From Actinophytocola xinjiangensis (GTDB taxonomy: Bacteria; Actinomycetota; Actinomycetes; Mycobacteriales; Pseudonocardiaceae): a stretch of DNA of 64,000 nt. The stretch covers positions 124,001-188,000 of the forward strand of contig NZ_MSIF01000015.1 of NCBI RefSeq assembly GCF_001921215.1. Reading direction: 5' to 3'. Positions 1-64,000 of the stretch are shown here, in pieces (position 1 is the first letter of the stretch; each line of letters begins with the position of its first letter). The notes beneath the pieces are model-generated. The model was not told the DNA's origin. It saw only the letters and a program-made list of their open reading frames with translations, and made no database searches. Made by a program: the position numbers and the translations under genes.

Positions 1-817
1 CCTGCCACGCGCGCTCGGTCTCGGTGACCAGCGCCGCCAGTTCGGCCGGTTCGAGGGAGAACTCGCTGTCGACCCCGCCGTCGGACCGGGCGAGGGTCAC
101 GTGCTTCTCGATCACGCACGCGCCGAACGCCACGGACGCGACGGGAACGCCGATCCCCGGCGTGTGGTCCGACAGGCCCGCGACGACGTCGAACGTGTCG
201 GCCAGCAGCGGCAGGCCGCGCAGGTTGCTGTCGGCGGGGGACGCGGGGTAGGCCGACGTGCAGCCCAGGACGATCAGCTGGTCGTTGCCGGCGGCGCGGG
301 CGGTGGACACGGCGGCGTGGATCTCGGCGATGTCGGCCATGCCGGTGGAGATGATCAGTGGTTTGCCGGTTCGGGCGCAGAGTTCGACCAGGGGCAGGTC
401 GACGATCTCGGCCGAGGCGATCTTGTACGCGGGGGCGTCGAGGGATTCCAGCAGGTCGACGGCGGTGGGGTCGAACGGGCTGGAGAACACCACCAGGCCC
501 TGGTCGGCGGCCCGGCGGAAGAGGGGCTCGTGCCACTCCCACGGGGTGTGGGCCTGTTCGTAGAGCTGGTACAGGTTCTGGTCGCCCCACAGGTCGTGGT
601 CGGCGGAGATCCGGAACGCCGGGAGGTCCACGTCGATGGTGATGGTGTCGGGGCGGTAGGTCTGGAGTTTGAGGGCCTGCGCGCCGCTGGCCGCCACCGC
701 GTCGACGATGGACAGCGCTCGTTCGAGGTCACCGTTGTGGTTGCCGGACATCTCGGCGATGACGAACGGCCGGTGGTCCGGCCCGATGGTGTGCTTGCCG
801 ATCCGAACCTCGCGCAT
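1..817 (-). CDS. pseI: Pseudaminic acid synthase, NeuB/PseI family (3' end beyond window)
   Basis: Family members condense phosphoenolpyruvate with a six-carbon amino sugar to make a nine-carbon nonulosonic acid. The 272 visible codons cover most of the NeuB TIM barrel: FVIAEMSGNHNG (residues 18-29), ALKLQTY, KIASAEIVDLP, STGMAD, LSDHTPGIG and VIEKHVT. The C-terminal SAF (antifreeze-like) domain should lie past the left edge. The EMSGNHNG form favours PseI over sialic acid synthase NeuB, but legionaminic acid synthase cannot be excluded. The ATG start has no clear ribosome site. The gene follows a small zinc-finger gene by 15 nt and is probably co-transcribed with it. A sialyltransferase-like gene lies 0.9 kb upstream on the same strand, which supports a nonulosonate role. 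Confidence 0.85.
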   Translation of the reverse strand, partial: MREVRIGKHTIGPDHRPFVIAEMSGNHNGDLERALSIVDAVAASGAQALKLQTYRPDTITIDVDLPAFRISADHDLWGDQNLYQLYEQAHTPWEWHEPLFRRAADQGLVVFSSPFDPTAVDLLESLDAPAYKIASAEIVDLPLVELCARTGKPLIISTGMADIAEIHAAVSTARAAGNDQLIVLGCTSAYPASPADSNLRGLPLLADTFDVVAGLSDHTPGIGVPVASVAFGACVIEKHVTLARSDGGVDSEFSLEPAELAALVTETERAWQ

Positions 818-832
818 GGCGACGAAAGTACG

Positions 833-1054
833 CTACGACGCGCGCCAGACTCCTTCGCCGTGCACGTCGGCGAGCATGTCACCGAAGATCAACAGGCAGG
901 CCACACAGCGCTGCCCCAGATCCGTGCACGTAATTTTCGAGTTGGGCACGCTGTGCTCGCACAGTGCCTCTCCGAAGTCGCGGTCGGCCTCCTCGTTGCC
1001 GAACGCGTGCACCCGGTTGTCGTAACCCGATAACCACCACTGTACGTCGACCAT
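833..1054 (-). CDS. Small zinc-finger-like protein (73 aa)
   Basis: A 73-residue protein with a His near residue 16 (RVHAFG) and cysteines near residues 32, 43, 49 and 52 (ALCEH, TCTD, RCVAC). This His/Cys spacing resembles the short actinobacterial zinc-finger proteins (zf-HC3 type). Their function is unknown. It is 15 nt upstream of the pseI start and likely in the same transcript. A strong palindrome lies about 85 nt upstream of the ATG, so this may be the first gene of the pseI transcript. Family assignment rests on the Cys/His pattern only. Confidence 0.6.
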   Translation of the reverse strand: MVDVQWWLSGYDNRVHAFGNEEADRDFGEALCEHSVPNSKITCTDLGQRCVACLLIFGDMLADVHGEGVWRAS

Positions 1055-1136
1055 GCCCCGGACCCCTTACAGCCTGTGTGAGCCCAGGGTCCCCCACGGC
1101 GTGGCCGGTTGAACCCGTTGAGTCGTAGACAATTTC

Positions 1137-1172
1137 GGTCAACTATTAACAGTTGACCGGTAAACTGTTAAC
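1137..1172. promoter_or_regulatory. Nested palindromes upstream of the zinc-finger/pseI genes
   Basis: GGTCAACT and AGTTGACC (1137-1144 and 1151-1158) form a perfect 8-bp inverted repeat with a 6-nt spacer. A second pair overlaps it: ATTAACAGTT (1145-1154) and AACTGTTAAC (1163-1172) match at 9 of 10 positions. The stretch is clearly AT-richer than its surroundings and lies between the coiled-coil gene's 3' end and the zinc-finger gene's start. It is a candidate operator/promoter for the minus-strand pseI transcript. The regulator is not known. Confidence 0.5.
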
Positions 1173-1207
1173 AAGGGTAACGGAGCGTCGTATACAGCGG
1201 TCCACCG

Positions 1208-1696
1208 CTACGCACCGCGATCTTCGAGCTTGCGCAGCCGGTCCTCGTACTGCGCGACGGCCGTCAGGCGCACCCGGATCTGGCTGTGCTCACGCCGGAT
1301 CTCCTCGATCAGCGAGCGCGACTCCTCGATCTCCGGTCGCTCCGCCGCCGGCACCGCCACCAGCTTCTCCCGCAGCGACTCCAGCTGGGACTCCTGCCCG
1401 GCGATCTGCGGGATGATCCGCTCCAGCTCCACCGCCGACCACCGCTGCGACTTCGCCACGTCGCCGAACCGTCGTTCGAGGTCGGCCAGCCGCCTGGCCA
1501 GGTCGTCGCGCGATTCGCGCAGGTCACGGACCTGCCGCTCGTGCTCGTCGACCGACCCGTAGAGGCGGTACAACCGGCTGCCCTCCAGCGGGTGGGTGAT
1601 CCGCCAGTCGATCATCCGGCCCAACCGCTCGGCGACCTTCTTGCGCAGCCCGAGCACCGCTCTCATGGGCGCACCGGACGGACGGTTGTCTGCCAT
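1208..1696 (-). CDS. Coiled-coil protein of unknown function
   Basis: A 162-residue charged protein. Residues 45-160 are almost entirely heptad-like (EHERQVRDLRESRDD, LERIIPQIAGQ, LESLREKL, RLRKLED), predicting a long coiled coil. The N-terminus is basic with LGLRKKVAERLGRM. No catalytic motif or membrane segment is visible. The ATG is preferred over a GTG two codons upstream because AAGGA sits about 10 nt before it. It follows the sialyltransferase-like gene by 35 nt on the same strand, so both are probably one transcript. It might be a scaffold or oligomerisation partner for that enzyme, which is inference only. Confidence 0.7.
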   Translation of the reverse strand: MADNRPSGAPMRAVLGLRKKVAERLGRMIDWRITHPLEGSRLYRLYGSVDEHERQVRDLRESRDDLARRLADLERRFGDVAKSQRWSAVELERIIPQIAGQESQLESLREKLVAVPAAERPEIEESRSLIEEIRREHSQIRVRLTAVAQYEDRLRKLEDRGA

Positions 1697-1731
1697 ATTC
1701 ACATTTCCTTCAAGGATCGTTCAGAAAGAGT

Positions 1732-2391
1732 TCAGCGAAGCAGTGTGGTCGCGCTGGTCTGCGTCCACGAGTGCAGCAGCCGCCCCTCGGCGGCGATCTG
1801 GTGCTCCGGGCCGACGATGCACGAATCGCCGGCCGCGTGCATCCACGACGTCTGGTTCGGGTCGTCGACGAAGGAGAACCCGGTGAGGGTCAGCTCCGCC
1901 TCCGGGTAGCTGGTGCGGGCGATCCAGGCGGCCATCGTGCCGGTCGTCGCCCAGGTGCCCTGCTGCCTGGTCGGCAGACCCAGCGCGTCCGACAGCGGCA
2001 GCGTCACCTCACGGTTGGACACCGGGACGAAGCCCAGGTCGGCCGGCCACCAGCCGGGGATGTCGTCGGGCTCCCAGTGCAGCCGGCCCGGCTCGACCAT
2101 CAGGTACAGGCGCCGACGGTAGTTCTCGAACACCCATTTCGTCGCGCGCAGTGCCCGGTTGAACACCACGACGTGGGTCCGGTGCCCGACCGTCGGCGGC
2201 GCGCCCGGCTCGTCGACGCGGAAGCCGTTGACCCGGATCACCAGGTCGGCGGCGTCAACGATCTTGGCCCGCCGCTCGTCCGGTTCGAGCGGCTGGTTTC
2301 CCACGACGGCGACGCTGCGTGGCGCGGGGCACTCGGCGTAGACGTCGAGCAGCGAACGCAGCAGGCTCGGCTGCGGGGCGACCTCGACCAT
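1732..2391 (-). CDS. Sialyltransferase-like (GT29-type) glycosyltransferase
   Basis: A 219-residue protein. VAVVGNQPL, then DAADLVIRVNGF, then VGHRTHVVVFNR resembles the large sialylmotif of GT29 sialyltransferases (VVGN...L, D..D.VIRVN, G..T). TWATTGTMAAWIA followed by AELTLTGFSF resembles the small sialylmotif (STG...A......V..YGF). A distal H (EHQIAAEGRLLHSW) could serve as the catalytic motif-VS histidine. It is shorter than eukaryotic enzymes and lacks a membrane anchor, as expected for a cytoplasmic bacterial enzyme acting on CMP-nonulosonate. It lies 0.9 kb upstream of pseI and is divergent from the galactan exporter. Fold assignment is by motif; substrate is inference. An upstream in-frame extension is possible but would run into the promoter region. 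Confidence 0.6.
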   Translation of the reverse strand: MVEVAPQPSLLRSLLDVYAECPAPRSVAVVGNQPLEPDERRAKIVDAADLVIRVNGFRVDEPGAPPTVGHRTHVVVFNRALRATKWVFENYRRRLYLMVEPGRLHWEPDDIPGWWPADLGFVPVSNREVTLPLSDALGLPTRQQGTWATTGTMAAWIARTSYPEAELTLTGFSFVDDPNQTSWMHAAGDSCIVGPEHQIAAEGRLLHSWTQTSATTLLR

Positions 2392-2523
2392 GACGCGAGA
2401 AGTTACCAGCACTCGGGGCGCCCGAACGGGTGGACTTCGCCAGAAGTTCCCTGCAACGAGGACAATTCCGGACACTCGCGGCCCCTGTGGAGCCCCGCGC
2501 GCACGGCGGTACTCTCGACAACC

Positions 2524-3447
2524 GTGCCAGCAACCAGCACGGCCGAGCAGGAGCAGGCCAGCCCACCACGCCAACCGTCGTCCCGGAGCTGGGCGAAGGC
2601 GTGGTCGGACATCGTCGAGGGTTTCCGTCAGCGTCAGCTGTGGGGCCACCTCGGATGGCAGGACATCAAACAGCGCTACCGACGATCAGTCATCGGTCCG
2701 CTGTGGATCACGCTGTCCATGGCCATCACCGCGGTCGGTCTCGGGCTGCTGTACTCCCAGCTGTTCCAGGCCCAGATCGGGACCTTCCTGCCGTACCTCA
2801 CGGTCGGCTTCATCGTGTGGAACTTCATCAACGGCTGCCTCACCGAGGGCACCGAGACGTTCATCCGCAACGAGGGTCTGATCAAGCACCTGCCGGCACC
2901 GCTGACGGTGTACGCGCTGCGCACGGTGTGGCGGCTCACGCTGATGTTCGCGCACAACCTGCTCGTGTACTTCGTGGTCCTGGCGATCTTCTGGGGCCCG
3001 CTGTCCAAGGTCGGCTACACGATCACCAAGGACGGCGTCCCGCAGCCGGGCCTGAGCTGGGCGGCCCTGCTGGCCATCCCGGCGTTCGTGCTGCTGGCGG
3101 TCAACGGCGGCTGGGTGGCGATCCTGTTCGGCATCATCTCGACCCGGTACCGGGACATCCCCCAGGTCATCATGAGCATCACCCAGCTGCTGTTCTTCAT
3201 GACGCCGATCGTGTGGTCGACCGACATCCTGGCCGCGCGCTTCGGTGAGGACAGCGCGGGCTGGCGGATCTGGGTGGCCGAGCTGAACCCGCTCTACCAC
3301 TACATCCAGCTACTGCGGGCGCCACTGATCGGTAACGAGCAGAGCTGGCACCACTGGGTGGTCGTCCTAGCGTTTACCGTGGTGGGGTGGGGCCTGGCTC
3401 TCGTGGCCATGCGCAACTACCGTGCCCGGGTCTCCTACTGGGTCTGA
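2524..3447 (+). CDS. wzm: Galactan/polysaccharide ABC exporter, permease subunit (Wzm)
   Basis: A 307-residue ABC-2 type membrane permease. The N-terminal cytoplasmic stretch carries LGWQDIKQRYRRSVIGPLW, the typical Wzm interface helix and gate before TM1. About six membrane segments follow, with the re-entrant STRYRDIPQ motif near residue 225. With the downstream ATPase and GlfT1 it reproduces the mycobacterial Rv3781-Rv3783 gene set, the transporter that flips lipid-linked galactan across the membrane. GTG start chosen; it lies 133 nt from the divergent GT29-like gene. The ATPase gene begins 16 nt after its stop. Confidence 0.9.
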   Translation: MPATSTAEQEQASPPRQPSSRSWAKAWSDIVEGFRQRQLWGHLGWQDIKQRYRRSVIGPLWITLSMAITAVGLGLLYSQLFQAQIGTFLPYLTVGFIVWNFINGCLTEGTETFIRNEGLIKHLPAPLTVYALRTVWRLTLMFAHNLLVYFVVLAIFWGPLSKVGYTITKDGVPQPGLSWAALLAIPAFVLLAVNGGWVAILFGIISTRYRDIPQVIMSITQLLFFMTPIVWSTDILAARFGEDSAGWRIWVAELNPLYHYIQLLRAPLIGNEQSWHHWVVVLAFTVVGWGLALVAMRNYRARVSYWV

Positions 3448-3463
3448 GTGAGGCGATAACGAC

Positions 3464-4282
3464 ATGGTGAGCATCGACGTCTGGAACGCCTCCGTCGACT
3501 TCCCGATCTTCGACGCGAAGACGAGGTCGCTGAAGAAGGCCGTTCTCGGCAAGGTCGGCGGAAAGATCGGCACCGAGCAGAAGGTGCCGATCATCGAGGC
3601 GCTGCACGACATCTCGCTGAACCTCAAGACCGGTGACCGGGTGGGCCTGGTCGGCCACAACGGCGCCGGCAAGTCCACGCTGCTGCGCCTGCTTGCCGGC
3701 ATCTACGAGCCGACGCGGGGCTCGTCGCGGATCGTCGGGAAGATCGCGCCGGTGTTCGACCTCGGCGTGGGCATGGACCCGGAGATCTCCGGCCTGGAGA
3801 ACATCATGATCCGGGGACTGTTCCTCGGCATGACCCGCAAGCAGATGGAGAAGCGGGTCGAGGACATCGCCGAGTTCACCGAGCTCGGCGACTACCTGCA
3901 GATGCCGCTGCGCACCTACTCCACCGGTATGCGGGTGCGCCTGGCGCTGGGCGTGGTCACCTCGATCGACCCGGAGATCCTGCTGCTCGACGAGGGCATC
4001 GGCGCGGTCGACGCGGCGTTCCTGAACAAGGCGCGCTCGCGGATGGTCGACCTGGTGAAGCGCTCCGGCATGCTGGTCTTCGCCTCCCACCAGGACGATC
4101 TGCTGTTCGAACTGTGCAACTCGGCGATCTGGATGGACGAGGGGCACGTGAAGATGCAAGGCTCCCTGCGCGAGGTGATCACCGCGTACAAGGGCCGGGA
4201 CCCCTACGCTCACCTCGACAAGGACACGTTGGAGCGGCTCGGTGAGTCGCCCGTGCTGACCACCAAGAGCGGCGAGATCTGA
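3464..4282 (+). CDS. wzt: Galactan/polysaccharide ABC exporter, ATPase subunit (Wzt)
   Basis: A 272-residue ABC ATPase. Walker A is GHNGAGKST (about residue 64), the signature region is YSTGMRVRLAL, Walker B is EILLLDEGIGAVDA and the H-loop is ASHQDDLL. It lacks the C-terminal carbohydrate-binding domain of O-antigen Wzt proteins, as in the mycobacterial galactan exporter. It energises export of lipid-linked galactan with the Wzm subunit encoded just upstream. Its stop codon overlaps the ATG of glfT1 (TGATG), so translation is coupled. Confidence 0.92.
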   Translation: MVSIDVWNASVDFPIFDAKTRSLKKAVLGKVGGKIGTEQKVPIIEALHDISLNLKTGDRVGLVGHNGAGKSTLLRLLAGIYEPTRGSSRIVGKIAPVFDLGVGMDPEISGLENIMIRGLFLGMTRKQMEKRVEDIAEFTELGDYLQMPLRTYSTGMRVRLALGVVTSIDPEILLLDEGIGAVDAAFLNKARSRMVDLVKRSGMLVFASHQDDLLFELCNSAIWMDEGHVKMQGSLREVITAYKGRDPYAHLDKDTLERLGESPVLTTKSGEI

Positions 4283-5187
4283 TGAACCTTTCCGAGCAGT
4301 TGCCGGCGGACGCGGTGGTGGCGGTGGTCGTCACGCGCCACCGCCGGGAACTGCTCGCCCACTCGCTGAAGATGATCGCCACCCAGTCCCGGCCGCCGGA
4401 CCACCTGATCGTGGTGGACAACGGCCCGGACGAGCCGGTGCGCGACATCGTCGAGTCCTCCCAGGTGCCCACGACGTATCTGCCGTCGCGGCGCAACCTG
4501 GGTGGCGCCGGTGGGTTCGCCCTGGGCATGCTGCACGCCCTTGCCCTGGGCGCGGAGTGGGTGTGGTGCGCCGACGACGACGGCCGCCCGGCCGACGAGA
4601 CCGTGCTGGAGACGCTGCTCGGCGAGGCCCGCTCACGCAACCTGGCGCAGGTCTCGCCGGTGGTGACCAACATCGAGACGCCGGCCAAGCTAGCGTTCCC
4701 GCTGCGCCAGGGCCTGACCTGGAAGCGCGGCACCGACGAGTTGGGTGAGGACTTCCTGCCCGGGATCGCGTCGCTGTTCAACGGGGCGCTGTTCCGCGCG
4801 TCCACCCTCGACGTGATCGGGGTGCCGGACTACCGGTTGTTCTTCCGGGGCGACGAGGTGGAGATCCACCGGCGGCTGGTGCGGTCCGGCCTGCCGTTCG
4901 GCACGAGCCTGCGCGCGGCCTACCTGCACCCGGACGGCTCGGAGGAGTTCAAGCCGATGCTGGGCGGGCGGCTGCACGCGCAGGACCCGGAGAACGAGAT
5001 CAAGCGGTACTACACCTACCGCAACCGGGGTTACCTGCTGTCCCAGCCGGGGCTGCGCAAGATCGGCATGCTCGAGGTCATCCGGTTCGGGCTGTACTTC
5101 ATCGGCACCAAGCGGGACCCGAAGGCGTTCGTGCAGTGGCTCAAGCTGTGCCGGCAGGGCCGCAAGGAACGTTTCTTCCGCCTCTGA
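4282..5187 (+). CDS. glfT1: Galactofuranosyltransferase GlfT1 (galactan initiation)
   Basis: A 301-residue GT2-family (GT-A fold) enzyme. AVVVTRHRRELLAHSL and LIVVDNGPDEPV at the N-terminus, GGAGGFALGM, the metal-binding CADDDGRP (about residue 94) and FFRGDEVEIHRRL downstream fit GlfT1. In mycobacteria GlfT1 adds the first galactofuranose residues onto the rhamnosyl-GlcNAc-PP-decaprenyl linker, using UDP-Galf. Position as third gene of wzm-wzt-glfT1, overlapping wzt by one base, matches the mycobacterial locus. No membrane segment. The next gene is separated by an inverted repeat that could end this transcript. Confidence 0.88.
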   Translation: MNLSEQLPADAVVAVVVTRHRRELLAHSLKMIATQSRPPDHLIVVDNGPDEPVRDIVESSQVPTTYLPSRRNLGGAGGFALGMLHALALGAEWVWCADDDGRPADETVLETLLGEARSRNLAQVSPVVTNIETPAKLAFPLRQGLTWKRGTDELGEDFLPGIASLFNGALFRASTLDVIGVPDYRLFFRGDEVEIHRRLVRSGLPFGTSLRAAYLHPDGSEEFKPMLGGRLHAQDPENEIKRYYTYRNRGYLLSQPGLRKIGMLEVIRFGLYFIGTKRDPKAFVQWLKLCRQGRKERFFRL

Positions 5188-5251
5188 GCGCTACGGTTCC
5201 GGGCGCCGGACGGTTCAACGCTGTGAGCAACCAGACCGGCCCCTTGTGACC

Positions 5252-5281
5252 TTGGGGCGCCCGGATTACATTGCGCCCCAA
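5252..5281. promoter_or_regulatory. Perfect 9-bp inverted repeat between glfT1 and the adhesin gene
   Basis: TTGGGGCGC (5252-5260) and GCGCCCCAA (5273-5281) are exact reverse complements with a 12-nt spacer. It is 65 nt after the glfT1 stop and 65 nt before the adhesin ATG. It could be a terminator without a T-tract or an operator; the sequence does not decide. Confidence 0.4.
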
Positions 5282-5345
5282 CACATTTCTCACCCGACGG
5301 GTGTGCGCGCAGAGCACTGGTCAGGGCATGGCAAGGAGAACAGTC

Positions 5346-6422
5346 ATGGCCTTGTTCGCGCGCGCGTGCGCGGTAGCACTCGGGTTGTCGCTGGGAGCGG
5401 TCGCGGGAGTGGCCGCCGCCGACACCACGACCGGGACCGTCGACCCGGCCGGTGACCGGCCGGGGTTCACCGTCGACGTCGGCGATGGCGTGTTCGCCGC
5501 CCTGGACACCCGGCTGATCGGCCTGCGGCTGGGCGCCGACACCGTGCTCGGCACGTACTGCGTGGAGATCGACACCGAGATCGACGAGCGGGAGCCGATG
5601 GTCGAGCGGCCGTGGGCCGGTTCGCCGTTCACCGAGAACCACGCGAAGGTCAACTGGGTGCTGCACAACGGTTTCCCGGTCCGTTCCCCGGCCGCGCTGA
5701 CGACCGCGCTGACCGGCGCTGGCGCGGCGCTGACCGACGCGATCGACGAACGTGAGGCCGTGACCGCCACCCAGGCGGCGATCTGGCACTTCAGCGACGG
5801 CGTCGACCTGGACCGGGACAACCCGCTGCCCGGCTCCCCCGCCGGTAACGCCAACGACGTCCTGGCCCTCTACGACCACCTGACCGGCAGGGCGAACGTC
5901 GGCCTGGCCGAGGAGCCCACCGCGTCCCTGGCCGTCGATCCGCGGACCGTGACCGGTGACGCCGGCACCCGCCTCGGCCCGCTCACGGTGTCCACCACGG
6001 CCGCCACGGTCGCGGTGACCGCGACGGGTGCGCGGGTCACCGACGCCGACGGCCGGCCGGTGACCGAGGCCCGCGACGGCACCGACCTGTTCCTGGACAT
6101 CCCCGCTGACGCCCCCGCCGGCCGGGCCACGGTGACCCTGGCAGCGACGGCGGTGGTGGAAACGGGGCGCCTGTTCGTCGGTGAGGACTACGACCGGGCG
6201 CCCACCCAGTCGCTGATCGTCGCCCAGGCCAGCGAGAGTGACCTGACCGCCTCCGCCCAGGCCAACTGGGACGACGTGTCCCCGGCGGCCCAGGGCCGAA
6301 GCGACTCCGGTCTGGCCGAGACGGGGGCGTCGGTCCTGGCGCCGGTGCTGCTCGGGTCGGTGCTGGTCGGCGCCGGCATCGTGTCGGTGTTGTTCGTGCG
6401 CCGGCGACGGTCTGCGCTCTGA
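5346..6422 (+). CDS. Thioester-domain surface protein with sortase signal
   Basis: A 358-residue exported protein. The signal peptide ALGLSLGAVAGVAAADT is followed by a thioester domain (TED): the Cys of GTYCVEID (about residue 75) and the Gln of TATQAAIWHFSDG (about residue 140) are the pair expected to form an internal thioester, seen in Gram-positive adhesins. An Ig-like segment follows (about 190-300). The C-terminus has LAETG, a hydrophobic helix and RRRR, the sorting signal layout; LAxTG is the form used by class E sortases in actinobacteria. Start chosen at the ATG 7 nt after AAGGAG rather than an upstream ATG. No sortase gene is in the window. Confidence 0.82.
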   Translation: MALFARACAVALGLSLGAVAGVAAADTTTGTVDPAGDRPGFTVDVGDGVFAALDTRLIGLRLGADTVLGTYCVEIDTEIDEREPMVERPWAGSPFTENHAKVNWVLHNGFPVRSPAALTTALTGAGAALTDAIDEREAVTATQAAIWHFSDGVDLDRDNPLPGSPAGNANDVLALYDHLTGRANVGLAEEPTASLAVDPRTVTGDAGTRLGPLTVSTTAATVAVTATGARVTDADGRPVTEARDGTDLFLDIPADAPAGRATVTLAATAVVETGRLFVGEDYDRAPTQSLIVAQASESDLTASAQANWDDVSPAAQGRSDSGLAETGASVLAPVLLGSVLVGAGIVSVLFVRRRRSAL

Positions 6423-6483
6423 GCGGATCCGCCGTCGGTGAACTCGCCTTGCCGGCGCGGCCGTACGGGTGTGGGGTCGAGGT

Positions 6484-6753
6484 ATGGCTGACTCCAAGCG
6501 CGCTCTGGTCCTGCACGTGTCCACCGGCGGCGAGCCGCTCGTGTTCGCCCTGTCCGAGCAGGGCGCGAGCGACCTCGACACGAAACTGACCGACCTGCTC
6601 GCCGAGGGGAAGGTCTACGCCCCCGCCCTGGCCGACGGTTCGACCGTCGCGGTGAACTTCGCCCACGTGGCCACCGCACATCTTGACGAGTTGCCGCCGC
6701 TGGCGAGGGTGTACGGCAGCGGCCAGCCCAAGCGCCACGGCTTCGCGACCTGA
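6484..6753 (+). CDS. Small conserved-looking protein (89 aa), function unknown
   Basis: An 89-residue soluble protein starting MADSKRALVLHVSTGG, with GAGGT-like sequence just upstream. Alternating hydrophobic stretches (ALVLHVS, STVAVNFAHV) suggest a small alpha/beta fold. No signal peptide, membrane segment or known motif is seen. It follows the adhesin gene by 61 nt in the same direction and converges with the reductase gene. I do not recognise the family. Confidence 0.6.
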   Translation: MADSKRALVLHVSTGGEPLVFALSEQGASDLDTKLTDLLAEGKVYAPALADGSTVAVNFAHVATAHLDELPPLARVYGSGQPKRHGFAT

Positions 6754-6771
6754 GGGGCCGGGCCGGGCCGG

Positions 6772-7362
6772 TCAGCGGCGGGTGAGGTGGGTGAAGGTGA
6801 CCCCGTTGGGGAAGGCGGTGCGCTCGGCCACGTCGAACACGGTGGGGTCGAACGCGCCGTCGACCACCGCGACCCCGCTGCCGGCGATGACCGGATAGGT
6901 CTTGATCATCAGCTCGTCGATCTCGGGCAGCAGGGCGCCGGCGAGCCGGCCGCCGCCGCACAGCCAGATGTCCAGGTCGCCGTCCTCGCTCTTGAGGTCG
7001 CGGACGAGGCCGAGCGGGTCGCCCGGCACGACGGTGACGGCCGGGTCGATGTCCGGTGACAGGGTGCTGGACACGACGTACTGGCGCAGGTGGGCGTAGG
7101 GGCTGGGGACGCCGCTGTCCAGGCCCGGGCGGTAGCTGCCCAGGCCCATGAGGACGGTGTCGAACCGGCGGTTGGGGGTGTCGGTGACGCCGACGGCCGC
7201 CCGGAACGCGGTGGGGATCGTCTCCGGGTACAGCGCGGTCATCCAGGCGGAGTAGGCGGCGGCCCGCTGGTCGTCGCCCTGGGGGAAGAAGTCGAACTCG
7301 CCGCCGGGGCCGGCGATGCGGCCGTCGAGGGAGAGGCCGACGTAGTACACGAGCTTGCGCAT
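6772..7362 (-). CDS. RibD-C/dihydrofolate reductase-like oxidoreductase
   Basis: A 196-residue protein of the RibD C-terminal (dihydrofolate reductase-fold) family, NADPH-dependent reductases of mostly unknown substrate. It starts MRKLVYYVGLSLDGRIAG, the usual beta1 with SLDG. Later motifs are TVLMGLGSYR, YVVSSTL, DIWLCGGGRLAGALL (NADPH-binding GGG) and DELMIKTYPVIAGSG. Start chosen at the ATG with GAGGAAC just upstream; an ATG four codons earlier abuts the operator. It is divergent from a TetR regulator that shares an inverted repeat with it, so it is probably controlled by that repressor. Confidence 0.85.
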   Translation of the reverse strand: MRKLVYYVGLSLDGRIAGPGGEFDFFPQGDDQRAAAYSAWMTALYPETIPTAFRAAVGVTDTPNRRFDTVLMGLGSYRPGLDSGVPSPYAHLRQYVVSSTLSPDIDPAVTVVPGDPLGLVRDLKSEDGDLDIWLCGGGRLAGALLPEIDELMIKTYPVIAGSGVAVVDGAFDPTVFDVAERTAFPNGVTFTHLTRR

Positions 7363-7374
7363 CAAGTTCCTCAT

Positions 7375-7416
7375 GTGTAGTACTCTGTTTGTAGTGATTT
7401 GAACGTAGTACTACAC
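7375..7416. promoter_or_regulatory. Inverted-repeat operator shared by the reductase and TetR genes
   Basis: GTGTAGTACT (7375-7384) and AGTACTACAC (7407-7416) are perfect reverse complements separated by 22 nt. Each arm contains the palindromic core AGTACT. The element fills the intergenic region between the divergent genes, so one dimer or two could block both promoters. Confidence 0.65.
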
Positions 7417-7431
7417 GTGGAGTGGTGTCAA

Positions 7432-8031
7432 ATGGCGCGGCGGAACGACCAGCGACGCGCGGCTCTCGTCGACGCGGCGATCGAGGTACTGGCCAGGGAA
7501 GGAGCCCGTGGCCTGACCTTCCGGGCCGTGGACGCCGAGGCCGCCGTGCCCGCCGGCACCGCCTCGAACTACTTCGCCAACCGCGACGACCTGTTCACCC
7601 AGGCCGGCGCGCGGGTGTACGAACGCCTCCAGCCCGACGAGGCCACCATCGCCCGCCAGCGGACCGCCAGCCGCGACCGCGAGACCTACGCGGTCCTGAT
7701 GCGCGAACTCGTCGGCCGCGTCGCCGCCTTCCGCACCGGCTACCTGGCACTGCTGGAACTGCGCCTGGAAGCCACCCGCCGCCCCGAACTACGCAGGGTC
7801 CTCACCGAACGCGTCCGCGCCGACGTCGAGGCCAACGTCACCTACCACGAGGCCTCCGGTCTCCCCGGCGACGCCACGGCCGTCAAGCTGCTGATCCTGA
7901 CCCTGAACTGGCTGATCGTCGAACAACTCACGCTCCCGGACGTGTTCACCGAGGTCGAGCGCGAACAGCTGGTGACGGCCGCGGTGGACCGCATCGTCGC
8001 CGACCACCGGACCGGTCAGGACACGGCCTGA
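7432..8031 (+). CDS. TetR-family transcriptional regulator
   Basis: A 199-residue TetR-type repressor. The N-terminal helix-turn-helix reads AALVDAAIEVLAREGARGLTF then AGTASNYFANRDDLF (residues 11-60). The C-terminal helical domain likely binds a ligand. ATG chosen with GGAG nine nt upstream. It is divergent from the RibD-like reductase across a perfect inverted repeat, the usual layout for a TetR repressor controlling itself and its neighbour. Ligand unknown. Confidence 0.9.
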   Translation: MARRNDQRRAALVDAAIEVLAREGARGLTFRAVDAEAAVPAGTASNYFANRDDLFTQAGARVYERLQPDEATIARQRTASRDRETYAVLMRELVGRVAAFRTGYLALLELRLEATRRPELRRVLTERVRADVEANVTYHEASGLPGDATAVKLLILTLNWLIVEQLTLPDVFTEVEREQLVTAAVDRIVADHRTGQDTA

Positions 8032-8046
8032 GGCAACGGCTCGCCG

Positions 8047-8103
8047 GTCTCCAGCAGTGGTGACCAGGTTGGCGGCCTCCAGCACGGTGAGGTGTTCGCT
8101 GGC
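8047..8103 (-). pseudogene. Possible ArsR helix-turn-helix remnant
   Basis: Directly after the GtrA-like stop codon the same frame reads [16 protein letters not shown], which resembles the recognition helix and following turn of ArsR-family repressors (SEH.TVLR.AGLVT). No start, wing or other ArsR part is present. It could be a fossil from a deleted regulator or chance. Length is only about 19 codons, so confidence is low. Confidence 0.3.
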
Positions 8104-8517
8104 TCAGGAGCGGACCCGGAAGACCACGGTCCGCAGCATCACGAAGTTGATCACCGTGGCGGTGCCCTGGGCGACCACCCAGGCCAGCGGGATCTGCCAA
8201 CGGCCGGGCGGCAGCAGCGCCAGCAGCAGCGCGTTGGTCCCCACGTTCACGAAGAACGTCACCGTGTACAGCGCCACGAACCCGCCCAGCTGACCGGCGC
8301 CGCCGGTGCGCCCGGCGGCGAAGGTGAACCGCCGGTTGAGGAAGAACGCGGTCGTGGTCCCGGCGACGAAACTCAACGCCTTCGCCAGGTGCACCCACAG
8401 GTCCAGGGCCAGCAACCCCTGGTAGACACCGAAGTCGACCACCGCGCAGAACCCGCCGATCAGCACGAACCGGGTGAGCTGGTTGACCAGCCCGATCTTC
8501 GGCACGTCCGTGACCAC
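8104..8517 (-). CDS. GtrA-like membrane protein
   Basis: A 137-residue protein with four membrane helices and the GtrA signature: [17 protein letters not shown] at the N-terminus, [18 protein letters not shown] mid-protein and [10 protein letters not shown] at the end. In mycobacteria the GtrA-like Rv3789 sits beside dprE1 and has been proposed to take part in handling decaprenyl-phosphoarabinose or in arabinan assembly. Here it is divergent from dprE1 with a 45-nt gap, which supports the same role. GTG start. Confidence 0.85.
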
Positions 8518-8562
8518 GACGCGATTCTAGAGACCAACGCCCCGCCCCGTACCCTCGGTGCG

Positions 8563-9924
8563 GTGAAGCCAGGACATGACGAGCTGGCCAGGCTCACCGG
8601 TTGGGGACGTACCGCGGCGACCACCGCTCACGTGGTCGCGACGAGCGACATCGAGGCCATCGCCACGGTCGTCCGGAAGGCCGGTGACCGAGGGGTCATC
8701 GCCAGGGGGCTGGGCCGCAGCTACGGCGACCCGTCGCAGAACGCCGGCGGGGTCGTGGTCGACATGACCGCGCTGGACCGGATCCACCGGGTCGACGCGG
8801 ACGCCGCCGTGGTCGAGGTCGACGCCGGGGTCTCGCTGGACACGCTGATGCGCACACTGCTGCCCTTCGGCCTGTGGCTGCCGGTACTGCCCGGCACCCG
8901 CCAGGTCACCGTCGGCGGCGCCATCGGCTGCGACATCCACGGCAAGGCCCACCACGTCGAGGGCAGCTTCGGCGACCACGTGCGGTCGCTGGACCTGCTC
9001 ACCGCCGACGGCGAGGTCACCACCCTGACCCCCGAGGGCCCCGACCCCGACCTGTTCTGGGCGACGGTCGGCGGCATGGGCCTGACCGGCATCGTGCTGC
9101 GCGCGACGCTGGACCTCAACCGCGTGGAGACCGCGTACTTCCTCGTCGACACCGACCAGATCGGCGGCCTGGACGAGCTGATGGCCCGCCAGTCGGTCGA
9201 CGACGAGTCCTATGTGGAGTCCGTGAGCTGGTTCGACGCGGTGACCACCGGCGAGCACCTTGGCCGGGGAATCCTCACCAGGGCCAACCACGCGCGCGTC
9301 GACCAGCTGCCCAAACGCCGCCGCGCCACCCCGTTGAAGTTCGACGCCCCGCAGCTGCTGACCGTGCCGAACGTGTTCCCCCCCGGCATGCTCAACAAGC
9401 TCACCGCGAAGATCTTCAGCGAGGCGTGGTACCGCAAGTCGCCGACGCGGCACGGGTCGGTGCAGAACATCACCCAGTTCCTGCACCCGCTGGACATCAT
9501 CGGCGAGTGGAACCGGGGCTACGGCCCGCACGGGTTCCTGCAGTACCAGTTCGTGGTGCCGTTCGCGGCCGAGCACGTGATCCGCCGGACCGTCGAGCTG
9601 ATCACCGAGGCCGGGCACGTGTCGGTGCTCAACGTGCTCAAGCGTTTCGGGGCCGCGAACCCCGCGCCGCTGTCGTTCCCCATGCCCGGCTGGACGCTGT
9701 GCGTCGACCTGCCGATCCGCGCCGGCCTGCACGAGCTGTGCGAGGAGTTGGACCGCCTGGTCCTCGACGCCGGCGGCCGGCACTACCTGGCCAAGGAGTC
9801 CCGCGCGAGCGCCGAGGTCGTGCAGCGCGGCTATCCACGGATCGACGAGTGGCGCAAGGTGCGCGCGGCCGTCGACCCCCACGGTGTTTTCGCTTCGGAC
9901 ATGTCGAGAAGGTTGAGCCTGTGA
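8563..9924 (+). CDS. dprE1: Decaprenylphosphoryl-beta-D-ribose 2'-oxidase DprE1
   Basis: A 453-residue FAD-dependent oxidase that converts decaprenyl-phospho-ribose to the 2'-keto intermediate, the first epimerisation step to the arabinan donor. The N-terminal FAD domain (VAO/GlcD fold) shows [33 protein letters not shown] and [17 protein letters not shown]. The substrate domain contains [13 protein letters not shown], whose Cys380 matches the cysteine that benzothiazinones modify in the mycobacterial enzyme, and the active-site lysine in YLAKES (Lys411). GTG start. Its stop overlaps the dprE2 start (GTGA). Confidence 0.95.
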
Positions 9925-10676
9925 TTGACGCGGTCGGAAATCCCCAGTCCCTGCTGCTGCTGGGCGGCACGTCGGAGATCGGCCTCGCGGTGGCGCTGCG
10001 GTACGCGCGGCGCCGCGCCCTGCGGGTGGTCCTGGCGGCCCGCCCGTCACCGCGCCTGGACGACGCCGCCGCGCGCCTGCGCGAAGCCGGCGCCACAGTG
10101 TCCACAGTAGACTTCGAGGCGACGGACCTGGCGTCCCACCCGGCGGTCCTGGACAAGGCCTTCGCCGACGGCGACATCGACGTCACGGTGGTCGCCTTCG
10201 GCCTGCTCGGCGACGCCGAACAGCTGTGGCAGGACCACGCGCGGGCCGTCGAACTGGCCCAGGTGAACTACACCGCCCCCGTGTCGGTCGGCGTGGCGCT
10301 CGCGGAACGCCTGCGGCGCCAGGGACATGGCCGGGTCGTCGTCCTGTCGTCGGTGGCCGGCGAACGCGTCCGCCGCTCCAACTTCGTCTACGGCTCCACC
10401 AAGGCCGGCATGGACGGGTTCTACCTGGGTCTCGGTGAGGCCCTGCGCCCCGAGGGCATCACCGTCACGGTCGTGCGCCCGGGTTTCGTGCACACCAAGA
10501 TGACCGAGGGCCTCAAACCCGCCCCCCTGGCGACCACGGCCGACGCCGTCGCCGAGGTGGTCGTGGACGCGGTGCACAAGCGCAAGGACCTGGTGTGGGC
10601 CCCGGCGGCGTGGCGCGTGGTGATGTCGGTGCTGCGACACGTGCCGCGCGTGATCTTCCGCCGCCTGCCCATCTAG
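9921..10676 (+). CDS. dprE2: Decaprenylphosphoryl-2-keto-ribose reductase DprE2
   Basis: A 251-residue short-chain dehydrogenase/reductase that uses NADH to reduce the DprE1 product to decaprenyl-phospho-arabinose. The coenzyme motif is [15 protein letters not shown] (residues 14-28). Catalytic Ser is in VVLSSVAGE and the YxxxK pair in VYGSTKAG. Length matches the mycobacterial enzyme. The GTG start overlaps the dprE1 stop by four bases, so the two are translationally coupled. It converges with the next gene and overlaps its end by four bases. Confidence 0.94.
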
Positions 10677-11338
10677 CGCTTCGTCCAGACCTGATAACTG
10701 ATGGTCAGTTCGCGGAGTTCACCGTTCTGATCAGTGGCGATGTCCTTGATCCGGACAAGTCCGGTGTTCTCGAAGTCGGTTTTGACGCAGATCTCGCTGC
10801 CGACACCAAGGGATGCGAGCGGGAGTTTCCCCACGCGCCGGGCTGATTCATCGGTCAGCCCGGCGAGACAGGACGTATGGCCGCCAGCTGATTCTCGACC
10901 AAGGAGGAGCAGGCGCGGCTTGTCGTCGCCTGTGTGGATTCCCTCCTCGTCCACCACGACATCTCCAAGCTCCCCGCAGCGGGGAGGACCGACTCGGGGC
11001 CACATGTCGCCCCAACCAGGACAGCCGGTGTCGAGATCTATCTTGTCCTCGTCGTTCGTGTCGACCATGCGGGAGACCCGTAGCACGTAGGTGTCGGTCG
11101 CGATGGCGGGACGCGGCTCCTCGTCCAGTTCTCGCGTCCCGATCGCAGTCGTGTTCTCGTCAGGCTCGGACTGGAACACGAAGTTCATGACCGCCGTCGC
11201 TGCCACCAGGACACCCAGAGCGATGAACAGATGAATATTCCTGAGCCACTGTGGACGAGGGACCCAGTTCGCCATGACGCCGGCCAGTAACGCCAACACA
11301 CCGATGACGATCCAGTTGATCAGCGACATCCCGGGCAT
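10673..11338 (-). CDS. Membrane-anchored protein of unknown function
   Basis: A 221-residue protein with two N-terminal hydrophobic helices ([20 protein letters not shown] and [21 protein letters not shown]) and a roughly 160-residue hydrophilic tail. The tail carries paired cysteines ([29 protein letters not shown]) that could form disulfides if it is outside the cell. I do not recognise the family. Codon choice includes more A/T-ending codons than the flanking wall genes, hinting at later acquisition, which is only an impression. It overlaps the convergent dprE2 by four bases. Confidence 0.6.
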
Positions 11339-11398
11339 TCTGCCAGAAGATCGTCCGGCTGGACGGGGTCACGATGGGCGGCGGTGGGGACCGGAGCG

Positions 11399-11677
11399 TC
11401 AGAGCCAGGTCAGTTCGATGTCGCCGGTCATGGCGTAGCGGTGGGCGGCTCGTTCGGCGGAGTCGGAGTAGTAGGTGACCGAGTCGTTGGGGAGGTAGAG
11501 CAGTGCCTTGCGGGACGGGGCGAAGTCCATGCCCCAGCCCAGGATCTCGCGCTCGGTCACGGCGTCGATGCCGTGAAGGGCGAACAGGCGGGGACGACGG
11601 GTGACGGCCAACTCCGCTATCTGAAGACGGCGGACGTTGGGGTCGAGTTCCGCTGGTGAAGGAGCCGCGTTTTTCAT
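11399..11677 (-). CDS. Small protein (92 aa) divergent from the XRE regulator
   Basis: A 92-residue soluble protein with no signal peptide and no recognised motif; it contains FALHGIDAVTEREILGWGMDF and ends with GDIELTWL. It is divergent from the XRE/DUF5753 regulator with an 89-nt gap, a position where accessory proteins of WhiJ-like systems often lie. Function unknown. Confidence 0.5.
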   Translation of the reverse strand: MKNAAPSPAELDPNVRRLQIAELAVTRRPRLFALHGIDAVTEREILGWGMDFAPSRKALLYLPNDSVTYYSDSAERAAHRYAMTGDIELTWL

Positions 11678-11766
11678 GCCGTTAACGCTGGCACGTTGCA
11701 GGCGGCGACAGCAATGTGCCTGATCGAGTGATTGAGTTTCACGGTTGGGGGGTCGATATCCCCGTC

Positions 11767-12615
11767 ATGACGGAAAACCCCAACCCCAGCGTTCGGTCCC
11801 GGCAGGTCTCCATTCAGCTTCGCGGGTTGCGCGAGGATCGTGGACTCAGCGGAGCGGCGGTCGCGAAGGCGCTGGGCATGTCGCCCAGCAAGATCAGTCG
11901 GATCGAGACCGGGGCGCGCGGGCTGAGCGTGGACGATGTCGCCGCGCTGCTCGGCCACTACAAGGTACCCGAGTCGCAGCGGGCCCAGATCCTGGACCAG
12001 GTAAGGAAATCCGGAGAACGCGGCTGGTGGGAGAGCCAGGGCCTTGGCCTGCCGGAACTCTGGCAGGCACTGATCAACTTCGAGTCCCGCGCCACCCGAA
12101 TCCAGAACTACGAAGCACTTTTCATCCCCGGGCTTCTGCAAACAGACGAATACACCGAGGCGATTATTCGCAGTATCAACAAGACCCTGAGCAAGGCGGA
12201 GCTGACCAACCTGGTCGCCTCCCGGCGCGCCCGGCAGGCAGTGCTCAACCGCCGGGAACTCCAGTTCCTAGCCGTGGTCGACGAAGGCGCCTTGCGCCGT
12301 CCAATGACGGAGAGTGGCATCATGCGCCGTCAACTACGCCATCTGGTGGACTCTGGCGAACGACCGAACGTCACGGTTCGTGTCGTTCCCTTGCGCGTCG
12401 GGCAACACGCCGGGATGCAGGGTCCGTTCGCAGTCCTAGACTTCTTCGAGGAGCCCAGCCTCACCTATATCGAGAACCACCACGTCGGCATGTTCCTCGA
12501 TGAGAAGGAAGACATTGCGGCCTACCGCCTGGCGTTGGGCAATATCCTGAACTCGGCACTGGAACCGGCCGAGTCAGCAGAGCTGATGTCTGCGTTGGCT
12601 GACGGAAACGACTAA
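11767..12615 (+). CDS. XRE-family regulator with DUF5753 domain (WhiJ-like)
   Basis: A 282-residue regulator. The N-terminal XRE helix-turn-helix spans about residues 15-70 (LRGLREDRGLSGAAVAKAL, SPSKISRIETGARG). The rest is DUF5753: WWESQG, ESRATRIQNYEALFIPGLLQT and RLGVLDF-like strands near the end. WhiJ-type regulators in Streptomyces act in development together with a small DUF397 partner. The partner gene follows here, its SD lying over this gene's stop, so the pair forms a single unit. Confidence 0.9.
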   Translation: MTENPNPSVRSRQVSIQLRGLREDRGLSGAAVAKALGMSPSKISRIETGARGLSVDDVAALLGHYKVPESQRAQILDQVRKSGERGWWESQGLGLPELWQALINFESRATRIQNYEALFIPGLLQTDEYTEAIIRSINKTLSKAELTNLVASRRARQAVLNRRELQFLAVVDEGALRRPMTESGIMRRQLRHLVDSGERPNVTVRVVPLRVGQHAGMQGPFAVLDFFEEPSLTYIENHHVGMFLDEKEDIAAYRLALGNILNSALEPAESAELMSALADGND

Positions 12616-12626
12616 TGGGAGGCGCC

Positions 12627-12935
12627 ATGTACGCGCTGGACCTGCGCGAGGCACGGTGGCGCAAGAGCAGCCGCAGCAGCGCGAACGCCAACTGCGTTGA
12701 GATCGCGCACGTTGGGCAGTGGCACAAGAGCAGTCACAGCTCGGCGAACGCGGACTGCGTCGAGGTGGCCAACGCGTGGCGCAAGAGCAGCCACAGCACC
12801 GACAACGCCAACTGTGTTGAGGTCGGGTTCACTGGACCGGCTGTCGCTGTGCGGGACTCGAAGAACACCGAGGGACCCGCACTCGCGTTCCCGGTGACCG
12901 GCTGGACCACGTTCCTGACCAGCAGCACCCGCTGA
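12627..12935 (+). CDS. DUF397 protein with three copies of the core motif
   Basis: A 102-residue DUF397 protein, the usual partner of WhiJ-like XRE regulators. A normal family member has one core of the form WRKSS.S..N..CVEV followed by a VAVRDSK...LAF tail. Here the core occurs three times: WRKSSRSSANANCVEI, WHKSSHSSANADCVEV and WRKSSHSTDNANCVEV, then a single VAVRDSKNTEGP tail. Repeat spacing in DNA is about 63 and 57 nt, pointing to tandem duplication. The ATG with GGGAGG upstream is preferred to an ATG overlapping the previous stop. Confidence 0.88.
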   Translation: MYALDLREARWRKSSRSSANANCVEIAHVGQWHKSSHSSANADCVEVANAWRKSSHSTDNANCVEVGFTGPAVAVRDSKNTEGPALAFPVTGWTTFLTSSTR

Positions 12936-12939
12936 CCGA

Positions 12940-12973
12940 TCGGCGAGGGGTCCCCACCGGGACCCCTCGCCGA
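12940..12973 (+). terminator. Strong hairpin terminator after the XRE/DUF397 unit
   Basis: A 15-bp perfect stem (TCGGCGAGGGGTCCC against its complement) with a four-nt CACC loop begins 5 nt after the DUF397 stop. No long T-tract follows, as is common in actinobacteria. Confidence 0.75.
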
Positions 12974-12974
12974 G

Positions 12975-13078
12975 TTGTCCACAGGCCCCACTCGGCACTC
13001 TCGAAACCGTCGGTGCTGCGCGATAGACTGGAAAACGGGGGGATCCCCGTGGCCTGACCAGGCAAAACACGGGAAATC
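12975..13078 (+). other. Intergenic element: DnaA-box-like site plus TAGACT motif and hairpins
   Basis: TTGTCCACA (12975-12983, matching the actinobacterial DnaA-box consensus) is followed 49 nt later by TAGACTGGAAAACGGGGGG (13024-13042), CCCC, and the hairpin arms CCCGTG...CACGGG enclosing CCTG-A-CCAGG. Almost the same 19-mer, with a DnaA-box-like site at the same distance, occurs at 59025-59095. TAGACT fits a -10 box (TANNNT). It may be a promoter with a structured RNA, or a protein-binding site. No ORF explains it. Confidence 0.4.
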
Positions 13079-13114
13079 GGGATAGCTGCTGGGAAAGAGG
13101 GCCGCGCGAAGCGG

Positions 13115-14029
13115 TCACACGAAGGACGACAGGGCCACGCAGCCCACCCACGCGACGCCGAGGACCTGCAACACCCTGTCCCGGAACGCGATCTCCTCCG
13201 GCTCACCGGCGTTGCCGCCGTCGACGTCGACCGCGTACCTCAGTACCGCGACGACGAACGGGACGATCGAGATCACCGACCACACCGAGTCCGTGCCCGT
13301 TCCCGTCCGGATCTCGAACGCCCACAGGGCATACGCCATGATCATGATCGCGGCGGACGTGGCCCAGACGAACCTCAGGTAGCTCGACGAGTACTTCGCC
13401 AGCGACGACCTGATCTCGGCCCCGGTCCGCTCGTACAACACGATCTCCGCGTACCGCTTGCCCGCCACCATGAACAGCGACCCGAACGCCGTGACCAGCA
13501 GGAACCACTGTGACAGCGGCAACTCCGCCGCCGCGCCACCGGCGATCGCGCGCAGCAGGAACCCGGACGCGACGATGCACAGGTCGATCACCGGCTGGTG
13601 CTTGAGGCCGAAGCAGTAACCCAACTGCACGGCCGCGTACACGCCGATCACCACCAGCAGCCGCCAGCCCGACACCATCGACACCGCGAACGAACCCAGG
13701 AACAGCACCCCGGCGATCACGTACGCCGTGCGCACCGGCACCACACCGGCGGCGATCGGACGGTTGCGCTTGGTCGGGTGCGCGCGGTCGGCCTCGACGT
13801 CGATCGCGTCGTTGACCAGGTAGACCGCCGAGGACACCAGGCAGAACGCGACGAACGCCACCAGCGCGTCGAACACGACCTCCGGGTGGAACACCGGGTC
13901 GGCCGCGTACGCCGCGAACGGCGCCGCCAGCACCAGCACGTTCTTCACCCACTGGCGCGGGCGCGCGGTCCGCACCACGCCCCGCATCAGGCCCTGCGGC
14001 GCCACGCTCACCTCGGCGGTGTCACTCAC
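13115..14029 (-). CDS. ubiA: Decaprenyl-phosphate phosphoribosyltransferase (UbiA family)
   Basis: A 304-residue integral membrane prenyltransferase of the UbiA fold with about eight or nine helices. The first Asp-rich motif is NDAIDVEADRAHPTKRNRP (about residues 73-91), matching the mycobacterial Rv3806c enzyme that transfers phosphoribose from PRPP to decaprenyl phosphate. It is the committed step to the arabinan donor. RPRQWVKN near the N-terminus is another family mark. It overlaps the upstream PAP2 gene by four bases in the order glf, PAP2, ubiA. Confidence 0.92.
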   Translation of the reverse strand: MSDTAEVSVAPQGLMRGVVRTARPRQWVKNVLVLAAPFAAYAADPVFHPEVVFDALVAFVAFCLVSSAVYLVNDAIDVEADRAHPTKRNRPIAAGVVPVRTAYVIAGVLFLGSFAVSMVSGWRLLVVIGVYAAVQLGYCFGLKHQPVIDLCIVASGFLLRAIAGGAAAELPLSQWFLLVTAFGSLFMVAGKRYAEIVLYERTGAEIRSSLAKYSSSYLRFVWATSAAIMIMAYALWAFEIRTGTGTDSVWSVISIVPFVVAVLRYAVDVDGGNAGEPEEIAFRDRVLQVLGVAWVGCVALSSFV

Positions 14030-14600
14030 CTCGTGCGTCTCCTGTTCCCCAACCGCCGGCGGACCAGGCCGCCGACGGCCGCGCCCAGCGCCGAACCGGC
14101 GAGGACATCGGTCGGATAGTGCACGCCGAGCACCAGTCGGGAGACCAGCATCGGCGCGACCAGGGCGGGGACCAGGTTCCGGCCGGTCAGGCCGGAGTAG
14201 ACCACGGCGGCGGCCGTGGTCGACGTCGCGTGCGAGGACGGGAACGACAGCCGGCTCGGCGTGGACACCAGCACCGCGACCGACTCGTCGTCCGGGCGCT
14301 GGCGGCGCACCACGCGCTTGACGGCGATCGACGCGGCGTGTGCGGCGACGACGCCGACCGCACCGGTCAGCCAGTCGCGCCGGCGGTCACGGTCGATCGC
14401 CGCGCCGAGCAGGCCGGCGGCGAACCAGCCGGCGGCGTGCTCGCCGAACAGCGACAGCCCGCGCGCGGCGGCCACCACCGGCGGCCGGCCGATCGCGCGC
14501 TGCACCCCGGCGAGCGCGGTGACCTCGAACGACCTGTCCGCCCGCGCCGGGGGTGCCGGCGATTCGACCACGCGCAGCACCCTCGGCGCGGCGGCGGTCA

Positions 14601-14601
<1 letters not shown>
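14026..14601 (-). CDS. PAP2-family phosphatase, probable decaprenylphosphoryl-5-phosphoribose phosphatase
   Basis: A 191-residue membrane phosphatase with the three PAP2 signatures: KRVVRRQRP (about 93-101), SFPSSHA with the catalytic His region (about 119-125) and SRLVLGVHYPTD (about 153-164). The mycobacterial neighbour Rv3807c has the same position next to ubiA and is the proposed enzyme removing the 5-phosphate from decaprenyl-phospho-phosphoribose. It overlaps ubiA by four bases and glf by one base, so the three are co-translated. Confidence 0.88.
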
Positions 14602-16456
<1,855 letters not shown>

Positions 16457-16484
16457 GGGGGCGGCGTACCCGCCCCGGACATGG

Positions 16485-16518
16485 GAGAACCCCCGCGCTC
16501 CCCAACGCGGGGGTTCTC
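16485..16518 (-). terminator. Hairpin between the LLM oxidoreductase and HhH-GPD genes
   Basis: GAGAACCCCCGCG (16485-16497) and its exact complement (16506-16518) form a 13-bp stem with an 8-nt loop, 113 nt past the LLM stop. It probably ends that minus-strand transcript. Confidence 0.65.
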
Positions 16519-16631
16519 GCACCCCTACCCCTGTTGTCCCCCAGTGATCCCCTTTTTCTTCCCTCCGGCTTGCGCCTCGTCAACAGAGACGCGCGGTGTT
16601 CCATCCCCGTTCCGTGCGCCACATCACTTAC

Positions 16632-17501
16632 TCACCGGTAGGGCAGAACGTCCGCCGCGACCCGCTCCAGGACCGACAGGCGGCCCGCGTAGACGCCGTC
16701 CTCGCGGGGCCAGTGGGTGGTCACGTCGGTGAACCCCAGTTCGGCGGCGCGGCCCAGGGCGTCGCGGAAGTACTCGACGCTGGTCAGGGAGAACGTGGGG
16801 GCCGAGTCCAGGGACAGGTGACGGTCGACCGTGCGTCCCGGCGCCGTTTCGGCCAGGACGTCGTCGAAGCGGCGGACCCGCTCGGCGACCGCCGCCCACC
16901 ACTGGTCGACGGTGTCGGCCGCGCAGTAGGTCACCCAGCCCTGGCCGTGACGCGCGGCCAGGCGCATCGTGCGCGGGCCGTTCGCGGCGATCACGAACGG
17001 CAGCCGGGGGTGCTGCACGCAGCCGGGCGCCGTGCGGGCCTCGACGGCCGAGAAGTACTCGCCGCGCGCGGTGGTGCGTTCGTTGGTCAGCAGGGCGTCG
17101 AGCTGCTCGACGAACTCGGTGAACCGGTCGGCCTGGGCGCGCGGGGGCAGCGGCTCGTGGCCCAGCACCTCGGTGTCGTAGCCCTGGCCAACGCCCGCGC
17201 CGATGCCCAGGGTGATCCGGCCGTTGGACACGTCGTCCAGGGTCAGCAGGCTGCGGGCGAAGGGCACCGGCTGGCGGAAGTTCGGCGAGGCGACCATCGT
17301 GCCCAGGCGGATCCGGCGGGTCACCATCGCCGCCGCCGTCAGCGTGGGCACCGCGTCGAACCACGGTCCGTCGACCAGGGTGCGCCAGCCGAGGTGGTCG
17401 TAGGTCCAGGCGCTGTCGAAGCCGTAGGTCTCGGCCGCCCGCCATCTCGGCTCGGCGAGCAGCCAGCGGTACTCGGGAAGGATCACGATGCCGACGCGCA
17501 T
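16632..17501 (-). CDS. LLM-class F420-dependent oxidoreductase
   Basis: A 289-residue luciferase-like (TIM barrel) protein. It starts MRVGIVILPEYRW; DSAWTYDHLGW, RRIRLGTMVASPNFRQPVPFARSL, GRITLGIGAGVGQGYD and ADRFTEFVEQLDALL are the family landmarks for F420/FMN binding. Members oxidise or reduce varied substrates; this one is not identified. ATG start preferred over a TTG seven codons upstream. Monocistronic, with a hairpin downstream. Confidence 0.88.
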   Translation of the reverse strand: MRVGIVILPEYRWLLAEPRWRAAETYGFDSAWTYDHLGWRTLVDGPWFDAVPTLTAAAMVTRRIRLGTMVASPNFRQPVPFARSLLTLDDVSNGRITLGIGAGVGQGYDTEVLGHEPLPPRAQADRFTEFVEQLDALLTNERTTARGEYFSAVEARTAPGCVQHPRLPFVIAANGPRTMRLAARHGQGWVTYCAADTVDQWWAAVAERVRRFDDVLAETAPGRTVDRHLSLDSAPTFSLTSVEYFRDALGRAAELGFTDVTTHWPREDGVYAGRLSVLERVAADVLPYR

Positions 17502-17532
17502 ACCGGTTCCCACGTCCGTCAACGCTAGCCGA

Positions 17533-18114
17533 TCAGTACGGCCGATACCCGCCCTGTGGATAACCCTGTGGATAACCTGGGGGTTGACCGTACTGGGCGA
17601 GGCGGCGCTGGTAGCCGCGCATCGCCCGGCCGGTGCCCGGCAGCACCACCACCACGGTCGCCGCGATCCACAGCAACAGCGACACCAGCACCATCGCGAT
17701 GTACTCCCCGCCGCCGTCGGCCAGCAGCTTGATCACCGCGTACAGGTAGTACACGCTGGTCAGCGCGCCGACGAAGGCCAGCAGCCAGCGCACGACATCC
17801 ACCCTCGCCAGCAGCACCAGGCCCAGCGACAGCGACGAGCAGGCCACCGACATCGTCACCGAGATGGCGAAGTCCAGGTTGCCGGTGAACTCCTCGGAGA
17901 ACGCCGCCCCGACCAACGCCACCAGCATGTCCACGTTGTCCGAGGTGCCGTTCCAGCCGACGATCGCGATGACCAGTGCCAGCACCCCGGCGACGAGGAA
18001 CAGGCCGGCCGCCGCGTAGGCCAGCGCGTTCGTCGGTCCCGCCGGCCGGTAGGGCCCATACGGTGGGTACCCAGGCTGTTGCGGGTAGTGGCCGTACTGT
18101 GGTGGATAGCTCAC
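17533..18114 (-). CDS. Pro/Tyr/Gly-tailed four-helix membrane protein
   Basis: A 193-residue protein. The N-terminal 27 residues are rich in P, Y and Q (SYPPQYGHYPQQPGYPPYG), four membrane helices follow (residues 30-160), and the C-terminus is again PQGYPQGYPQGGYRPY. Such tails are common in actinobacterial membrane proteins of unknown function. The C-terminal repeat is encoded by two tandem CCCTGTGGATAA units. GTG start. It is divergent from the HAD hydrolase with a 51-nt gap. Confidence 0.75.
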   Translation of the reverse strand: MSYPPQYGHYPQQPGYPPYGPYRPAGPTNALAYAAAGLFLVAGVLALVIAIVGWNGTSDNVDMLVALVGAAFSEEFTGNLDFAISVTMSVACSSLSLGLVLLARVDVVRWLLAFVGALTSVYYLYAVIKLLADGGGEYIAMVLVSLLLWIAATVVVVLPGTGRAMRGYQRRLAQYGQPPGYPQGYPQGGYRPY

Positions 18115-18165
18115 CTGGGGAACGGTAGTGCGCCATCGCCGGTCACGGACAGGAATGATGGGTCC

Positions 18166-18984
18166 GTGGACAGACCCGAACTGATTGCCTCGGACGTGGA
18201 CGGCACGCTGCTCGACCCGCTGGAGCGGATCACGCGGCGCACGTTCGACGCCGTCTCCCGGGTGACCAGGTCGAACACGCCGTTCATCCTGGTCAGCGGG
18301 CGCCCACCGCGCTGGATACCGAACGTCGCCCAGGCCGCCGGGCTCACCGGGTACGCGGTGTGCAGCAACGGCGGGGTCGTCTACGACATCGCCGCCGACC
18401 GGGTCGTCTCCTCCCAGGACATCGACCCGATCCTGCTGCGCGACACCGCCAAGGCCCTGAGCGCCGCGCTGCCCGACGCCAGGCTCGCCACCGAGCGGGT
18501 CGCGCCGGACCTGGTCCCGTTCGTCACCCAGGCCGGCTTCCGCAACCCGTGGGGCGTGCCGAACGGCGAACTCGACGGCGAGGTCAACGACGTCCCGCTG
18601 GCCGAGGTCATCGGGCACGCCGCGACCAAGCTCATGGTCCGCCAGCACGACCTCACCAGCCGCGAACTCGCCGCCGCCGCGCACGACGTTCTCGCCGGGG
18701 CCGCCGTGGAGATCACCTTCTCCACCAACCAGGGGCTCATCGAGATCGCCCCCGCCGGGGTCACCAAGGCCAGCGGGCTGGCCGAGGTGTGCGCGCTGCT
18801 CGGGGTGGACCGCGACCGGGTCGTCGCCTTCGGTGACATGCCCAACGACCTGCCGATGCTGGACTGGGCCGGGCACGGCGTGGCCATGGCCAACGCCAAC
18901 GCCGAGGTGCTGGCCGTGGCCGACGAGGTCACCGCCACCAACGGTGAGGACGGCGTCGCCCAGGTGCTCGAACGCTGGTTCTGA
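18166..18984 (+). CDS. HAD-superfamily hydrolase, Cof type
   Basis: A 272-residue Cof-type (IIB) HAD phosphatase. Motif I is ASDVDGTLLD (nucleophile Asp10 and Asp12), motif II is FILVSGRPP, the Lys of motif III is in VTKASGLAEV and motif IV is AFGDMPNDLPML. These enzymes dephosphorylate sugar phosphates or cofactors. GTG start. It precedes the SixA-like gene by 28 nt in the same direction, which may be co-transcribed. Confidence 0.88.
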   Translation: MDRPELIASDVDGTLLDPLERITRRTFDAVSRVTRSNTPFILVSGRPPRWIPNVAQAAGLTGYAVCSNGGVVYDIAADRVVSSQDIDPILLRDTAKALSAALPDARLATERVAPDLVPFVTQAGFRNPWGVPNGELDGEVNDVPLAEVIGHAATKLMVRQHDLTSRELAAAAHDVLAGAAVEITFSTNQGLIEIAPAGVTKASGLAEVCALLGVDRDRVVAFGDMPNDLPMLDWAGHGVAMANANAEVLAVADEVTATNGEDGVAQVLERWF

Positions 18985-19012
18985 CCCTGCCGGCGGTGGG
19001 AGGGTGATGGCC

Positions 19013-19492
19013 ATGGAACGCACGCTGGTCGTGCTGCGGCACGCCAAGTCGGACTGGGACACCGCCGGGCCCGACCACGAGCGCCCGCTCAACGAACGCG
19101 GCCGGCGGGACGCGGTCGCGCTCGGCCGCTGGCTGGCGGAGAATCTCACCGGCATCGGGCTGGTCGTCTGCTCGACCGCCGCCCGCGCGCGCCAGACCTG
19201 GCGGCTGGCCGCGCCCGCGCTGGACCCGGCGCCGCCGGTGCGCCACGAGCAGCGGGTCTACGCCGCCGAGCCGGGCACGCTGATGTCGGTGCTCGACGAG
19301 ATCTCCGACGACGTCGCCACGGCGGCGCTGGTCGGGCACAACCCCGGGTCGTCCGAACTCGTACGGACGGTGACCGGGCAGCCGGTGGAGCTCAAGACCT
19401 CCGGCGTCGTGGTGCTGAGCTGGGGCGGGACCTGGGCGGATGTGTGGGCACGCGGTGCCGAACTGGTCACCCAGGCCACGCCCCGGGGGTGA
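19013..19492 (+). CDS. SixA-like histidine phosphatase
   Basis: A 159-residue histidine-phosphatase-superfamily protein. The phosphoacceptor motif LVVLRHAKSDW (RHxK form, as in SixA) is at residues 5-15, RPLNERGRRDA follows, then CSTAARARQTW and AALVGHNPGSSEL with the second catalytic His. SixA in E. coli removes phosphate from a phosphotransfer His; substrate here unknown. ATG chosen nine nt after GGGAGG; another ATG lies two codons upstream. Confidence 0.88.
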   Translation: MERTLVVLRHAKSDWDTAGPDHERPLNERGRRDAVALGRWLAENLTGIGLVVCSTAARARQTWRLAAPALDPAPPVRHEQRVYAAEPGTLMSVLDEISDDVATAALVGHNPGSSELVRTVTGQPVELKTSGVVVLSWGGTWADVWARGAELVTQATPRG

Positions 19493-19536
19493 CACGCAGG
19501 GTTACACGTGGAAGGACACGTGCGGTGCAATACGGT

Positions 19537-19884
19537 TCAGGACGGGTCCTTCGCGGCGCGCAGCGCGATCGGCGCACCGGCGAGATCCTCCTCGTTGCAC
19601 ATCAGCTTGACGTCGTAGTACGGCGCGTCACCGCCGTCGTCGTAGTCGAGGTGGATGGCGATCACGTCGACCGGTTCACCCAGCCATTCCTGCGTTCGGC
19701 GTAGCCATGCCGCCGAACGCTCCAGGGCCGTGGGCAGGTCGTCGTCGCGGAACTCGACCGGGCGGTAGGGGACGCCGTAGACCTGATCCTCCTGGTGAGA
19801 GGGCCGGGGAAGGTCGACAGACACCCCAGCGTCGTCGAGGTTGAGTGCGATTGATCGGGGCTGTTCACTAGCGAGCTCGCTCAC
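19537..19884 (-). CDS. Hypothetical acidic protein (115 aa)
   Basis: A 115-residue acidic soluble protein with YRPVEFRDDDLPTAL, VDVIAIHLDYDDGGDAPYYDV and LMCNEEDLAG. No known motif recognised. GTG start. It is divergent from the cold-shock gene and convergent with the SixA-like gene. Confidence 0.55.
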   Translation of the reverse strand: MSELASEQPRSIALNLDDAGVSVDLPRPSHQEDQVYGVPYRPVEFRDDDLPTALERSAAWLRRTQEWLGEPVDVIAIHLDYDDGGDAPYYDVKLMCNEEDLAGAPIALRAAKDPS

Positions 19885-19984
19885 CCTTACGAGCGTCCAC
19901 CAGCACGTGTTTACTCGCAACCCTTCTGCTGCGCTCAGTGTGCTTCGTGTGGTTGACTGTGCCTTGGTCGTGATTTCTTGAGTT

Positions 19985-19998
19985 CGTGATAGATCACG
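19985..19998. promoter_or_regulatory. Palindrome upstream of the cold-shock gene
   Basis: CGTGAT-AG-ATCACG is a perfect 6-2-6 palindrome, 116 nt before the cold-shock GTG and within the 229-nt divergent intergenic region. It resembles a CRP/FNR-family half-site pair but the spacer is shorter than the usual GTGA-N6-TCAC. The long leader itself is typical of cold-shock mRNAs. Confidence 0.35.
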
Positions 19999-20113
19999 CT
20001 CGCAGGAGGATGTTGCGGGCGCGCGGGTTAGCTCCAGGTTGAGTCGCCGTCTGGAACCGGCCAAGGTCGTCGCAACCGCGGCGGCCGGCAATATCGCTGT
20101 TCAGGAGAACGTA

Positions 20114-20317
20114 GTGGCACAGGGAACTGTGAAGTGGTTCAACTCGGAGAAGGGCTTTGGCTTCATCGCGCCGGACGACGGCAGCGCTGACGTCTTCGTC
20201 CACTACTCGGAGATTCAGGGCAACGGCTTCCGCAGCCTGGACGAGAACCAGCGCGTGGAGTTCGAGATCGGCCAGGGCCAGAAGGGCCCGCAGGCCACCG
20301 GCGTCCGCGCCGTCTGA
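20114..20317 (+). CDS. Cold-shock domain protein
   Basis: A 67-residue single cold-shock domain, an RNA chaperone/antiterminator. It has [12 protein letters not shown] (RNP1), DVFVHYSEI (RNP2) and [15 protein letters not shown] at the end. AGGAGAAC lies just before the GTG start. Length and sequence match the small CspA-type proteins of actinobacteria. A long upstream leader and a strong downstream hairpin bracket it. Confidence 0.95.
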
Positions 20318-20341
20318 TCTCGCGCCACCCGCTTGACGTAG

Positions 20342-20377
20342 GAGGGCCACCCAGGGTCATCGACCCGGGTGGCCCTC
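20342..20377. terminator. Bidirectional hairpin between cold-shock gene and glfT2
   Basis: GAGGGCCACCC (20342-20352) and GGGTGGCCCTC (20367-20377) pair over 11 bp, and inside them GGGTC-ATC-GACCC pairs over 5 bp, with one bulged A. It lies between two converging genes and is followed by TTCGTGTGT. Confidence 0.75.
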
Positions 20378-20386
20378 TTCGTGTGT

Positions 20387-22291
20387 CTAGTCGAACACCT
20401 TGCGCCAGGACTCCACCGAGGTCAGCTCCGGCAACGCGGCCTTGTACTGCTCGACCAGCCTCGGCCACTCCTGGGACAGCCGCCGGTAGTCGTGCGCGGC
20501 CCTGGTCGCCAGCTCACGGAACACCTTCGGGTCGCGCCGGCGGAACGCCACCCCGCTGCCGTCGGCGTTGGACACCGTCGCGCTGTCCAGGTTGCCGAGC
20601 ATGAACCACAGCGACGCGTTCGCCGGGATGTTGACCTGCGGACGGTCGGCCGACGCCGGGTCCGGGGCGCGCAGGTTGTGCAGGATCGCCTTGCCGGCGC
20701 GGGCGGCGATCTTCGCCGGGTGCACCGGCGGGCGCAGCATCTGCTCGGCCCGCACCATGTCGAACGTGGGCGGCGGGAACTCCCTGGCCGAGGGCAGGAA
20801 CTGGGCGTCGGTGTACTGCTTGCGCACCTCCTGGACGTCCGGCAGGGCCGTCGCGAGCTTGTCGAACAGCCGCTCCGGGCCGGCCATGAAGTCCTCCAGC
20901 GCCTTGAGCTCGATCGCCAGCGTCGAGTACTCCATCGACATCAGCCGCTTGAACGCCGACCGCGCGCCCTGCGCGAGCAGCGTCTTGCGCATGTCGTAGG
21001 GGCTGTGCAGCGCGCCCATGATGAGGCGGTTGCGGACGTGGAAGTAGACCGTCCAGTCCTTGGTGTCGTTCTTGTCGGTCCACGGCTCGTGCCAGACCGC
21101 CGAGCCGGGCAGGGTGACCGTGGGGACGTCGTGGGCCAGCGCGCGCAGCGAGTACTCCGCGTCGTCGCACTTGATGAACAGCGGCAGCGGCAGGCCGACC
21201 TTCTCCACCACCGAACGCGGGAACAGGCACATCCACCAGCCGTTGTAGGTGGAGTCGATGCGCTTGTGCAGCGCGCGGGTCTCGCGCAGCGAGTGCTCGC
21301 CGAAGTCGTGGTTGACCACAGCGCCCGGCGCGCGGCGCCACATGATGGTCGCCAGGTCGACGATCTCGCCCATCGAGTGCAGCCGCGACTTGGCCTGCAG
21401 GTTGAGCATCTGGCTGCCGACGATCACCGGCTTGGCCGACGCCCTGGCGAACATGTTCGACCGCAGGATCGAGTCCGGCTCCAGGGCGATGTCGTCGTCG
21501 AGCAGCAGGATCTGGTCGACGGTGCCCGGCGAGGTGTTCTCGATCGACTCGTAGAGCGCGCGGGTGAACCCGCCCGAGCCGCCGAGGTTGCCCTGCTCGA
21601 TGACCTCCAGGCGCTCGCCGAGCACCTTCTTCGCCTCGGCGAACCGCTCGTGCTCGCGGATCTTGCGGTTGCCCTGGTCGGCCACGAAGACCTTGCTGAC
21701 CACGTCCAGGACCGCCTGCTCCTCACCCAGCGCGAGCAGCGACGCCACACAGTCGTCGAGGCGGTTGAAGGTGGTGATGCCCACGGCGATCTTCTGCACC
21801 GGCAGCGGCTCGTCGGCCAGCCACACCGCGTCGGTGACCAGCAGCGACTGGTTCTCGGTGAACACGTCGAACCACAGCCAGCCGCCGTCCTCGAACGGCG
21901 CGAGCGTCAGGCGGAACTCCAGGGTCGCGGCCTTCTTCTCGGCGTGCACCGGGGCGCCCTGCAGGTGCACGACGTCGCCGTTGGGCTTGGAGCGGTACAC
22001 CTCGACCCGGCCGGCGCCGCGGACGGTCAGGCGCAGCGTGACGTGGTCGACGCGGGTCCAGCGCTTCCAGTAGCTGGCCGGGAACGCGTTGAAGTAGGAG
22101 GCGAAGGACACCCTGGCCGAGGGCGGCACCTCGACCTCGCGGCGGGAGGTGACGTGGCTGTGCACGTTCTCCGGCTCGTCCAGGTACAGCGGCCGGACGT
22201 CGAGCGGGTCGCGGTCCCTGGGCAGGATCACCCGCTGCAGCACGCGGTCGGCGTCGGTACTGCCGGGTTTGCTGCTCGCCTGCTCGGCCAC
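20387..22291 (-). CDS. glfT2: Galactofuranosyltransferase GlfT2 (galactan polymerase)
   Basis: A 634-residue GT78-type enzyme that alternates beta-1,5 and beta-1,6 galactofuranose linkages from UDP-Galf to build galactan. An N-terminal beta-sandwich (about 1-160) precedes the GT-A domain: VGITTFNRLDDC, VADQGN, GNLGGSGGF, metal-binding LLLDDDI (Asp265-267), and KCDDAEYSLRA (Asp376-377) with the histidine of VWHEPW (His401). The C-terminal helical domain ends TSVESWRKVFD. The length is near the mycobacterial enzyme. The methyltransferase gene lies 44 nt upstream on the same strand. A second, diverged copy is found 2 kb away. Confidence 0.94.
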   Translation of the reverse strand: MAEQASSKPGSTDADRVLQRVILPRDRDPLDVRPLYLDEPENVHSHVTSRREVEVPPSARVSFASYFNAFPASYWKRWTRVDHVTLRLTVRGAGRVEVYRSKPNGDVVHLQGAPVHAEKKAATLEFRLTLAPFEDGGWLWFDVFTENQSLLVTDAVWLADEPLPVQKIAVGITTFNRLDDCVASLLALGEEQAVLDVVSKVFVADQGNRKIREHERFAEAKKVLGERLEVIEQGNLGGSGGFTRALYESIENTSPGTVDQILLLDDDIALEPDSILRSNMFARASAKPVIVGSQMLNLQAKSRLHSMGEIVDLATIMWRRAPGAVVNHDFGEHSLRETRALHKRIDSTYNGWWMCLFPRSVVEKVGLPLPLFIKCDDAEYSLRALAHDVPTVTLPGSAVWHEPWTDKNDTKDWTVYFHVRNRLIMGALHSPYDMRKTLLAQGARSAFKRLMSMEYSTLAIELKALEDFMAGPERLFDKLATALPDVQEVRKQYTDAQFLPSAREFPPPTFDMVRAEQMLRPPVHPAKIAARAGKAILHNLRAPDPASADRPQVNIPANASLWFMLGNLDSATVSNADGSGVAFRRRDPKVFRELATRAAHDYRRLSQEWPRLVEQYKAALPELTSVESWRKVFD

Positions 22292-22335
22292 TGTCGTACT
22301 CCTCGGTGGATGGGGTTGGCTGCTCGTGGGCTGGT

Positions 22336-22953
22336 CTACGCCGGGCGGCCGGCGGTGCGGTCAGCGATGAGGACGAACTCGTTGTAGGTGAAGAACCTGC
22401 CGGCCGGACGAGGCAACGGGAAGGACTGGTTGCGGACCCTGGCGAAGCCCAGCTGTCCGGCGACGTCGGCCAGCGCGTCGAAGTCGGTGAACTCCACGTG
22501 GGTGCTGTCGCTGGCGTAGCCGCGTTCCTGCGGGCAGATCAGCACCATCCGGGCGTCGTCGGCCAGGTACTCCAGGTAGCCGGCCAGGATGTCCACGGCC
22601 TGGGCGCGGGGCATGTGCTCGACCAGGTGCGCGGCCAGCAGCCCGCCGAAGCGGCCGGGCGTGGCGTAGTCGCTCTCGCCGAACTCCTCGGTGGTGAACG
22701 CCGTCAGGCCGCGTTCACGGGCGGTGACGATCGAGTGCGGGTTGTGGTCGACGCCGACCCCGCGCGGCTGCAGGTGCGCCAGGCAGCGCCCGATCCCGCA
22801 GCCGACCTCCAGCACCTCGCGGTCACCGAACAGGCGACGCAGGTTCCACCGATAGGGCGCCTGGACGTCGAGCACCCGCTTCCACAGCGGCATCTCCAAC
22901 CGCTTGAGCCGGTCGGTGTACTCCTCGCCCTCGGTCGATTCCAGGGAAGCCAT
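22336..22953 (-). CDS. SAM-dependent class I methyltransferase
   Basis: A 205-residue methyltransferase. VLEVGCGIGRCLAHL is the SAM-binding motif I, GVDHNPHSI motif Post I, and FGGLLAAHLVEHMPRAQAVDIL motif II/III, typical of Methyltransf_11/12. Substrate unknown. It lies 44 nt upstream of glfT2 on the same strand, so a substrate in galactan or lipid-linked sugar metabolism is a reasonable guess. It is divergent from a GT2 gene across a 151-nt gap. Confidence 0.85.
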   Translation of the reverse strand: MASLESTEGEEYTDRLKRLEMPLWKRVLDVQAPYRWNLRRLFGDREVLEVGCGIGRCLAHLQPRGVGVDHNPHSIVTARERGLTAFTTEEFGESDYATPGRFGGLLAAHLVEHMPRAQAVDILAGYLEYLADDARMVLICPQERGYASDSTHVEFTDFDALADVAGQLGFARVRNQSFPLPRPAGRFFTYNEFVLIADRTAGRPA

Positions 22954-23104
22954 GCTCTTGGTCCTCGCCGATCGAATTGGGAGCCGGCCGCGTCAACAGA
23001 GGCCGCACAGTATGTCGGCATGGTAACGGCAGGTCTGTCGCCGTGGACGTGGGGAGCGTCGCCAGGTGCTGCGCTACAGTCCGATAACCCAAAGACAGCA
23101 TGCG

Positions 23105-24076
23105 ATGACTGCTTCTGGAGTATCTGCCGTGAACGCAGGCCAGTACACGAGTTTTGGTGCGACCCCACCCGGCGGCGGCGGCGAGAACACGCTGGACGCC
23201 ACCATCGTGCTCCCCTGCTACAACGAGCAGGAGCACGTGCTGGACGAGATCAAGCGCATTTCCGGCGCGATGGACGCCAGCGGCATGTCCTACGAGCTGC
23301 TGGTCATCGACGACAAGTCGACCGACGACACGCTCACGGTGCTGGAGGAGGCGCTGCCGCAGTTCCCGAAGATGCGGCTGATGCCCTTCCGGCGCAACGG
23401 CGGGTCCGGCACCGCGCGGCGCATCGGCACCCGCGAGGCCTACGGGCGGGTCGTGGTGTGGACCGACGCCGACATGACCTACCCGAACGAGCGCATCCCC
23501 GAGTTCATCCAGTACCTGCGCGACAACCCGGACGTCGACCAGGTCGTCGGCGCGCGGACCTCCGAGCAGGGCACCCACAAGTTCCTGCGGGTCCCGGCGA
23601 AGTGGATCATCCGCAAGATCGCCGAGGTGCTGGCCGGCACGAAGATCCCCGACCTGAACTCCGGACTGCGGGCGTTCCGGCGCGAGGTGTCGCTGCCCTA
23701 CCTGCGGCTGCTGCCGCCCGGGTTCTCCTGCGTCACGACCATCACCATGTCGTTCCTGTCCAACCAGCACCCGGTGGACTACCTGGCGATCGACTACGCC
23801 AAGCGGGCCGGGGTGTCGAAGTTCCACTTCGTGAAGGACGCCTACCGCTACATCCTGCAGGTGCTGCGGATGGTGATGTACTTCAACCCGATCAAGGTCC
23901 TGATGCCGCTGGCGCTGACGCTGTTCGTGCTCGGCGCGGTCAAGGGCGTCACCGACATCATCCGCTACGACTTCCGGGTCACCAGCAACGCGATGCTGGC
24001 GATCGTCACCGCGCTGATCATCGGCTCGATGGCGCTGCTGGCCGACCTGATCGTCCGCTCCCGCGACGACAGATAG
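23105..24076 (+). CDS. Polyprenyl-phosphate sugar transferase-like GT2 with two C-terminal TM helices
   Basis: A 323-residue GT2 enzyme. ATIVLPCYNEQEHV, LLVIDDKSTDDT, RRNGGSGTARRIG, VWTDADMTYP (the metal-binding DAD) and DLNSGLRAFRRE are the dolichyl-phosphate-mannose-synthase-like landmarks. Two hydrophobic helices (about 270-315) follow. Members transfer a sugar to a polyprenyl phosphate. ATG start chosen 39 nt inside a longer GTG reading. It converges with the second glfT2-like gene; wall-polymer involvement is inference from context. Confidence 0.85.
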   Translation: MTASGVSAVNAGQYTSFGATPPGGGGENTLDATIVLPCYNEQEHVLDEIKRISGAMDASGMSYELLVIDDKSTDDTLTVLEEALPQFPKMRLMPFRRNGGSGTARRIGTREAYGRVVVWTDADMTYPNERIPEFIQYLRDNPDVDQVVGARTSEQGTHKFLRVPAKWIIRKIAEVLAGTKIPDLNSGLRAFRREVSLPYLRLLPPGFSCVTTITMSFLSNQHPVDYLAIDYAKRAGVSKFHFVKDAYRYILQVLRMVMYFNPIKVLMPLALTLFVLGAVKGVTDIIRYDFRVTSNAMLAIVTALIIGSMALLADLIVRSRDDR

Positions 24077-24087
24077 CCCCCACACCA

Positions 24088-24129
24088 ACGACGACGGCGC
24101 CGTCCCCGAGGGGGCGGCGCCGTCGTCGT
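24088..24129. terminator. Bidirectional 15-bp hairpin between GT2 and the second glfT2-like gene
   Basis: ACGACGACGGCGCCG (24088-24102) pairs perfectly with 24115-24129; the 12-nt loop itself holds CCCC...GGGG. It sits between two converging stop codons (24076 and 24138). Confidence 0.75.
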
Positions 24130-24137
24130 GTGCGGGC

Positions 24138-26099
24138 TCAGTCGTTCTTGTCGTAGAGCCGGCGCCAGTTCTCGCGGCTGGTCAGGCGCGGGGCGGCGGC
24201 CCGGTACTCCTCACGCAGCCTCGGCATCTCGGCCACCAGCCGGCGCACGGCCCTGGCCGCCTGCTTGGCCAGCTTGATGGTCAGCTCGCGGTCCCGGCGG
24301 CGCACCCGCACCCCGCCCTGCGAGCCGTCGGTGACCACGGCCGTCTCGAACTGGGAGACGTGCCACCAGGTGGCGTCCGGCTTGGACACCGCGCCGATCG
24401 GGTGCACCGAGCGGCCCATCGCCAGGTAGGCGACCCGCTTGAGCAGCGTCAGGCGGTTGCTGCTCGGCTTGGGGCCGGCCTGGATCTGCTTGATCTCGCC
24501 GACGCTCAGACCCGGCACGTCGGACGCCTTGTGCATGATCGTGTCCGGGTAGTCGGCGCGCAGCGCGTGCACCGACTTCGCGGCGCTGGCCCCGCCGTCG
24601 TTGAGGAAGTCCGGGCCCTCCAGGAAGTCCTCGGTCGCCTTGATCAACGTGGCCGCCAGCCCGTACTGCATGGCGAGCAGGTAGCGGGAGATCCGCGAGG
24701 TCAGCACCCGCGCGGTCTGCTTCGGGTCGATCTCGGCGTGCAGCGTGGAGACGATCATCGCGTTGCGGACCGCGAAGTACTCGTTCCACTTGTCCAGGTC
24801 CTTCCAGTCGAAGTCGGCGTGCCACAGGCCGGCTCCGGGAAGGGTGACGGTCGGGAAGCCCTTGGCCCGCGCGCGGTAGCCGTACTCCACGTCGTCCCAC
24901 TGGAAGAACAGCGGCATCGGCAGGCCGATCGCGGCCACCACCTCGGCCGGGATCAGGCACGACCACCACGCGTTGTAGTCGGCGTCGACCCGCAGGTCAC
25001 CGCGCACGACCTTGCCGGCGCCCTTGCCCGAGGCCTTGCCGGCGCCGTCCTCGTCGGCCTCCTCGGCGAGCAGGTCGACGTCGTCGAGCGCGTTCTTGAC
25101 GACCTTGCCCGGGATGAGCTGGGCGAAGTCGGCGTACTCCGCGCCGGCCAGCAGCCGGGTCGGGTGCAGCAGCCTCAGCATCTGGCCACCGACGATCGTC
25201 GGCGACGGGGTGCGGTTGGCGAACGCGGTCAGCCGGATCGCGATCTCCGGCTCGCACAGCACGTCGTCGTCCATGAACAGCAGGTTGGCGTGCTCGGCGC
25301 CGCCCTGGCCGGTCACCTCGTACATGCCGCGGCCGAAGCCGCCGGCACCGCCGAGGTTGGGCTGGCGCAGGTAGCGCAGCCGCCCGGCCAGCGCCTGCTG
25401 GATCTCGGGGAACTGCGGGCGCGACTCGACCGTGTCGCTGCCCTGGTCGACCACGTAGATGGCGTCCAGCACGTCCAGCGACTCCTGGTCGCCGCCCAGC
25501 GACTGGAGGGTCTTGGTGCAGTCGTCGGCGCGGTTGTAGGTGCAGATGACCACCGCCGTTGGCCGCAGCCGCTTCGGCGGGTCGACCGTCCAGCGCAGCC
25601 GGTCCACGACCAGCTCGGAGTCGGTGGTGGTGAACTGCACCCACAGGAAGCCGCCGTCGACGAACTTGTCGAGTTCGGCGGTCACCGTGACCTGCTCACC
25701 GGTCAGGCCGGTCAGGTCCTGGGCGGCGACCGTGCGGGTCTCGCCCTCGATGTCCGAGGCGATCACCGCCAGCCGGCCGGAACCGGTCGCGGTGACCTCG
25801 ATGTCCACCGTGTCCACCACGGTCCAGCGCTGCCAGTAGCTGGCCGGGAAGCGCCCGAAGTAGGTGTCCAGGGTGACCTCGGAGCCGGCCCGCACCACGA
25901 GCCGCTGCCGTTCGCGGACCGCCGCGCCGTGGACGACCTTCGCGTACAGGTCCTCCGGGCAGACCGGGTCGGGCCCGTTGAACAGCCCCCGCTGGGCCAC
26001 CAGGCGGCCGTTGGGGGCGTGCTCCACGAGCCGGGCGTCCGGTGCGGTCGCCGGCTCGGCGGGAGCCGCGTCGCTCGAGATCGGGGTACTGCCGAGCAT
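24138..26099 (-). CDS. Second GlfT2-like galactofuranosyltransferase
   Basis: A 653-residue paralogue of GlfT2 with the same layout: N-terminal beta-sandwich (TYFGRFPASYWQRW), GT-A domain AVVICTYNRADDC, VVDQGS, PNLGGAGGFGRG, metal-binding FMDDDVL (Asp277-279), FFQWDDVEYGYRA (Asp402-403 are the DD pair, followed by V not A) and LWHADF (His427). It ends TSRENWRRLYDKND. It differs by an acidic/GK-rich insert around residues 346-364 (EEADEDGAGKASGKGAGK). All catalytic residues seem present, so it is likely active. It may make a different galactan segment or use another acceptor; function is inference. Confidence 0.88.
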   Translation of the reverse strand: MLGSTPISSDAAPAEPATAPDARLVEHAPNGRLVAQRGLFNGPDPVCPEDLYAKVVHGAAVRERQRLVVRAGSEVTLDTYFGRFPASYWQRWTVVDTVDIEVTATGSGRLAVIASDIEGETRTVAAQDLTGLTGEQVTVTAELDKFVDGGFLWVQFTTTDSELVVDRLRWTVDPPKRLRPTAVVICTYNRADDCTKTLQSLGGDQESLDVLDAIYVVDQGSDTVESRPQFPEIQQALAGRLRYLRQPNLGGAGGFGRGMYEVTGQGGAEHANLLFMDDDVLCEPEIAIRLTAFANRTPSPTIVGGQMLRLLHPTRLLAGAEYADFAQLIPGKVVKNALDDVDLLAEEADEDGAGKASGKGAGKVVRGDLRVDADYNAWWSCLIPAEVVAAIGLPMPLFFQWDDVEYGYRARAKGFPTVTLPGAGLWHADFDWKDLDKWNEYFAVRNAMIVSTLHAEIDPKQTARVLTSRISRYLLAMQYGLAATLIKATEDFLEGPDFLNDGGASAAKSVHALRADYPDTIMHKASDVPGLSVGEIKQIQAGPKPSSNRLTLLKRVAYLAMGRSVHPIGAVSKPDATWWHVSQFETAVVTDGSQGGVRVRRRDRELTIKLAKQAARAVRRLVAEMPRLREEYRAAAPRLTSRENWRRLYDKND

Positions 26100-26207
26100 T
26101 CGAGTTCAGTCCTCCAAGGGGCGGCCCAATAGACACTTCTGGAAAGCGAGAGTACCCGCGCGCGTGGGCGTGATTACCGTTAGGTCACGATGATCCCGCC
26201 AACGAGC

Positions 26208-26246
26208 GATGACCGGGCCGGTGACCTGCCACGCGACCCGGTCATC
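26208..26246 (-). terminator. Hairpin after the RCC1 operon
   Basis: GATGACCGGG (26208-26217) pairs perfectly with CCCGGTCATC (26237-26246) around a 19-nt loop, just downstream of the last RCC1 gene on the minus strand. No T-tract. Confidence 0.5.
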
Positions 26247-26262
26247 TGCTAGTACGGCCGCG

Positions 26263-28773
26263 CTACGACACGGCGAACGACGTCCAGCCCGACGAGCCGA
26301 CGATGCTCGCGCCGGACAGCTCCGGCAACTGGGCCGGGGTCGCCAGCCAGTCCGGCGGGGTGGCGCCGCCACCGAGCTGGCCGTAGCCGTTGTGGCCCCA
26401 CGCCCACACCGTGCCGTCCGACTTCACCGCCAGGCCGTGGTTGGTGCCGCCGGCCACGTCGACCACGTCGGTCATCCCGGCCACCGGGGCCGGCGTCGGC
26501 CGCGCGCAGTTCACCGCCTCGGGGGTGTCGCAGTCGCTGCCCACCGAGCCGTTGCCCAGCTGGCCCGCGCCGTTGAAGCCCCACGACAGGACCGTGCCGT
26601 CCGAGGTCAGCGCGTAGGTGCTCGACGCGGTCCCGCCGACCACCTCCTTCACGCCGGTCACGCCCGGCAGCTGCGTGGGCGTGAGCACGAGGCAGTCCGG
26701 GTCCTGCAGGTCACAGCCCGTGCCGCCGGTCGTGCCAAGACCCAGCTGGCCGACGCTGTTGTAGCCCCACCCCCACACCGAGCCGTCGGACTTCACCACG
26801 AACGTCGCCGACCAGGTCGCGGTGACCGACACCACGTCGGTCAGGTTCGGGATCTGCTTGGCCGACAGCGACCGGCAGCCCGGTCCCGCCGGCGCCTGCT
26901 CACAGCCCGTGCCGTAGGTCCCGTCGCCGAACGAGCCGCCGTTGGTGCCCCACACCCAGACCGTGCCGTCCTCCCGCAGCGCGTAGCCGGTGTGGTTACC
27001 GGCCGCGACCTGCGTGATCCCCGTCGGCAGGCCGGTGACCTGCACCGGTGAGCGCCGCTCGGTCATCGTGCCGTCGCCCAGGGCGCCGTTGAAGTTGTCG
27101 CCCCACGACCAGACCCGGCCCTGACCGTCCAGGGCGAGGTTGGTGGTGTAGCCCGCCGAGATCTGGGTGACCCCGGACAGCGCGCTGACCTGCACCGGAA
27201 CGGTCGACAGGCCGTAGGGGCGGCCGGTGCCCAGGCCAGCGAAGTCGTCCAGACCCCAGGACAGCACCCGGCCGTCGGCGCGCAGCGCGTAGGCGTTGTA
27301 GTAGCCGCCGGTCACCGAGGTGATGCCGGTGTGGCCGTCGATCCGGCCCGGCTCGTAGGAGCGGCCACCGGTGGTGCCCACGCCCAGCAGGCCCCACTCG
27401 TTGTCACCCCAGCTGCGCAGGCAGGCCGAGGCACAGGCCGTCGGCGGCGGCGCGAAGTAACCGGCCAGATCCATCAGGAAGTGCACGTTGCCGGCCTGGT
27501 TGAACACGTCGACCTGCCGGCCGGCGCCCAGCGCCACGGTCACCAGGTTCGCCGCGGTCTGGTTGGCGACCAGGTTCAGGTTCGACGCGGTCGGCACGGT
27601 CGCGCCGGTGGGGAACGCGGTCAGGTAGGTACCGGCGGCCGGCGCGTTGGTGCCGGTCAGGTTGAACACCACCGTGCTGGCCCCGGCCGGCAGCTCCGGC
27701 GACAGGTCCACCGTGCCGATCCAGCCGCCGGGCAGCGGGTCACCCTGCCTGGTGTCGATCACCCGCTTGGTCGTCATCTGGTAGTAGGCGTGGCCACGGT
27801 CGGTGGCGTAGTAGCCGGCCAGGTCGGCGATCAGGTGGGTGTTGCCGGAGTTGTTGTACAGGGTCACGCTGCGGTTGGTGCCCAACGCGACGGTCACCAG
27901 GTTCGGCGTGATCGTGTCGCGCGCCAGGTTCAGCGTCGACGCGTTCGGCCGGGCCTGACCGGTCGGCCAGGCGGTGACGTAGGTGGCGGCGGTGGCGCCA
28001 AGACCCGTCAGGTTGAAGGTGACCGCGGTGGCGGTCTCCGGCACCCGGCTCGACAGGTTGACCACGCGGGTGCCCCCGGGCGGCAGCGCGCCGCCCACCG
28101 AGCGGGTGTCCAGCACGCGCGTCGGGGCCAGCGAGGTGAACCGCGAGCCGGTGTCCGGGGCGTAGTAGCCGGCCAGGTCGGCGATGACGTGCGTCTCGCC
28201 GAAGTTGTTGTAGACCGCCAGCGGGCCGTCGAGCGGCACGGTCACCGCGTTCGCCCGGATCTCCCCGGTCCGCAGGTTGATGTTGGAGGCGTTGGGCCGG
28301 GCCTGGTCGCCCGGCCACACGGTCAGGAACGTCGCCCCGCTCGGCGTCACGCCGGTGACGTTGAGCACCACCGCCGTGGCGTTGGCCGGGACGTGCGAGC
28401 CCAGCTCGAAGCGGGCCTCCTGGCGGGCGCCCAGCGGGCCGGCCGGCACACCGATGCCGCCCCGGGTGTCGAGCACCCGCACCGGGGTCAGCGGCGTGAA
28501 CGACGAGCCGGCCGAGGTCGCGGCGGCCTTCGCCTCGCCGGTGGTCCCCAGCTGGCGGCGCGGTCGCTCCCGGTCCGCGGTGGCGGCGGTTCTGGCCCGC
28601 ACGTCGGTGGCGGCGCGCAGGGCGTCGACCTTGCTCACGCCCTGCGCGCGCGGGGGCGCCTGGTCCAGCTCCACCACCCCCGGCGGGGCGGCGGTGGCCG
28701 TCATCCCGGTCATGGCCCCGGTCATGGCCATCGCCGCGGTGGCGACGAGGACGACCGATCTGCGAAGCAGCAC
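26263..28773 (-). CDS. Exported RCC1-repeat protein A (last gene of operon)
   Basis: An 836-residue exported protein. The signal peptide (VVLVATAAMAMTGAMTG) leads to about 90 residues of linker, then three 120-residue repeats each opening with a RVLDTR-type motif (FTPLTPVRVLDTR, FTSLAPTRVLDTR, KRVIDTR) and closing with DLAGYY/F. The second half is a seven-blade RCC1 beta-propeller (repeated VWAWGHNGYGQLG-type segments; CASACLRSWGDN at its start). A GTG start lies just after AAAGGAG. The 15-nt gap to the upstream paralogue points to an operon. Extracellular function unknown; RCC1 domains are binding scaffolds. Confidence 0.85.
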   Translation of the reverse strand: MLLRRSVVLVATAAMAMTGAMTGMTATAAPPGVVELDQAPPRAQGVSKVDALRAATDVRARTAATADRERPRRQLGTTGEAKAAATSAGSSFTPLTPVRVLDTRGGIGVPAGPLGARQEARFELGSHVPANATAVVLNVTGVTPSGATFLTVWPGDQARPNASNINLRTGEIRANAVTVPLDGPLAVYNNFGETHVIADLAGYYAPDTGSRFTSLAPTRVLDTRSVGGALPPGGTRVVNLSSRVPETATAVTFNLTGLGATAATYVTAWPTGQARPNASTLNLARDTITPNLVTVALGTNRSVTLYNNSGNTHLIADLAGYYATDRGHAYYQMTTKRVIDTRQGDPLPGGWIGTVDLSPELPAGASTVVFNLTGTNAPAAGTYLTAFPTGATVPTASNLNLVANQTAANLVTVALGAGRQVDVFNQAGNVHFLMDLAGYFAPPPTACASACLRSWGDNEWGLLGVGTTGGRSYEPGRIDGHTGITSVTGGYYNAYALRADGRVLSWGLDDFAGLGTGRPYGLSTVPVQVSALSGVTQISAGYTTNLALDGQGRVWSWGDNFNGALGDGTMTERRSPVQVTGLPTGITQVAAGNHTGYALREDGTVWVWGTNGGSFGDGTYGTGCEQAPAGPGCRSLSAKQIPNLTDVVSVTATWSATFVVKSDGSVWGWGYNSVGQLGLGTTGGTGCDLQDPDCLVLTPTQLPGVTGVKEVVGGTASSTYALTSDGTVLSWGFNGAGQLGNGSVGSDCDTPEAVNCARPTPAPVAGMTDVVDVAGGTNHGLAVKSDGTVWAWGHNGYGQLGGGATPPDWLATPAQLPELSGASIVGSSGWTSFAVS

Positions 28774-28788
28774 GGTGCTCCTTTCGGT

Positions 28789-31071
28789 TTACGGGTTCGG
28801 GTTGGTCACCAGCGCGCCGCCCGAGGTGACGGCCCGCGCGGACGGCAAACCGGTGATCCGCACCGGCACGGTGGACAACTCGGCGCTCGACCCGGTCCCG
28901 AGCTGGCCGTCGCCGTTCTCGCCCCAGGACCACGCGGTGCCGTCGGAGAGCAGCGCGTACCCGGCGCCCCAGCCGGCGGCGACGTCGACCGCCCCGGCGA
29001 GCCCCGAGACCCGCACCGGCACGACCGACACGCACGGCGCGTCCGCCGGGCAGGAGGCACCGTCGCCGAGCGTGCCCCGCTTGTTGCCGCCCCAGCTCCA
29101 GGCGGTGCCGTCGGTGCGCAGCGCGTAGCCGTTGACGCCGCCGCCGGCCAGGTCGGCCACCTCGGTCAGACCCGACACCGGGACCGGCACGCGCGAGCGG
29201 CAGCCCTGCCCGGTCGCCGGGACGCACGGCGCGCCGTTGCCCAGCTGGCCCGACCAGTTCGCGCCCCACGACCACACCGTGCCGTCGGAGCGCAGCGCGT
29301 AGCCGGCGCCGTCGGCCGCCGCGACGGCGGAGATCGAGGTCAGGCCGGAGACCCGGACCGGGGTCGCCGACGAGCCGGCGGTCGACCCGTTGCCCAGGGC
29401 GCCGTCGAGGTTGTCGCCCCAGGCCCAGACCGTGCCGTCGCCGCGCAGCGCGTAGCTGGTGGCGTCGCCGGCCGCGACCGACACGACCCCGGTCAGCCCC
29501 GGCACCCCGACCGGCGCGTCCGACCGGCTCTGCCCGGTCATCCCCCAGGTCCACGCGGTGCCGTCGGAGCGGCTGGCGACCGCGTGGAAACGGCCGGCGG
29601 CCACCGAGGTCACGTCGGTCAGCCCGGAGACCGGGGTCGGCACCGCCGACCAGCCCACCGCGCTCCAGCCGCCGCCGAGCTGACCCAGCGGCGCCTGACC
29701 CCACGACCACAGCGACCCGTCGGTGAGGCGCGCGTAGCGCACCGGGCCGCGACCGCCGGCCAGGTCGACGACCCCGGCCAGGCCGACCACCCGGTTGGGG
29801 ACGACGTCCGCGCCCGGCGCGCGCCGGCCGGTGCCCAGCGCCCAGGACTCGTTGCTGCCCCACGTGTAGGCGCAGTCCACCGCGCACTGGGTGTCGGGGG
29901 TGACGAACACCCCGGCGAGATCGGCGATCACGTGCGTCTGGCCACGGAAGTTGTAGGCGCTGATCGGCTCCATCGTCGACACCGCCACCGCCGCCAGGTT
30001 CGCCGCGGTCTCACCGGGCACCAGGTTCAACGTCGACACCGAGCCGTCCGGGCGGCCGTCGGCGGCCCACACCGCGACGTAGGTCGCCGCCGTCGGCGAC
30101 ACGCCGGTGACGTTGAGCAGGGCGGCGGTGACGTTCGGCGTGATCCAGGTGTCGTCCAGGTTCATCGCCTGCCGGGCCGCCGGGCCAAGCGCGCCGGAGC
30201 CCGAACGCGTGTCGAACACCCGCACGGGGGCGCGCGGCACGAACGTCGCGCCGTACTCGGGGGTGTAGAAACCGGTCAGGTCGACCATCACGTCGACCGT
30301 GCCGGCCAGGTTGTACAGGCTGATCGTGCGGTCCGCGCCCAGCGCGACGGTCGCCAGGTTGGGCCGGGTGGAGCGGGCGTTGAGGTTCAGGTTCGACACC
30401 GTCGGCCGGGCCTGACCGGTCGGCCAGGCGGTGACGAACGTCGCCGCGCTCGCGCCGACACCGGTCAGGTTGATCGTCACGGCGGTCGCCGACCTCGGCA
30501 CCTTGCCGGTCAGGTCCACGACCTGGCTGGCGCCAGGACCGAGCGCGGGCGGCGGGTCGGAGCGGGTGTCGAGCACCCTGGTCGCCGACAACGGCGTGTA
30601 CCGCGACCCCGTCCCCGGCGCGTAGTAGCCGGCCAGGTCGGCCAGCACGTGCACCGTCCCGTTGCGGTTGTACAGGTCCACGCCACGGTTGGTGCCCAGC
30701 GCGACGGTCGCCAGCACCGGGCGGGTGTCCCCGGCGACGATGTTCAGGTTCGACGCGTCCGGGCGGGCCGTGCCGGTCGGGTAGGCGGTCACGAACGTCT
30801 CGCGGGTGGCGGCCGTGCCGGTCAGGTTCAGCACCACCGCCGTCGCCGTCGCCGGCACCCGCGAGGACAGGTTCAGCGTCACCGACCGCCCGGCGCCGAC
30901 CGGGCCGGACGCGCGGGTGTCCAGCACCCGCACCGGGCTCAGCGGCGTGAACGCCGACCCGGACTCCACCGCCACCGGCACCGGCTCGGGCACCACCGGG
31001 CGCTGCGCCCCGGCGGCCAGGCCGGCCACCAGCGCCAGCACCCCGACCGTCACGATGATCCTGCTACGCAC
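28789..31071 (-). CDS. Exported RCC1-repeat protein B
   Basis: A 760-residue paralogue of the flanking RCC1 proteins. A short signal sequence (VTVGVLALVAGLAAGAQ) is followed by three RVLDTR domains (FTPLSPVRVLDTR, YTPLSATRVLDTR, FVPRAPVRVFDTR), each ending in DLAGYY/DLTGFY/DLAGVF, then the RCC1 propeller starting after CAVDCAYTWGSN with repeated WSWG/WAWG blades. The GTG start overlaps a short RCC1-like ORF by 8 bases. Likely co-transcribed with both neighbours. Paralogy shows local gene duplication. Confidence 0.85.
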   Translation of the reverse strand: MRSRIIVTVGVLALVAGLAAGAQRPVVPEPVPVAVESGSAFTPLSPVRVLDTRASGPVGAGRSVTLNLSSRVPATATAVVLNLTGTAATRETFVTAYPTGTARPDASNLNIVAGDTRPVLATVALGTNRGVDLYNRNGTVHVLADLAGYYAPGTGSRYTPLSATRVLDTRSDPPPALGPGASQVVDLTGKVPRSATAVTINLTGVGASAATFVTAWPTGQARPTVSNLNLNARSTRPNLATVALGADRTISLYNLAGTVDVMVDLTGFYTPEYGATFVPRAPVRVFDTRSGSGALGPAARQAMNLDDTWITPNVTAALLNVTGVSPTAATYVAVWAADGRPDGSVSTLNLVPGETAANLAAVAVSTMEPISAYNFRGQTHVIADLAGVFVTPDTQCAVDCAYTWGSNESWALGTGRRAPGADVVPNRVVGLAGVVDLAGGRGPVRYARLTDGSLWSWGQAPLGQLGGGWSAVGWSAVPTPVSGLTDVTSVAAGRFHAVASRSDGTAWTWGMTGQSRSDAPVGVPGLTGVVSVAAGDATSYALRGDGTVWAWGDNLDGALGNGSTAGSSATPVRVSGLTSISAVAAADGAGYALRSDGTVWSWGANWSGQLGNGAPCVPATGQGCRSRVPVPVSGLTEVADLAGGGVNGYALRTDGTAWSWGGNKRGTLGDGASCPADAPCVSVVPVRVSGLAGAVDVAAGWGAGYALLSDGTAWSWGENGDGQLGTGSSAELSTVPVRITGLPSARAVTSGGALVTNPNP

Positions 31072-31198
31072 CCGCCACCTCCACCAGGGCGCCGCCGCCC
31101 CCGAACTCGTTCGCCGCGCCGATCCCGCTCACCGGGACCGTCGAGTAGCCGCCGGTCCCCAGGTCACCGCCGACGGCGACGATCCCCGCCCGGATCAC
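31064..31198 (-). pseudogene. 44-codon RCC1 C-terminal remnant between paralogues
   Basis: A GTG overlapping the previous stop (GTGA) opens a 44-codon frame ending TAG inside the next gene's start. Its product contains GGDLGTGGYSTVPVSGIG and GGGALVEV, which matches the last propeller blade of RCC1 protein B (GQLGTGSSAELSTVPVRITG, SGGALV). This looks like what remains of a lost paralogue or an out-of-frame tail. It may still be translated by coupling, but is unlikely to fold alone. Confidence 0.5.
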
Positions 31199-33486
31199 GG
31201 CGCGCCCACCAGCACCCGACCGCCGGACCGGGAGAACCCGAGCGCGTCCACCGGCGGCAGGTTCGGCACCACCACCGGGCTGACGGCCTTCTCCGTGAGG
31301 CGCCCGTGCCCCAGTTCGCCAAAGGTGTTACCGCCCCAGGCCCACACCGTGCCGGTCCCGTCGAGCGCATAGCCGCCGGCGCTGTTGGCGGCGATGTCCA
31401 CCACCCCGGTCACCGGCAGCGGAGTCGGCACCCGAACCACACAGTCCCCGCCCCACGGGCAGTCGACGCCGATACCGAGCACACCCCTGTCGTTGTCGCC
31501 CCAGCCCAGCACCGTCCCGTCCGTGCGCAGCGCGTAGACGTGGTAGATGTCGGTGACCACCCTGGTCACGCCGGTCGCCCCCGGCACCTCGACCGGGGTC
31601 GGCACAACGGTCTCGTCGGAGCCCTCACCGGCCTGGCCACCGTTGTTGAGCCCCCACGCCCGTACGGTGCCGTCGCCCATGACCGCGAACGCGGTGAACA
31701 TGCTGGCGCCGATCGAGGTCACGCCGGTCAGGCCCGACACCCGCACCGGCCTGGCCGAGGGCTGGTCGGTTCCGTTGCCGTACTCGCCGTTGGTGTTGTC
31801 GCCCCACGCCCACACCACGCCGTCGGCGTCCAGCGCGTAGGCCGTCAGGTGACCGCCCGCGATGGCGGTGATGTTCGCCAACCCCGGCACCTGGACCGGC
31901 ACCGGCCGCGGTTCGTAGTCGTCGGTCCCCAGCAGGTTGCCCTTCGCCGAACCCCAGCCCCACACCGTCCCGTCCGACCGCAGCGCGAAACCCGTCTCCA
32001 TGGTGGAGGTCACCGCCACGACCCCGGTCAGGTCCAGCACCCGCACCGGGACGGCCGAGAAGTCGCCGACCACGCCGATGCCCAGCTCGCCCGACCAGTT
32101 GCGACCCCACGCCCGGACCGTGCCGTCCGCCAGCAGCGCGTACGGGTCGGCGACCTGCACCACCCCGGACACGTCGGCCAGTTGGGTCGGGGTGAACGAG
32201 TGGCCCACCGAGGTTCCGGTGCCGAGCCCGCCGTCGACGTTCTGGCCCCAGGAGTACGCGCAGTCGGCCACACACCCGCCGGTCGGGGTCCAGAAGTAGC
32301 CGGCCAGGTCGGCGACGAGGTTCACCGATCCGTTGCGGTTGTAGAAGAACGCCCTCGGGTCCGGGTTGGCCCGCTCCAACCGCACCACCGCCAGGTTCGC
32401 CGCCGTCTGCCGGGCGGCGAGGTTCAGGTTCGAGTGCTGGGGCACCGCTCCGCCCTGCCAGGCCGACACGAACGTCCCGGTGGTCGGGGCGACCCCGGTC
32501 AGGTTCAGCACGGCCGCCACGGCCTCGTCCGGAACGTGGTTGCCGGCAACGAAAGGAGCCGACTGCCCAGCCCGGATCGGCGCGACGACGCCACCCTGCT
32601 GGCCGACCCCGGTTCGCGTGTCGAACACCCGCACCGGCGAGCGCGGCGCGAACACCGCGCCATACTCGGGGGTGTAGAAACCGGCGAGATCCGCGTGGAC
32701 GGTGATGGTCCCGGCGTTGTTGTAGAGGCTGACAATGTGGTCGTCGCCGAGCGCGACCGTGACCAGGTTCGGGTTGACCGCCCCGGCCGCGAGGTTCACG
32801 TTCGACGCGACCGGGCGCGCGGCGCCGGTCGGCCACATGGTCAGGAAGGTGGCCGCCGTCGGCGACACGCCCGTCAGGTTCAGCACCACGGCGGTCGCCG
32901 ACTCCGGCACCTCGTGCCCGAAGCCGAGGGTCGCGGTCTGCCGTGGCCCCAACTCCAGGGAGTCGCGCAGCGTGTAGACCACCGGGCTGAAGCGGGAGCC
33001 ATCGCCGGTCGAGTAGTAGCCGGCGAGGTCGGCGACCAGGTGGGTGCTGCCCAGGTGGTTGTAGAGGGTGACCGCGCGGGCGTCGGTGACCCGCACCGTC
33101 ACCAGGTTCGCCCGGATCTCGCCCCTGGCCAGGTTCAGGCTCGACGCCAGCGGGCGGGCCTCACCCGACGGGTAGGCCGTCACGTACGTCTCGGCCGTCG
33201 GGGACACGCCGGTCACGTTCAGCACCACCGCCGTCGTGCCGGTGGGGACCTTCGACGCCAGGTCGACGGCGACCGTGCGGCCGGGGCCGACCAGGCCCGC
33301 GCCCTCGCGGGTGTCCAGGACCCGCACGGGCGTCAGCGGCGTGTACGTCGACTCGTCAGCGGAGGCGGCGGCAGCAGCAGGGGCGGGAGCGGCGGCCGCC
33401 GCCGGTAAGGACGCCGGGACGACCAGGCTCGCCGCGAGGGCGAGCACGGTCGCCGTGGACAGCGCCGGGGACAGCAGGGACCTCAA
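31195..33486 (-). CDS. Exported RCC1-repeat protein C
   Basis: A 763-residue exported protein with a Sec signal peptide rich in Ala (LALAASLVVPASLPAAAAAP). It carries three 120-residue domains: YTPLTPVRVLDTR, a diverged second one lacking RVLDTR (FSPVVYTLRDS), and FAPRSPVRVFDTR, each ending DLAGYY/DLAGFY/DLAGYF. Then CVADCAYSWGQN opens an RCC1 propeller with WGRNWSGELG, WGWGSAKGNLLG, WAWGDNTNGEYG and similar blades. A TTG start has GGAGGT just upstream. It follows the LGFP protein gene by 18 nt, consistent with one operon. Confidence 0.85.
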   Translation of the reverse strand: MRSLLSPALSTATVLALAASLVVPASLPAAAAAPAPAAAAASADESTYTPLTPVRVLDTREGAGLVGPGRTVAVDLASKVPTGTTAVVLNVTGVSPTAETYVTAYPSGEARPLASSLNLARGEIRANLVTVRVTDARAVTLYNHLGSTHLVADLAGYYSTGDGSRFSPVVYTLRDSLELGPRQTATLGFGHEVPESATAVVLNLTGVSPTAATFLTMWPTGAARPVASNVNLAAGAVNPNLVTVALGDDHIVSLYNNAGTITVHADLAGFYTPEYGAVFAPRSPVRVFDTRTGVGQQGGVVAPIRAGQSAPFVAGNHVPDEAVAAVLNLTGVAPTTGTFVSAWQGGAVPQHSNLNLAARQTAANLAVVRLERANPDPRAFFYNRNGSVNLVADLAGYFWTPTGGCVADCAYSWGQNVDGGLGTGTSVGHSFTPTQLADVSGVVQVADPYALLADGTVRAWGRNWSGELGIGVVGDFSAVPVRVLDLTGVVAVTSTMETGFALRSDGTVWGWGSAKGNLLGTDDYEPRPVPVQVPGLANITAIAGGHLTAYALDADGVVWAWGDNTNGEYGNGTDQPSARPVRVSGLTGVTSIGASMFTAFAVMGDGTVRAWGLNNGGQAGEGSDETVVPTPVEVPGATGVTRVVTDIYHVYALRTDGTVLGWGDNDRGVLGIGVDCPWGGDCVVRVPTPLPVTGVVDIAANSAGGYALDGTGTVWAWGGNTFGELGHGRLTEKAVSPVVVPNLPPVDALGFSRSGGRVLVGAP

Positions 33487-33504
33487 CGAGACCTCCGGGC
33501 GGAG

Positions 33505-36327
33505 TCAGTACCGCCGGTCGGTGGCCCGACCCGTCGCGGCGTCGTAGGTGATGTAGCCGTGTTGGAAGTTCGACCGCCGGCCGCCCGCGACGGCGAACTC
33601 GCCGCTGGTCGGGTAGCCCAGATACGACTGCTCCCGGCCCAGCGCGTTCCACCGGCTACGGATCGCGCCGACGACCTCCCACGCCCCGGTGCCCGCCGAC
33701 CAGTAGATCGCACCGTACTGGAAGTTCTCGTAGGTTCCCTGGCCGTCGGCGGTTCGTAATTCGTTGGAGATCGGGAAGCCCAGGCCCGGCGCGCCGCCGA
33801 GCGCGTTCCAGCGGGACAGGATCGCGCCGAAGATCTCGTGCGCGCCGTGGGTCGGCGTGTAGTAGATCGACCCCGACTGGAAGTGGTTGAACCGGCCGGT
33901 GGCCGCGCCGCCCTCGTCGGTGGTCGGGTAGCGCAGCACCGACGCCTCGGCGCCCATCTGCCGGTAGCGGGTGTGGATCGCGCCGACGACGAAGTGCGCG
34001 CCGGTCTGCGGGTGGTAGTAGATGCCCTGGTTGCGGCTCAACAGGTTGAACCGGCCGGTGCCGTCGCGGCCGGCGGTCTCGTCGGTGGTCGGCAGGCCGA
34101 GCGACAGGTGACCGCCGAGCGTGAGGTACTTGGCGAGGATCGCGCCGTTGAGCGCGTGCACACCGGTCTCCGGCGACCAGTACAGCCGGCCGTGCGCGTA
34201 CGGGCGCCAGCGGACCGTCGGGTCGCCCTGCTCCACGTCGGTCGGCGCGCCCAGCCCGGTGCGCAGCGCCTCGTCGGTGGCGTAGCGGCGGTCGATCGGG
34301 GTCAGGTACTCGACGGCGATGGTCTGGTCGGCGTCGGGCAGGGTCAGTTGGCGCACCCGCGAGGTGTCGCCGTCGGCCCAGCGTTCGAACGTCGCCACGC
34401 CGTCCAGGGCGCGTTCCGGCGCGATCACCGTCAGCGGGGTGCCGACGGTGAACAGGCCGGAGGAGGTTTCCTCGTCGCCGATGGTGAACGCCGCCGGCAC
34501 GGTCGAGTCCACCGTGACCCGCCGCTGCTTGGGCCGCACGGTGAACGTCTCGGTCGCGGTCGCGCCGGTGGCGTCGGTGGCGATCGCGGTGACCTCGATG
34601 CGGCTGTCGCCGGGGTGGCCCTCGAACGTCAGCCGGTAGTCCGGGCCCTGCTGCTGCTCGCCGGGGTGCAGGTGGCAGTCGGCGACCGCCGCGCAGTGCA
34701 CGACCATCGTCGACCAGCTCACCGGGACGCGGCCGTCCTCGGGGTCGGTGGCGGTGGCCGACGCGGCCACCACGTCCCCGACGGCGAAGGTCCTGGCCGG
34801 GTCGGGGGCGCGCAGGGTCAGCGCCGGTGGATGGTTGCCGGGGTGCACGGTGGCGGTGGTGGTGGCGGTCAGGCCGCCCGGGTCGCGGGCGGTGAGGGTG
34901 ATCTCGGCGCTGTCGCGGCCGGCGGGGTAGGTGTGGCTGACGGTGGCGCCCTCGCCGGTCTGGCCGTCGCCGAAGTCCCAGGTGTAGGTGAGCTGGTCGC
35001 CGTTGGGGTCGGTCGAGCCGGTGGCGTCGAGGGCGACCGTGCGGGCGTCAGCGTCCACAGTGGACTTGATGACGGGGACCGGTGGGGCGTTGCCCGGCGA
35101 GTAGACGATCCGGCGCAGCGTGGCCGACGCGATGTCGGCGTAGATGATGTCGCCGCCGGTCGGCACGCTGGCGAACTTGACCGGGGCGCCGAGGCCGGTG
35201 CCGAACCCGGCGGTCTCCGGCGGGGCGGTGACCTGGCCGCGCTCGTCGTAACCCAGCGACCAGACGATCTTGTCGGTGTAGTCCCCGAAGAAGTACCGCC
35301 CCCGGTACTTCTCGGGATAGCTCGTCCCGGTGTAGACCACGCCGCCGGTCACGCTGCTGCCACCCACGTGCGGATAGCTGTACAGCGGGCTCGCGGTCGC
35401 CACCCCCGCGCACTCCGGCAGGTCACGGAACCCCGGCGTGCGGGTCAGGCCCTCCCAGCACGGCCAACCGTAGTTGTTGCCCCGCGCCACCAGGTCGATC
35501 TCCTCGTGCCGGCCGTTGCCGACGTCACCGAGGATCGGCCGGCCGGTGCCGGGCTCCAGACTGAACCGGAACGGGCTGCGGAACCCGCTGGCGTAGACCA
35601 GCGAACGGGCCGCGCGCGGGCGGGCCGCGTCGTAGTACGGGTTGGTCGCCACCCCGGAACCGTCCGGGTTGATCCGCAGCAGCTTGCCGTGCGGGTCGTC
35701 GGGGTCCAGCGCGCGTAACGCGAGCGGGTCGGTCGTCCGGTAGTCGGCGCTGTCGCCCACCGACACCCACACCGTGCCGTCGTCGGCGGCGACCAGCCCG
35801 GAGATGCCGTGGATGTAGCTGTCGGCCGACATCTGCAGGAGGACCCGCTCCCCCGTCAGACCCGCCGGCGCGCCGTCACCGCCCAGGGTGACCGTCCAGG
35901 CACTCACCCGAAGTAACCCGTTCGCGCCGGCGCCGTCACCGGTCGCGGTCACCGCACGGGCCGTGTACACCGTGTGCGACGTCGCGTAGTCCGGCGCGAC
36001 CGCCAGGCCGTTGAGCCCCAGGTCACCGGCACCGTTGGTGGCCACCACGGCGACCTCGCGCGGCGCGCCCGACCGGGGCACCCACATGACCCGGCCGTAC
36101 TTGCCGGTCACCAGCAGACTCTCGTCCGGCAGGTAGGCGAAGTCGGTGAGCATGTCACCGGGGTCGGCGCCGTTGGGCGCACGCAGACCGGTGGGCACGT
36201 CACGCAGCACGAAGTCCGGCGCCAGCACCGGCGCCGCCGACGCCACCTGGCCCGGCAACGCCACCAGCAGCGCGCCCGCCACCGCCCCGACCAGCGTGAG
36301 CACAGCCCGTCGCCGGGTAACCGCCAT
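33505..36327 (-). CDS. Exported sorbosone/glucose dehydrogenase-like protein with PKD and five LGFP repeats
   Basis: A 940-residue exported protein. The signal MAVTRRRAVLTLVGAVAGAL has a twin-arginine-like start. Residues about 35-410 are a PQQ-type glucose/sorbosone dehydrogenase beta-propeller (GLNGLAVAPDY, GKLLRINPDGSG, NNYGWPCWEG, RYFFGDYTDKI). A PKD domain follows (TYTWDFGDGQTGEG, ARDPGG), then an Ig/cadherin-like part, and at about 690-940 five LGFP repeats (LGLPTTDE, LRYPTTDE, LGFPISNE, LGYPTSGE with FQYGAIYWS). LGFP repeats are thought to tether corynebacterial proteins to the wall. First gene of the operon with three RCC1 proteins. Catalysis unproven. Confidence 0.88.
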   Translation of the reverse strand: MAVTRRRAVLTLVGAVAGALLVALPGQVASAAPVLAPDFVLRDVPTGLRAPNGADPGDMLTDFAYLPDESLLVTGKYGRVMWVPRSGAPREVAVVATNGAGDLGLNGLAVAPDYATSHTVYTARAVTATGDGAGANGLLRVSAWTVTLGGDGAPAGLTGERVLLQMSADSYIHGISGLVAADDGTVWVSVGDSADYRTTDPLALRALDPDDPHGKLLRINPDGSGVATNPYYDAARPRAARSLVYASGFRSPFRFSLEPGTGRPILGDVGNGRHEEIDLVARGNNYGWPCWEGLTRTPGFRDLPECAGVATASPLYSYPHVGGSSVTGGVVYTGTSYPEKYRGRYFFGDYTDKIVWSLGYDERGQVTAPPETAGFGTGLGAPVKFASVPTGGDIIYADIASATLRRIVYSPGNAPPVPVIKSTVDADARTVALDATGSTDPNGDQLTYTWDFGDGQTGEGATVSHTYPAGRDSAEITLTARDPGGLTATTTATVHPGNHPPALTLRAPDPARTFAVGDVVAASATATDPEDGRVPVSWSTMVVHCAAVADCHLHPGEQQQGPDYRLTFEGHPGDSRIEVTAIATDATGATATETFTVRPKQRRVTVDSTVPAAFTIGDEETSSGLFTVGTPLTVIAPERALDGVATFERWADGDTSRVRQLTLPDADQTIAVEYLTPIDRRYATDEALRTGLGAPTDVEQGDPTVRWRPYAHGRLYWSPETGVHALNGAILAKYLTLGGHLSLGLPTTDETAGRDGTGRFNLLSRNQGIYYHPQTGAHFVVGAIHTRYRQMGAEASVLRYPTTDEGGAATGRFNHFQSGSIYYTPTHGAHEIFGAILSRWNALGGAPGLGFPISNELRTADGQGTYENFQYGAIYWSAGTGAWEVVGAIRSRWNALGREQSYLGYPTSGEFAVAGGRRSNFQHGYITYDAATGRATDRRY

Positions 36328-36558
36328 CGCCGAGCCCCCACCGAGATTCGTAGTTGAACGCGCAGTAGCGCCCTCGGTCCTCATCGCACGATCAAGTGAA
36401 GTCGTTTCACCGGGTCACCCACCGCTGCCTGCGCGGACGTGGCGCTGGCGGCAGCCTAGGTGGTACCACCGCGCCGGTGACCAGCTGACCTCATAGAATC
36501 CCGCCGAGGTCCGCGCCGTGTTTCCCACGGCCGATGGAATTAAGAGGTCATTCCTTCG

Positions 36559-38547
36559 ATGAACTGGTTGGACGCCGTCCCGATCGCGTTGGTCACCATC
36601 GCCTGGCTGCTCCTTCCCGGGCTCGCGGTCAGCTACGCCATCGGCCTGCGCGGCATCGCCGCCTTCGGCCTGGCCCCCATCACCAGCATCGCGATCATCG
36701 CCTCGACCGCGGTCGTCGCCGAGAAACTCGGCATCGACTGGTCGGTGTGGATCGCGCTGGTCGCCAGCGCCGCCACCGTCGCCGTCGCCGGAGCCGTCGC
36801 GTTCCCGCTGCGCCGCCGCGCGCTGTTCACCGCCGACCCCGACCCGCGCCGGCTCTCGCTCGCCGCGCTCGCCGGCTGGGTTCCCGGCCTGGTCCTGGGC
36901 GCGATCACCATCGGCGGGGCCGTCAGCTCCCCGGACGCGCTGTCCCAGACCTACGACGCGCTGTTCCACTACAACGCGCTGGCCTACATCGCCGACTCCC
37001 ACCAGGCGTCCTCGCTCACCCTCAGCACGCTGGGCAACCCCGAGGTCCCGCCGGCGTTCTACCCGGCCGGCTGGCACGACGTCGCCTCGCTGGTGATGAT
37101 GACGACCGGCACCAGCATCCCGGTGGCCGCCAACCTGGTGACCTTCGTCGGCGCGATCGTCGTCTGGCCGCTGGCCTGCCTGCTGCTGGTCCGCCAGCTG
37201 TTCGGCCGCAATCTGGCGGCGCTGGCCGTCACCGGCGTGGTCAGCGTCGGGTTCACCGCGTTCCCGTGGGACCTGCTCGGCTTCGGCGTGCTGTGGCCCA
37301 ACCTGCTCGGCATGTCGTTCGCGCCGGCCGCGCTGGCCGTCGTGTTCACCCTGACCCGCTGGACCCGCGACGACGCGATCGGCGTCGGCCGGGCGTGGAT
37401 CATGTTCGTGGTCGCGCTGGTCGCCGCCGGGTTCGCCCACCCCAACGTGCTGTTCTCGGTGGCCGTGCTCTCGATCTTCCCGATCGCCGCGCGGATCTTC
37501 GTCCGCGCCTGGGAACTGCACCGCGCCGGGCGGACCGCACGCGGCGCGATCGAGTCCGTGCTGTTCGTCGCGGTCGCCGCCGGCGGCTGGTACTGGGCGG
37601 CGACCACCCCGGCCTTCGCCGCGACCCGCAAGCAGTTCTGGCCGCCGTTCGAGACCCCGGCCAACGCCGTCGGTGAGGTCGCGCTCAACGCCACGCACAA
37701 CAAGGAAGCGCTGTGGCTGCTCTCGGCGCTGGTGATCGTCGGGTTCTTCGCCGCGCGCCGCTACCCGAACCTGCGGCTGATCGTCGCCGGCCACCTGGCC
37801 ACCACGTTCCTCTACGTGCTGACCGCCGCGATCAACCGGCCGGACACCCAGAAGTTCACCGGCTACTGGTACAACGACTCGCACCGGCTGGCCGCGATGA
37901 TCCCGATCACCGCCGTGCCGCTGGCCGTCGGCGGAATCCTGCTGCTGACCGCCAAGGTCCTCTCGGCCACCGAGGAGCGCGCCGGCTGGCGCTCCCGGGT
38001 CGCCGCCGCCGGCTCGGCGGGGATCGCCGTGGCGCTGGCCGTGGTGCTGGTCGCGGCCACCGGCGGGCTCTACCCGTCGGACCGCCAGGAGCGGATCTCC
38101 GCCGGCTACAACCCACGTCCGGCGGGCGTGCTGACCACCCCGGACATGCGGGAGTTCTTCGAACGGGTGGCCGACGAGGTCCCCGAGGACGCGCTGATCG
38201 CCGGCAACCCGTTCAACGGCAGCGCCATGCTGTGGGCGCTCGGTGACCGGGAGGTGCTGTTCCCGCATTTCCGGGGCGAGCACAGCCCCGAGCAGGAGTA
38301 CCTGGCCAACAACATGGAGAACGCGGCGACCGACCCGCTGGTCTGCCAGGCGGCGACCGACCTCGGCGTCGACTACCTGCTGGTCGGCGAGGCGGAGTTC
38401 CGGCCGTCGGACGGCAAGTGGAAGTACTACTCGGGCGTCAACGACCCGCGCTTCGGCACCGGTTTCGAGCTGGTCGACGAGCAGGGCGGCAACAAGCTGT
38501 ACCGGCTGACCGCGTGCGGCACAGCGTCCCAGCAGGACGCCGGCTGA
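36559..38547 (+). CDS. DUF6541-type polytopic membrane protein
   Basis: A 662-residue protein with about 12 membrane helices and a soluble C-terminal part (about 510-662). The first loop after the early helices holds SQTYDALFHYNALAYI and AFYPAGWHDV, acidic/aromatic loop motifs seen in GT-C-type transferases and in the DUF6541 family of wall-forming actinobacteria. Role unknown; arabinan or lipid-linked sugar transfer is conceivable. It is divergent from the LGFP protein gene and converges with a GT2 gene 11 nt away. Confidence 0.75.
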   Translation: MNWLDAVPIALVTIAWLLLPGLAVSYAIGLRGIAAFGLAPITSIAIIASTAVVAEKLGIDWSVWIALVASAATVAVAGAVAFPLRRRALFTADPDPRRLSLAALAGWVPGLVLGAITIGGAVSSPDALSQTYDALFHYNALAYIADSHQASSLTLSTLGNPEVPPAFYPAGWHDVASLVMMTTGTSIPVAANLVTFVGAIVVWPLACLLLVRQLFGRNLAALAVTGVVSVGFTAFPWDLLGFGVLWPNLLGMSFAPAALAVVFTLTRWTRDDAIGVGRAWIMFVVALVAAGFAHPNVLFSVAVLSIFPIAARIFVRAWELHRAGRTARGAIESVLFVAVAAGGWYWAATTPAFAATRKQFWPPFETPANAVGEVALNATHNKEALWLLSALVIVGFFAARRYPNLRLIVAGHLATTFLYVLTAAINRPDTQKFTGYWYNDSHRLAAMIPITAVPLAVGGILLLTAKVLSATEERAGWRSRVAAAGSAGIAVALAVVLVAATGGLYPSDRQERISAGYNPRPAGVLTTPDMREFFERVADEVPEDALIAGNPFNGSAMLWALGDREVLFPHFRGEHSPEQEYLANNMENAATDPLVCQAATDLGVDYLLVGEAEFRPSDGKWKYYSGVNDPRFGTGFELVDEQGGNKLYRLTACGTASQQDAG

Positions 38548-38557
38548 GCCTGGTCCC

Positions 38558-39448
38558 TCAGGCCCGGCCGGACCCGAACACGTGCCGGGTGAGCTGGCCG
38601 ACGCCGGCCCGCTGACGCAGGGCCTGGGGCAGCATCGTCAGCGCGAACAGCCGCGAGGACAGGTGCCGGCGGGCCACCCGGGCGGCCCGGGGCCAGCCGT
38701 GCGCGGCCATCCGGTCGGCGGTCTCGGTGAAGAACGTGCCGGCCTCGGTGAACCGGGAGCCGTCGAACGCGGAGGCCGAGGACTCGCTGGCCTCGTGGCG
38801 GCGGTACTCGAAGGCCAGGGTCTCGTCGACGACCAGCGTCGCGCCGGCCACCACCAGGTCCACCAGCAGCGCCAGGTCCTGGATGACCCGCAGGTCGTCC
38901 TGGAAACGCAGACCGGCGAGCAGTTCGGTGCGCCAGACCAGCGACGGGAAGTACAACCAGTCACCGCGCAGCAGGCTCACCGCGAGGTCCTCGCCGGACA
39001 GCTCAAGGCGGCCCTCGACCTTGGGCGCGTAGACGCGCCGCTTGGCCTCGTCGACCAGGGTCTTTCTCGGCCGGCCGTCGCTGCCGATGATCCGCACGCC
39101 GGGCTGGATCAGGCCGGCGTCGGGGTGGTCGGCCCAGACGGCGAGCACGCTGCCGACGTAGTTGGGCAGCATCCGGTCGTCACAACCCATGAGCGTGCAC
39201 AGTTTGTGTTCGACAAGTTCCAGGCAGCGGTTGAAATTGCCGGTGATGCCGAGGTTCGTGGGGTTGTGCCGGTAGCGGATGCGGTCGTCGTCCAGGCCCG
39301 CGAAGTACTCCGGCACGGCCGGGTCGTCGGTGTCGTCGACGACCGTCAGCCGCCAGCGCGGGTCGTCCTGCTCCAGGACACTGCCCACGGCCTCACGCAG
39401 CAGCGCGACGTCGCCGTAGAACGGGATCATGATGTCCAGCGTGGTCAT
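38558..39448 (-). CDS. GT2-family glycosyltransferase (last gene of flippase operon)
   Basis: A 296-residue soluble GT-A enzyme. DIMIPFYGDVALLREAV and RLTVVDDTDDP at the N-terminus, NLGITGNFNRCLEL, then the metal-binding MGCDDRMLP (about residue 91) are GT2 hallmarks; the C-terminal half contains LVWRTELLAGLRF and RHEAS. No membrane anchor. Its ATG overlaps the DUF2304 stop by four bases, so it is the final gene of the flippase/GT2/DUF2304/GT2 unit. Substrate unknown. Confidence 0.88.
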   Translation of the reverse strand: MTTLDIMIPFYGDVALLREAVGSVLEQDDPRWRLTVVDDTDDPAVPEYFAGLDDDRIRYRHNPTNLGITGNFNRCLELVEHKLCTLMGCDDRMLPNYVGSVLAVWADHPDAGLIQPGVRIIGSDGRPRKTLVDEAKRRVYAPKVEGRLELSGEDLAVSLLRGDWLYFPSLVWRTELLAGLRFQDDLRVIQDLALLVDLVVAGATLVVDETLAFEYRRHEASESSASAFDGSRFTEAGTFFTETADRMAAHGWPRAARVARRHLSSRLFALTMLPQALRQRAGVGQLTRHVFGSGRA

Positions 39449-39807
39449 TCGCGCACGTTCTCCCGTTTCTGCTGCGCGACCTCCAGCTGCAGGATCGCGA
39501 GGTCCTCGGCGAGCTTGCGGGTCTCGTTCTCCAGCCGGGAGACCTCCCACGACAGGTGCAGCACGACCCCGACGAGGAACACGATCGCCACGAAGAACAT
39601 CAGGTTCGACGGCAGCTGCACGCCCAGCCCGTCGGCCAGCGAGGGCAGCAGGTTCGGGAAGATCGAGAAGATCAGCAGGACGACCCCGACCACCAGCCAC
39701 AGCACGGCGTACTTCTCGCCAAGCTGGCGGCGGCGCAGCAGCTCCACGATGCCCGCGAGGATGAGGATCGTGGCGACCAGCCCGACGATGTAGGTGGTGC
39801 TATTCAC
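39445..39807 (-). CDS. DUF2304 membrane protein
   Basis: A 120-residue DUF2304 protein: three hydrophobic helices (VGLVATILILAGIVELL, YAVLWLVVGVVLLIF, LMFFVAIVFLVGVVLHL) with RRRQLGEKYAVLW in the first loop, then a coiled-coil tail (SRLENETRKLAEDLAI). These proteins are regularly encoded next to dolichyl-phosphate-mannose-type GT2 genes, as here; a role in presenting lipid-linked sugars is assumed. It overlaps the upstream GT2 by 8 bases and the downstream GT2 by 4. Confidence 0.88.
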   Translation of the reverse strand: MNSTTYIVGLVATILILAGIVELLRRRQLGEKYAVLWLVVGVVLLIFSIFPNLLPSLADGLGVQLPSNLMFFVAIVFLVGVVLHLSWEVSRLENETRKLAEDLAILQLEVAQQKRENVRE

Positions 39808-40591
39808 GGGAGCTGCCTTCCTTGATCGGTGCCTCGACCGGCGCCGGCAGGGTCGCCGGCGGCAGGTCCCACCGGCGGATCAGCGCCAGCAGCAGGGCGA
39901 AGCCGGCGCGGAAGAGGTAGATCGCCGACTTGATCGGCCGGTGCGACGGGTTGCCACCCCGCCGGGGCCGCATCCGCGCCGGCACCTGCGTCACCGTGCA
40001 CCCCGCACGCAACGCGATCACCAACGACTCGATCGTGTCACCCAAATACTCGACCGGGTAATGCTCGGCGAACACGGGCAGGGCCCGGCCGCCGGTCGCC
40101 TTGAACCCGGAGGTGGCGTCGGTGAGCTTGGTCTTGGCCAGCATCGACAGCACCTTGGAGAGCACCACCATGGCCCACCGCCGAGGGCCCCGAACCCGGT
40201 ACTCGTCGGACCGGTCGGAGAACCGCGCCCCGATGACGACGTCCGCCTCGCCGAGCTTGGCGAGCAGCGCCGGCACCTCCGACGGGTCGTGCTGCCCGTC
40301 CGCGTCGACCTGCACGACGGCGTCGTAGCCGTGGCGCACCGCGTAGCGGAAGCCGGCGCGCATGGCGCCGCCGACGCCGAGGTTGAACGGGAGCTCGAGC
40401 ACGAGCGCGCCGGCGTCACGGGCCACCAGCGCGGTGTGGTCGGTGGAGCCGTCGCTGACGACCAGGACCTGGAGGTCCGGGGTGGCGTCGCGGATCTCCC
40501 GGACGGTCTCACCCACCGTCAGCTGTTCGTTCCAGGCGGGAACCACGATGAGCGCGCGTACAGCGGACGCGTTGCTTGACACGGCTCCCAA
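39800..40591 (-). CDS. Polyprenyl-phosphate sugar synthase-like GT2
   Basis: A 263-residue GT2 enzyme of the DPM1/GtrB type. RALIVVPAWNEQLTVGE, VLVVSDGSTDHT, NLGVGGAMRAGFRYA, VQVDADGQHDP (DAD metal site) and DATSGFKATGGRAL are diagnostic. One hydrophobic segment near the C-terminus (FRAGFALLLALI) could dip into the membrane. It probably charges a polyprenyl phosphate with a sugar for use by the following GT and flippase. It starts two bases after the flippase stop and overlaps DUF2304 by eight bases. Confidence 0.88.
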   Translation of the reverse strand: MGAVSSNASAVRALIVVPAWNEQLTVGETVREIRDATPDLQVLVVSDGSTDHTALVARDAGALVLELPFNLGVGGAMRAGFRYAVRHGYDAVVQVDADGQHDPSEVPALLAKLGEADVVIGARFSDRSDEYRVRGPRRWAMVVLSKVLSMLAKTKLTDATSGFKATGGRALPVFAEHYPVEYLGDTIESLVIALRAGCTVTQVPARMRPRRGGNPSHRPIKSAIYLFRAGFALLLALIRRWDLPPATLPAPVEAPIKEGSSRE

Positions 40592-40593
40592 GA

Positions 40594-41949
40594 CTAGACG
40601 GCAGCGACGCCAGCCGACGTCCCGGTCGGGGCCGGCCGGTTACCCAGCGCGCGCGACAGGGTCACCAGCATGATGACCACGACCAACGCCGCCCCGGCGA
40701 GCTGGGCGGTCACACCGGCCCGGATCGGGTCCCCCGGCAGGGCGAGCAACCCGACGAGCACGACCGCGCTGAGCAACCAGGCGCCGGTGACCGACCGGTG
40801 CCGCCCCAGCGCGATCAGCCCCGGCTGCAACACCTGCCCCACCATCAACCCGATGGTGCTCAGCCCCAACAGCCCCACCACGGTCCCGGAGAGCCGGACG
40901 TCCGCGCCGAACACCACCTGCACCGCCCAGGGGCCGACCAGGAAGGAGGCCGCCACCCCCGGGATCCCGATGGCCGCGACGGCCACCAGGATCTTGCGCA
41001 GGGTGGCGCGGACCTCGCCGTACTCGCCCCGGGTCGCCGCCCTGGTCAGGGCCGGCAGCAACATCGCCTGCACCGGGGCGAAGAGGAACAACGGAATCCG
41101 CGCGAGCACGAACGCCGACCCGAACGCGGCGGCGGTCGCCGCGTCACCACCCAACCGGGGCGTGATGACGATCGGCGCCACGTTCATCACGACCAGCATC
41201 AGGACGGTGCCACCGACGAGGAAGGCGAAGCCCCGGGCCATCTCCCGCCCGGCCCCCGGCAACGCCTCCGGTACGTCCGGCGTTGTTTCCGTTGTCGCCG
41301 CTGCCGTGCCCGTCGGTTTCGTGGCGGACGGCCCGCTGGTGGCGGACGGGCGGCGCAGCCACAGCAGGCCGGCGAGTGCACCCACCCCGGAGCCGGCCGC
41401 GAAGAACAGTGCGTAGCCGACCGCGTTCGGAACTCCCGACAGGGCGATCACCACACAGGGCAGGATCCGCGCGAGACCCTCGGCACCCAGCGTGGCCGCG
41501 TAGCCGTTGAACCGCTGGGTCCCGCCAAGAACACCCCGCACGAGGTACACGGCAGCCGAGGTGGCCACGCTCAGCAACACCGCGAAGACCAGTCCCCAGG
41601 TCCCTGCCAACGCCGCGTCGGTCAACGGCCCGGACACCGCGAGCAGGACGACGAGTACCGCCGCCAGGAGCCCCGCCGCCAACTTCCAGGCGTGCCCGAC
41701 GATCGGCCCGAGCGCCCTCCCCCCGGCCAGCCCCGCCGAGACGGACCGGCTGGTCTCCTGCTCCAACGCGGAGAACAACCCCGGCCCGATGATGTTGACC
41801 ATCAGGTAGAAGTTCGTGATCGCGGCGAACTCGACCGCCGGCAACGTGTGCCCGGCCAACGACACGAACCCGAACCCGGCGGCACCAACGAGCGCCAGCC
41901 CTCCACCCATGTAGAGCGCCGGCCCGAACCGCTGTCGCAGGCTAACCAC
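40594..41949 (-). CDS. Wzx/MurJ-type polysaccharide flippase
   Basis: A 451-residue MOP-superfamily exporter with about 12 membrane helices and a Thr/Pro-rich cytoplasmic loop near residue 230 (SGPSATKPTGTAAATTETTP). LPAVEFAAITNFYLMVNIIGPG, GFAFLVGGTVLMLVVMNVAP and LFAPVQAMLLPALTRAA resemble polysaccharide biosynthesis (Wzx-type) proteins. It likely flips a lipid-linked sugar made by the enzymes encoded downstream. GTG start. It is the first gene of the four-gene operon; its upstream side is a 589-nt low-complexity spacer. Confidence 0.85.
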   Translation of the reverse strand: MVSLRQRFGPALYMGGGLALVGAAGFGFVSLAGHTLPAVEFAAITNFYLMVNIIGPGLFSALEQETSRSVSAGLAGGRALGPIVGHAWKLAAGLLAAVLVVLLAVSGPLTDAALAGTWGLVFAVLLSVATSAAVYLVRGVLGGTQRFNGYAATLGAEGLARILPCVVIALSGVPNAVGYALFFAAGSGVGALAGLLWLRRPSATSGPSATKPTGTAAATTETTPDVPEALPGAGREMARGFAFLVGGTVLMLVVMNVAPIVITPRLGGDAATAAAFGSAFVLARIPLFLFAPVQAMLLPALTRAATRGEYGEVRATLRKILVAVAAIGIPGVAASFLVGPWAVQVVFGADVRLSGTVVGLLGLSTIGLMVGQVLQPGLIALGRHRSVTGAWLLSAVVLVGLLALPGDPIRAGVTAQLAGAALVVVIMLVTLSRALGNRPAPTGTSAGVAAV

Positions 41950-42538
41950 GCGCCAACGGTAGAGAACCCCGAACCCGACCCCGCGCCAGGGAGCCAGTGG
42001 CGCCCCTGACGCGAGCACTCCGGCCCGGCCGCCTCGCCCCCACATCCTCCGGCCCAACGAATTCAGCCCAACCGAACTCGGCCCAGCCAACCCCAGCTCA
42101 ACCGAACCCAGGCCTGCCCAACCAACCCCCCAGTCCAACCGCACCCAGGCCCAGCCAACTCCGGCCTGACCCGAACCCCAGACCAGCCAACCCGGCCCAA
42201 CCGCACCCAGACCCGGCCAACCCCGGCCCAACCGGTCCCAGCCCAGCCAACCCCAGCCCGCCCGAACCCAGACCAGCCGACCTCGGTCCGCCCGAACCCG
42301 GCCAGCACGGGTTCGGGCGGTCTCTGCCCCACCGAGGACAAACGGCGAGCCCACCGCATCGGTGAACCGGAGGTGCTCGGTCAGCAGACCCCGGTTCAAC
42401 CTCGGTTCGGCCAGCCCCGACCACCGGACTCGGGTCCGGTCGGCTCCGGCCTGGCAGCCCCGGCCCACCGGCTGCAGCCCGGCGAGCACTGGTCCACACC
42501 GGTTCCAGCTCAACCAGCCCGGCCCAGGTGGCGTCGGG
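41950..42538. repeat. Low-complexity C-rich/G-rich spacer with degenerate repeats
   Basis: About 590 nt without a credible gene. From roughly 42,055 to 42,310 the plus strand is a string of variants of CCAGCCAACCC, CCCAACCGAACC and CCCGAACCCAGACC; flanks are weaker. The plus strand is strikingly C-over-G biased, so the minus strand has many GG/GGG runs. All frames are open but translate to low-complexity G/W/L or P/A/N strings. A similar texture occurs inside the SerRS-like gene. No promoter or terminator is visible. Confidence 0.6.
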
Positions 42539-42796
42539 TCAGCCCTGGAGTTGGCCTCGGTAGCCGACCGGCCCCTCATTGGGGAACTGGGCGGTGCCCT
42601 CGAAGCGGGACCCGTCGTCGAAGAAGGTCACGCTGCCGTTGCCGGCCGCGGGGCTGCTCCATGTCACCGCGGTTCCGGTCGGCGGCGGGGCGTCCTGCGC
42701 GACGACGTCTGCCCGGTTGCTGATGGTCACCGACAGCGGCTCGTCGGCCTGCCAGCCGCCGCCACCGGTGTGGATCTCCGTCTCGTACACAGCCAT
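42539..42796 (-). CDS. OAA-lectin-like small protein (85 aa)
   Basis: An 85-residue protein ending FEGTAQFPNEGPVGYRGQL, which resembles the repeat end of Oscillatoria agglutinin-type lectins (LNGTMTYAGEGPIGFRATL-like), and WQADEPLSVTISNRADVVAQ could match their W...G.W.IG.R..QNVV segment. If so, it is a single sugar-binding unit, whereas known lectins have two or more. No signal peptide. Start at the ATG after GGGAG. Homology is by eye and could be coincidental. Confidence 0.5.
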   Translation of the reverse strand: MAVYETEIHTGGGGWQADEPLSVTISNRADVVAQDAPPPTGTAVTWSSPAAGNGSVTFFDDGSRFEGTAQFPNEGPVGYRGQLQG

Positions 42797-42951
42797 CCGC
42801 GCTCCCTGATCTCTCATGATCGACACGAAGGACCCGGTCGGGCGGCGCCCCTTGGGTGCGACCCACCGGATCCGCACCCCATATTGGTGACTCTTCGCAC
42901 ACAAATCGACCACTCAGCGCACATGTCAACCGATCGTGTACGCGACCTCCG

Positions 42952-43512
42952 TCAGGGTGTGAGGTCCAGCAGGCCCGCCATCTCGGCGAACTCGGTGTCC
43001 GGGTCACTGCCGGCGAGCAGACGGTCGAGGTTGCCGGTGCGGCGCAGGGTGGCGAACCCGTGCGCGATGGACCACGCGGCGAGCATCCGGCGGTCGGCCA
43101 CCCGGCCGTCGCCGGGGATGGCCGAGCGCAGCAGGTCGCCGGCGCGGGTTCGAGCGGCGGCCAGGTCGGGGTCGTCCTGGTGGTACAGGTCCGGGCGGTA
43201 CATGACCTCGAAGTGCGACGGGTGGTCGGCGGCGAACCGGACGTAGCTCGCGCCGAGTCGTCGCAGGTCGCGGCCGTCGGCGAGGTCGGCGGCGAGCCGG
43301 TCGGCGAGCAGCAGCTGACCCTGGGTCGCGATCGCGGTGAACAGGCCGGCCTTGTCGCCGAAGTGGTGTGCCGGCGCGGCGTGCGACACCCCGGCGGCTC
43401 GTGCCAGGTCGCGCAGGCTGACCGCGTTCGGCCCGCGTTCGGCGATCAGCTCCAGTGCGGCGTCGATCAGTACCCGGTGCAGGTCGCCGTGGTGGTACGT
43501 GGTCCTCGTCAC
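42952..43512 (-). CDS. TetR-family transcriptional regulator
   Basis: A 186-residue TetR-type repressor starting VTRTTYHHGDLHRVLIDAALELIAERG, with AVSLRDLARAAGVSHAAPAHHFGDKAGLF as the HTH. This HHGDL/SHAAPAHHF form is common in regulators of a large actinobacterial subfamily with WHG-type C-termini. The GTG at 43512 is preferred; an earlier GTG lies inside the operator. Divergent from the SCO6745-like gene, which it probably controls. Confidence 0.88.
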   Translation of the reverse strand: MTRTTYHHGDLHRVLIDAALELIAERGPNAVSLRDLARAAGVSHAAPAHHFGDKAGLFTAIATQGQLLLADRLAADLADGRDLRRLGASYVRFAADHPSHFEVMYRPDLYHQDDPDLAAARTRAGDLLRSAIPGDGRVADRRMLAAWSIAHGFATLRRTGNLDRLLAGSDPDTEFAEMAGLLDLTP

Positions 43513-43523
43513 CTGACCAGCAT

Positions 43524-43576
43524 ATCTTGTCACTGGCTAAATCATCGCGGACCCGCTAACTTGTCGGTGACAAGAT
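43524..43576. promoter_or_regulatory. Operator between TetR and SCO6745-like genes
   Basis: ATCTTGTCAC (43524-43533) and GTGACAAGAT (43567-43576) are exact reverse complements 33 nt apart. The right arm also forms TTGTC-GGT-GACAA (43561-43573). The region separates the divergent genes, so it is the likely TetR site. Confidence 0.65.
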
Positions 43577-43594
43577 GAGTTGCGGGAGGTACCG

Positions 43595-44455
43595 ATGGAA
43601 CTGGGTCTCGTACGCCAGCTGTGGCAACTGCTCGAACCGATCCACGCCACGCTCTACTACGCGCCGGAGGTGTTCGAGCGCGCCGCCGGCCTCGGGTATG
43701 CGACCGAGCCGAGGTGGCCGAGCTACTTCGCCTGGCGCGCCGCCCCCCTCGGCCCCGCCGGCCCCGAGCTGGTGACCTCGACGTTCTACAGTTTCGCGCC
43801 CGACATGGTCCGGGCGAACGTCCCGGCCGCCTGGCGGGTCGCCGCGCCGGAGAAGGTGCTCGACGCCCGCCGGCACGGCGTCGACCAGGCACTGCGCGCC
43901 ATCCTCGGCGACCGCGTCGACTCCCCGGACCTGGCGGAGGCCGCGACGATCGCCCGCCGGCTCGCCGAGGCCGCCACCACCGCCGGCCGGCCGCTCGCCG
44001 CCGCCAACGCCGACCTTCCCTGGCCCGACGAGCCGCACCTGGTGCTGTGGCACGCCGCGACCGTGCTGCGCGAACACCGGGGCGACGGCCACGTCGCCGC
44101 GCTGCTGACCTCGGGCCTCGACCCGGTCGAGTCGCTGGTGTCCTTCGCCGCCGTCGGGGCCGCGCCGGTGGCGGTGTTCGCCAGCCGGGGCTGGTCGGCG
44201 TCGGCGTGGTCGGCGGCCGAGGAGCGCCTGGCCGAACGGGGCTGGCTGGACCGGGACGGCACGGCGACCGACGCCGGCCGCGCCGGGCGGGACGAGGTCG
44301 AACGCCTCACCGACGAGTTGGCCGCCGGCCCGTACCGCGCGGTCGGCGCGCCGGCCGTCGGCCGCCTGGCCCAACTGGCGATGCCGATCACGATGGCGGT
44401 GGTCGGGACGGGAATGCTGCCGACGAGCAGCACGCTGGGCCTGCGCCGGCAGTAG
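43595..44455 (+). CDS. SCO6745-family protein
   Basis: A 286-residue mostly helical soluble protein of the actinobacterial SCO6745 family (function undefined). LWQLLEPIHATLYYAPE, GLGYATEPRWPSYFAWRAAPLG, VTSTFYSFAP, LWHAATVLREHRGDGHVAAL and RGWLDRDGTATDAGRAGRD are the conserved blocks; the last part resembles a winged-helix (MarR-like) end. GGGAGG precedes the ATG. It is divergent from the TetR gene and probably repressed by it. The next gene starts 11 nt downstream. Confidence 0.85.
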   Translation: MELGLVRQLWQLLEPIHATLYYAPEVFERAAGLGYATEPRWPSYFAWRAAPLGPAGPELVTSTFYSFAPDMVRANVPAAWRVAAPEKVLDARRHGVDQALRAILGDRVDSPDLAEAATIARRLAEAATTAGRPLAAANADLPWPDEPHLVLWHAATVLREHRGDGHVAALLTSGLDPVESLVSFAAVGAAPVAVFASRGWSASAWSAAEERLAERGWLDRDGTATDAGRAGRDEVERLTDELAAGPYRAVGAPAVGRLAQLAMPITMAVVGTGMLPTSSTLGLRRQ

Positions 44456-44466
44456 CCTCACTGATC

Positions 44467-45657
44467 GTGCGACATGTGGCGGTGGTGGGCGGCGGCATTC
44501 TCGGGCTCGCGGTGGCGCGCGAGCTGACGACCCGGGGCGAGCGGGTGACCGTGTTGGAGAAGGAGAACCGGTGGGCCGCCCACCAGACCGGGCACAACTC
44601 GAACGTCGTGCACGCCGGCCTGTACTACGAGCCGGGGTCGTTCAAGGCCAGGATGTCCGTGGCCGGCAACAAGTCCATTGTGGACTACGCGCGGGCGAAC
44701 GACGTCCCGTTCTCGGTGTGCGGCAAGCTGGTCGTCGCGACCAGCGAGGCGGAGCTGCCTGGCCTGCACGCCTTGGCGGCGCGCGCGGAGGCCAACGGCG
44801 TGCCGGCGAAGCTGATCCAGCCGGCGCAGGCCCACGAGTACGAGCCCGAGGTCGCCTGCGTCGCCGCCCTGCGCGTCGAGTCGACCGCGATCATCGACTT
44901 CCCGGCGATCTGCGCGGCGCTGGTCCGCGACCTGACGGCCGCCGGCGCGGACCTGCGTCTGGGCACCCCGGTGCGTGCGATCCGCTCCACCGCCGGCGGC
45001 GGGGTCGAACTCGCCACCGGCACCGGCACCGGCACTGACGTCGTCCGGGCGGACGCGCTGGTGAACTGCGCGGGCCTGCACAGCGACCGGGTCGCCCGGC
45101 TGGCCGGGCTGACGCCCACGGCGCGGATCGTGCCGTTCCGAGGCGAGTACTTCACGCTTCGCCCCGAGGTGTCACACCTGGTCAGGGGCCTGATCTACCC
45201 GGTGCCCGACCCGACGTTGCCGTTCCTCGGCGTCCACCTGACGAGGATGCTCGACGGCTCGGTGCACGCCGGCCCGAACGCCGTGCTCGCCCTGCGCCGC
45301 GAGGGCTACCGGTGGCGGGACGTGTCCTGGCGCGACCTGACGGAGTCGGCGCGGTTCCCCGGCCTGTGGCGGCTGGCGCGCCGGTATCCACGGACGGCGG
45401 TGGACGAGGTGGTCCGCTCGCTGTCGCGCCGCCGGTTCGCGGCGAGCCTGGCGCGGTTGGTGCCCGCTGTCGGCCGGGAGGATCTGGTGCGGGCGCACGC
45501 CGGGGTGCGGGCGCAGGCCCTGCTCCCCGACGGCACCCTGGTGCACGATTTCCTGATCGAGACGGCACCGAACCAGGTGCACGTGCTCAACGCCCCGTCG
45601 CCGGCGGCGACCAGTGCGCTGGAGATCGCGCGTCACGTGGCCGACCAGGTCAGGTAG
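44467..45657 (+). CDS. lhgO: L-2-hydroxyglutarate oxidase
   Basis: A 396-residue FAD-dependent oxidase. VAVVGGGILGLAVARELTTRG is the Rossmann motif with VLEKENRWAAHQTGHNSNVVHAGLYY, which is diagnostic for LhgO. CAGLHSDRVARLAG and FRGEYFTL are also conserved. It oxidises L-2-hydroxyglutarate to 2-oxoglutarate at the membrane, a metabolite repair step. GTG start, 11 nt after the SCO6745-family gene. Its end overlaps the convergent transporter gene by 8 bases. Confidence 0.92.
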   Translation: MRHVAVVGGGILGLAVARELTTRGERVTVLEKENRWAAHQTGHNSNVVHAGLYYEPGSFKARMSVAGNKSIVDYARANDVPFSVCGKLVVATSEAELPGLHALAARAEANGVPAKLIQPAQAHEYEPEVACVAALRVESTAIIDFPAICAALVRDLTAAGADLRLGTPVRAIRSTAGGGVELATGTGTGTDVVRADALVNCAGLHSDRVARLAGLTPTARIVPFRGEYFTLRPEVSHLVRGLIYPVPDPTLPFLGVHLTRMLDGSVHAGPNAVLALRREGYRWRDVSWRDLTESARFPGLWRLARRYPRTAVDEVVRSLSRRRFAASLARLVPAVGREDLVRAHAGVRAQALLPDGTLVHDFLIETAPNQVHVLNAPSPAATSALEIARHVADQVR

Positions 45658-46522
45658 TGCGCCCGGTGGCGATCAGCGAGCCCCCGATCAGTACGGCGCC
45701 GACGACACCGGCGACCGTCATCCGCTCGCCGTGGAACAGCACCGCGAGCACGGTGGCCGTCAGCGGTTCCAGCATGGTGGACAGTGCGGCGGCCGTGGCG
45801 CCCGCCCGCCGCAACCCCAGGAAGTAGGCCCCGTACGCGAGGGCGGTGGGCACGATCCCGAGGTATCCGATGAGCGCCACGGTGTCCACCGTCAGCACCG
45901 GCACCATCCCGTATCCGAGCGCGAACGGCGTCAGCAGCAGCCCGCCGAGCAGGAGTCCCACGGACACGGTCGCCCCCTGCGCCGCCACCGGCCGCGCCGC
46001 GACCAGCGTCAACGCCGCGAACCCCGCCCCGGCCGCCAACGCCGTCACGACACCGACGACGGTGCGAACGGTGTCCCCGCCGACGTCCGGCGCACCACAC
46101 AACAGCCCGAGCCCGACGAGTGAGGCGGCCAGCGCGGCGAGTACCTGGCGGCTGGGAAGCCGCCGGTCCCGCACAGCGGTGACTCCCGCGACGAAAACGG
46201 GAACACAACCAATGGTGATGAGCGTCGCCAAACTCACCGAAATCCGTTCGACGGAAATCTGGTAAGCCACCTGAAACTCGGCGAGAAGAATTCCCGTGAC
46301 CACCAACCGGCGCCACACCACGGCACCCCGCAACTGCCGCAACATGCGCCCAACAGCGACGGTGGCAACAAGTCCGCCCACCAGAAGCCGATAGGCGGCG
46401 ACAGCAACCGCGGACAGTCCACCCGCGGACTGCAGAAGGTCACCGGCAATCCCGCCGGTCCCCCACAGAACTCCAGCACAAATCAACAGCAGCGCGGAAA
46501 CCCGCGCGGAATCGATGGACAA
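45650..46522 (-). CDS. EamA/DMT-family transporter
   Basis: A 290-residue ten-helix drug/metabolite transporter with two EamA halves (LLICAGVLWGTGGIAGDLL and ALAAGAGFAALTLVAARP; the second half has TALAYGAYFLGLRRAGATAAAL and LEPLTATVLAVLFHGE). Likely exports a small metabolite. The TTG start has GGGAG eight nt upstream; no ATG or GTG near. The rate-setting context is unknown. Confidence 0.85.
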   Translation of the reverse strand: MSIDSARVSALLLICAGVLWGTGGIAGDLLQSAGGLSAVAVAAYRLLVGGLVATVAVGRMLRQLRGAVVWRRLVVTGILLAEFQVAYQISVERISVSLATLITIGCVPVFVAGVTAVRDRRLPSRQVLAALAASLVGLGLLCGAPDVGGDTVRTVVGVVTALAAGAGFAALTLVAARPVAAQGATVSVGLLLGGLLLTPFALGYGMVPVLTVDTVALIGYLGIVPTALAYGAYFLGLRRAGATAAALSTMLEPLTATVLAVLFHGERMTVAGVVGAVLIGGSLIATGRTT

Positions 46523-46726
46523 GATGAACGCTCCCAAGCGTCAGAAGAGGGTGATGTCCTCGTCCGCGGGGCGTTCACCGAGCAATGTCAAGCAGGCGCG
46601 ACCACCGGTCGCGCCGTCAGCACACCCCGCTCAGCCGCGGGGAGGTGGGGTGATCGGGAAGGTCCGATGCATGCGGGCACGCTACGACGCCACCCGCTGG
46701 ACCACCAGCCATTTACGAGTCCCCGA
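46523..46726. other. Intergenic stretch with no recognised feature
   Basis: About 200 nt upstream of the transporter's start and downstream of the SerRS-like stop. It should hold the transporter promoter; I see no clear motif other than the palindrome at its right edge. Confidence 0.4.
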
Positions 46727-46741
46727 TCACGGGCCCGTGAT
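46726..46741. terminator. 16-bp perfect palindrome over the SerRS-like stop
   Basis: ATCACGGGCCCGTGAT is a perfect palindrome covering the stop codon region of the SerRS-like gene. It could act in termination or as a binding site. Confidence 0.35.
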
Positions 46742-49261
46742 GGTGCCCCCCAGCGCCGCCGGCAACCGGACGGAGCCGTCCTCCCACTGATGGTTCTCCA
46801 GCAGGGCCGCGATCCAGGCACCCAGCTCCAGCGACCCGGTGACGGTGGCCGCCGTGCGCACCCGACCCCGCCCGTCCCGACAACGGATAGCCAGACGTCG
46901 CGCCTGGTAGGTGGTGCAGTTCGATACCGAGCCGACGCGCCGGTGCCGCCGAGGATGGGGCAGCCACACCTCGCAGGCGAAGGTGCGAGCCGAGGCCCGA
47001 GCCAGCTCACCCGCGGGCACGTCGGTCACCCGACAGGGAACACCGGTAGCGACAAGCAACTCCTCCTGACAGTCCAGCAGCCGACGCTGCTCACCCTCGA
47101 CGTCGCCCGGCGCACAGTGGACAACGAACCCCACCGTCGCCCCCGCAAGCCCTCCACCGGCCACGGTTTCCCGCCCGAAGCCCGTCGACCAGGCCAGATA
47201 CCGCCGGGGGCCGCCGGACAGGTCAAGGATCTCGTCCGCATGCCAAGCCGTCAGCGCTGTCAGCGCCGTCTGCGGCGTCTGCGGCGTCTGCGGCGTCTGC
47301 GGCGTCTGCGGCGTCTGCGGCGTCTGCGGCGTCTGCGGCGAGCCCACCAGATGCGCCTGTCCCGACCCCGCCCACACCGGCGAAGCCATGGCCGTGAACC
47401 CCCGGTCGGCGGCCCGTGCCGCCACAAGGTTCACCAGAGCCAACTCCAACCGCGCCCCGCCCCCGATCAGACAGGGAACCCGGGCGCCGGCGACCTTCAC
47501 ACCACGCTCAACGTCGATGATCCCCAGCCGCCCACCGATCTCCAGGTGCCCCGCGGCACCGCCCGGTCGATCACGCCCCCGCCGCACCGAACCGGCGGCC
47601 CCCACTCGCCCCCCGCCCTCGACACGACCACCGACCTCCCCCTGACCAGCCCACCCGACAGGGTCCCCGAACCCCGCTTGACCAGCCCGCCCGACACGGC
47701 CCACGAACGCCGCTTGACCAGCGAACTCACCCTCCCCCACCACCTGCCCGCCAACGGTCTCAGCCCGACCTACCTGTCCACCAACAGACCCCGCCCCAGG
47801 AACACGGACTCCACCGACCGACAGCACCTCACCCACCGGCGCAGCCCCATCCTCACCAACAGACACAGCTCCCCCAGCCCCCGCAGCCCGATCCACCGAC
47901 CCGACCCCACCCACCAACCCAACCTCACCAACAGACACAGCTCCGCCACCCCCCGCAGTCTCACCCACCGACGCGACCGCACTGCCCGACGTAGTCCCAC
48001 CCACCCGCGCGGATATACCGGCCGCCGCAACCCCACTTGCCCACGCAGCATCACCAGTGGCCCCAGCATCACCCGCCAGCCCACCATCGTCAGCCGACTC
48101 AGGCCCACCCACCGGCCCAGCCCCACCGACCCGCCCGACACCACCGCCACCTGACCGAGCTTCACCAACAGGCCCCGCGCCACCAGCCGGTTCAGCCCCG
48201 ACACCACTCATAGGCGCTGTTGCCAACCCACCCACACCCACCGGCCCAACCGCACATGCCGGCGCACCGCCGCCGACCGATTCGGCGCCACCAGCCGATT
48301 CTGGTTCGCCAGCCCGCGCCGCCCCACCAACCGGATCCGCCCCACCCACACCAGCCGAACCATGCTCATCCGCCGCCGCAACCTCACCACCCACCGCCGA
48401 GCCATCAACCTGCCCAGCTCCACCGACTGACCCGGTCTCACCAACCCGCGTGGCCCCACTGTCCAGCTCAGCCTGGCCGATCAGCCCGACCACACTCACC
48501 TGCCCAGCGCCGCCGACCGACCTGACCCCGCCGACCCGCGTGGCTCCCCTTGCCAACCCAGCCCCACTCACCTGCCCGGCCCCATCGACCTGCCCGGCTC
48601 CACCGACCTGCCCGGCCCCACTGTCCAGCCCAGTCTCACCGACCGACCCAGCCCCACTCGCCAGCCCGACCCCACTCACCTGCCCGGCCCCATCGACCTG
48701 CCCGGCCCCACCAACCAGCCCGGTTACGCCGACCAGCCCGGTTACGCCGACCAACGCCGCCTCACCAACCGACCACACCTCACCATCCAGCGCCTCTGCC
48801 CCAGCCGCTCCCGCCGGCGGCGCCGCCCGGCCGGCCGGCGCGACCTCTCCGGGTGGCGCGGCCCGCCCGCCCCGCCCGGTAGTTGGGGTGGTCACCTTCA
48901 GCACGACGTAGTCGTCGCTGCCACCTGGGGGTGTGTTCGGGTGGATGAGGTTGGGGAGGTGGGCGTGGAGGTCGGAGGCAGCGGTCTCGGCCTGGGACTG
49001 GGCGGCTGCGGCTGCCCGGACAGCGGCTGCCAGCTCCTTGCCTCTGGTGAGCAGACGGTCACGCTGGTCGCCTCGGGACCGGGCTATCTGTCTGCCGAGC
49101 TGTTTCTGTTCGGTTCGGAGGGTGTTCGTTCTGGTGACCGCGGTGCGGCGGCGCTGGTCGGCGGCGAGGAGGGCGTCGACCAGGGCGGGGTCCTCGCCTC
49201 GGGTGCGTTGGGAGGTCCTGAAGAGCTCCGGATCCTCACGCAGCGTCCTCAGGTCGATCAT
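46727..49261 (-). CDS. Degenerate seryl-tRNA synthetase paralogue with large repeat insert
   Basis: 844 residues. Residues 1-123 match the SerRS tRNA-binding arm (MIDLRTLREDPELFRTSQ, coiled coil, HLPNLIHPNTP). Residues 572-844 match the SerRS catalytic domain (HLEIGGRLGIIDVERG, ARLELALVNL, WHADEILDLSGGPRRYLAWS, SNCTTYQARRL, ILENHQ-like LLENHQWEDGSV). About 440 residues of G/A/V-rich hexapeptide repeat lie between. Key residues are lost: motif 2 FRRE is FGRE, the DTRG...HQF stretch after it is gone, the TSE serine loop is replaced by (PQT)8, and the motif 3 arginine is Ala. Aminoacylation is therefore very unlikely. It may be a pseudo-enzyme or a decaying gene. Confidence 0.8.
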   Translation of the reverse strand: MIDLRTLREDPELFRTSQRTRGEDPALVDALLAADQRRRTAVTRTNTLRTEQKQLGRQIARSRGDQRDRLLTRGKELAAAVRAAAAAQSQAETAASDLHAHLPNLIHPNTPPGGSDDYVVLKVTTPTTGRGGRAAPPGEVAPAGRAAPPAGAAGAEALDGEVWSVGEAALVGVTGLVGVTGLVGGAGQVDGAGQVSGVGLASGAGSVGETGLDSGAGQVGGAGQVDGAGQVSGAGLARGATRVGGVRSVGGAGQVSVVGLIGQAELDSGATRVGETGSVGGAGQVDGSAVGGEVAAADEHGSAGVGGADPVGGAARAGEPESAGGAESVGGGAPACAVGPVGVGGLATAPMSGVGAEPAGGAGPVGEARSGGGGVGRVGGAGPVGGPESADDGGLAGDAGATGDAAWASGVAAAGISARVGGTTSGSAVASVGETAGGGGAVSVGEVGLVGGVGSVDRAAGAGGAVSVGEDGAAPVGEVLSVGGVRVPGAGSVGGQVGRAETVGGQVVGEGEFAGQAAFVGRVGRAGQAGFGDPVGWAGQGEVGGRVEGGGRVGAAGSVRRGRDRPGGAAGHLEIGGRLGIIDVERGVKVAGARVPCLIGGGARLELALVNLVAARAADRGFTAMASPVWAGSGQAHLVGSPQTPQTPQTPQTPQTPQTPQTPQTALTALTAWHADEILDLSGGPRRYLAWSTGFGRETVAGGGLAGATVGFVVHCAPGDVEGEQRRLLDCQEELLVATGVPCRVTDVPAGELARASARTFACEVWLPHPRRHRRVGSVSNCTTYQARRLAIRCRDGRGRVRTAATVTGSLELGAWIAALLENHQWEDGSVRLPAALGGTITGP
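47267..47338 (-). repeat. Nine-bp tandem repeat encoding (Pro-Gln-Thr)8
   Basis: Eight copies of a nine-bp unit (plus strand CGGCGTCTG) in frame with the SerRS-like gene, residues 642-665. Each copy adds PQT. It replaces the serine-binding loop. Copy-number change would not shift the frame. Confidence 0.85.
47567..48892 (-). repeat. 18-bp minisatellite inside the SerRS-like gene
   Basis: Degenerate 18-bp units, clearest at about 48,580-48,770 (plus strand CACCGACCTGCCCGGCCC and variants), encode hexapeptides of the type QVDGAG/QVSGAG/SVGGAG on the minus strand. The array is about 1.3 kb and interrupts the linker between the two SerRS domains without breaking the frame. Confidence 0.8.
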
Positions 49262-49349
49262 CGCGGGAGCGTATCCAGAGGCCGGTTTGGGCGGACAATG
49301 CGATTCGGCGCCTGCGCACACCACCGACGCTGGCATTATGGACGCCGTC

Positions 49350-50327
49350 ATGGGCAGCAAGACTGGACGAGGCAGATCGATGGGCTCTCGGGGGAGCACC
49401 ATGCGTACCCGCTTGGTCATGGCCGGGGCGTTCATCGGTGCGCTGGCCGTGCTCAGCGGCAGCATGCTGTTCTCGTGGCCCGTGTCGGTCGAGGGCAAGG
49501 CGGATACCGTCGCGCAGGAGGCGGCCGAGGCGTTCGACTCGCCGAGTGGCGCCTGCCTGGACTGGCCGCACGACAAGCCGCAGAACATGCGGCGGGTGTC
49601 GTGCGAGAAGCCACACACCTTCGAGGTGACCAGCAACGTCGAGATCGGCGGCGAGTACGGCCCCAACTCCAAGCCGCCGGCCGAGACCGACTGGCAGCAG
49701 ATCGTCACCGAGAGGTGCACCGCCGAGGCCACCAAGTACCTGGGTGGCACTCTCGACCCGTTCGGCAAGTACACCGCCGGCGCGCTGAAGCCCAACTCCG
49801 AGCAGTGGGGCAACGGCGACCGGCGCCTGCGCTGCGGCATCCAACGTGTCACGCCCTCCGGGGAGCGCCTCCTTCCCACGACCGGAGCCGCCGCCGAGCA
49901 GGACCAGTCGAACGTGCATGAACCGGGGACCTGTTTCGCCCTGGTCGAGGGCCAGGTGGGTGACCCCGTCGCGTGTGAGAACGCGCACGCCTACGAGGTG
50001 GTCGGCGTGGTGGACCTGAGCACCACGTTCGACCCCAAGGCGTTTCCGAGCGAGGCCGCTCAGCGGGAGAAGCTCGTCGATCTCTGCCCTCCGGTGGCCA
50101 ACAAGTACACGGGCAACGCGAACCTGCAGGCCAACAAGCTGTCGCTCTATTCGGACACGCTGAAGAAGGAGAGCTGGCTCGCCGGTTCGCACCTGGTGAA
50201 CTGCAAGGTGGGCGCGCGTGAGAAGGACGGCCAGCTGAGGCCGGTCCGCGGCAGCGTGCAGGCGGCGCCGCTGCCGTCCTCCCCCGCGCCGTCGCAGTCC
50301 GCCCCACCGTCGAGCCCCGGCCGGTGA
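49350..50327 (+). CDS. Septum-formation-family membrane protein
   Basis: A 325-residue protein with one N-terminal membrane helix (AGAFIGALAVLSGSMLFSW) and two extracellular septum-formation (Septum_form) units, each with a Cys pair: SGACLDWPHDKP...RRVSCEKPHTFEV and GTCFALVEGQVGDPVACENAHAYEV. The C-terminus is Pro/Ser-rich. CATTAT at 49334-49339 fits a -10 box, so the mRNA may start at or near this ATG (leaderless); an ATG at 49401 after GGGGAG is an alternative start. Divergent from the SerRS-like gene, and followed after 4 nt by a metallopeptidase gene. Confidence 0.8.
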   Translation: MGSKTGRGRSMGSRGSTMRTRLVMAGAFIGALAVLSGSMLFSWPVSVEGKADTVAQEAAEAFDSPSGACLDWPHDKPQNMRRVSCEKPHTFEVTSNVEIGGEYGPNSKPPAETDWQQIVTERCTAEATKYLGGTLDPFGKYTAGALKPNSEQWGNGDRRLRCGIQRVTPSGERLLPTTGAAAEQDQSNVHEPGTCFALVEGQVGDPVACENAHAYEVVGVVDLSTTFDPKAFPSEAAQREKLVDLCPPVANKYTGNANLQANKLSLYSDTLKKESWLAGSHLVNCKVGAREKDGQLRPVRGSVQAAPLPSSPAPSQSAPPSSPGR

Positions 50328-50331
50328 CGCC

Positions 50332-50682
50332 GTGCCCGTGGAGATGGGCCGGCGGCGGTTCGAGGAACTCGTCGGCGACGCGCTGGACCTGATCCCCGGT
50401 GATTTCGCCGCCGCGATGGACAACGTCGTGGTGCTGGTGGAGGACCGGGACCCGGAGCAGCCCGACCTCCTCGGGCTCTACCACGGGGTCGCGCTCACCG
50501 AACGGACCTCGGACTACGGCGGCGTGCTGCCGGACCGGATCACCATCTACCGCGAGGCGATCCTGGACATCTGCGACAACGAGGACGACGTGGTGGAGGA
50601 GGTCGCCATCACGGTCGTCCACGAGATCGCCCATCACTTCGGGATCGACGACGCGAGGCTGCACGAGCTGGGCTGGGGCTGA
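50332..50682 (+). CDS. Zincin-like metallopeptidase-family protein
   Basis: A 116-residue protein of the small metallopeptidase family (PF06262 type). Fold landmarks: RRFEELVGDALDLIPGDFA, VVVLVEDRDPEQPDLLGLYHG, and HEIAHHFGI giving HExxH with a distal acid (ID), consistent with a zinc site. Biological substrate is unknown. GTG start four nt after the septum-formation protein stop; the two are probably one operon. Confidence 0.9.
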   Translation: MPVEMGRRRFEELVGDALDLIPGDFAAAMDNVVVLVEDRDPEQPDLLGLYHGVALTERTSDYGGVLPDRITIYREAILDICDNEDDVVEEVAITVVHEIAHHFGIDDARLHELGWG

Positions 50683-50699
50683 TCGGTTCATACTGCAAC

Positions 50700-50727
50700 C
50701 TTGACACTGTCATCGAACACTGTCAAG
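50700..50727. promoter_or_regulatory. Inverted/direct repeat operator upstream of merR
   Basis: CTTGACA (50700-50706) and TGTCAAG (50721-50727) are inverted repeats. Inside, ACACTGTCA occurs twice (50704-50712 and 50717-50725) with 13-bp period. It is 9 nt before the MerR ATG and is a likely autoregulatory site. Confidence 0.6.
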
Positions 50728-50735
50728 ATGGCAGC

Positions 50736-51341
50736 ATGAACGACGAGCTGTGGACCCTCGAGCAGCTCCCGGAGCGTGTCGCCGAACTGCTGGCCGACGA
50801 CTACGACGGCCAGACCAACGGTCGCGTCCGGGATCTGCCCAACGGTCGAACCATCCGTTGGTACACCACCATCGGGTTGGTCGACCGGCCGGTGGGTACG
50901 CGCGGTCGCAGCGCCGTGTACGGCCCGCGTCACCTGCTGCAACTCGCCGCCGTGAAGCGTCTGCAGTCGGCTGGCCAGACACTGGCGCAGATCCAGGAGC
51001 AGATCGTCGGCGCCACCAATGGCCAGCTCGCCGACCTGGCCAAGGTACCGCGCATCGACGTGGTCTGGCCCACCCGGCCCATCCGTGCCGACGCGTTCTG
51101 GCGCACCGCACATTCGAGTGACACCAGCAAGGCTGACAGTGTCGCTGACAGTAAGGCACCGGACTTAGTCACGCCCCTTCACGCCATCCGTCTTGGTGAC
51201 AGTGTCACCGTCACGTTGGACTCCGCCCCCCGGGCGCCCGACGCCGACGAGCTCGCCGCGATCGCGACCGCCGCCGCGCCGCTGCTCGATCTGCTGGGCA
51301 GCCTCGGCCTCGCGCCCCCACCCCGAAAGGACTCCCCATGA
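50736..51341 (+). CDS. MerR-family transcriptional regulator
   Basis: A 201-residue regulator. The N-terminal MerR HTH (WTLEQLPERVAELL, NGRTIRWYTTIGLVDRP) contains an insert (DDYDGQTNGRVRDLPNG) compared with compact MerR proteins. KRLQSAGQTLAQIQEQIVGATNGQLADLA forms the dimer helix. The C-terminal part has no ligand-binding motif I know. It overlaps the VIT/VWA gene by four bases (ATGA), so both are co-translated. The decamer found in its own promoter recurs twice in its 3' half. Confidence 0.85.
   Translation: MNDELWTLEQLPERVAELLADDYDGQTNGRVRDLPNGRTIRWYTTIGLVDRPVGTRGRSAVYGPRHLLQLAAVKRLQSAGQTLAQIQEQIVGATNGQLADLAKVPRIDVVWPTRPIRADAFWRTAHSSDTSKADSVADSKAPDLVTPLHAIRLGDSVTVTLDSAPRAPDADELAAIATAAAPLLDLLGSLGLAPPPRKDSP
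51134..51209 (+). promoter_or_regulatory. TGACAGTGTC motifs inside the merR coding end
   Basis: TGACAGTGTC occurs at 51134-51143 and 51197-51206; the second lies in the perfect palindrome GGTGACA-G-TGTCACC (51195-51209). The reverse complement of the same decamer is in the promoter at 50703-50712. A site inside the coding region could allow the regulator to control the downstream gene separately. Confidence 0.45.
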
Positions 51342-53941
51342 ACCCCCGTGTCGACCTGATGGACCTGGTCGAGACACCCGAGCGGCCCTCCGACGACGAC
51401 GGCCTCGGCTGCCTCCGCACCGCCGAGGGCAACCTGCCGCTCGACTCGATCGACGTCCGGGCGGCGCTCACCGGTCTGGCCTCGAACATCGAGCTCACCC
51501 AGGGTTTCCACAACCCGCACGACACCCCGCTCGAGGCGACCTACGTCTTCCCGCTGCCGCCCCGGGCGGCGGTCACCGCGCTGCGCATGGAGGCCGACGG
51601 CCGGACCGTCGACGGTGTCCTCAAGGAGCGGGAGCAGGCCAGGGCCGACTACGACCAGGCCGTCACCGAGGGCAAACGCGCCTCGATCGCCGAGGAGGAG
51701 CGGCCCGGGGTGTTCACCATGCGGGTCGGCAACATCCTGCCCGGTGAGCGGGTCAGCGTGCGGGTGACGCTGGCCGGCGCGCTGTCCTACGAGGACAACG
51801 CGGCCACCTTCCGGTTCCCGCTGGTGGTCGCGCCGCGCTTCATCCCCGGCCAGCCACGCGGCGGCGACCAGGTCGGCGACGGCGTCGCCCCGGACACCGA
51901 CGTGGTGCCCGACGCGTCCCGGATCAGCCCACCGGTGCTGTTGCCCGGGTTCCCCAACCCGGTCCGGCTGTCGGTGGCGGTCGACGTCGACCCCGCCGGC
52001 CTGCCGCTGACCGGCGTCTCGACCAGCCTGCACGCCACCGCGACCACCGAGGACAGCCCCACCGGCCTGCGGGTGCGTCTCGACCCCGGCGAACGAGCCG
52101 ACCGGGACTTCCTGCTCAGGCTCACCTTCGCCGACGAGTCCGCGATCCGGACCTCACTCGCCGTCCGGCCCGACCAACCCGACGACAACACCGACGGTGA
52201 CAGCGACACGGGCAACAGCCCTGACAGCGACAGTGACGCCGGCGGGGTCGCTGGCAGTGCCGCCGACACCGGTGGCACGTTCGCGCTGACGATCCTGCCC
52301 CCGGCGAGGCCGGCGCCCCCACGACCGAGAGACGTCGTGCTCGTCCTGGACCGCTCGGGGTCGATGGGCGGCTGGAAGATGGTCGCCGCCCGCCGGGCGG
52401 CGGCACGCATCGTCGACACGCTCGGGAGCGCCGACCGGTTCGCCGTGCTGGCGTTCGACCACGTCGTCAGCACTCCCCCGACCCTGCCCAGCGGGCTGGT
52501 GGAGGCCAGCGACCGCAACAGGTACCGCGCGGTGGAGTTCCTGTCCGGCGTGGACGCCAAGGGCGGGACCCAGATGCTGGAACCCCTGTCCACGGCCGCC
52601 GCCCTGCTGGGCCCGGACACCGAACGGGACCGGGTCCTGGTGCTGGTCACCGACGGGCAGGTGGGCAACGAGGACCAGCTACTGCGAGAGCTGACCCCGG
52701 GGCTGACCGGGGTCAGGGTCCACACGGTCGGCATCGACACCGCGGTCAACGAGGCCTTCCTGCAACGGTTGGCCGGGTCGAGCGGACGCTGCGAACTGGT
52801 CGAGTCCGAGGACCGGCTGGACGCCGCCATGACCCACATCCACCGACGGATCGCGTCCGCCGTGGTGACCGATCTCCGCCTGGCGCCCCAGGGCCTGGCG
52901 ATCGACGACGACTCGCTCGCCCCGACGGTCCTGCCCGACCTGTTCGACGGCGCCCCGGCGGTGATCACCGGTCGCTACACCGGCTCGCCGGCCGGTGGCC
53001 TCACGGTCTCCGGCGGTGATGGCTGGAGCACGACGGTCACCGCGAGCCCGAGCGACAACCCGGCGCTGGCCGCGCTGTGGGCGCGGGCCCGGATCCGCGA
53101 CCTGGAGGACCGCTACGTCGTGGGCGTCGGCAGCGTCGAGCGGCCCGAGCTGGAGAAAAGGATCGTCGCCACGTCGCTGAGGTTCGGGGTGCTGTCGCGG
53201 TTCACCGCGTTCGTGGCCATCGACGAACGTGTGGTCAACGAATCCGGCAGGGTCCACCGCGTGACCCAGCCGGTCGACCTGCCCAGTGGTTGGGAGACCG
53301 AGGCCATCTCGGCCTTCGCCGCCGCTCCGGCACCCGCGGCCCAGGCCATGGGCTATGCCTCCGCCCGCCGGATGGGCGCTGCCCCGGCCGGCCGTGCCGA
53401 GTCCGGTGGGGCGCTGGCGTTCGGCTCCGGGTTCGCCGGACTCGGCGGGGGTTTCGCCCCGGAGAAGGCGCCCGGACACCTTGACCGGCCCGGCAGCGCT
53501 CGTCGAACGCCGAAGCTCCCGTCGCCCATCCCGCAACCCCCGGGTGTCCGGCCGCCGAGCGGCCCGAGCCCGCTCGCGCCCGAGCCGTCCGTGCCGGAGC
53601 CGGAGAAGCCGGTGGCCGACGTACCGGCGGTTCTGCCCACCCTGGCGGTCTTCGCGAACAGGGAACGGAACCTGCTCATCGACGAGGCCAGCAAGGACGT
53701 CTGGACCAGGTTCGCGCAGTTGAACGCCCTGGCCGGGCGTATCAAGCCCCTGCTGGAGCACTGGCTCAAGACCGGTGAACGACCGACGGCGGTCCATTCG
53801 ATGACCGTGCTCGCCAACGACCTCGCGAAACCGACCGACAACCCCAACATGGCCGATTCGCTGTGGTTCATGGCCGTGGTGACCCTGGAAACGGTGTCCA
53901 AGCCGAAGCCACCGCCGCGCAGCACCTTCTGGAAAGACTGA
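51338..53941 (+). CDS. VIT and von Willebrand A domain protein
   Basis: An 867-residue cytoplasmic protein (no signal peptide). A VIT domain (about 20-160: NIELTQGFHNPHDTPLEATYVFPLPP, ERPGVFTMRVGNILPGE) precedes a VWA domain with intact MIDAS (VLVLDRSGSM at about 332, GGTQM, VTDGQVG), as in inter-alpha-trypsin-inhibitor-like proteins. The C-terminus has a Pro-rich stretch (about 720-760) and a helical end (RIKPLLEHWLKTGERPTAV). Role unknown in bacteria; protein-protein or metal-dependent ligand binding. It is coupled to the MerR gene and ends at a strong hairpin. Confidence 0.9.
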   Translation: MNPRVDLMDLVETPERPSDDDGLGCLRTAEGNLPLDSIDVRAALTGLASNIELTQGFHNPHDTPLEATYVFPLPPRAAVTALRMEADGRTVDGVLKEREQARADYDQAVTEGKRASIAEEERPGVFTMRVGNILPGERVSVRVTLAGALSYEDNAATFRFPLVVAPRFIPGQPRGGDQVGDGVAPDTDVVPDASRISPPVLLPGFPNPVRLSVAVDVDPAGLPLTGVSTSLHATATTEDSPTGLRVRLDPGERADRDFLLRLTFADESAIRTSLAVRPDQPDDNTDGDSDTGNSPDSDSDAGGVAGSAADTGGTFALTILPPARPAPPRPRDVVLVLDRSGSMGGWKMVAARRAAARIVDTLGSADRFAVLAFDHVVSTPPTLPSGLVEASDRNRYRAVEFLSGVDAKGGTQMLEPLSTAAALLGPDTERDRVLVLVTDGQVGNEDQLLRELTPGLTGVRVHTVGIDTAVNEAFLQRLAGSSGRCELVESEDRLDAAMTHIHRRIASAVVTDLRLAPQGLAIDDDSLAPTVLPDLFDGAPAVITGRYTGSPAGGLTVSGGDGWSTTVTASPSDNPALAALWARARIRDLEDRYVVGVGSVERPELEKRIVATSLRFGVLSRFTAFVAIDERVVNESGRVHRVTQPVDLPSGWETEAISAFAAAPAPAAQAMGYASARRMGAAPAGRAESGGALAFGSGFAGLGGGFAPEKAPGHLDRPGSARRTPKLPSPIPQPPGVRPPSGPSPLAPEPSVPEPEKPVADVPAVLPTLAVFANRERNLLIDEASKDVWTRFAQLNALAGRIKPLLEHWLKTGERPTAVHSMTVLANDLAKPTDNPNMADSLWFMAVVTLETVSKPKPPPRSTFWKD

Positions 53942-53976
53942 CCAGGTATGGGCACCACCTCGGTCACCCACGTGAC

Positions 53977-54013
53977 GACGCGCCGACCGGCCTCTCCGGC
54001 CGGTCGGCGCGTC
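53977..54013. terminator. Bidirectional 16-bp hairpin between VIT/VWA and rtcB
   Basis: GACGCGCCGACCGGCC (53977-53992) pairs perfectly with 53998-54013 around TCTCC. Both genes converge on it. Confidence 0.8.
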
Positions 54014-54019
54014 ACCCCC

Positions 54020-55198
54020 TCACCCCTTGACGCACACCACCTGCTTCAACTTCGCGACGATCTCCACCAGATCGGTCTGGTTTCCGATCACCTCGTCGAT
54101 ATCCTTGTACGCTCCCGGAATCTCGTCCACGACGCCCGCGTCCTTGCGGCACTCCACGCCGGCCGTCTGCTCCGCCAGGTCCGCCTCGGTGAACTGCTTA
54201 CGGGCCTTGGTCCGCGACATTCGCCGACCGGCACCGTGCGAGGCGGACTCGAACGAGTCCGGGTTACCGAGCCCGCGCACGATGTACGAACCCGTTCCCA
54301 TCGAACCCGGAATGATTCCCAGGTCACCCAATCCGGCGCGAATGGCGCCCTTACGGGTCACCAGCACCTCCTCGCCGAAATGGGTTTCCTCGGCGACGTA
54401 GTTGTGGTGGGCCGAGATCGGCTCGTCGAACACGACCTTGTGGAACTGCCGGCGCAACACGTCGCACACCAGGCGCAGCATCACCGCACGGTTGCGGCGC
54501 GCGTAGTCCTGCGCCCAGTACAGGTCGTGCCGGTAGGCGGCCATCTGCGGCGTACCGGCCAGGAACACCGCCAGGTCGGGGTCGGGCAGCGACTGGTTGT
54601 GCGCCAGCCCCCGCGCGACCTCGATGTGGTGCTGGGCGAGCACGTTCCCGATGCCCCGCGAACCCGAGTGCAGCATCACCCAGACCTGCCCCTGGGTGTC
54701 GAGGCAGATCTCGATGAAGTGGTTGCCGCCGCCCAGGGTCCCCATCTGGTGCAGCGCACGGCCGGCGTCCGCCCGCACCGTCGGCGTCAGGCCCTCGAAG
54801 CGACGCCAGAACGCGTCCCAGTCGACGGCGTCGCGGTCGGTGAACGCCGTGGCCTTGTGCTGACCACGGCCCACCGGAACGTCACGCTCCACAGTGGAGC
54901 GCAGTCGGCTCAGGTCGGCCGGAAGGTCCTCGGCACGCAGCGACGTCCGAACCGCGGTCATGCCGCAGCCGATGTCCACGCCGACGGCCGCGGGCGACAC
55001 GGCATCGCGCATCGCGATCACCGAACCGACCGTGGCGCCCTTTCCGTAATGCACGTCAGGCATCACGGCCACGTGCTTGAACGCCCACGGCAGGGCCGAA
55101 ATATTGTGCAGTTGCCGCATCGCCTCGGGCTCGACCGATTCGGGTCGAGTCCAGAGCCGAATGTCGACGTTCTGCCCGGTAACCGTGGTGGATGGCAT
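54020..55198 (-). CDS. rtcB: RtcB-family RNA ligase
   Basis: A 392-residue RtcB, the GTP-dependent ligase joining 2',3'-cyclic phosphate or 3'-phosphate RNA ends to 5'-OH ends. HVAVMPDVHYGKGATVGSVI, GVDIGCGMTA (metal-binding Cys), LGGGNHFIEI, HSGSRGIG, HHNYV and ASHGAGRRMSRTKA with the nucleophile histidine are all present. It lacks an adjacent rtcA. Length matches shorter bacterial RtcB proteins. Convergent with the VIT/VWA gene. Confidence 0.95.
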   Translation of the reverse strand: MPSTTVTGQNVDIRLWTRPESVEPEAMRQLHNISALPWAFKHVAVMPDVHYGKGATVGSVIAMRDAVSPAAVGVDIGCGMTAVRTSLRAEDLPADLSRLRSTVERDVPVGRGQHKATAFTDRDAVDWDAFWRRFEGLTPTVRADAGRALHQMGTLGGGNHFIEICLDTQGQVWVMLHSGSRGIGNVLAQHHIEVARGLAHNQSLPDPDLAVFLAGTPQMAAYRHDLYWAQDYARRNRAVMLRLVCDVLRRQFHKVVFDEPISAHHNYVAEETHFGEEVLVTRKGAIRAGLGDLGIIPGSMGTGSYIVRGLGNPDSFESASHGAGRRMSRTKARKQFTEADLAEQTAGVECRKDAGVVDEIPGAYKDIDEVIGNQTDLVEIVAKLKQVVCVKG

Positions 55199-55219
55199 GG
55201 TTCCACCATAGAACGGGGC

Positions 55220-56116
55220 TCAAATCATATAACCGCGTTTCCAGATCTTCTTCGTCGGACCGCCGATCAGACCGACTTCGGTAAGGAACTCGACCACCTT
55301 CTCCGACATCCACCGGCGGCTCTCCTGGTGGTACGGATTGGCCAGGGCCGCGCGCCGGCCCTCGCGGGGGTCGATGCCGACCGCCGCGTAGACCCTCGGG
55401 TGGATCATGCAGTCGACGACGGCGTACGCCGTCAGGGCGGTGACCAGCCGGTAGAACTCGCGTCGCACGCGGCCGACACCTTCCAGCCCGCGCACAACCT
55501 CCTCGCGGGCGAACCGGACGTGGCGAGCCTCCTCGATGACGTGGATGCGGTTGACCATCCGGATCATCGGCTGGATCTTCGGGTCGTCCATCATCGAGCG
55601 CTGGACCCGATCGGTCGTCTCCTCGGCCACCAGGACCGAGGCGAACATCGGCGGGCCGGCGGCGATCCCGCCGAACACCCGGCCCAGCGCCTTGACCACG
55701 CGGTTCGGGCCGTAGGCCGGTGCGCCCGTCTTGGCGACCGCCTTGGCGAACATGATCGAGTGGCGGGTCTCGTCACCCAGCTCGGTCAGGGCGTACTGAG
55801 CGTGGGCGGTGGTCGGGTCGAGCTCGTAGATGTACCTCGCCAGCAGCTGCATGAGCACGATCTCGAACCACAGGCCCACGCTCGCCATGCTCGCGATCTC
55901 GTGCTTCGACAGCTCCACCCGCTGCTCGGGCGTGAGGCGATCCCACAACTCCGTGCCGTACAACGACACCCGCTCAAACGGCATGTACGCCTTGCCGTCC
56001 TCCAGCGGCGCCGCCCAGTCGATGTCGATGTCGGGCGAATAGGAGTTTCGGGCGGACGAGTCGAGCAGGCGCTCCGCGGTGACCTCTCGGTCCTTCGGTT
56101 GCCGTACGCGGGCCAT
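55220..56116 (-). CDS. AurF-like diiron oxygenase
   Basis: A 298-residue protein of the AurF/PF11583 diiron oxygenase family. LSKHEIASMASVGLWFEIVLMQLL, ELGDETRHSIMFAKAV, VAEETTDRVQRSMM and HVIEEARHVRFAREEVV provide the Glu/His ligands for two irons. AurF oxidises aromatic amines to nitro groups; relatives act on fatty acids or unknown substrates. A TetR gene follows upstream with a palindrome between them, so expression is likely ligand-controlled. The RtcB gene is 21 nt downstream on the same strand, but function suggests no link. Confidence 0.85.
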   Translation of the reverse strand: MARVRQPKDREVTAERLLDSSARNSYSPDIDIDWAAPLEDGKAYMPFERVSLYGTELWDRLTPEQRVELSKHEIASMASVGLWFEIVLMQLLARYIYELDPTTAHAQYALTELGDETRHSIMFAKAVAKTGAPAYGPNRVVKALGRVFGGIAAGPPMFASVLVAEETTDRVQRSMMDDPKIQPMIRMVNRIHVIEEARHVRFAREEVVRGLEGVGRVRREFYRLVTALTAYAVVDCMIHPRVYAAVGIDPREGRRAALANPYHQESRRWMSEKVVEFLTEVGLIGGPTKKIWKRGYMI

Positions 56117-56142
56117 CGTGGATCACCATCCCCTGAGCTAAG

Positions 56143-56159
56143 TGTTACCTCGCGTAACA
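56143..56159. promoter_or_regulatory. TetR-type palindrome before the diiron oxygenase gene
   Basis: TGTTAC-CTCGC-GTAACA is a perfect 6-bp inverted repeat located between the TetR stop and the diiron oxygenase ATG (both minus strand). It is placed to control the oxygenase. Confidence 0.55.
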
Positions 56160-56160
56160 G

Positions 56161-56919
56161 TTACCTCCGGTCAGGTTCCCGGTTCGGGTCGTCGGTGTCA
56201 AGGTCTGGCCGGGCCAGGTCACCGACGAGTTGCACGATCTCCCTGGTCACCGGGCGCAGCAGGCGCAGCCGGGACAGGCCGATCACCCGGTCGATCAGCG
56301 GCACCGTCCGGTCGACCAACAGCCTGGTGCGGCGGCACCCGGGCGAACGGTCATGCACCCAGAACAGCACCACGCCCATCTCGTACAGCCACAACAGCTC
56401 GGGCAACTCGGGCCGCAGCTCGGTGTCGACCTTCACCGTCGAGCCGTCGAGCACGCGCCGGTGCAGCGCGATCTGGGCCTCCCGCGCGGGACTCGACTCG
56501 GTCGAGAACGGGCTCAGCGGGCTTTCCGGGTCGGCCGCGTTGACGAAGAACTGCTTGCCGAACTCGTGGTACGGCTCGGCCACGTCGATCCACCCGTGCA
56601 TCACCGCCCGCAGCCGGGCACCGAACGCCCGCTCGGTGCGCAGGACCTCCTCGCACGCCTGCTCGTGCAACTCGGTGATCCGGTCGTAGAACCCCTGGAC
56701 CAACTGCTCCTTCGAGCTGAAGTAGTAGTACGCGTTGCCGACCGAGACGCCGGCCTCCTTCGCGATGGCCCGCATGGTGGTCTTCGCGTACCCGTACTCC
56801 TGGAACAGCCGCAACGCCGTCTCGACGATCAGCGTCCTGGTCGCCTCGCTCTTCGGAGTTCTCGCGGCGTCCCTGACCGGGACGTCTTGGGATTCCACCA
56901 CGATTTCACGGTATGCCAT
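56161..56919 (-). CDS. TetR-family transcriptional regulator
   Basis: A 252-residue TetR protein. HTH: EATRTLIVETALRLFQEYGYAKTTMRAIAKEAGVSVGNAYYYFSSKEQLV (written here in parts: TRTLIVETALRLF, AIAKEAGVSVGNAYYYF). The large C-terminal ligand domain is typical of AefR/FadR-like regulators. ATG chosen one codon inside a GTG. It likely represses the AurF-like gene immediately downstream through the palindrome between them. Confidence 0.88.
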   Translation of the reverse strand: MAYREIVVESQDVPVRDAARTPKSEATRTLIVETALRLFQEYGYAKTTMRAIAKEAGVSVGNAYYYFSSKEQLVQGFYDRITELHEQACEEVLRTERAFGARLRAVMHGWIDVAEPYHEFGKQFFVNAADPESPLSPFSTESSPAREAQIALHRRVLDGSTVKVDTELRPELPELLWLYEMGVVLFWVHDRSPGCRRTRLLVDRTVPLIDRVIGLSRLRLLRPVTREIVQLVGDLARPDLDTDDPNREPDRR

Positions 56920-56996
56920 CACCGCCGCTCACGGACCGGATTCGGTCCGACCTGGGGGTGGTCAACCTCGCCTCACGCGGTGTTCACTCTGACACC

Positions 56997-58199
56997 ATGA
57001 TCCGCCCCCGTCTGCTCCTGCTCCCCGCGCTCGCCCTGGCCGCCGGGGTCCTCACCGCCCCTGCCGCCGCAGCCGACCAGCGACCGGTCGACGTCCGGTT
57101 CGCCACGTTCAACGCCTCACTCAACCGGGGTGCCGCCGGCCAGCTCGTCACCGATCTGTCCACACCGGACAACGCGCAGGCCCGCGAGGTGGCCGAGGTC
57201 ATCCAACGCAACCGGCCCGACGTGCTGCTCATCAACGAGTTCGACTACGTCCCGGACAACGCCGCCGCCGACCTGTTCCGCGAAAACTACTTACAACACG
57301 GACAGAACGGCGCCCGGCCCATCGACTACCCCTACGCGTTCACCGCACCGGCCAACACCGGGGTGCCGACCGGGTTCGACCTCAACCGGGACGGCCGGCT
57401 CGGTACCGGGGACGACGCGCACGGCTTCGGCCTGTTCGAGGGGCAGTACGGGATGCTCGTGCTGTCCAAGTACCCGATCGACGAGCGCGCCGCCCGCACC
57501 TTCCAGACCTTCCGCTGGGCCGACATGCCGGGCGCGATGCTCCCCGACGACCCGGCGACCCCCGCGCCGCGCGACTGGTACTCCCCCGAGATCCTGGACG
57601 TGCTGCGGCTGTCGTCGAAGTCGCACTGGGACGTGCCGATCCGGATCGGCCGGTCGGACGTGCACTTCCTGGTCTCGCACCCCACCCCGCCGACCTTTGA
57701 CGGGCCCGAGGACCGCAACGGCACCCGCAACCACGACGAGATCCGCTTCTGGGCCGACTACCTCACCCCCGGTCGCGGCGGCTACATCTACGACGACGCC
57801 GGTCGACGTGGCGGGCTGACTCCCGGGGCACGGTTCGTCGTCGCCGGGGACAACAACTCCGACCCGAACGACGGCGACAGCGTGCCCGGCGCGATCCAGC
57901 AGCTGCTGTACGCGCCGAGGGTGATCGACACCTGGCCGGGCAGCGTCGGCGGCCACCGCGCGGCCGACGAACAGGGCGGCGCGAACGCCGGCCACGGCAC
58001 GCCCGCGTACTTCGACACCGCCGACTTCAACGACGAGGCGCCGGGCAACCTCCGCGTCGACTACGTGCTTCCCTCACGCGGCCTCGTCCCGACCGGCGGC
58101 GGGGTCTTCTGGCCGGTCACCGGATCGCCACTCGCCCGCCTCAACGACGCCTCCGACCATCACCTGGTTCGGGTAGATGTGCGCGTTTCCGGACGCTGA
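56997..58199 (+). CDS. Exported endonuclease/exonuclease/phosphatase-family protein
   Basis: A 400-residue exported protein. The signal peptide (LLLLPALALAAGVLTAPAAAA) precedes an EEP fold: RFATFNASLNRG, LLINEFDYV with the Asn-Glu pair, SHPTPP, VVAGDNNSDPNDG (metal/catalytic GDxN) and the final SDHHLVRVDV (catalytic His). NRDGRLGTGDD at about residue 120 resembles an EF-hand loop (D/N-x-D-G). Probably an extracellular phosphodiesterase or nuclease. ATG lies close to a possible transcription start; no SD seen, so it may be leaderless. Confidence 0.85.
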   Translation: MIRPRLLLLPALALAAGVLTAPAAAADQRPVDVRFATFNASLNRGAAGQLVTDLSTPDNAQAREVAEVIQRNRPDVLLINEFDYVPDNAAADLFRENYLQHGQNGARPIDYPYAFTAPANTGVPTGFDLNRDGRLGTGDDAHGFGLFEGQYGMLVLSKYPIDERAARTFQTFRWADMPGAMLPDDPATPAPRDWYSPEILDVLRLSSKSHWDVPIRIGRSDVHFLVSHPTPPTFDGPEDRNGTRNHDEIRFWADYLTPGRGGYIYDDAGRRGGLTPGARFVVAGDNNSDPNDGDSVPGAIQQLLYAPRVIDTWPGSVGGHRAADEQGGANAGHGTPAYFDTADFNDEAPGNLRVDYVLPSRGLVPTGGGVFWPVTGSPLARLNDASDHHLVRVDVRVSGR

Positions 58200-58353
58200 C
58201 AGTAACCGGTAAGCCACCTCCCGTCCGGCAGGATTACTCGATCAGGCAACACTTCGGCTTATCGGGGTAGCAACTTCGCGCAACGTGTATTTGCGCCCGC
58301 CGAAGGCGCTCTCTTGGTGTGACCCACCACTCGCGGGGCACCAGGAGGCACCG

Positions 58354-58980
58354 ATGTTGGGCACTGTCGAGCCGGAAACAACACTGGCCAGCTACGAGCT
58401 CGAGCTGGCGCCGAGCTGGACCCGACCGGTCACCCGCGGAAACGTCGATGCGGTGGCGGCGGCGGCCTCTGCCGGGGACGCCGCTGCCACCGACGAACTG
58501 CTCGCGTACCTGCGCCCGATCATGGTTCGGTACTGCCGGGGCAAGCTGGGGCGGATCCGCCCGATGAACACGCCCGACGACGTGGCGCAGGAAGTGTGCC
58601 TGGCGGTGTTCCGGGCGTTGCCGACCTACCAGCACCTGGGTCGGCCGTTCCTGTCGTTCGTGTTCGGGGTGGCCGCCCACAAGGTGGCCGATGTCCACCG
58701 GGCGGCGGCCCGGGACCGCTCGCTGCCCACCGCCGAGACCCCCGACCTCCCCGACGTGGAGGAAAGCCCCGAAGAAATCGCGCTGCGACGAGAACTCGTG
58801 GAACAAACCGGAGGATTGTTGCGAACGTTGCTCCCCCGGCAGCGGGAAATTCTGATAATGCGAGTGGTCATGGGAATGACGGCCCAGGAGACCGCCGCCG
58901 CGGTGGGAACCACGGCGGACGCCGTCCGCGTCGCCCAACACCGCGCACTGAGCCGACTCCGCCGGGTTGTCGTTCGCTGA
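58354..58980 (+). CDS. ShbA/SigD-type RNA polymerase sigma factor (ECF group)
   Basis: A 208-residue sigma-70-family factor. Region 2: AYLRPIMVRYCRGKLG, TPDDVAQEVCLAVFRAL; region 4: LPRQREILIMRVVMGMTAQETAAAVGTTADAVRVAQHRAL. Length and the NTPDDVAQEV signature resemble Streptomyces ShbA, which drives transcription of the main sigma gene hrdB, and mycobacterial SigD. AGGAGG precedes the ATG. The adjacent anti-sigma gene is absent, as for ShbA. The large downstream spacer begins after its stop. Confidence 0.85.
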   Translation: MLGTVEPETTLASYELELAPSWTRPVTRGNVDAVAAAASAGDAAATDELLAYLRPIMVRYCRGKLGRIRPMNTPDDVAQEVCLAVFRALPTYQHLGRPFLSFVFGVAAHKVADVHRAAARDRSLPTAETPDLPDVEESPEEIALRRELVEQTGGLLRTLLPRQREILIMRVVMGMTAQETAAAVGTTADAVRVAQHRALSRLRRVVVR

Positions 58981-59327
58981 TCTCCGGGCTGGGTACGCGC
59001 CCAAGGTTCCGTTCGCGACGGAAGTTATCCACAGGAAGCGGTTGACCAGCCAAAACCTCACCCCACGCAACTAGACTGGAAATCGGGGGGCCCCCGAGCG
59101 CAGGGGAGATTCGAGCGAGCGCATGAGAGCCTGAGCGGGGCGTGAGGGCCGGGGGTGGTGTGCCGCCGCCTGGTGCCCGCCGGCGGCTCTCGGAGGTCTG
59201 GGCTCGAGCGTGGATTTGCTGGCATCTGTCCCGCGACCCGTCTTTTGGCCGACTATGGCCGGCTTCTGGCGGCGCCGGGCGAGTCAGGCGGATCAGGGCG
59301 CGGGCGGGGTCAGGCGGGATCGTGCAC
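58981..59327. other. Non-coding stretch after the sigma-factor gene
   Basis: About 350 nt with no credible gene. It contains a second copy of the DnaA-like/TAGACT element (59025-59095) and otherwise G-rich low-information sequence. Confidence 0.5.
59025..59095 (+). other. Second copy of the DnaA-box-like/TAGACT element
   Basis: TTATCCACA (59025-59033) is followed 47 nt later by TAGACTGGAAATCGGGGGG (59072-59090) and CCCCC. It differs from the element at 13,024 by one base in 19 and has the same order and spacing. It lies downstream of the sigma-factor gene and before the minisatellite. Confidence 0.4.
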
Positions 59328-59790
59328 GGGTCACGTGGATCGACGCCAGAGTCGACTGGACCGGGCGCCAGGTCAGGCGGGGTCGAGCGCCGGGCCAGAC
59401 GGATCGGCGCCAGACCAGGCAGGTCGAGCACCAGGTCAGACGGATCAGCGCCAGACCAGACAGGCCGGGCACCAAACCAGCGGGTCAAGCACCAAATCAC
59501 GCGGATCGAGCGCCAGACCAGGCAGATCGAGCGCCACGTCAAACGGATCGAGCACCAAGACAGACGAGCCAGGCGGGTTAAGCACCAAGTCACGCGGGTC
59601 GGGCACCAGACCAAGCGGGTCAGCACCAGCCAGACCGATCGAGTACCAAACCAGACGGGGCCGCCAGGCGGAGTCGCGCGCCGGGTAAGACGGGTCGGCA
59701 CCAGACCAGCCGGAGTCGCGCGCCCAGATCAGACAGGCCGGGCACCAAACCAAGCGGATCAAGCACCAAGTCACGCGGGTCGGACGCCGG
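59328..59790 (+). repeat. 21-bp degenerate minisatellite
   Basis: Tandem units of about 21 bp, consensus near CGGATCGAGCACCAGACCAG, with occasional 9-bp inserts. One frame reads as heptads (RIERQTR, QIERHVK, RIEHQDR) but every frame on both strands is nearly open, so coding is not supported. Confidence 0.7.
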
Positions 59791-59902
59791 ACCAAGCCCA
59801 TCAACCACCACGACACGCCGGCCAGACACCAGACCAAGCCCATCAACCACCACGACACGCCGGCCAGACACCAGACCAAGCCCATCAACCACCACGACAC
59901 GC
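59791..59902 (+). repeat. Perfect 42-bp tandem repeat, 2.7 copies
   Basis: The 42-bp unit starting ACCAAGCCCATCAACCACCA is repeated exactly at 59791, 59833 and 59875 (last copy 28 nt). Its length is twice the 21-bp unit just upstream. Identity of the copies suggests recent expansion. Confidence 0.9.
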
Positions 59903-60001
59903 GGGCGGGCCCACATCATGCGGACCGGGTGCGGGTCAGGTGGACCGGGCGCGGGTCAGGTGGGCGGGGCGCGGGGCGCGGGGGCGGGGCGCGGGGCGGG
60001 G

Positions 60002-60244
60002 TCAGGCGGGGGTGGTGAGGGTGTTGTGGGTCACGCGGTGTGGGGTGCGGGGGGAGGTGATGGCCGCCTCGTGGTGGGGGCGGTCTTCTGCTGGTGTCTG
60101 GTCGGGCTGGGTTGACGGGGTGCGGCGGTGACGGCGTTCGAACAGCCAGGCGTCGATCTCGACGATCACGGGGCCCAGGGCCATGACGACCAGGACACCG
60201 AAGGCCAGTACTCCGCCGGTCCACATCAAAATTGCCTGCAGCAT
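60002..60244 (-). CDS. Small single-helix membrane protein (80 aa)
   Basis: An 80-residue protein: a membrane helix (GGVLAFGVLVVMALGPVIVEI) then a hydrophilic tail rich in R, T and P (RRHRRTPSTQPDQTPAED). GAGGAGGG lies 8 nt before the chosen ATG. Divergent from the histidine kinase gene. A partner of the sensor is possible but unproven. Confidence 0.5.
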   Translation of the reverse strand: MLQAILMWTGGVLAFGVLVVMALGPVIVEIDAWLFERRHRRTPSTQPDQTPAEDRPHHEAAITSPRTPHRVTHNTLTTPA

Positions 60245-60402
60245 GTGTCTTGCCCTCCTCGTTGGTGTGTTGGTCATCAGCTTTCCCCGGGAGTGGGGTG
60301 CCCCGGATCGGTCGATGAGGTGGAGGGGCATTGGCCGATCGGCCGACCCTGGGGCGCCGGTTGGCCGAGGTGACCGCTCAGGCGGTCCAATACCGTGCCC
60401 TC

Positions 60403-62085
60403 ATGACACCCATCCCGGTGCCGCATCGGTGGCTGGCCATGGTCCTGGGCATCGCGTTCCTGCTCGACGGGTTGTTGACCTACGACGCCGTCAGCGGCGG
60501 GGAGTTGCAGGATCTGGTGTCGCTCGCCGGGGCCGGCGCGTTGGCTCTGTGTGCCTACTTCGGGCTGCGTCACCCGGTCGCGGGGGTGGCGCTCGGGGTC
60601 ATCACCCTCGGTGTCTCGTCGCTCATCGTTCGGTCCACCGGGGCCGTTGTCGTGTCCATCGGGTTGGACAACATCTCGTTGACCGAGATGGTCGCGGGGA
60701 CGGCACTGACAGTCATCGTGGTGTGGCGGGCGGCTACGGTGCCGGCGGCGTTCTGCGTCGCGGCGCTGGTGGTCACCTGTCTGGCCGCCATTCTGATCCG
60801 GGATCTGCCGAGCTGGCCCTACAACACCCGCTCGGGAGTCAGGGTCACCGGCAACGACGCGATGACCACCGGCATGTTGGGGTTGTTCCTGCTGGTCGGC
60901 GCGGTGGGGACGGGGCTTTATCTGCGGCGGTCGGGGCATCAGCGGACGGAAACCGAACTTGGTGCGTTGATCCGCAAGCAGTGGCCGTTGGCCGCCGCGC
61001 TCGCGGTGATCGGACTGGTGGAGATCGCGCAGGGTAGTCCCGTGGGGATCGGCAGTGGCGCGATCGCCGGGGTCTGTGCGTTCTTCGCGCCCAAGTACCC
61101 GCTGCGCAACGCCGCCATCGCGGCCGCCGCGATCAGTGTGATCGCGCTGCTGGCCCGGCTCGCTGACGCGGGGCCGACCTTCTCACTCACCACGATCGCC
61201 GCGTCCATGGCGCTGGTGGCCTATCTGGTTCGGTTCCTGCCCTGGCGGGAGGCGTTCTGGGGGACCGCCGCGCTCGTGGTCGCCAACGGGATCGGGTTGC
61301 AGCCACTGCTGGGCAACCTCGTCGCGGCGCTGGACATGGTGTTGCTGCTGCTCTTCCTGCTCGCGGTGGCGGTGGCGACCGGGTGGTACTTCCGGGCCCG
61401 CGACCGGGAACGCAACCAGACCGTCCGGGCCGCCGTGGTCTCCGCGCAGCAGGGTGAGCGGCTGGCGCTGGCCAGGGAGCTGCACGACGTCGTCGCCCAC
61501 CACGTCACCGGGATCGTCGTGCAGGCGCAGGCCGCGTTGCTGGTCGCGGAGAACAATCCGGGGGTCGCGGTCACCTCGCTGGAGAAGATCGAGCGGTCCG
61601 GGGCCGAGGCGCTCACCGCGATGCGCACGCTGGTCGGCGGGCTGCGTGACGGCACCGCCGGCTTCGCGGTCGTCGGGGAGGCCACGACCGACCTGCGGGC
61701 CGACCTCGTCTCCCTGGTCGAGCACGCCGTTGGGCCGCCGGTCAGCCTGGATCTCGACCTGCCGGGGCAGCTGCCGCACGAGGTCGGGCGGTCGGTGTTG
61801 CGGCTGGCGCAGGAGTCGCTGACCAACGTCGGCAAGCACGCGCCGGACGCCACCGAGGTGCGGCTGCGGGTGGCGAACCTCGGCGACCAACTGCACATCC
61901 GGATCACCGACGACGGCTCGGCCCGGCCGGTCAACCCGGCCGGTGGGTCGGGCGGCTACGGTCTGGTCGGAATGCGGGAGCGGGTCGAACTGCTCGGCGG
62001 CCGGTTCGAGGCCGGGCCCACCGGCTACGCCGGCTGGGCGGTCGAGGCGTGGCTGCCGCTGGGCACGTACCGGGGGAACGAATGA
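60403..62085 (+). CDS. Sensor histidine kinase (HisKA_3, NarL type)
   Basis: A 560-residue membrane sensor. About ten hydrophobic helices fill residues 10-340. The kinase core follows: LALARELHDVVAHHVTGIVVQAQ (phosphoacceptor His, HisKA_3), LRLAQESLTNVGKHAP (N box), RITDDGSA and GGYGLVGMRERVELLGG (G boxes). The sensed signal is unknown. ATG chosen; an upstream TTG would add 24 residues. Its stop overlaps the response-regulator ATG (ATGA). Confidence 0.9.
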   Translation: MTPIPVPHRWLAMVLGIAFLLDGLLTYDAVSGGELQDLVSLAGAGALALCAYFGLRHPVAGVALGVITLGVSSLIVRSTGAVVVSIGLDNISLTEMVAGTALTVIVVWRAATVPAAFCVAALVVTCLAAILIRDLPSWPYNTRSGVRVTGNDAMTTGMLGLFLLVGAVGTGLYLRRSGHQRTETELGALIRKQWPLAAALAVIGLVEIAQGSPVGIGSGAIAGVCAFFAPKYPLRNAAIAAAAISVIALLARLADAGPTFSLTTIAASMALVAYLVRFLPWREAFWGTAALVVANGIGLQPLLGNLVAALDMVLLLLFLLAVAVATGWYFRARDRERNQTVRAAVVSAQQGERLALARELHDVVAHHVTGIVVQAQAALLVAENNPGVAVTSLEKIERSGAEALTAMRTLVGGLRDGTAGFAVVGEATTDLRADLVSLVEHAVGPPVSLDLDLPGQLPHEVGRSVLRLAQESLTNVGKHAPDATEVRLRVANLGDQLHIRITDDGSARPVNPAGGSGGYGLVGMRERVELLGGRFEAGPTGYAGWAVEAWLPLGTYRGNE

Positions 62086-62747
62086 TCAGGGTGTTGATCG
62101 CCGACGACCAGGAGATGGTCCGCGCCGGGTTCCGGATGATCCTGGAAACCCAGGAGGACATCCAGGTCGTGGCCGACGTGCCGGACGGGATCTCCGCGGT
62201 CGCCAAGGCCCGGGCGTTGCGGCCGGACGTGTGCCTGCTGGACATCCGGATGCCCGGCATGGACGGGCTGGAGGTGACCCGCGCGCTCGCCGGGCCGGGG
62301 GTGAGCGACCCGCTGAAGGTCGTCGTGGTCACCACGTTCGACCTCGACGAGTACGTCAACGCCGCGTTGTCCAACGGCGCCAACGGTTTCCTGCTCAAGG
62401 ACGCCGGGCCGGCGTTGCTGCTGGAGGCGGTGCGGGCCGCCGACCGGGGCGACGCGCTGGTGTCGCCGCAGATCACCGTGCGGCTGCTCAAGCACTTCGC
62501 CGGGCGCAGTTCGCCGCCGGCCGCGACCGAGAACCCGGCCGAGCCGTTGACCGACCGCGAGACCGACGTGGTGCGGGCGGCGGCGCGGGGGCTGACCAAC
62601 ACCGAGATCGGCACCGAGCTGTACCTGTCGCTCTCGACGGTCAAGACGCACCTCGCCGCGGTGCAGGCGAAGATCGGTGCCCGCAACCGCGTCGAGGTCG
62701 CCGCCTGGGCCTGGCGGACCGGGCTGATGACTACTGAACCGTCCTGA
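62082..62747 (+). CDS. NarL/FixJ-type response regulator
   Basis: A 221-residue regulator. The receiver domain has IADDQEMVRAGF, phosphoacceptor Asp in VCLLDIRMPGMDG (about residue 53), VVTTFDLDEYV and LLKDAGP. The LuxR HTH is LTDRETDVVRAAARGLTNTEIGTELYLSLSTVKTHLA in parts (TNTEIGTELYLS, STVKTHLA). It pairs with the kinase encoded just upstream; their genes overlap by four bases. Overlaps the convergent DUF4232 gene by 17 bases. Confidence 0.93.
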   Translation: MIRVLIADDQEMVRAGFRMILETQEDIQVVADVPDGISAVAKARALRPDVCLLDIRMPGMDGLEVTRALAGPGVSDPLKVVVVTTFDLDEYVNAALSNGANGFLLKDAGPALLLEAVRAADRGDALVSPQITVRLLKHFAGRSSPPAATENPAEPLTDRETDVVRAAARGLTNTEIGTELYLSLSTVKTHLAAVQAKIGARNRVEVAAWAWRTGLMTTEPS

Positions 62748-63387
62748 CCAGCAGCTGGTGACCGGGCAGGTCGCCGGCGCAGCCGGTGCCCGGTGCGGCC
62801 AGGAACATCGAGTCGTACTCGTGCGGCGGGTACACCCGCAGCCCGCGCACCTCCGTCGGCCGGCACACGGCCGGGTCGTAGTTGGCGATCTGCGCGAAAC
62901 CCACCGGCGCGAACGCGGTCTGGCCGGGCCGCAGCGTGATCGCCGGGCCCTTGGTGCCGTCGCGGTAGGCGGGCTCGCCGACCTGGTGGCCGTCCTCGCC
63001 GGCGACGAAGGACACGCCGGGGAAGCCCTGGATGACGCAGGTGCGTTGGCCGCTGTTGGTGAAACGCAGCTCGCGGTAGCGGGTGCCGGCGGCCGCGTCG
63101 CCGCCGCCGAGGCTCAGGGTCAGGTCGGCGACCTTGCACTCGTTGGGGTCGCCGGCCGGCTTGTCCTTGGCCGGCGGCGGCGGCGCGGGCTGCTCCGGTG
63201 ACGGGTTGGACGACGGGGTGGGCGACGGTTCGGTGGTGGCGGCCGACGACGAGGTCGTCGTCGGTCCGCCCACCCCGTTGACCGTCGGTATCCGCGGGTC
63301 GCCCTCGCCGGTGTTGGCGTTGTCGCACCCGGCGGCCAGCAGCGCCAACGCGATGCCGCCGATGATCACCATCCTGTTTCGTAACAT
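62731..63387 (-). CDS. DUF4232 lipoprotein
   Basis: A 218-residue lipoprotein. Signal: MVIIGGIALALLAAGCDN with the lipobox LLAAGC (lipidated Cys about residue 21). A T/S/P-rich linker (about 40-75) leads to a DUF4232 domain: RYRELRFTNSGQRTCVIQGFPGVSF, RPGQTAFAPVGFA and ANYDPAVCRPTEVRGLRVYPP with conserved Cys. Function unknown; exported surface protein. ATG chosen 13 nt after GGAGG-like sequence. Its 3' end overlaps the response regulator gene. Confidence 0.85.
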   Translation of the reverse strand: MLRNRMVIIGGIALALLAAGCDNANTGEGDPRIPTVNGVGGPTTTSSSAATTEPSPTPSSNPSPEQPAPPPPAKDKPAGDPNECKVADLTLSLGGGDAAAGTRYRELRFTNSGQRTCVIQGFPGVSFVAGEDGHQVGEPAYRDGTKGPAITLRPGQTAFAPVGFAQIANYDPAVCRPTEVRGLRVYPPHEYDSMFLAAPGTGCAGDLPGHQLLVRTVQ

Positions 63388-63507
63388 GGCCTTCGCCTCC
63401 AGATCTGGCCCCGACACCAGTGGAAACCACTGCTCTGAGGACGGCTGACACCCCTCGGTGGTTGCTCGCCAACCGCGCCTACCCGCGAATGGGCAACAAC
63501 AAACACG

Positions 63508-63939
63508 TCACCGGATGGTCGCGTCGCGCCCGCCGCGCACCCGGTGGGCGGCCAGCGCCCGCAGGATCCGGTCGCGCTTGCGGCGGGTGTCCGGCACCCA
63601 GCCGACCACCGGGACGAACACCCGGTTGTCGGCCAGCCGGCAGCGCGTCCACACCGTCACCACGGTGCGGTCCGGCCGGCCGGGGTGGTCGGAGAACGCG
63701 ATGTGCACGATGTTCCCGGCGCGGATGTGCCGGGTGTAGAGGCCGTTGCCGGTGAACTCCACCTGCCAGAGGATGCCGCGCGCCGCCTGCGCGGCCAGGG
63801 CCAGCGCCCGCTGGTGCCCGCAGGCCAGTTCCAGGACGAAGTCGCGGTCGAGTTCACGAACCCGCACCCGGTTGACCAACACCGTCGCCACGACACCCAC
63901 GACGACCAGACAGCCCGACAAGATCATGATCGCGCCCAT
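63508..63939 (-). CDS. Small membrane-anchored protein of unknown function
   Basis: A 143-residue protein with one N-terminal helix (ILSGCLVVVGVVATVLV) and a basic cytoplasmic or extracellular part (DFVLELACGHQRALALA, VTVWTRCRLADN, RKRDRILRALAAHRVRGG). No recognised family. Two in-frame starts four codons apart are possible (63939 and 63927). The last 60 nt of the window hold its upstream region and nothing else I recognise. Confidence 0.5.
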   Translation of the reverse strand: MGAIMILSGCLVVVGVVATVLVNRVRVRELDRDFVLELACGHQRALALAAQAARGILWQVEFTGNGLYTRHIRAGNIVHIAFSDHPGRPDRTVVTVWTRCRLADNRVFVPVVGWVPDTRRKRDRILRALAAHRVRGGRDATIR

Positions 63940-64000
63940 GACGCCCGCACCTCCTTGCCCTCCACGTGCCCACGTGTCCAGGGGACGAGAGGGCGGGGAG

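Follow-up and report, generated by a model that had tools for sequence, protein, structure and literature searches.

RESULTS

A serS relic at its native locus

We analyzed a window of 64,000 nucleotides from the genome of Actinophytocola xinjiangensis, and all positions given here refer to this window. The minus strand carries a single uninterrupted reading frame, 844 codons long, from 46727 to 49261, which we refer to as the relic. The features of the locus are as follows:

45650..46537, minus strand: EamA-family transporter gene (PF00892), downstream of the relic, a possible polarity partner; likewise in 3 of 5 genus-mates
46730..47548, minus strand: remnant of the seryl-tRNA synthetase (SerRS) catalytic body (residues 572 to 844; from alignment), which lacks the Arg of motifs 2 and 3, the serine loop, and DTRG..HQF
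47247..47340, minus strand: PQT tract, a near-perfect 9-nt tandem unit in about 9 to 10 copies, in place of the serine-binding loop (repeat analysis)
47549..48895, minus strand: repeat insert (residues 123 to 571, 449 codons) with an 18-nt period encoding a V-G-G-A-G-Q-like hexapeptide (alignment and repeat analysis)
48896..49261, minus strand: SerRS N-terminal coiled-coil (tRNA-binding) arm (residues 1 to 122; PF02403, codon-position and likelihood tests), its constraint partly retained
49262..49276, minus strand: putative leaderless promoter -10 ATACGCT, immediately before the start codon (from upstream sequences)
49398..50327, plus strand: divergent neighbor, septum-formation-like, with a predicted start; syntenic in 5 of 5 genus-mates, 70 to 85% identity in the genus
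50332..50682, plus strand: zincin-like metallopeptidase (PF06262); syntenic in 5 of 5 genus-mates
50736..51341, plus strand: MerR-type regulator (PF13411); syntenic in 4 of 5 genus-mates, the fifth contig ending before it
51338..53941, plus strand: VIT/VWA protein (PF08487, PF00092); syntenic in 4 of 5 genus-mates, the fifth contig ending before it

As a sequence-only reading of the DNA had proposed, a SerRS arm and a SerRS-like catalytic part lie together in this one frame. Residues 1 to 105 match the Pfam arm domain of SerRS (Seryl_tRNA_N, PF02403) at 71.5 bits, above the cut-off of 28.2. The match of tRNA-synt_2b to residues 712 to 824 (23.5 bits) falls below its cut-off of 29.3, and the serS model TIGR00414 scores the relic at 175 bits, below the curated cut-off for a functional SerRS (301.65).

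The N-terminal coiled-coil arm is the part of SerRS that recognizes tRNA-Ser. In an alignment with nine relatives, the arm of the relic was 61 to 66% identical in amino acids to those of five genus-mates, and the native-type arms of all nine relatives were 52 to 66% identical to it; it also matched the sequences of five solved SerRS, including 1ser. A single-sequence AlphaFold model of the arm gave one long helix at residues 25 to 100 (pLDDT, 83.8; pTM, 0.45) instead of the expected hairpin. The ATACGCT box 5' of the relic is a putative -10 element of a leaderless promoter. A promoter-like box was present upstream of serS in all five genus-mates, four of which carry GGATACGCT.

At this locus, an intact SerRS is present in all five genus-mates, flanked by the zincin metallopeptidase and by the divergent neighbor, which we presume to be septum formation-like. 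Beyond SerRS, four of the five have a gene that we take to be L2HGDH-like, and in three an EamA gene adjoins (one of these is a contig-end fragment); the loci of two genus-mates, G004 and G005, run into contig ends. Because this gene order is shared with all five, the relic is the species' own serS, passed down by vertical descent, and a syntenic orthologue of the native serS of the genus. The sequence-only reading had called it a paralogue, and synteny rules out a paralogue that arose by duplication. That reading had also named an intact SerRS at the same locus of relatives as a finding that would tell against it: the intact genes do remove the paralogue, and loss after displacement still stands.

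The catalytic body has lost its key residues

The losses that had been read from the sequence were all borne out by the alignment with nine relatives. Motif 2 FRRE has become FGRE, DTRG has been replaced, 11 residues spanning the HQF stretch are missing, the TSE serine loop gives way to PQT repeats, and the motif 3 Arg is Ala (TTRW to LGAW). With these residues lost and the TIGR00414 score under its cut-off, the relic is predicted to have lost catalysis, as had been claimed.

The linker has been filled with an in-register repeat

The repeat insert does lie in the linker, as first read, which spans 14 residues in the relatives versus 449 codons in the relic. Within the insert (residues 124 to 567) there are no stops in its own frame, compared with 8 and 21 in the remaining frames of the coding strand and 2, 3, and 4 in those of the opposite strand. 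All 398 pairs of similar 36-mers in the insert are in codon register; for two further arrays within the window, used as controls, the figures are 12 of 110 (98 out of register) and 295 of 598 (303 out), with first members stepped by three bases in the insert and by one in these controls. Variability across the insert is highest at codon position 2 (0.31 versus 0.16 and 0.25), which indicates that the amino acids of the repeat are without selection.

We considered whether the insert is a copy of a domain present at another place in the genome. This was ruled out: beyond the insert itself, a DNA search of the genome returned only one 40-bp partial match, and a protein search across the genome returned only the self-match.

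In total, 14 arrays of at least 150 bp were identified in 857,024 bases (about 9% of the genome, window included). Several of them combine CA-rich sequence with mixed periods, and others have periods that are multiples of three. In the window, the stretches 42052 to 42303 and 59276 to 60001 consist of minisatellite arrays that are skewed and rich in A, their periods including 20, 41, 61, and 62, and similar arrays occur elsewhere in the genome (L097, L101, and L108). The coding-strand GC skew flips sharply at the arm/insert border (window position 48890), from about -0.4 to +0.3 and then to +0.4 to +0.6 in 120-base windows. The substitution spectrum also differs on either side of this border, with the arm losing G (27 of its 35 changes are away from G) and the catalytic part gaining it (56 of 149 changes are toward G).

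The only full-scoring SerRS lies elsewhere and is of another type

In the genome of the relic (G000; 72 contigs, 99.26% complete), only one SerRS exceeds the TIGR00414 cut-off, and it lies on contig C3, away from the native locus. This C3 SerRS carries both SerRS Pfam domains, including an arm of its own (PF02403, 63 bits, residues 1 to 109). Its relatives in a scan of the contigs of other genomes, which confirmed 2 of 41 pattern-matched stretches and may leave out the window's own genome, were a protein of Micromonospora sp. MW-13 (70%) and one of an Acidimicrobiaceae MAG (52%). In a tree, it groups with these two and apart from the further SerRS copies of the genus-mates, and its catalytic part is 32 to 33% identical to that of the relic. 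With the native locus catalytically dead, and with the sole SerRS over the cut-off both located elsewhere and different in type, the most likely history is displacement of the native enzyme by a xenologue. Displacement together with loss of catalysis is well supported, and we consider it close to certain.

Each of the five genus-mates has, in addition to its intact native gene, one or two SerRS that belong to other types (L070, L071, L072, L073, L074, L076, and L077); the extra SerRS in G001 and G003 are near genes that we take to resemble leuS and tdh. On contig C11 of G005 there is a short SerRS N-terminal piece, which probably represents a gene truncated at contig ends. The neighbors of the C3 SerRS look to us like lipA, sucB, and DedA. 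We rejected an antibiotic self-resistance locus there: no obvious cluster was present in the 19.5 kb around the C3 SerRS, and the neighbors, going by these presumed names, look like ordinary metabolism genes.

Constraint differs between the arm and the catalytic part

In trees of the neighbor genes, the branch of this species is of ordinary length (0.14). The terminal branch of the relic is 1.71 for the catalytic part versus 0.04 to 0.08 in the genus-mates, and 0.37 for the arm versus 0.09 to 0.13, i.e., about threefold faster. As a saturation-free measure, we counted the relic's own changes at nucleotide sites that are invariant in the genus, with at least four of the five mates present. In the catalytic part, changes were found at 60/210, 55/217, and 34/94 sites of codon positions 1, 2, and 3 (0.286, 0.253, and 0.362), and in the arm at 17/84, 6/93, and 12/36 (0.202, 0.065, and 0.333); the neighbor genes gave 17/576, 13/628, and 24/274. 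With each genus-mate as the focus instead, position 2 of the arm and catalytic part ranged from 0.005 to 0.051. The two parts of the relic differ at position 2 (P = 7e-5; stratified by base, z = -3.94) and are alike at position 1 (P = 0.19) and position 3 (P = 0.84). Because position 3 has changed alike and position 2 has not, the third-position load was equal and the protein-level filter was unequal. The same split appears in the residues that are invariant in the genus, of which the arm retains 61 of 75 versus 114 of 202 in the catalytic part (P = 1.3e-4); for invariant arginines, the counts are 10 of 10 and 13 of 17.

The catalytic part, with its nearly flat codon positions, looks to have drifted almost neutrally since displacement. 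The arm's protein-level constraint probably outlived catalysis, and the arm has relaxed too. Loss of codon-position constraint, the mark of a pseudogene, was found in the catalytic part and not in the arm, and the codon models gave no support for full neutrality. The sequence-only reading had left a choice between a new factor and a gene in decay kept open; this choice holds up, with each alternative fitting one half of the gene.

Relaxation of the arm is visible in several ways. Its net charge is +3, compared with -4 to -8 in the nine relatives, acidic residues having been lost. Its substitutions, mostly away from G, form an unusual spectrum that likewise tells against a living arm. Holding the arm at background constraint costs 18.0 lnL (-21007.4 versus -20989.4), and denying it neutral time costs 15.7 (-21021.4 versus -21005.8). 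In simulations, an arm with one neutral change per codon kept 51% identity (standard deviation, 4.4; 500 runs); the observed identities to G001 (65%) and G005 (67%) are at or above the simulated maxima of 65% and 64% (500 runs), and that to G004 (62%) stays below the simulated maximum of 71% (mean, 51%; 500 runs) and so is within the neutral range.

With omega constant over the branch (lnL -20989.4), omega is 0.144 for the arm and 0.297 for the catalytic part, and this model fits better than models with neutral segments (-21005.8 and -21004.2). It is important to note that synonymous change on the relic branch is near saturation and that freeing the neighbors' omega shifts all omega values, and thus we do not rely on absolute values. 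An omega of 1 over the whole branch was rejected for either part (catalytic part, lnL -21028.7). Fitted alone, the arm had an omega equal to the background, with an implausibly long branch. In a joint codon model, separate neutral fractions (0.127 of the branch for the arm and 0.372 for the catalytic part) beat a shared onset by 11.3 lnL, and a model in which a shared neutral onset is followed by an omega of 0.35 in the arm fits about as well as separate onsets.

We also considered an antisense extension of the divergent neighbor as the source of the constraint on the arm. Position 1 of the arm faces antisense position 2, so position 1 should then be the most conserved; it is not, and this candidate was rejected.

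The frame remains open

Premature stops and frameshifts, which would mark a pseudogene, were not found in the 844 codons or in the aligned blocks of at least 50 bases among the matches listed; in DNA alignments with G001, G003, and G005, every such block among the matches listed is in the native frame. Short self-cancelling gaps in these alignments look like alignment noise. In simulated neutral decay, the catalytic part stayed free of stops in 4 to 14% of runs when decayed to 53 to 60% identity and in 9 to 21% when decayed to 70%. At one change per codon, the chance of being stop-free was 0.04 to 0.05 for the catalytic part and 0.33 to 0.36 for the arm. The GC content at the three codon positions of the catalytic part is 75/60/84%, versus 70/59/86% after simulated neutral decay.

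DISCUSSION

The explanation that we favor, and to which we give about an even chance, is that of a displaced native serS whose arm stayed under selection longer than catalysis did, in a frame that is still open. A SerRS of foreign type, now on contig C3, would have taken over aminoacylation, although the order of these events is our reconstruction. The native catalytic body, thereby freed, would have drifted and lost the serine loop, the arginines of motifs 2 and 3, and the HQF stretch, and the linker would have been filled with the 18-nt minisatellite. The arm would have remained under amino acid-level selection longer, behind a native-looking promoter, with the frame kept open. If the product is made, its arm may bind tRNA-Ser, for instance as a chaperone, as a competitor, or to sense its uncharged form, and what follows the arm, repeat and catalytic remnant alike, may be a passively tolerated tail. 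The relic is known from one genome of a single strain, and on the evidence of its sequence, a present function is conceivable, at somewhat under an even chance; an unbroken pseudogene is about as likely as a functioning relic. If the favored explanation is true, the relic is an essential synthetase seen partway from displacement to disappearance, its two domains following separate courses, and would show a route from dead synthetases to new tRNA-binding proteins.

The strongest competitor is a plain pseudogene that has yet to acquire its first stop or frameshift, in which everything drifts after displacement, the minisatellite expands in the manner of arrays elsewhere in the genome, and GC-rich codons keep the frame open. 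We regard this as a serious possibility that falls a little short of an even chance. The near-flat codon positions of the catalytic part and its GC profile, close to that of simulated decay, speak for it, as do an insert without amino acid constraint, an arm that is accelerated and no longer at background constraint, and the skewed CA-rich arrays elsewhere in the genome. It accounts less well for the arm, where position 2 was preserved although the changes at position 3 match those of the catalytic part, and where a shared neutral onset fits worse by the 11.3 lnL given above. Nor would it lead us to expect blocks of at least 50 bases that, among the matches listed, are all in the native frame, or an insert that is fully in codon register, unlike the two other arrays of the window.

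Two further explanations seem to us very improbable. In one, the only force keeping the frame open is polarity: a premature stop would uncouple translation and reduce expression of the EamA gene that follows downstream in the same orientation, as it does in three of the five genus-mates. About 190 bases separate this gene from the relic, no EamA match lies beside serS in G002 and G003, and such polarity would not protect position 2 of the arm. In the other, which we would be equally surprised to see confirmed, the foreign SerRS gains an extra tRNA-binding arm by pairing with the dead protein. The same split of fates is seen in SLIMP (PMC10570016). The foreign SerRS has its own arm at 63 bits, so nothing is missing that the relic could supply. 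The catalytic body of SerRS carries the dimer interface, and it is this body that drifts near-neutrally in the relic; the two catalytic parts, moreover, share only 32 to 33% identity.

SLIMP of animal mitochondria is nevertheless the closest known system: it is a SerRS homologue that has lost the active site and kept the N-terminal coiled-coil arm (PMC10570016), and the relic likewise appears to have its active site ablated and its coiled coil kept. The differences are considerable. SLIMP forms a heterodimer with the active SerRS and binds tRNA-Ser, and the likeness of the relic to it is one of sequence; the partner of SLIMP lost its coiled coil, and the presumed partner of the relic, the C3 SerRS, keeps its PF02403 arm. 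SLIMP is a duplicate from an animal mitochondrial clade, and the relic is a native gene left after displacement in a bacterium, actinobacterial by synteny and by grouping in trees without animal rows, with a drifting catalytic body and a 449-codon insert. A bacterial counterpart of SLIMP that arose by displacement, i.e., a free tRNA-Ser-binding arm that trails a long, glycine-rich repeat and serves tRNA-Ser as chaperone, sensor, or clustering factor beside the foreign SerRS, is an unlikely possibility and would be new. The titles and abstract openings of the literature matches listed describe no bacterial SerRS that has lost its active site and retained its arm, which is not proof of its absence from print.

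Other SerRS-related systems resemble the relic in part. The native SerRS of the genus (TIGR00414) shares its locus, promoter-like box, and arm, and differs in having the catalytic residues and lacking the insert. Antibiotic producers, according to PMC9437257, have a second SerRS (SerRS2, albomycin) that is a working, antibiotic-insensitive enzyme, so that two SerRS of low mutual identity occur in one bacterium there as well. In that case the second copy works, whereas here the native copy is dead and no obvious antibiotic cluster appears in the 19.5 kb around the C3 SerRS, going by presumed gene names. The SerRS-like aa:CP ligases are named in the same source (PMC9437257). They are comparable to the relic as SerRS-derived proteins outside normal tRNA charging. 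These ligases keep the catalytic body without the arm, a loss opposite to that of the relic, which keeps the arm.

We searched for the native-type arm in 20 other genomes of the family, which were chosen by eye as having a single SerRS-model match each among the matches listed (three of them without a listed place), and found it in none. There were weak matches in 17 (27 to 40% identity, in frames of 423 to 827 residues) and none in 3; against the 52 to 66% of native-type arms, this suggests that these 20 genomes are without the native arm altogether. In some genomes of the family (e.g., in genera g58, g3, g43, and g5), SerRS seems to be exclusively of a non-native type, which hints at repeated displacement of serS.
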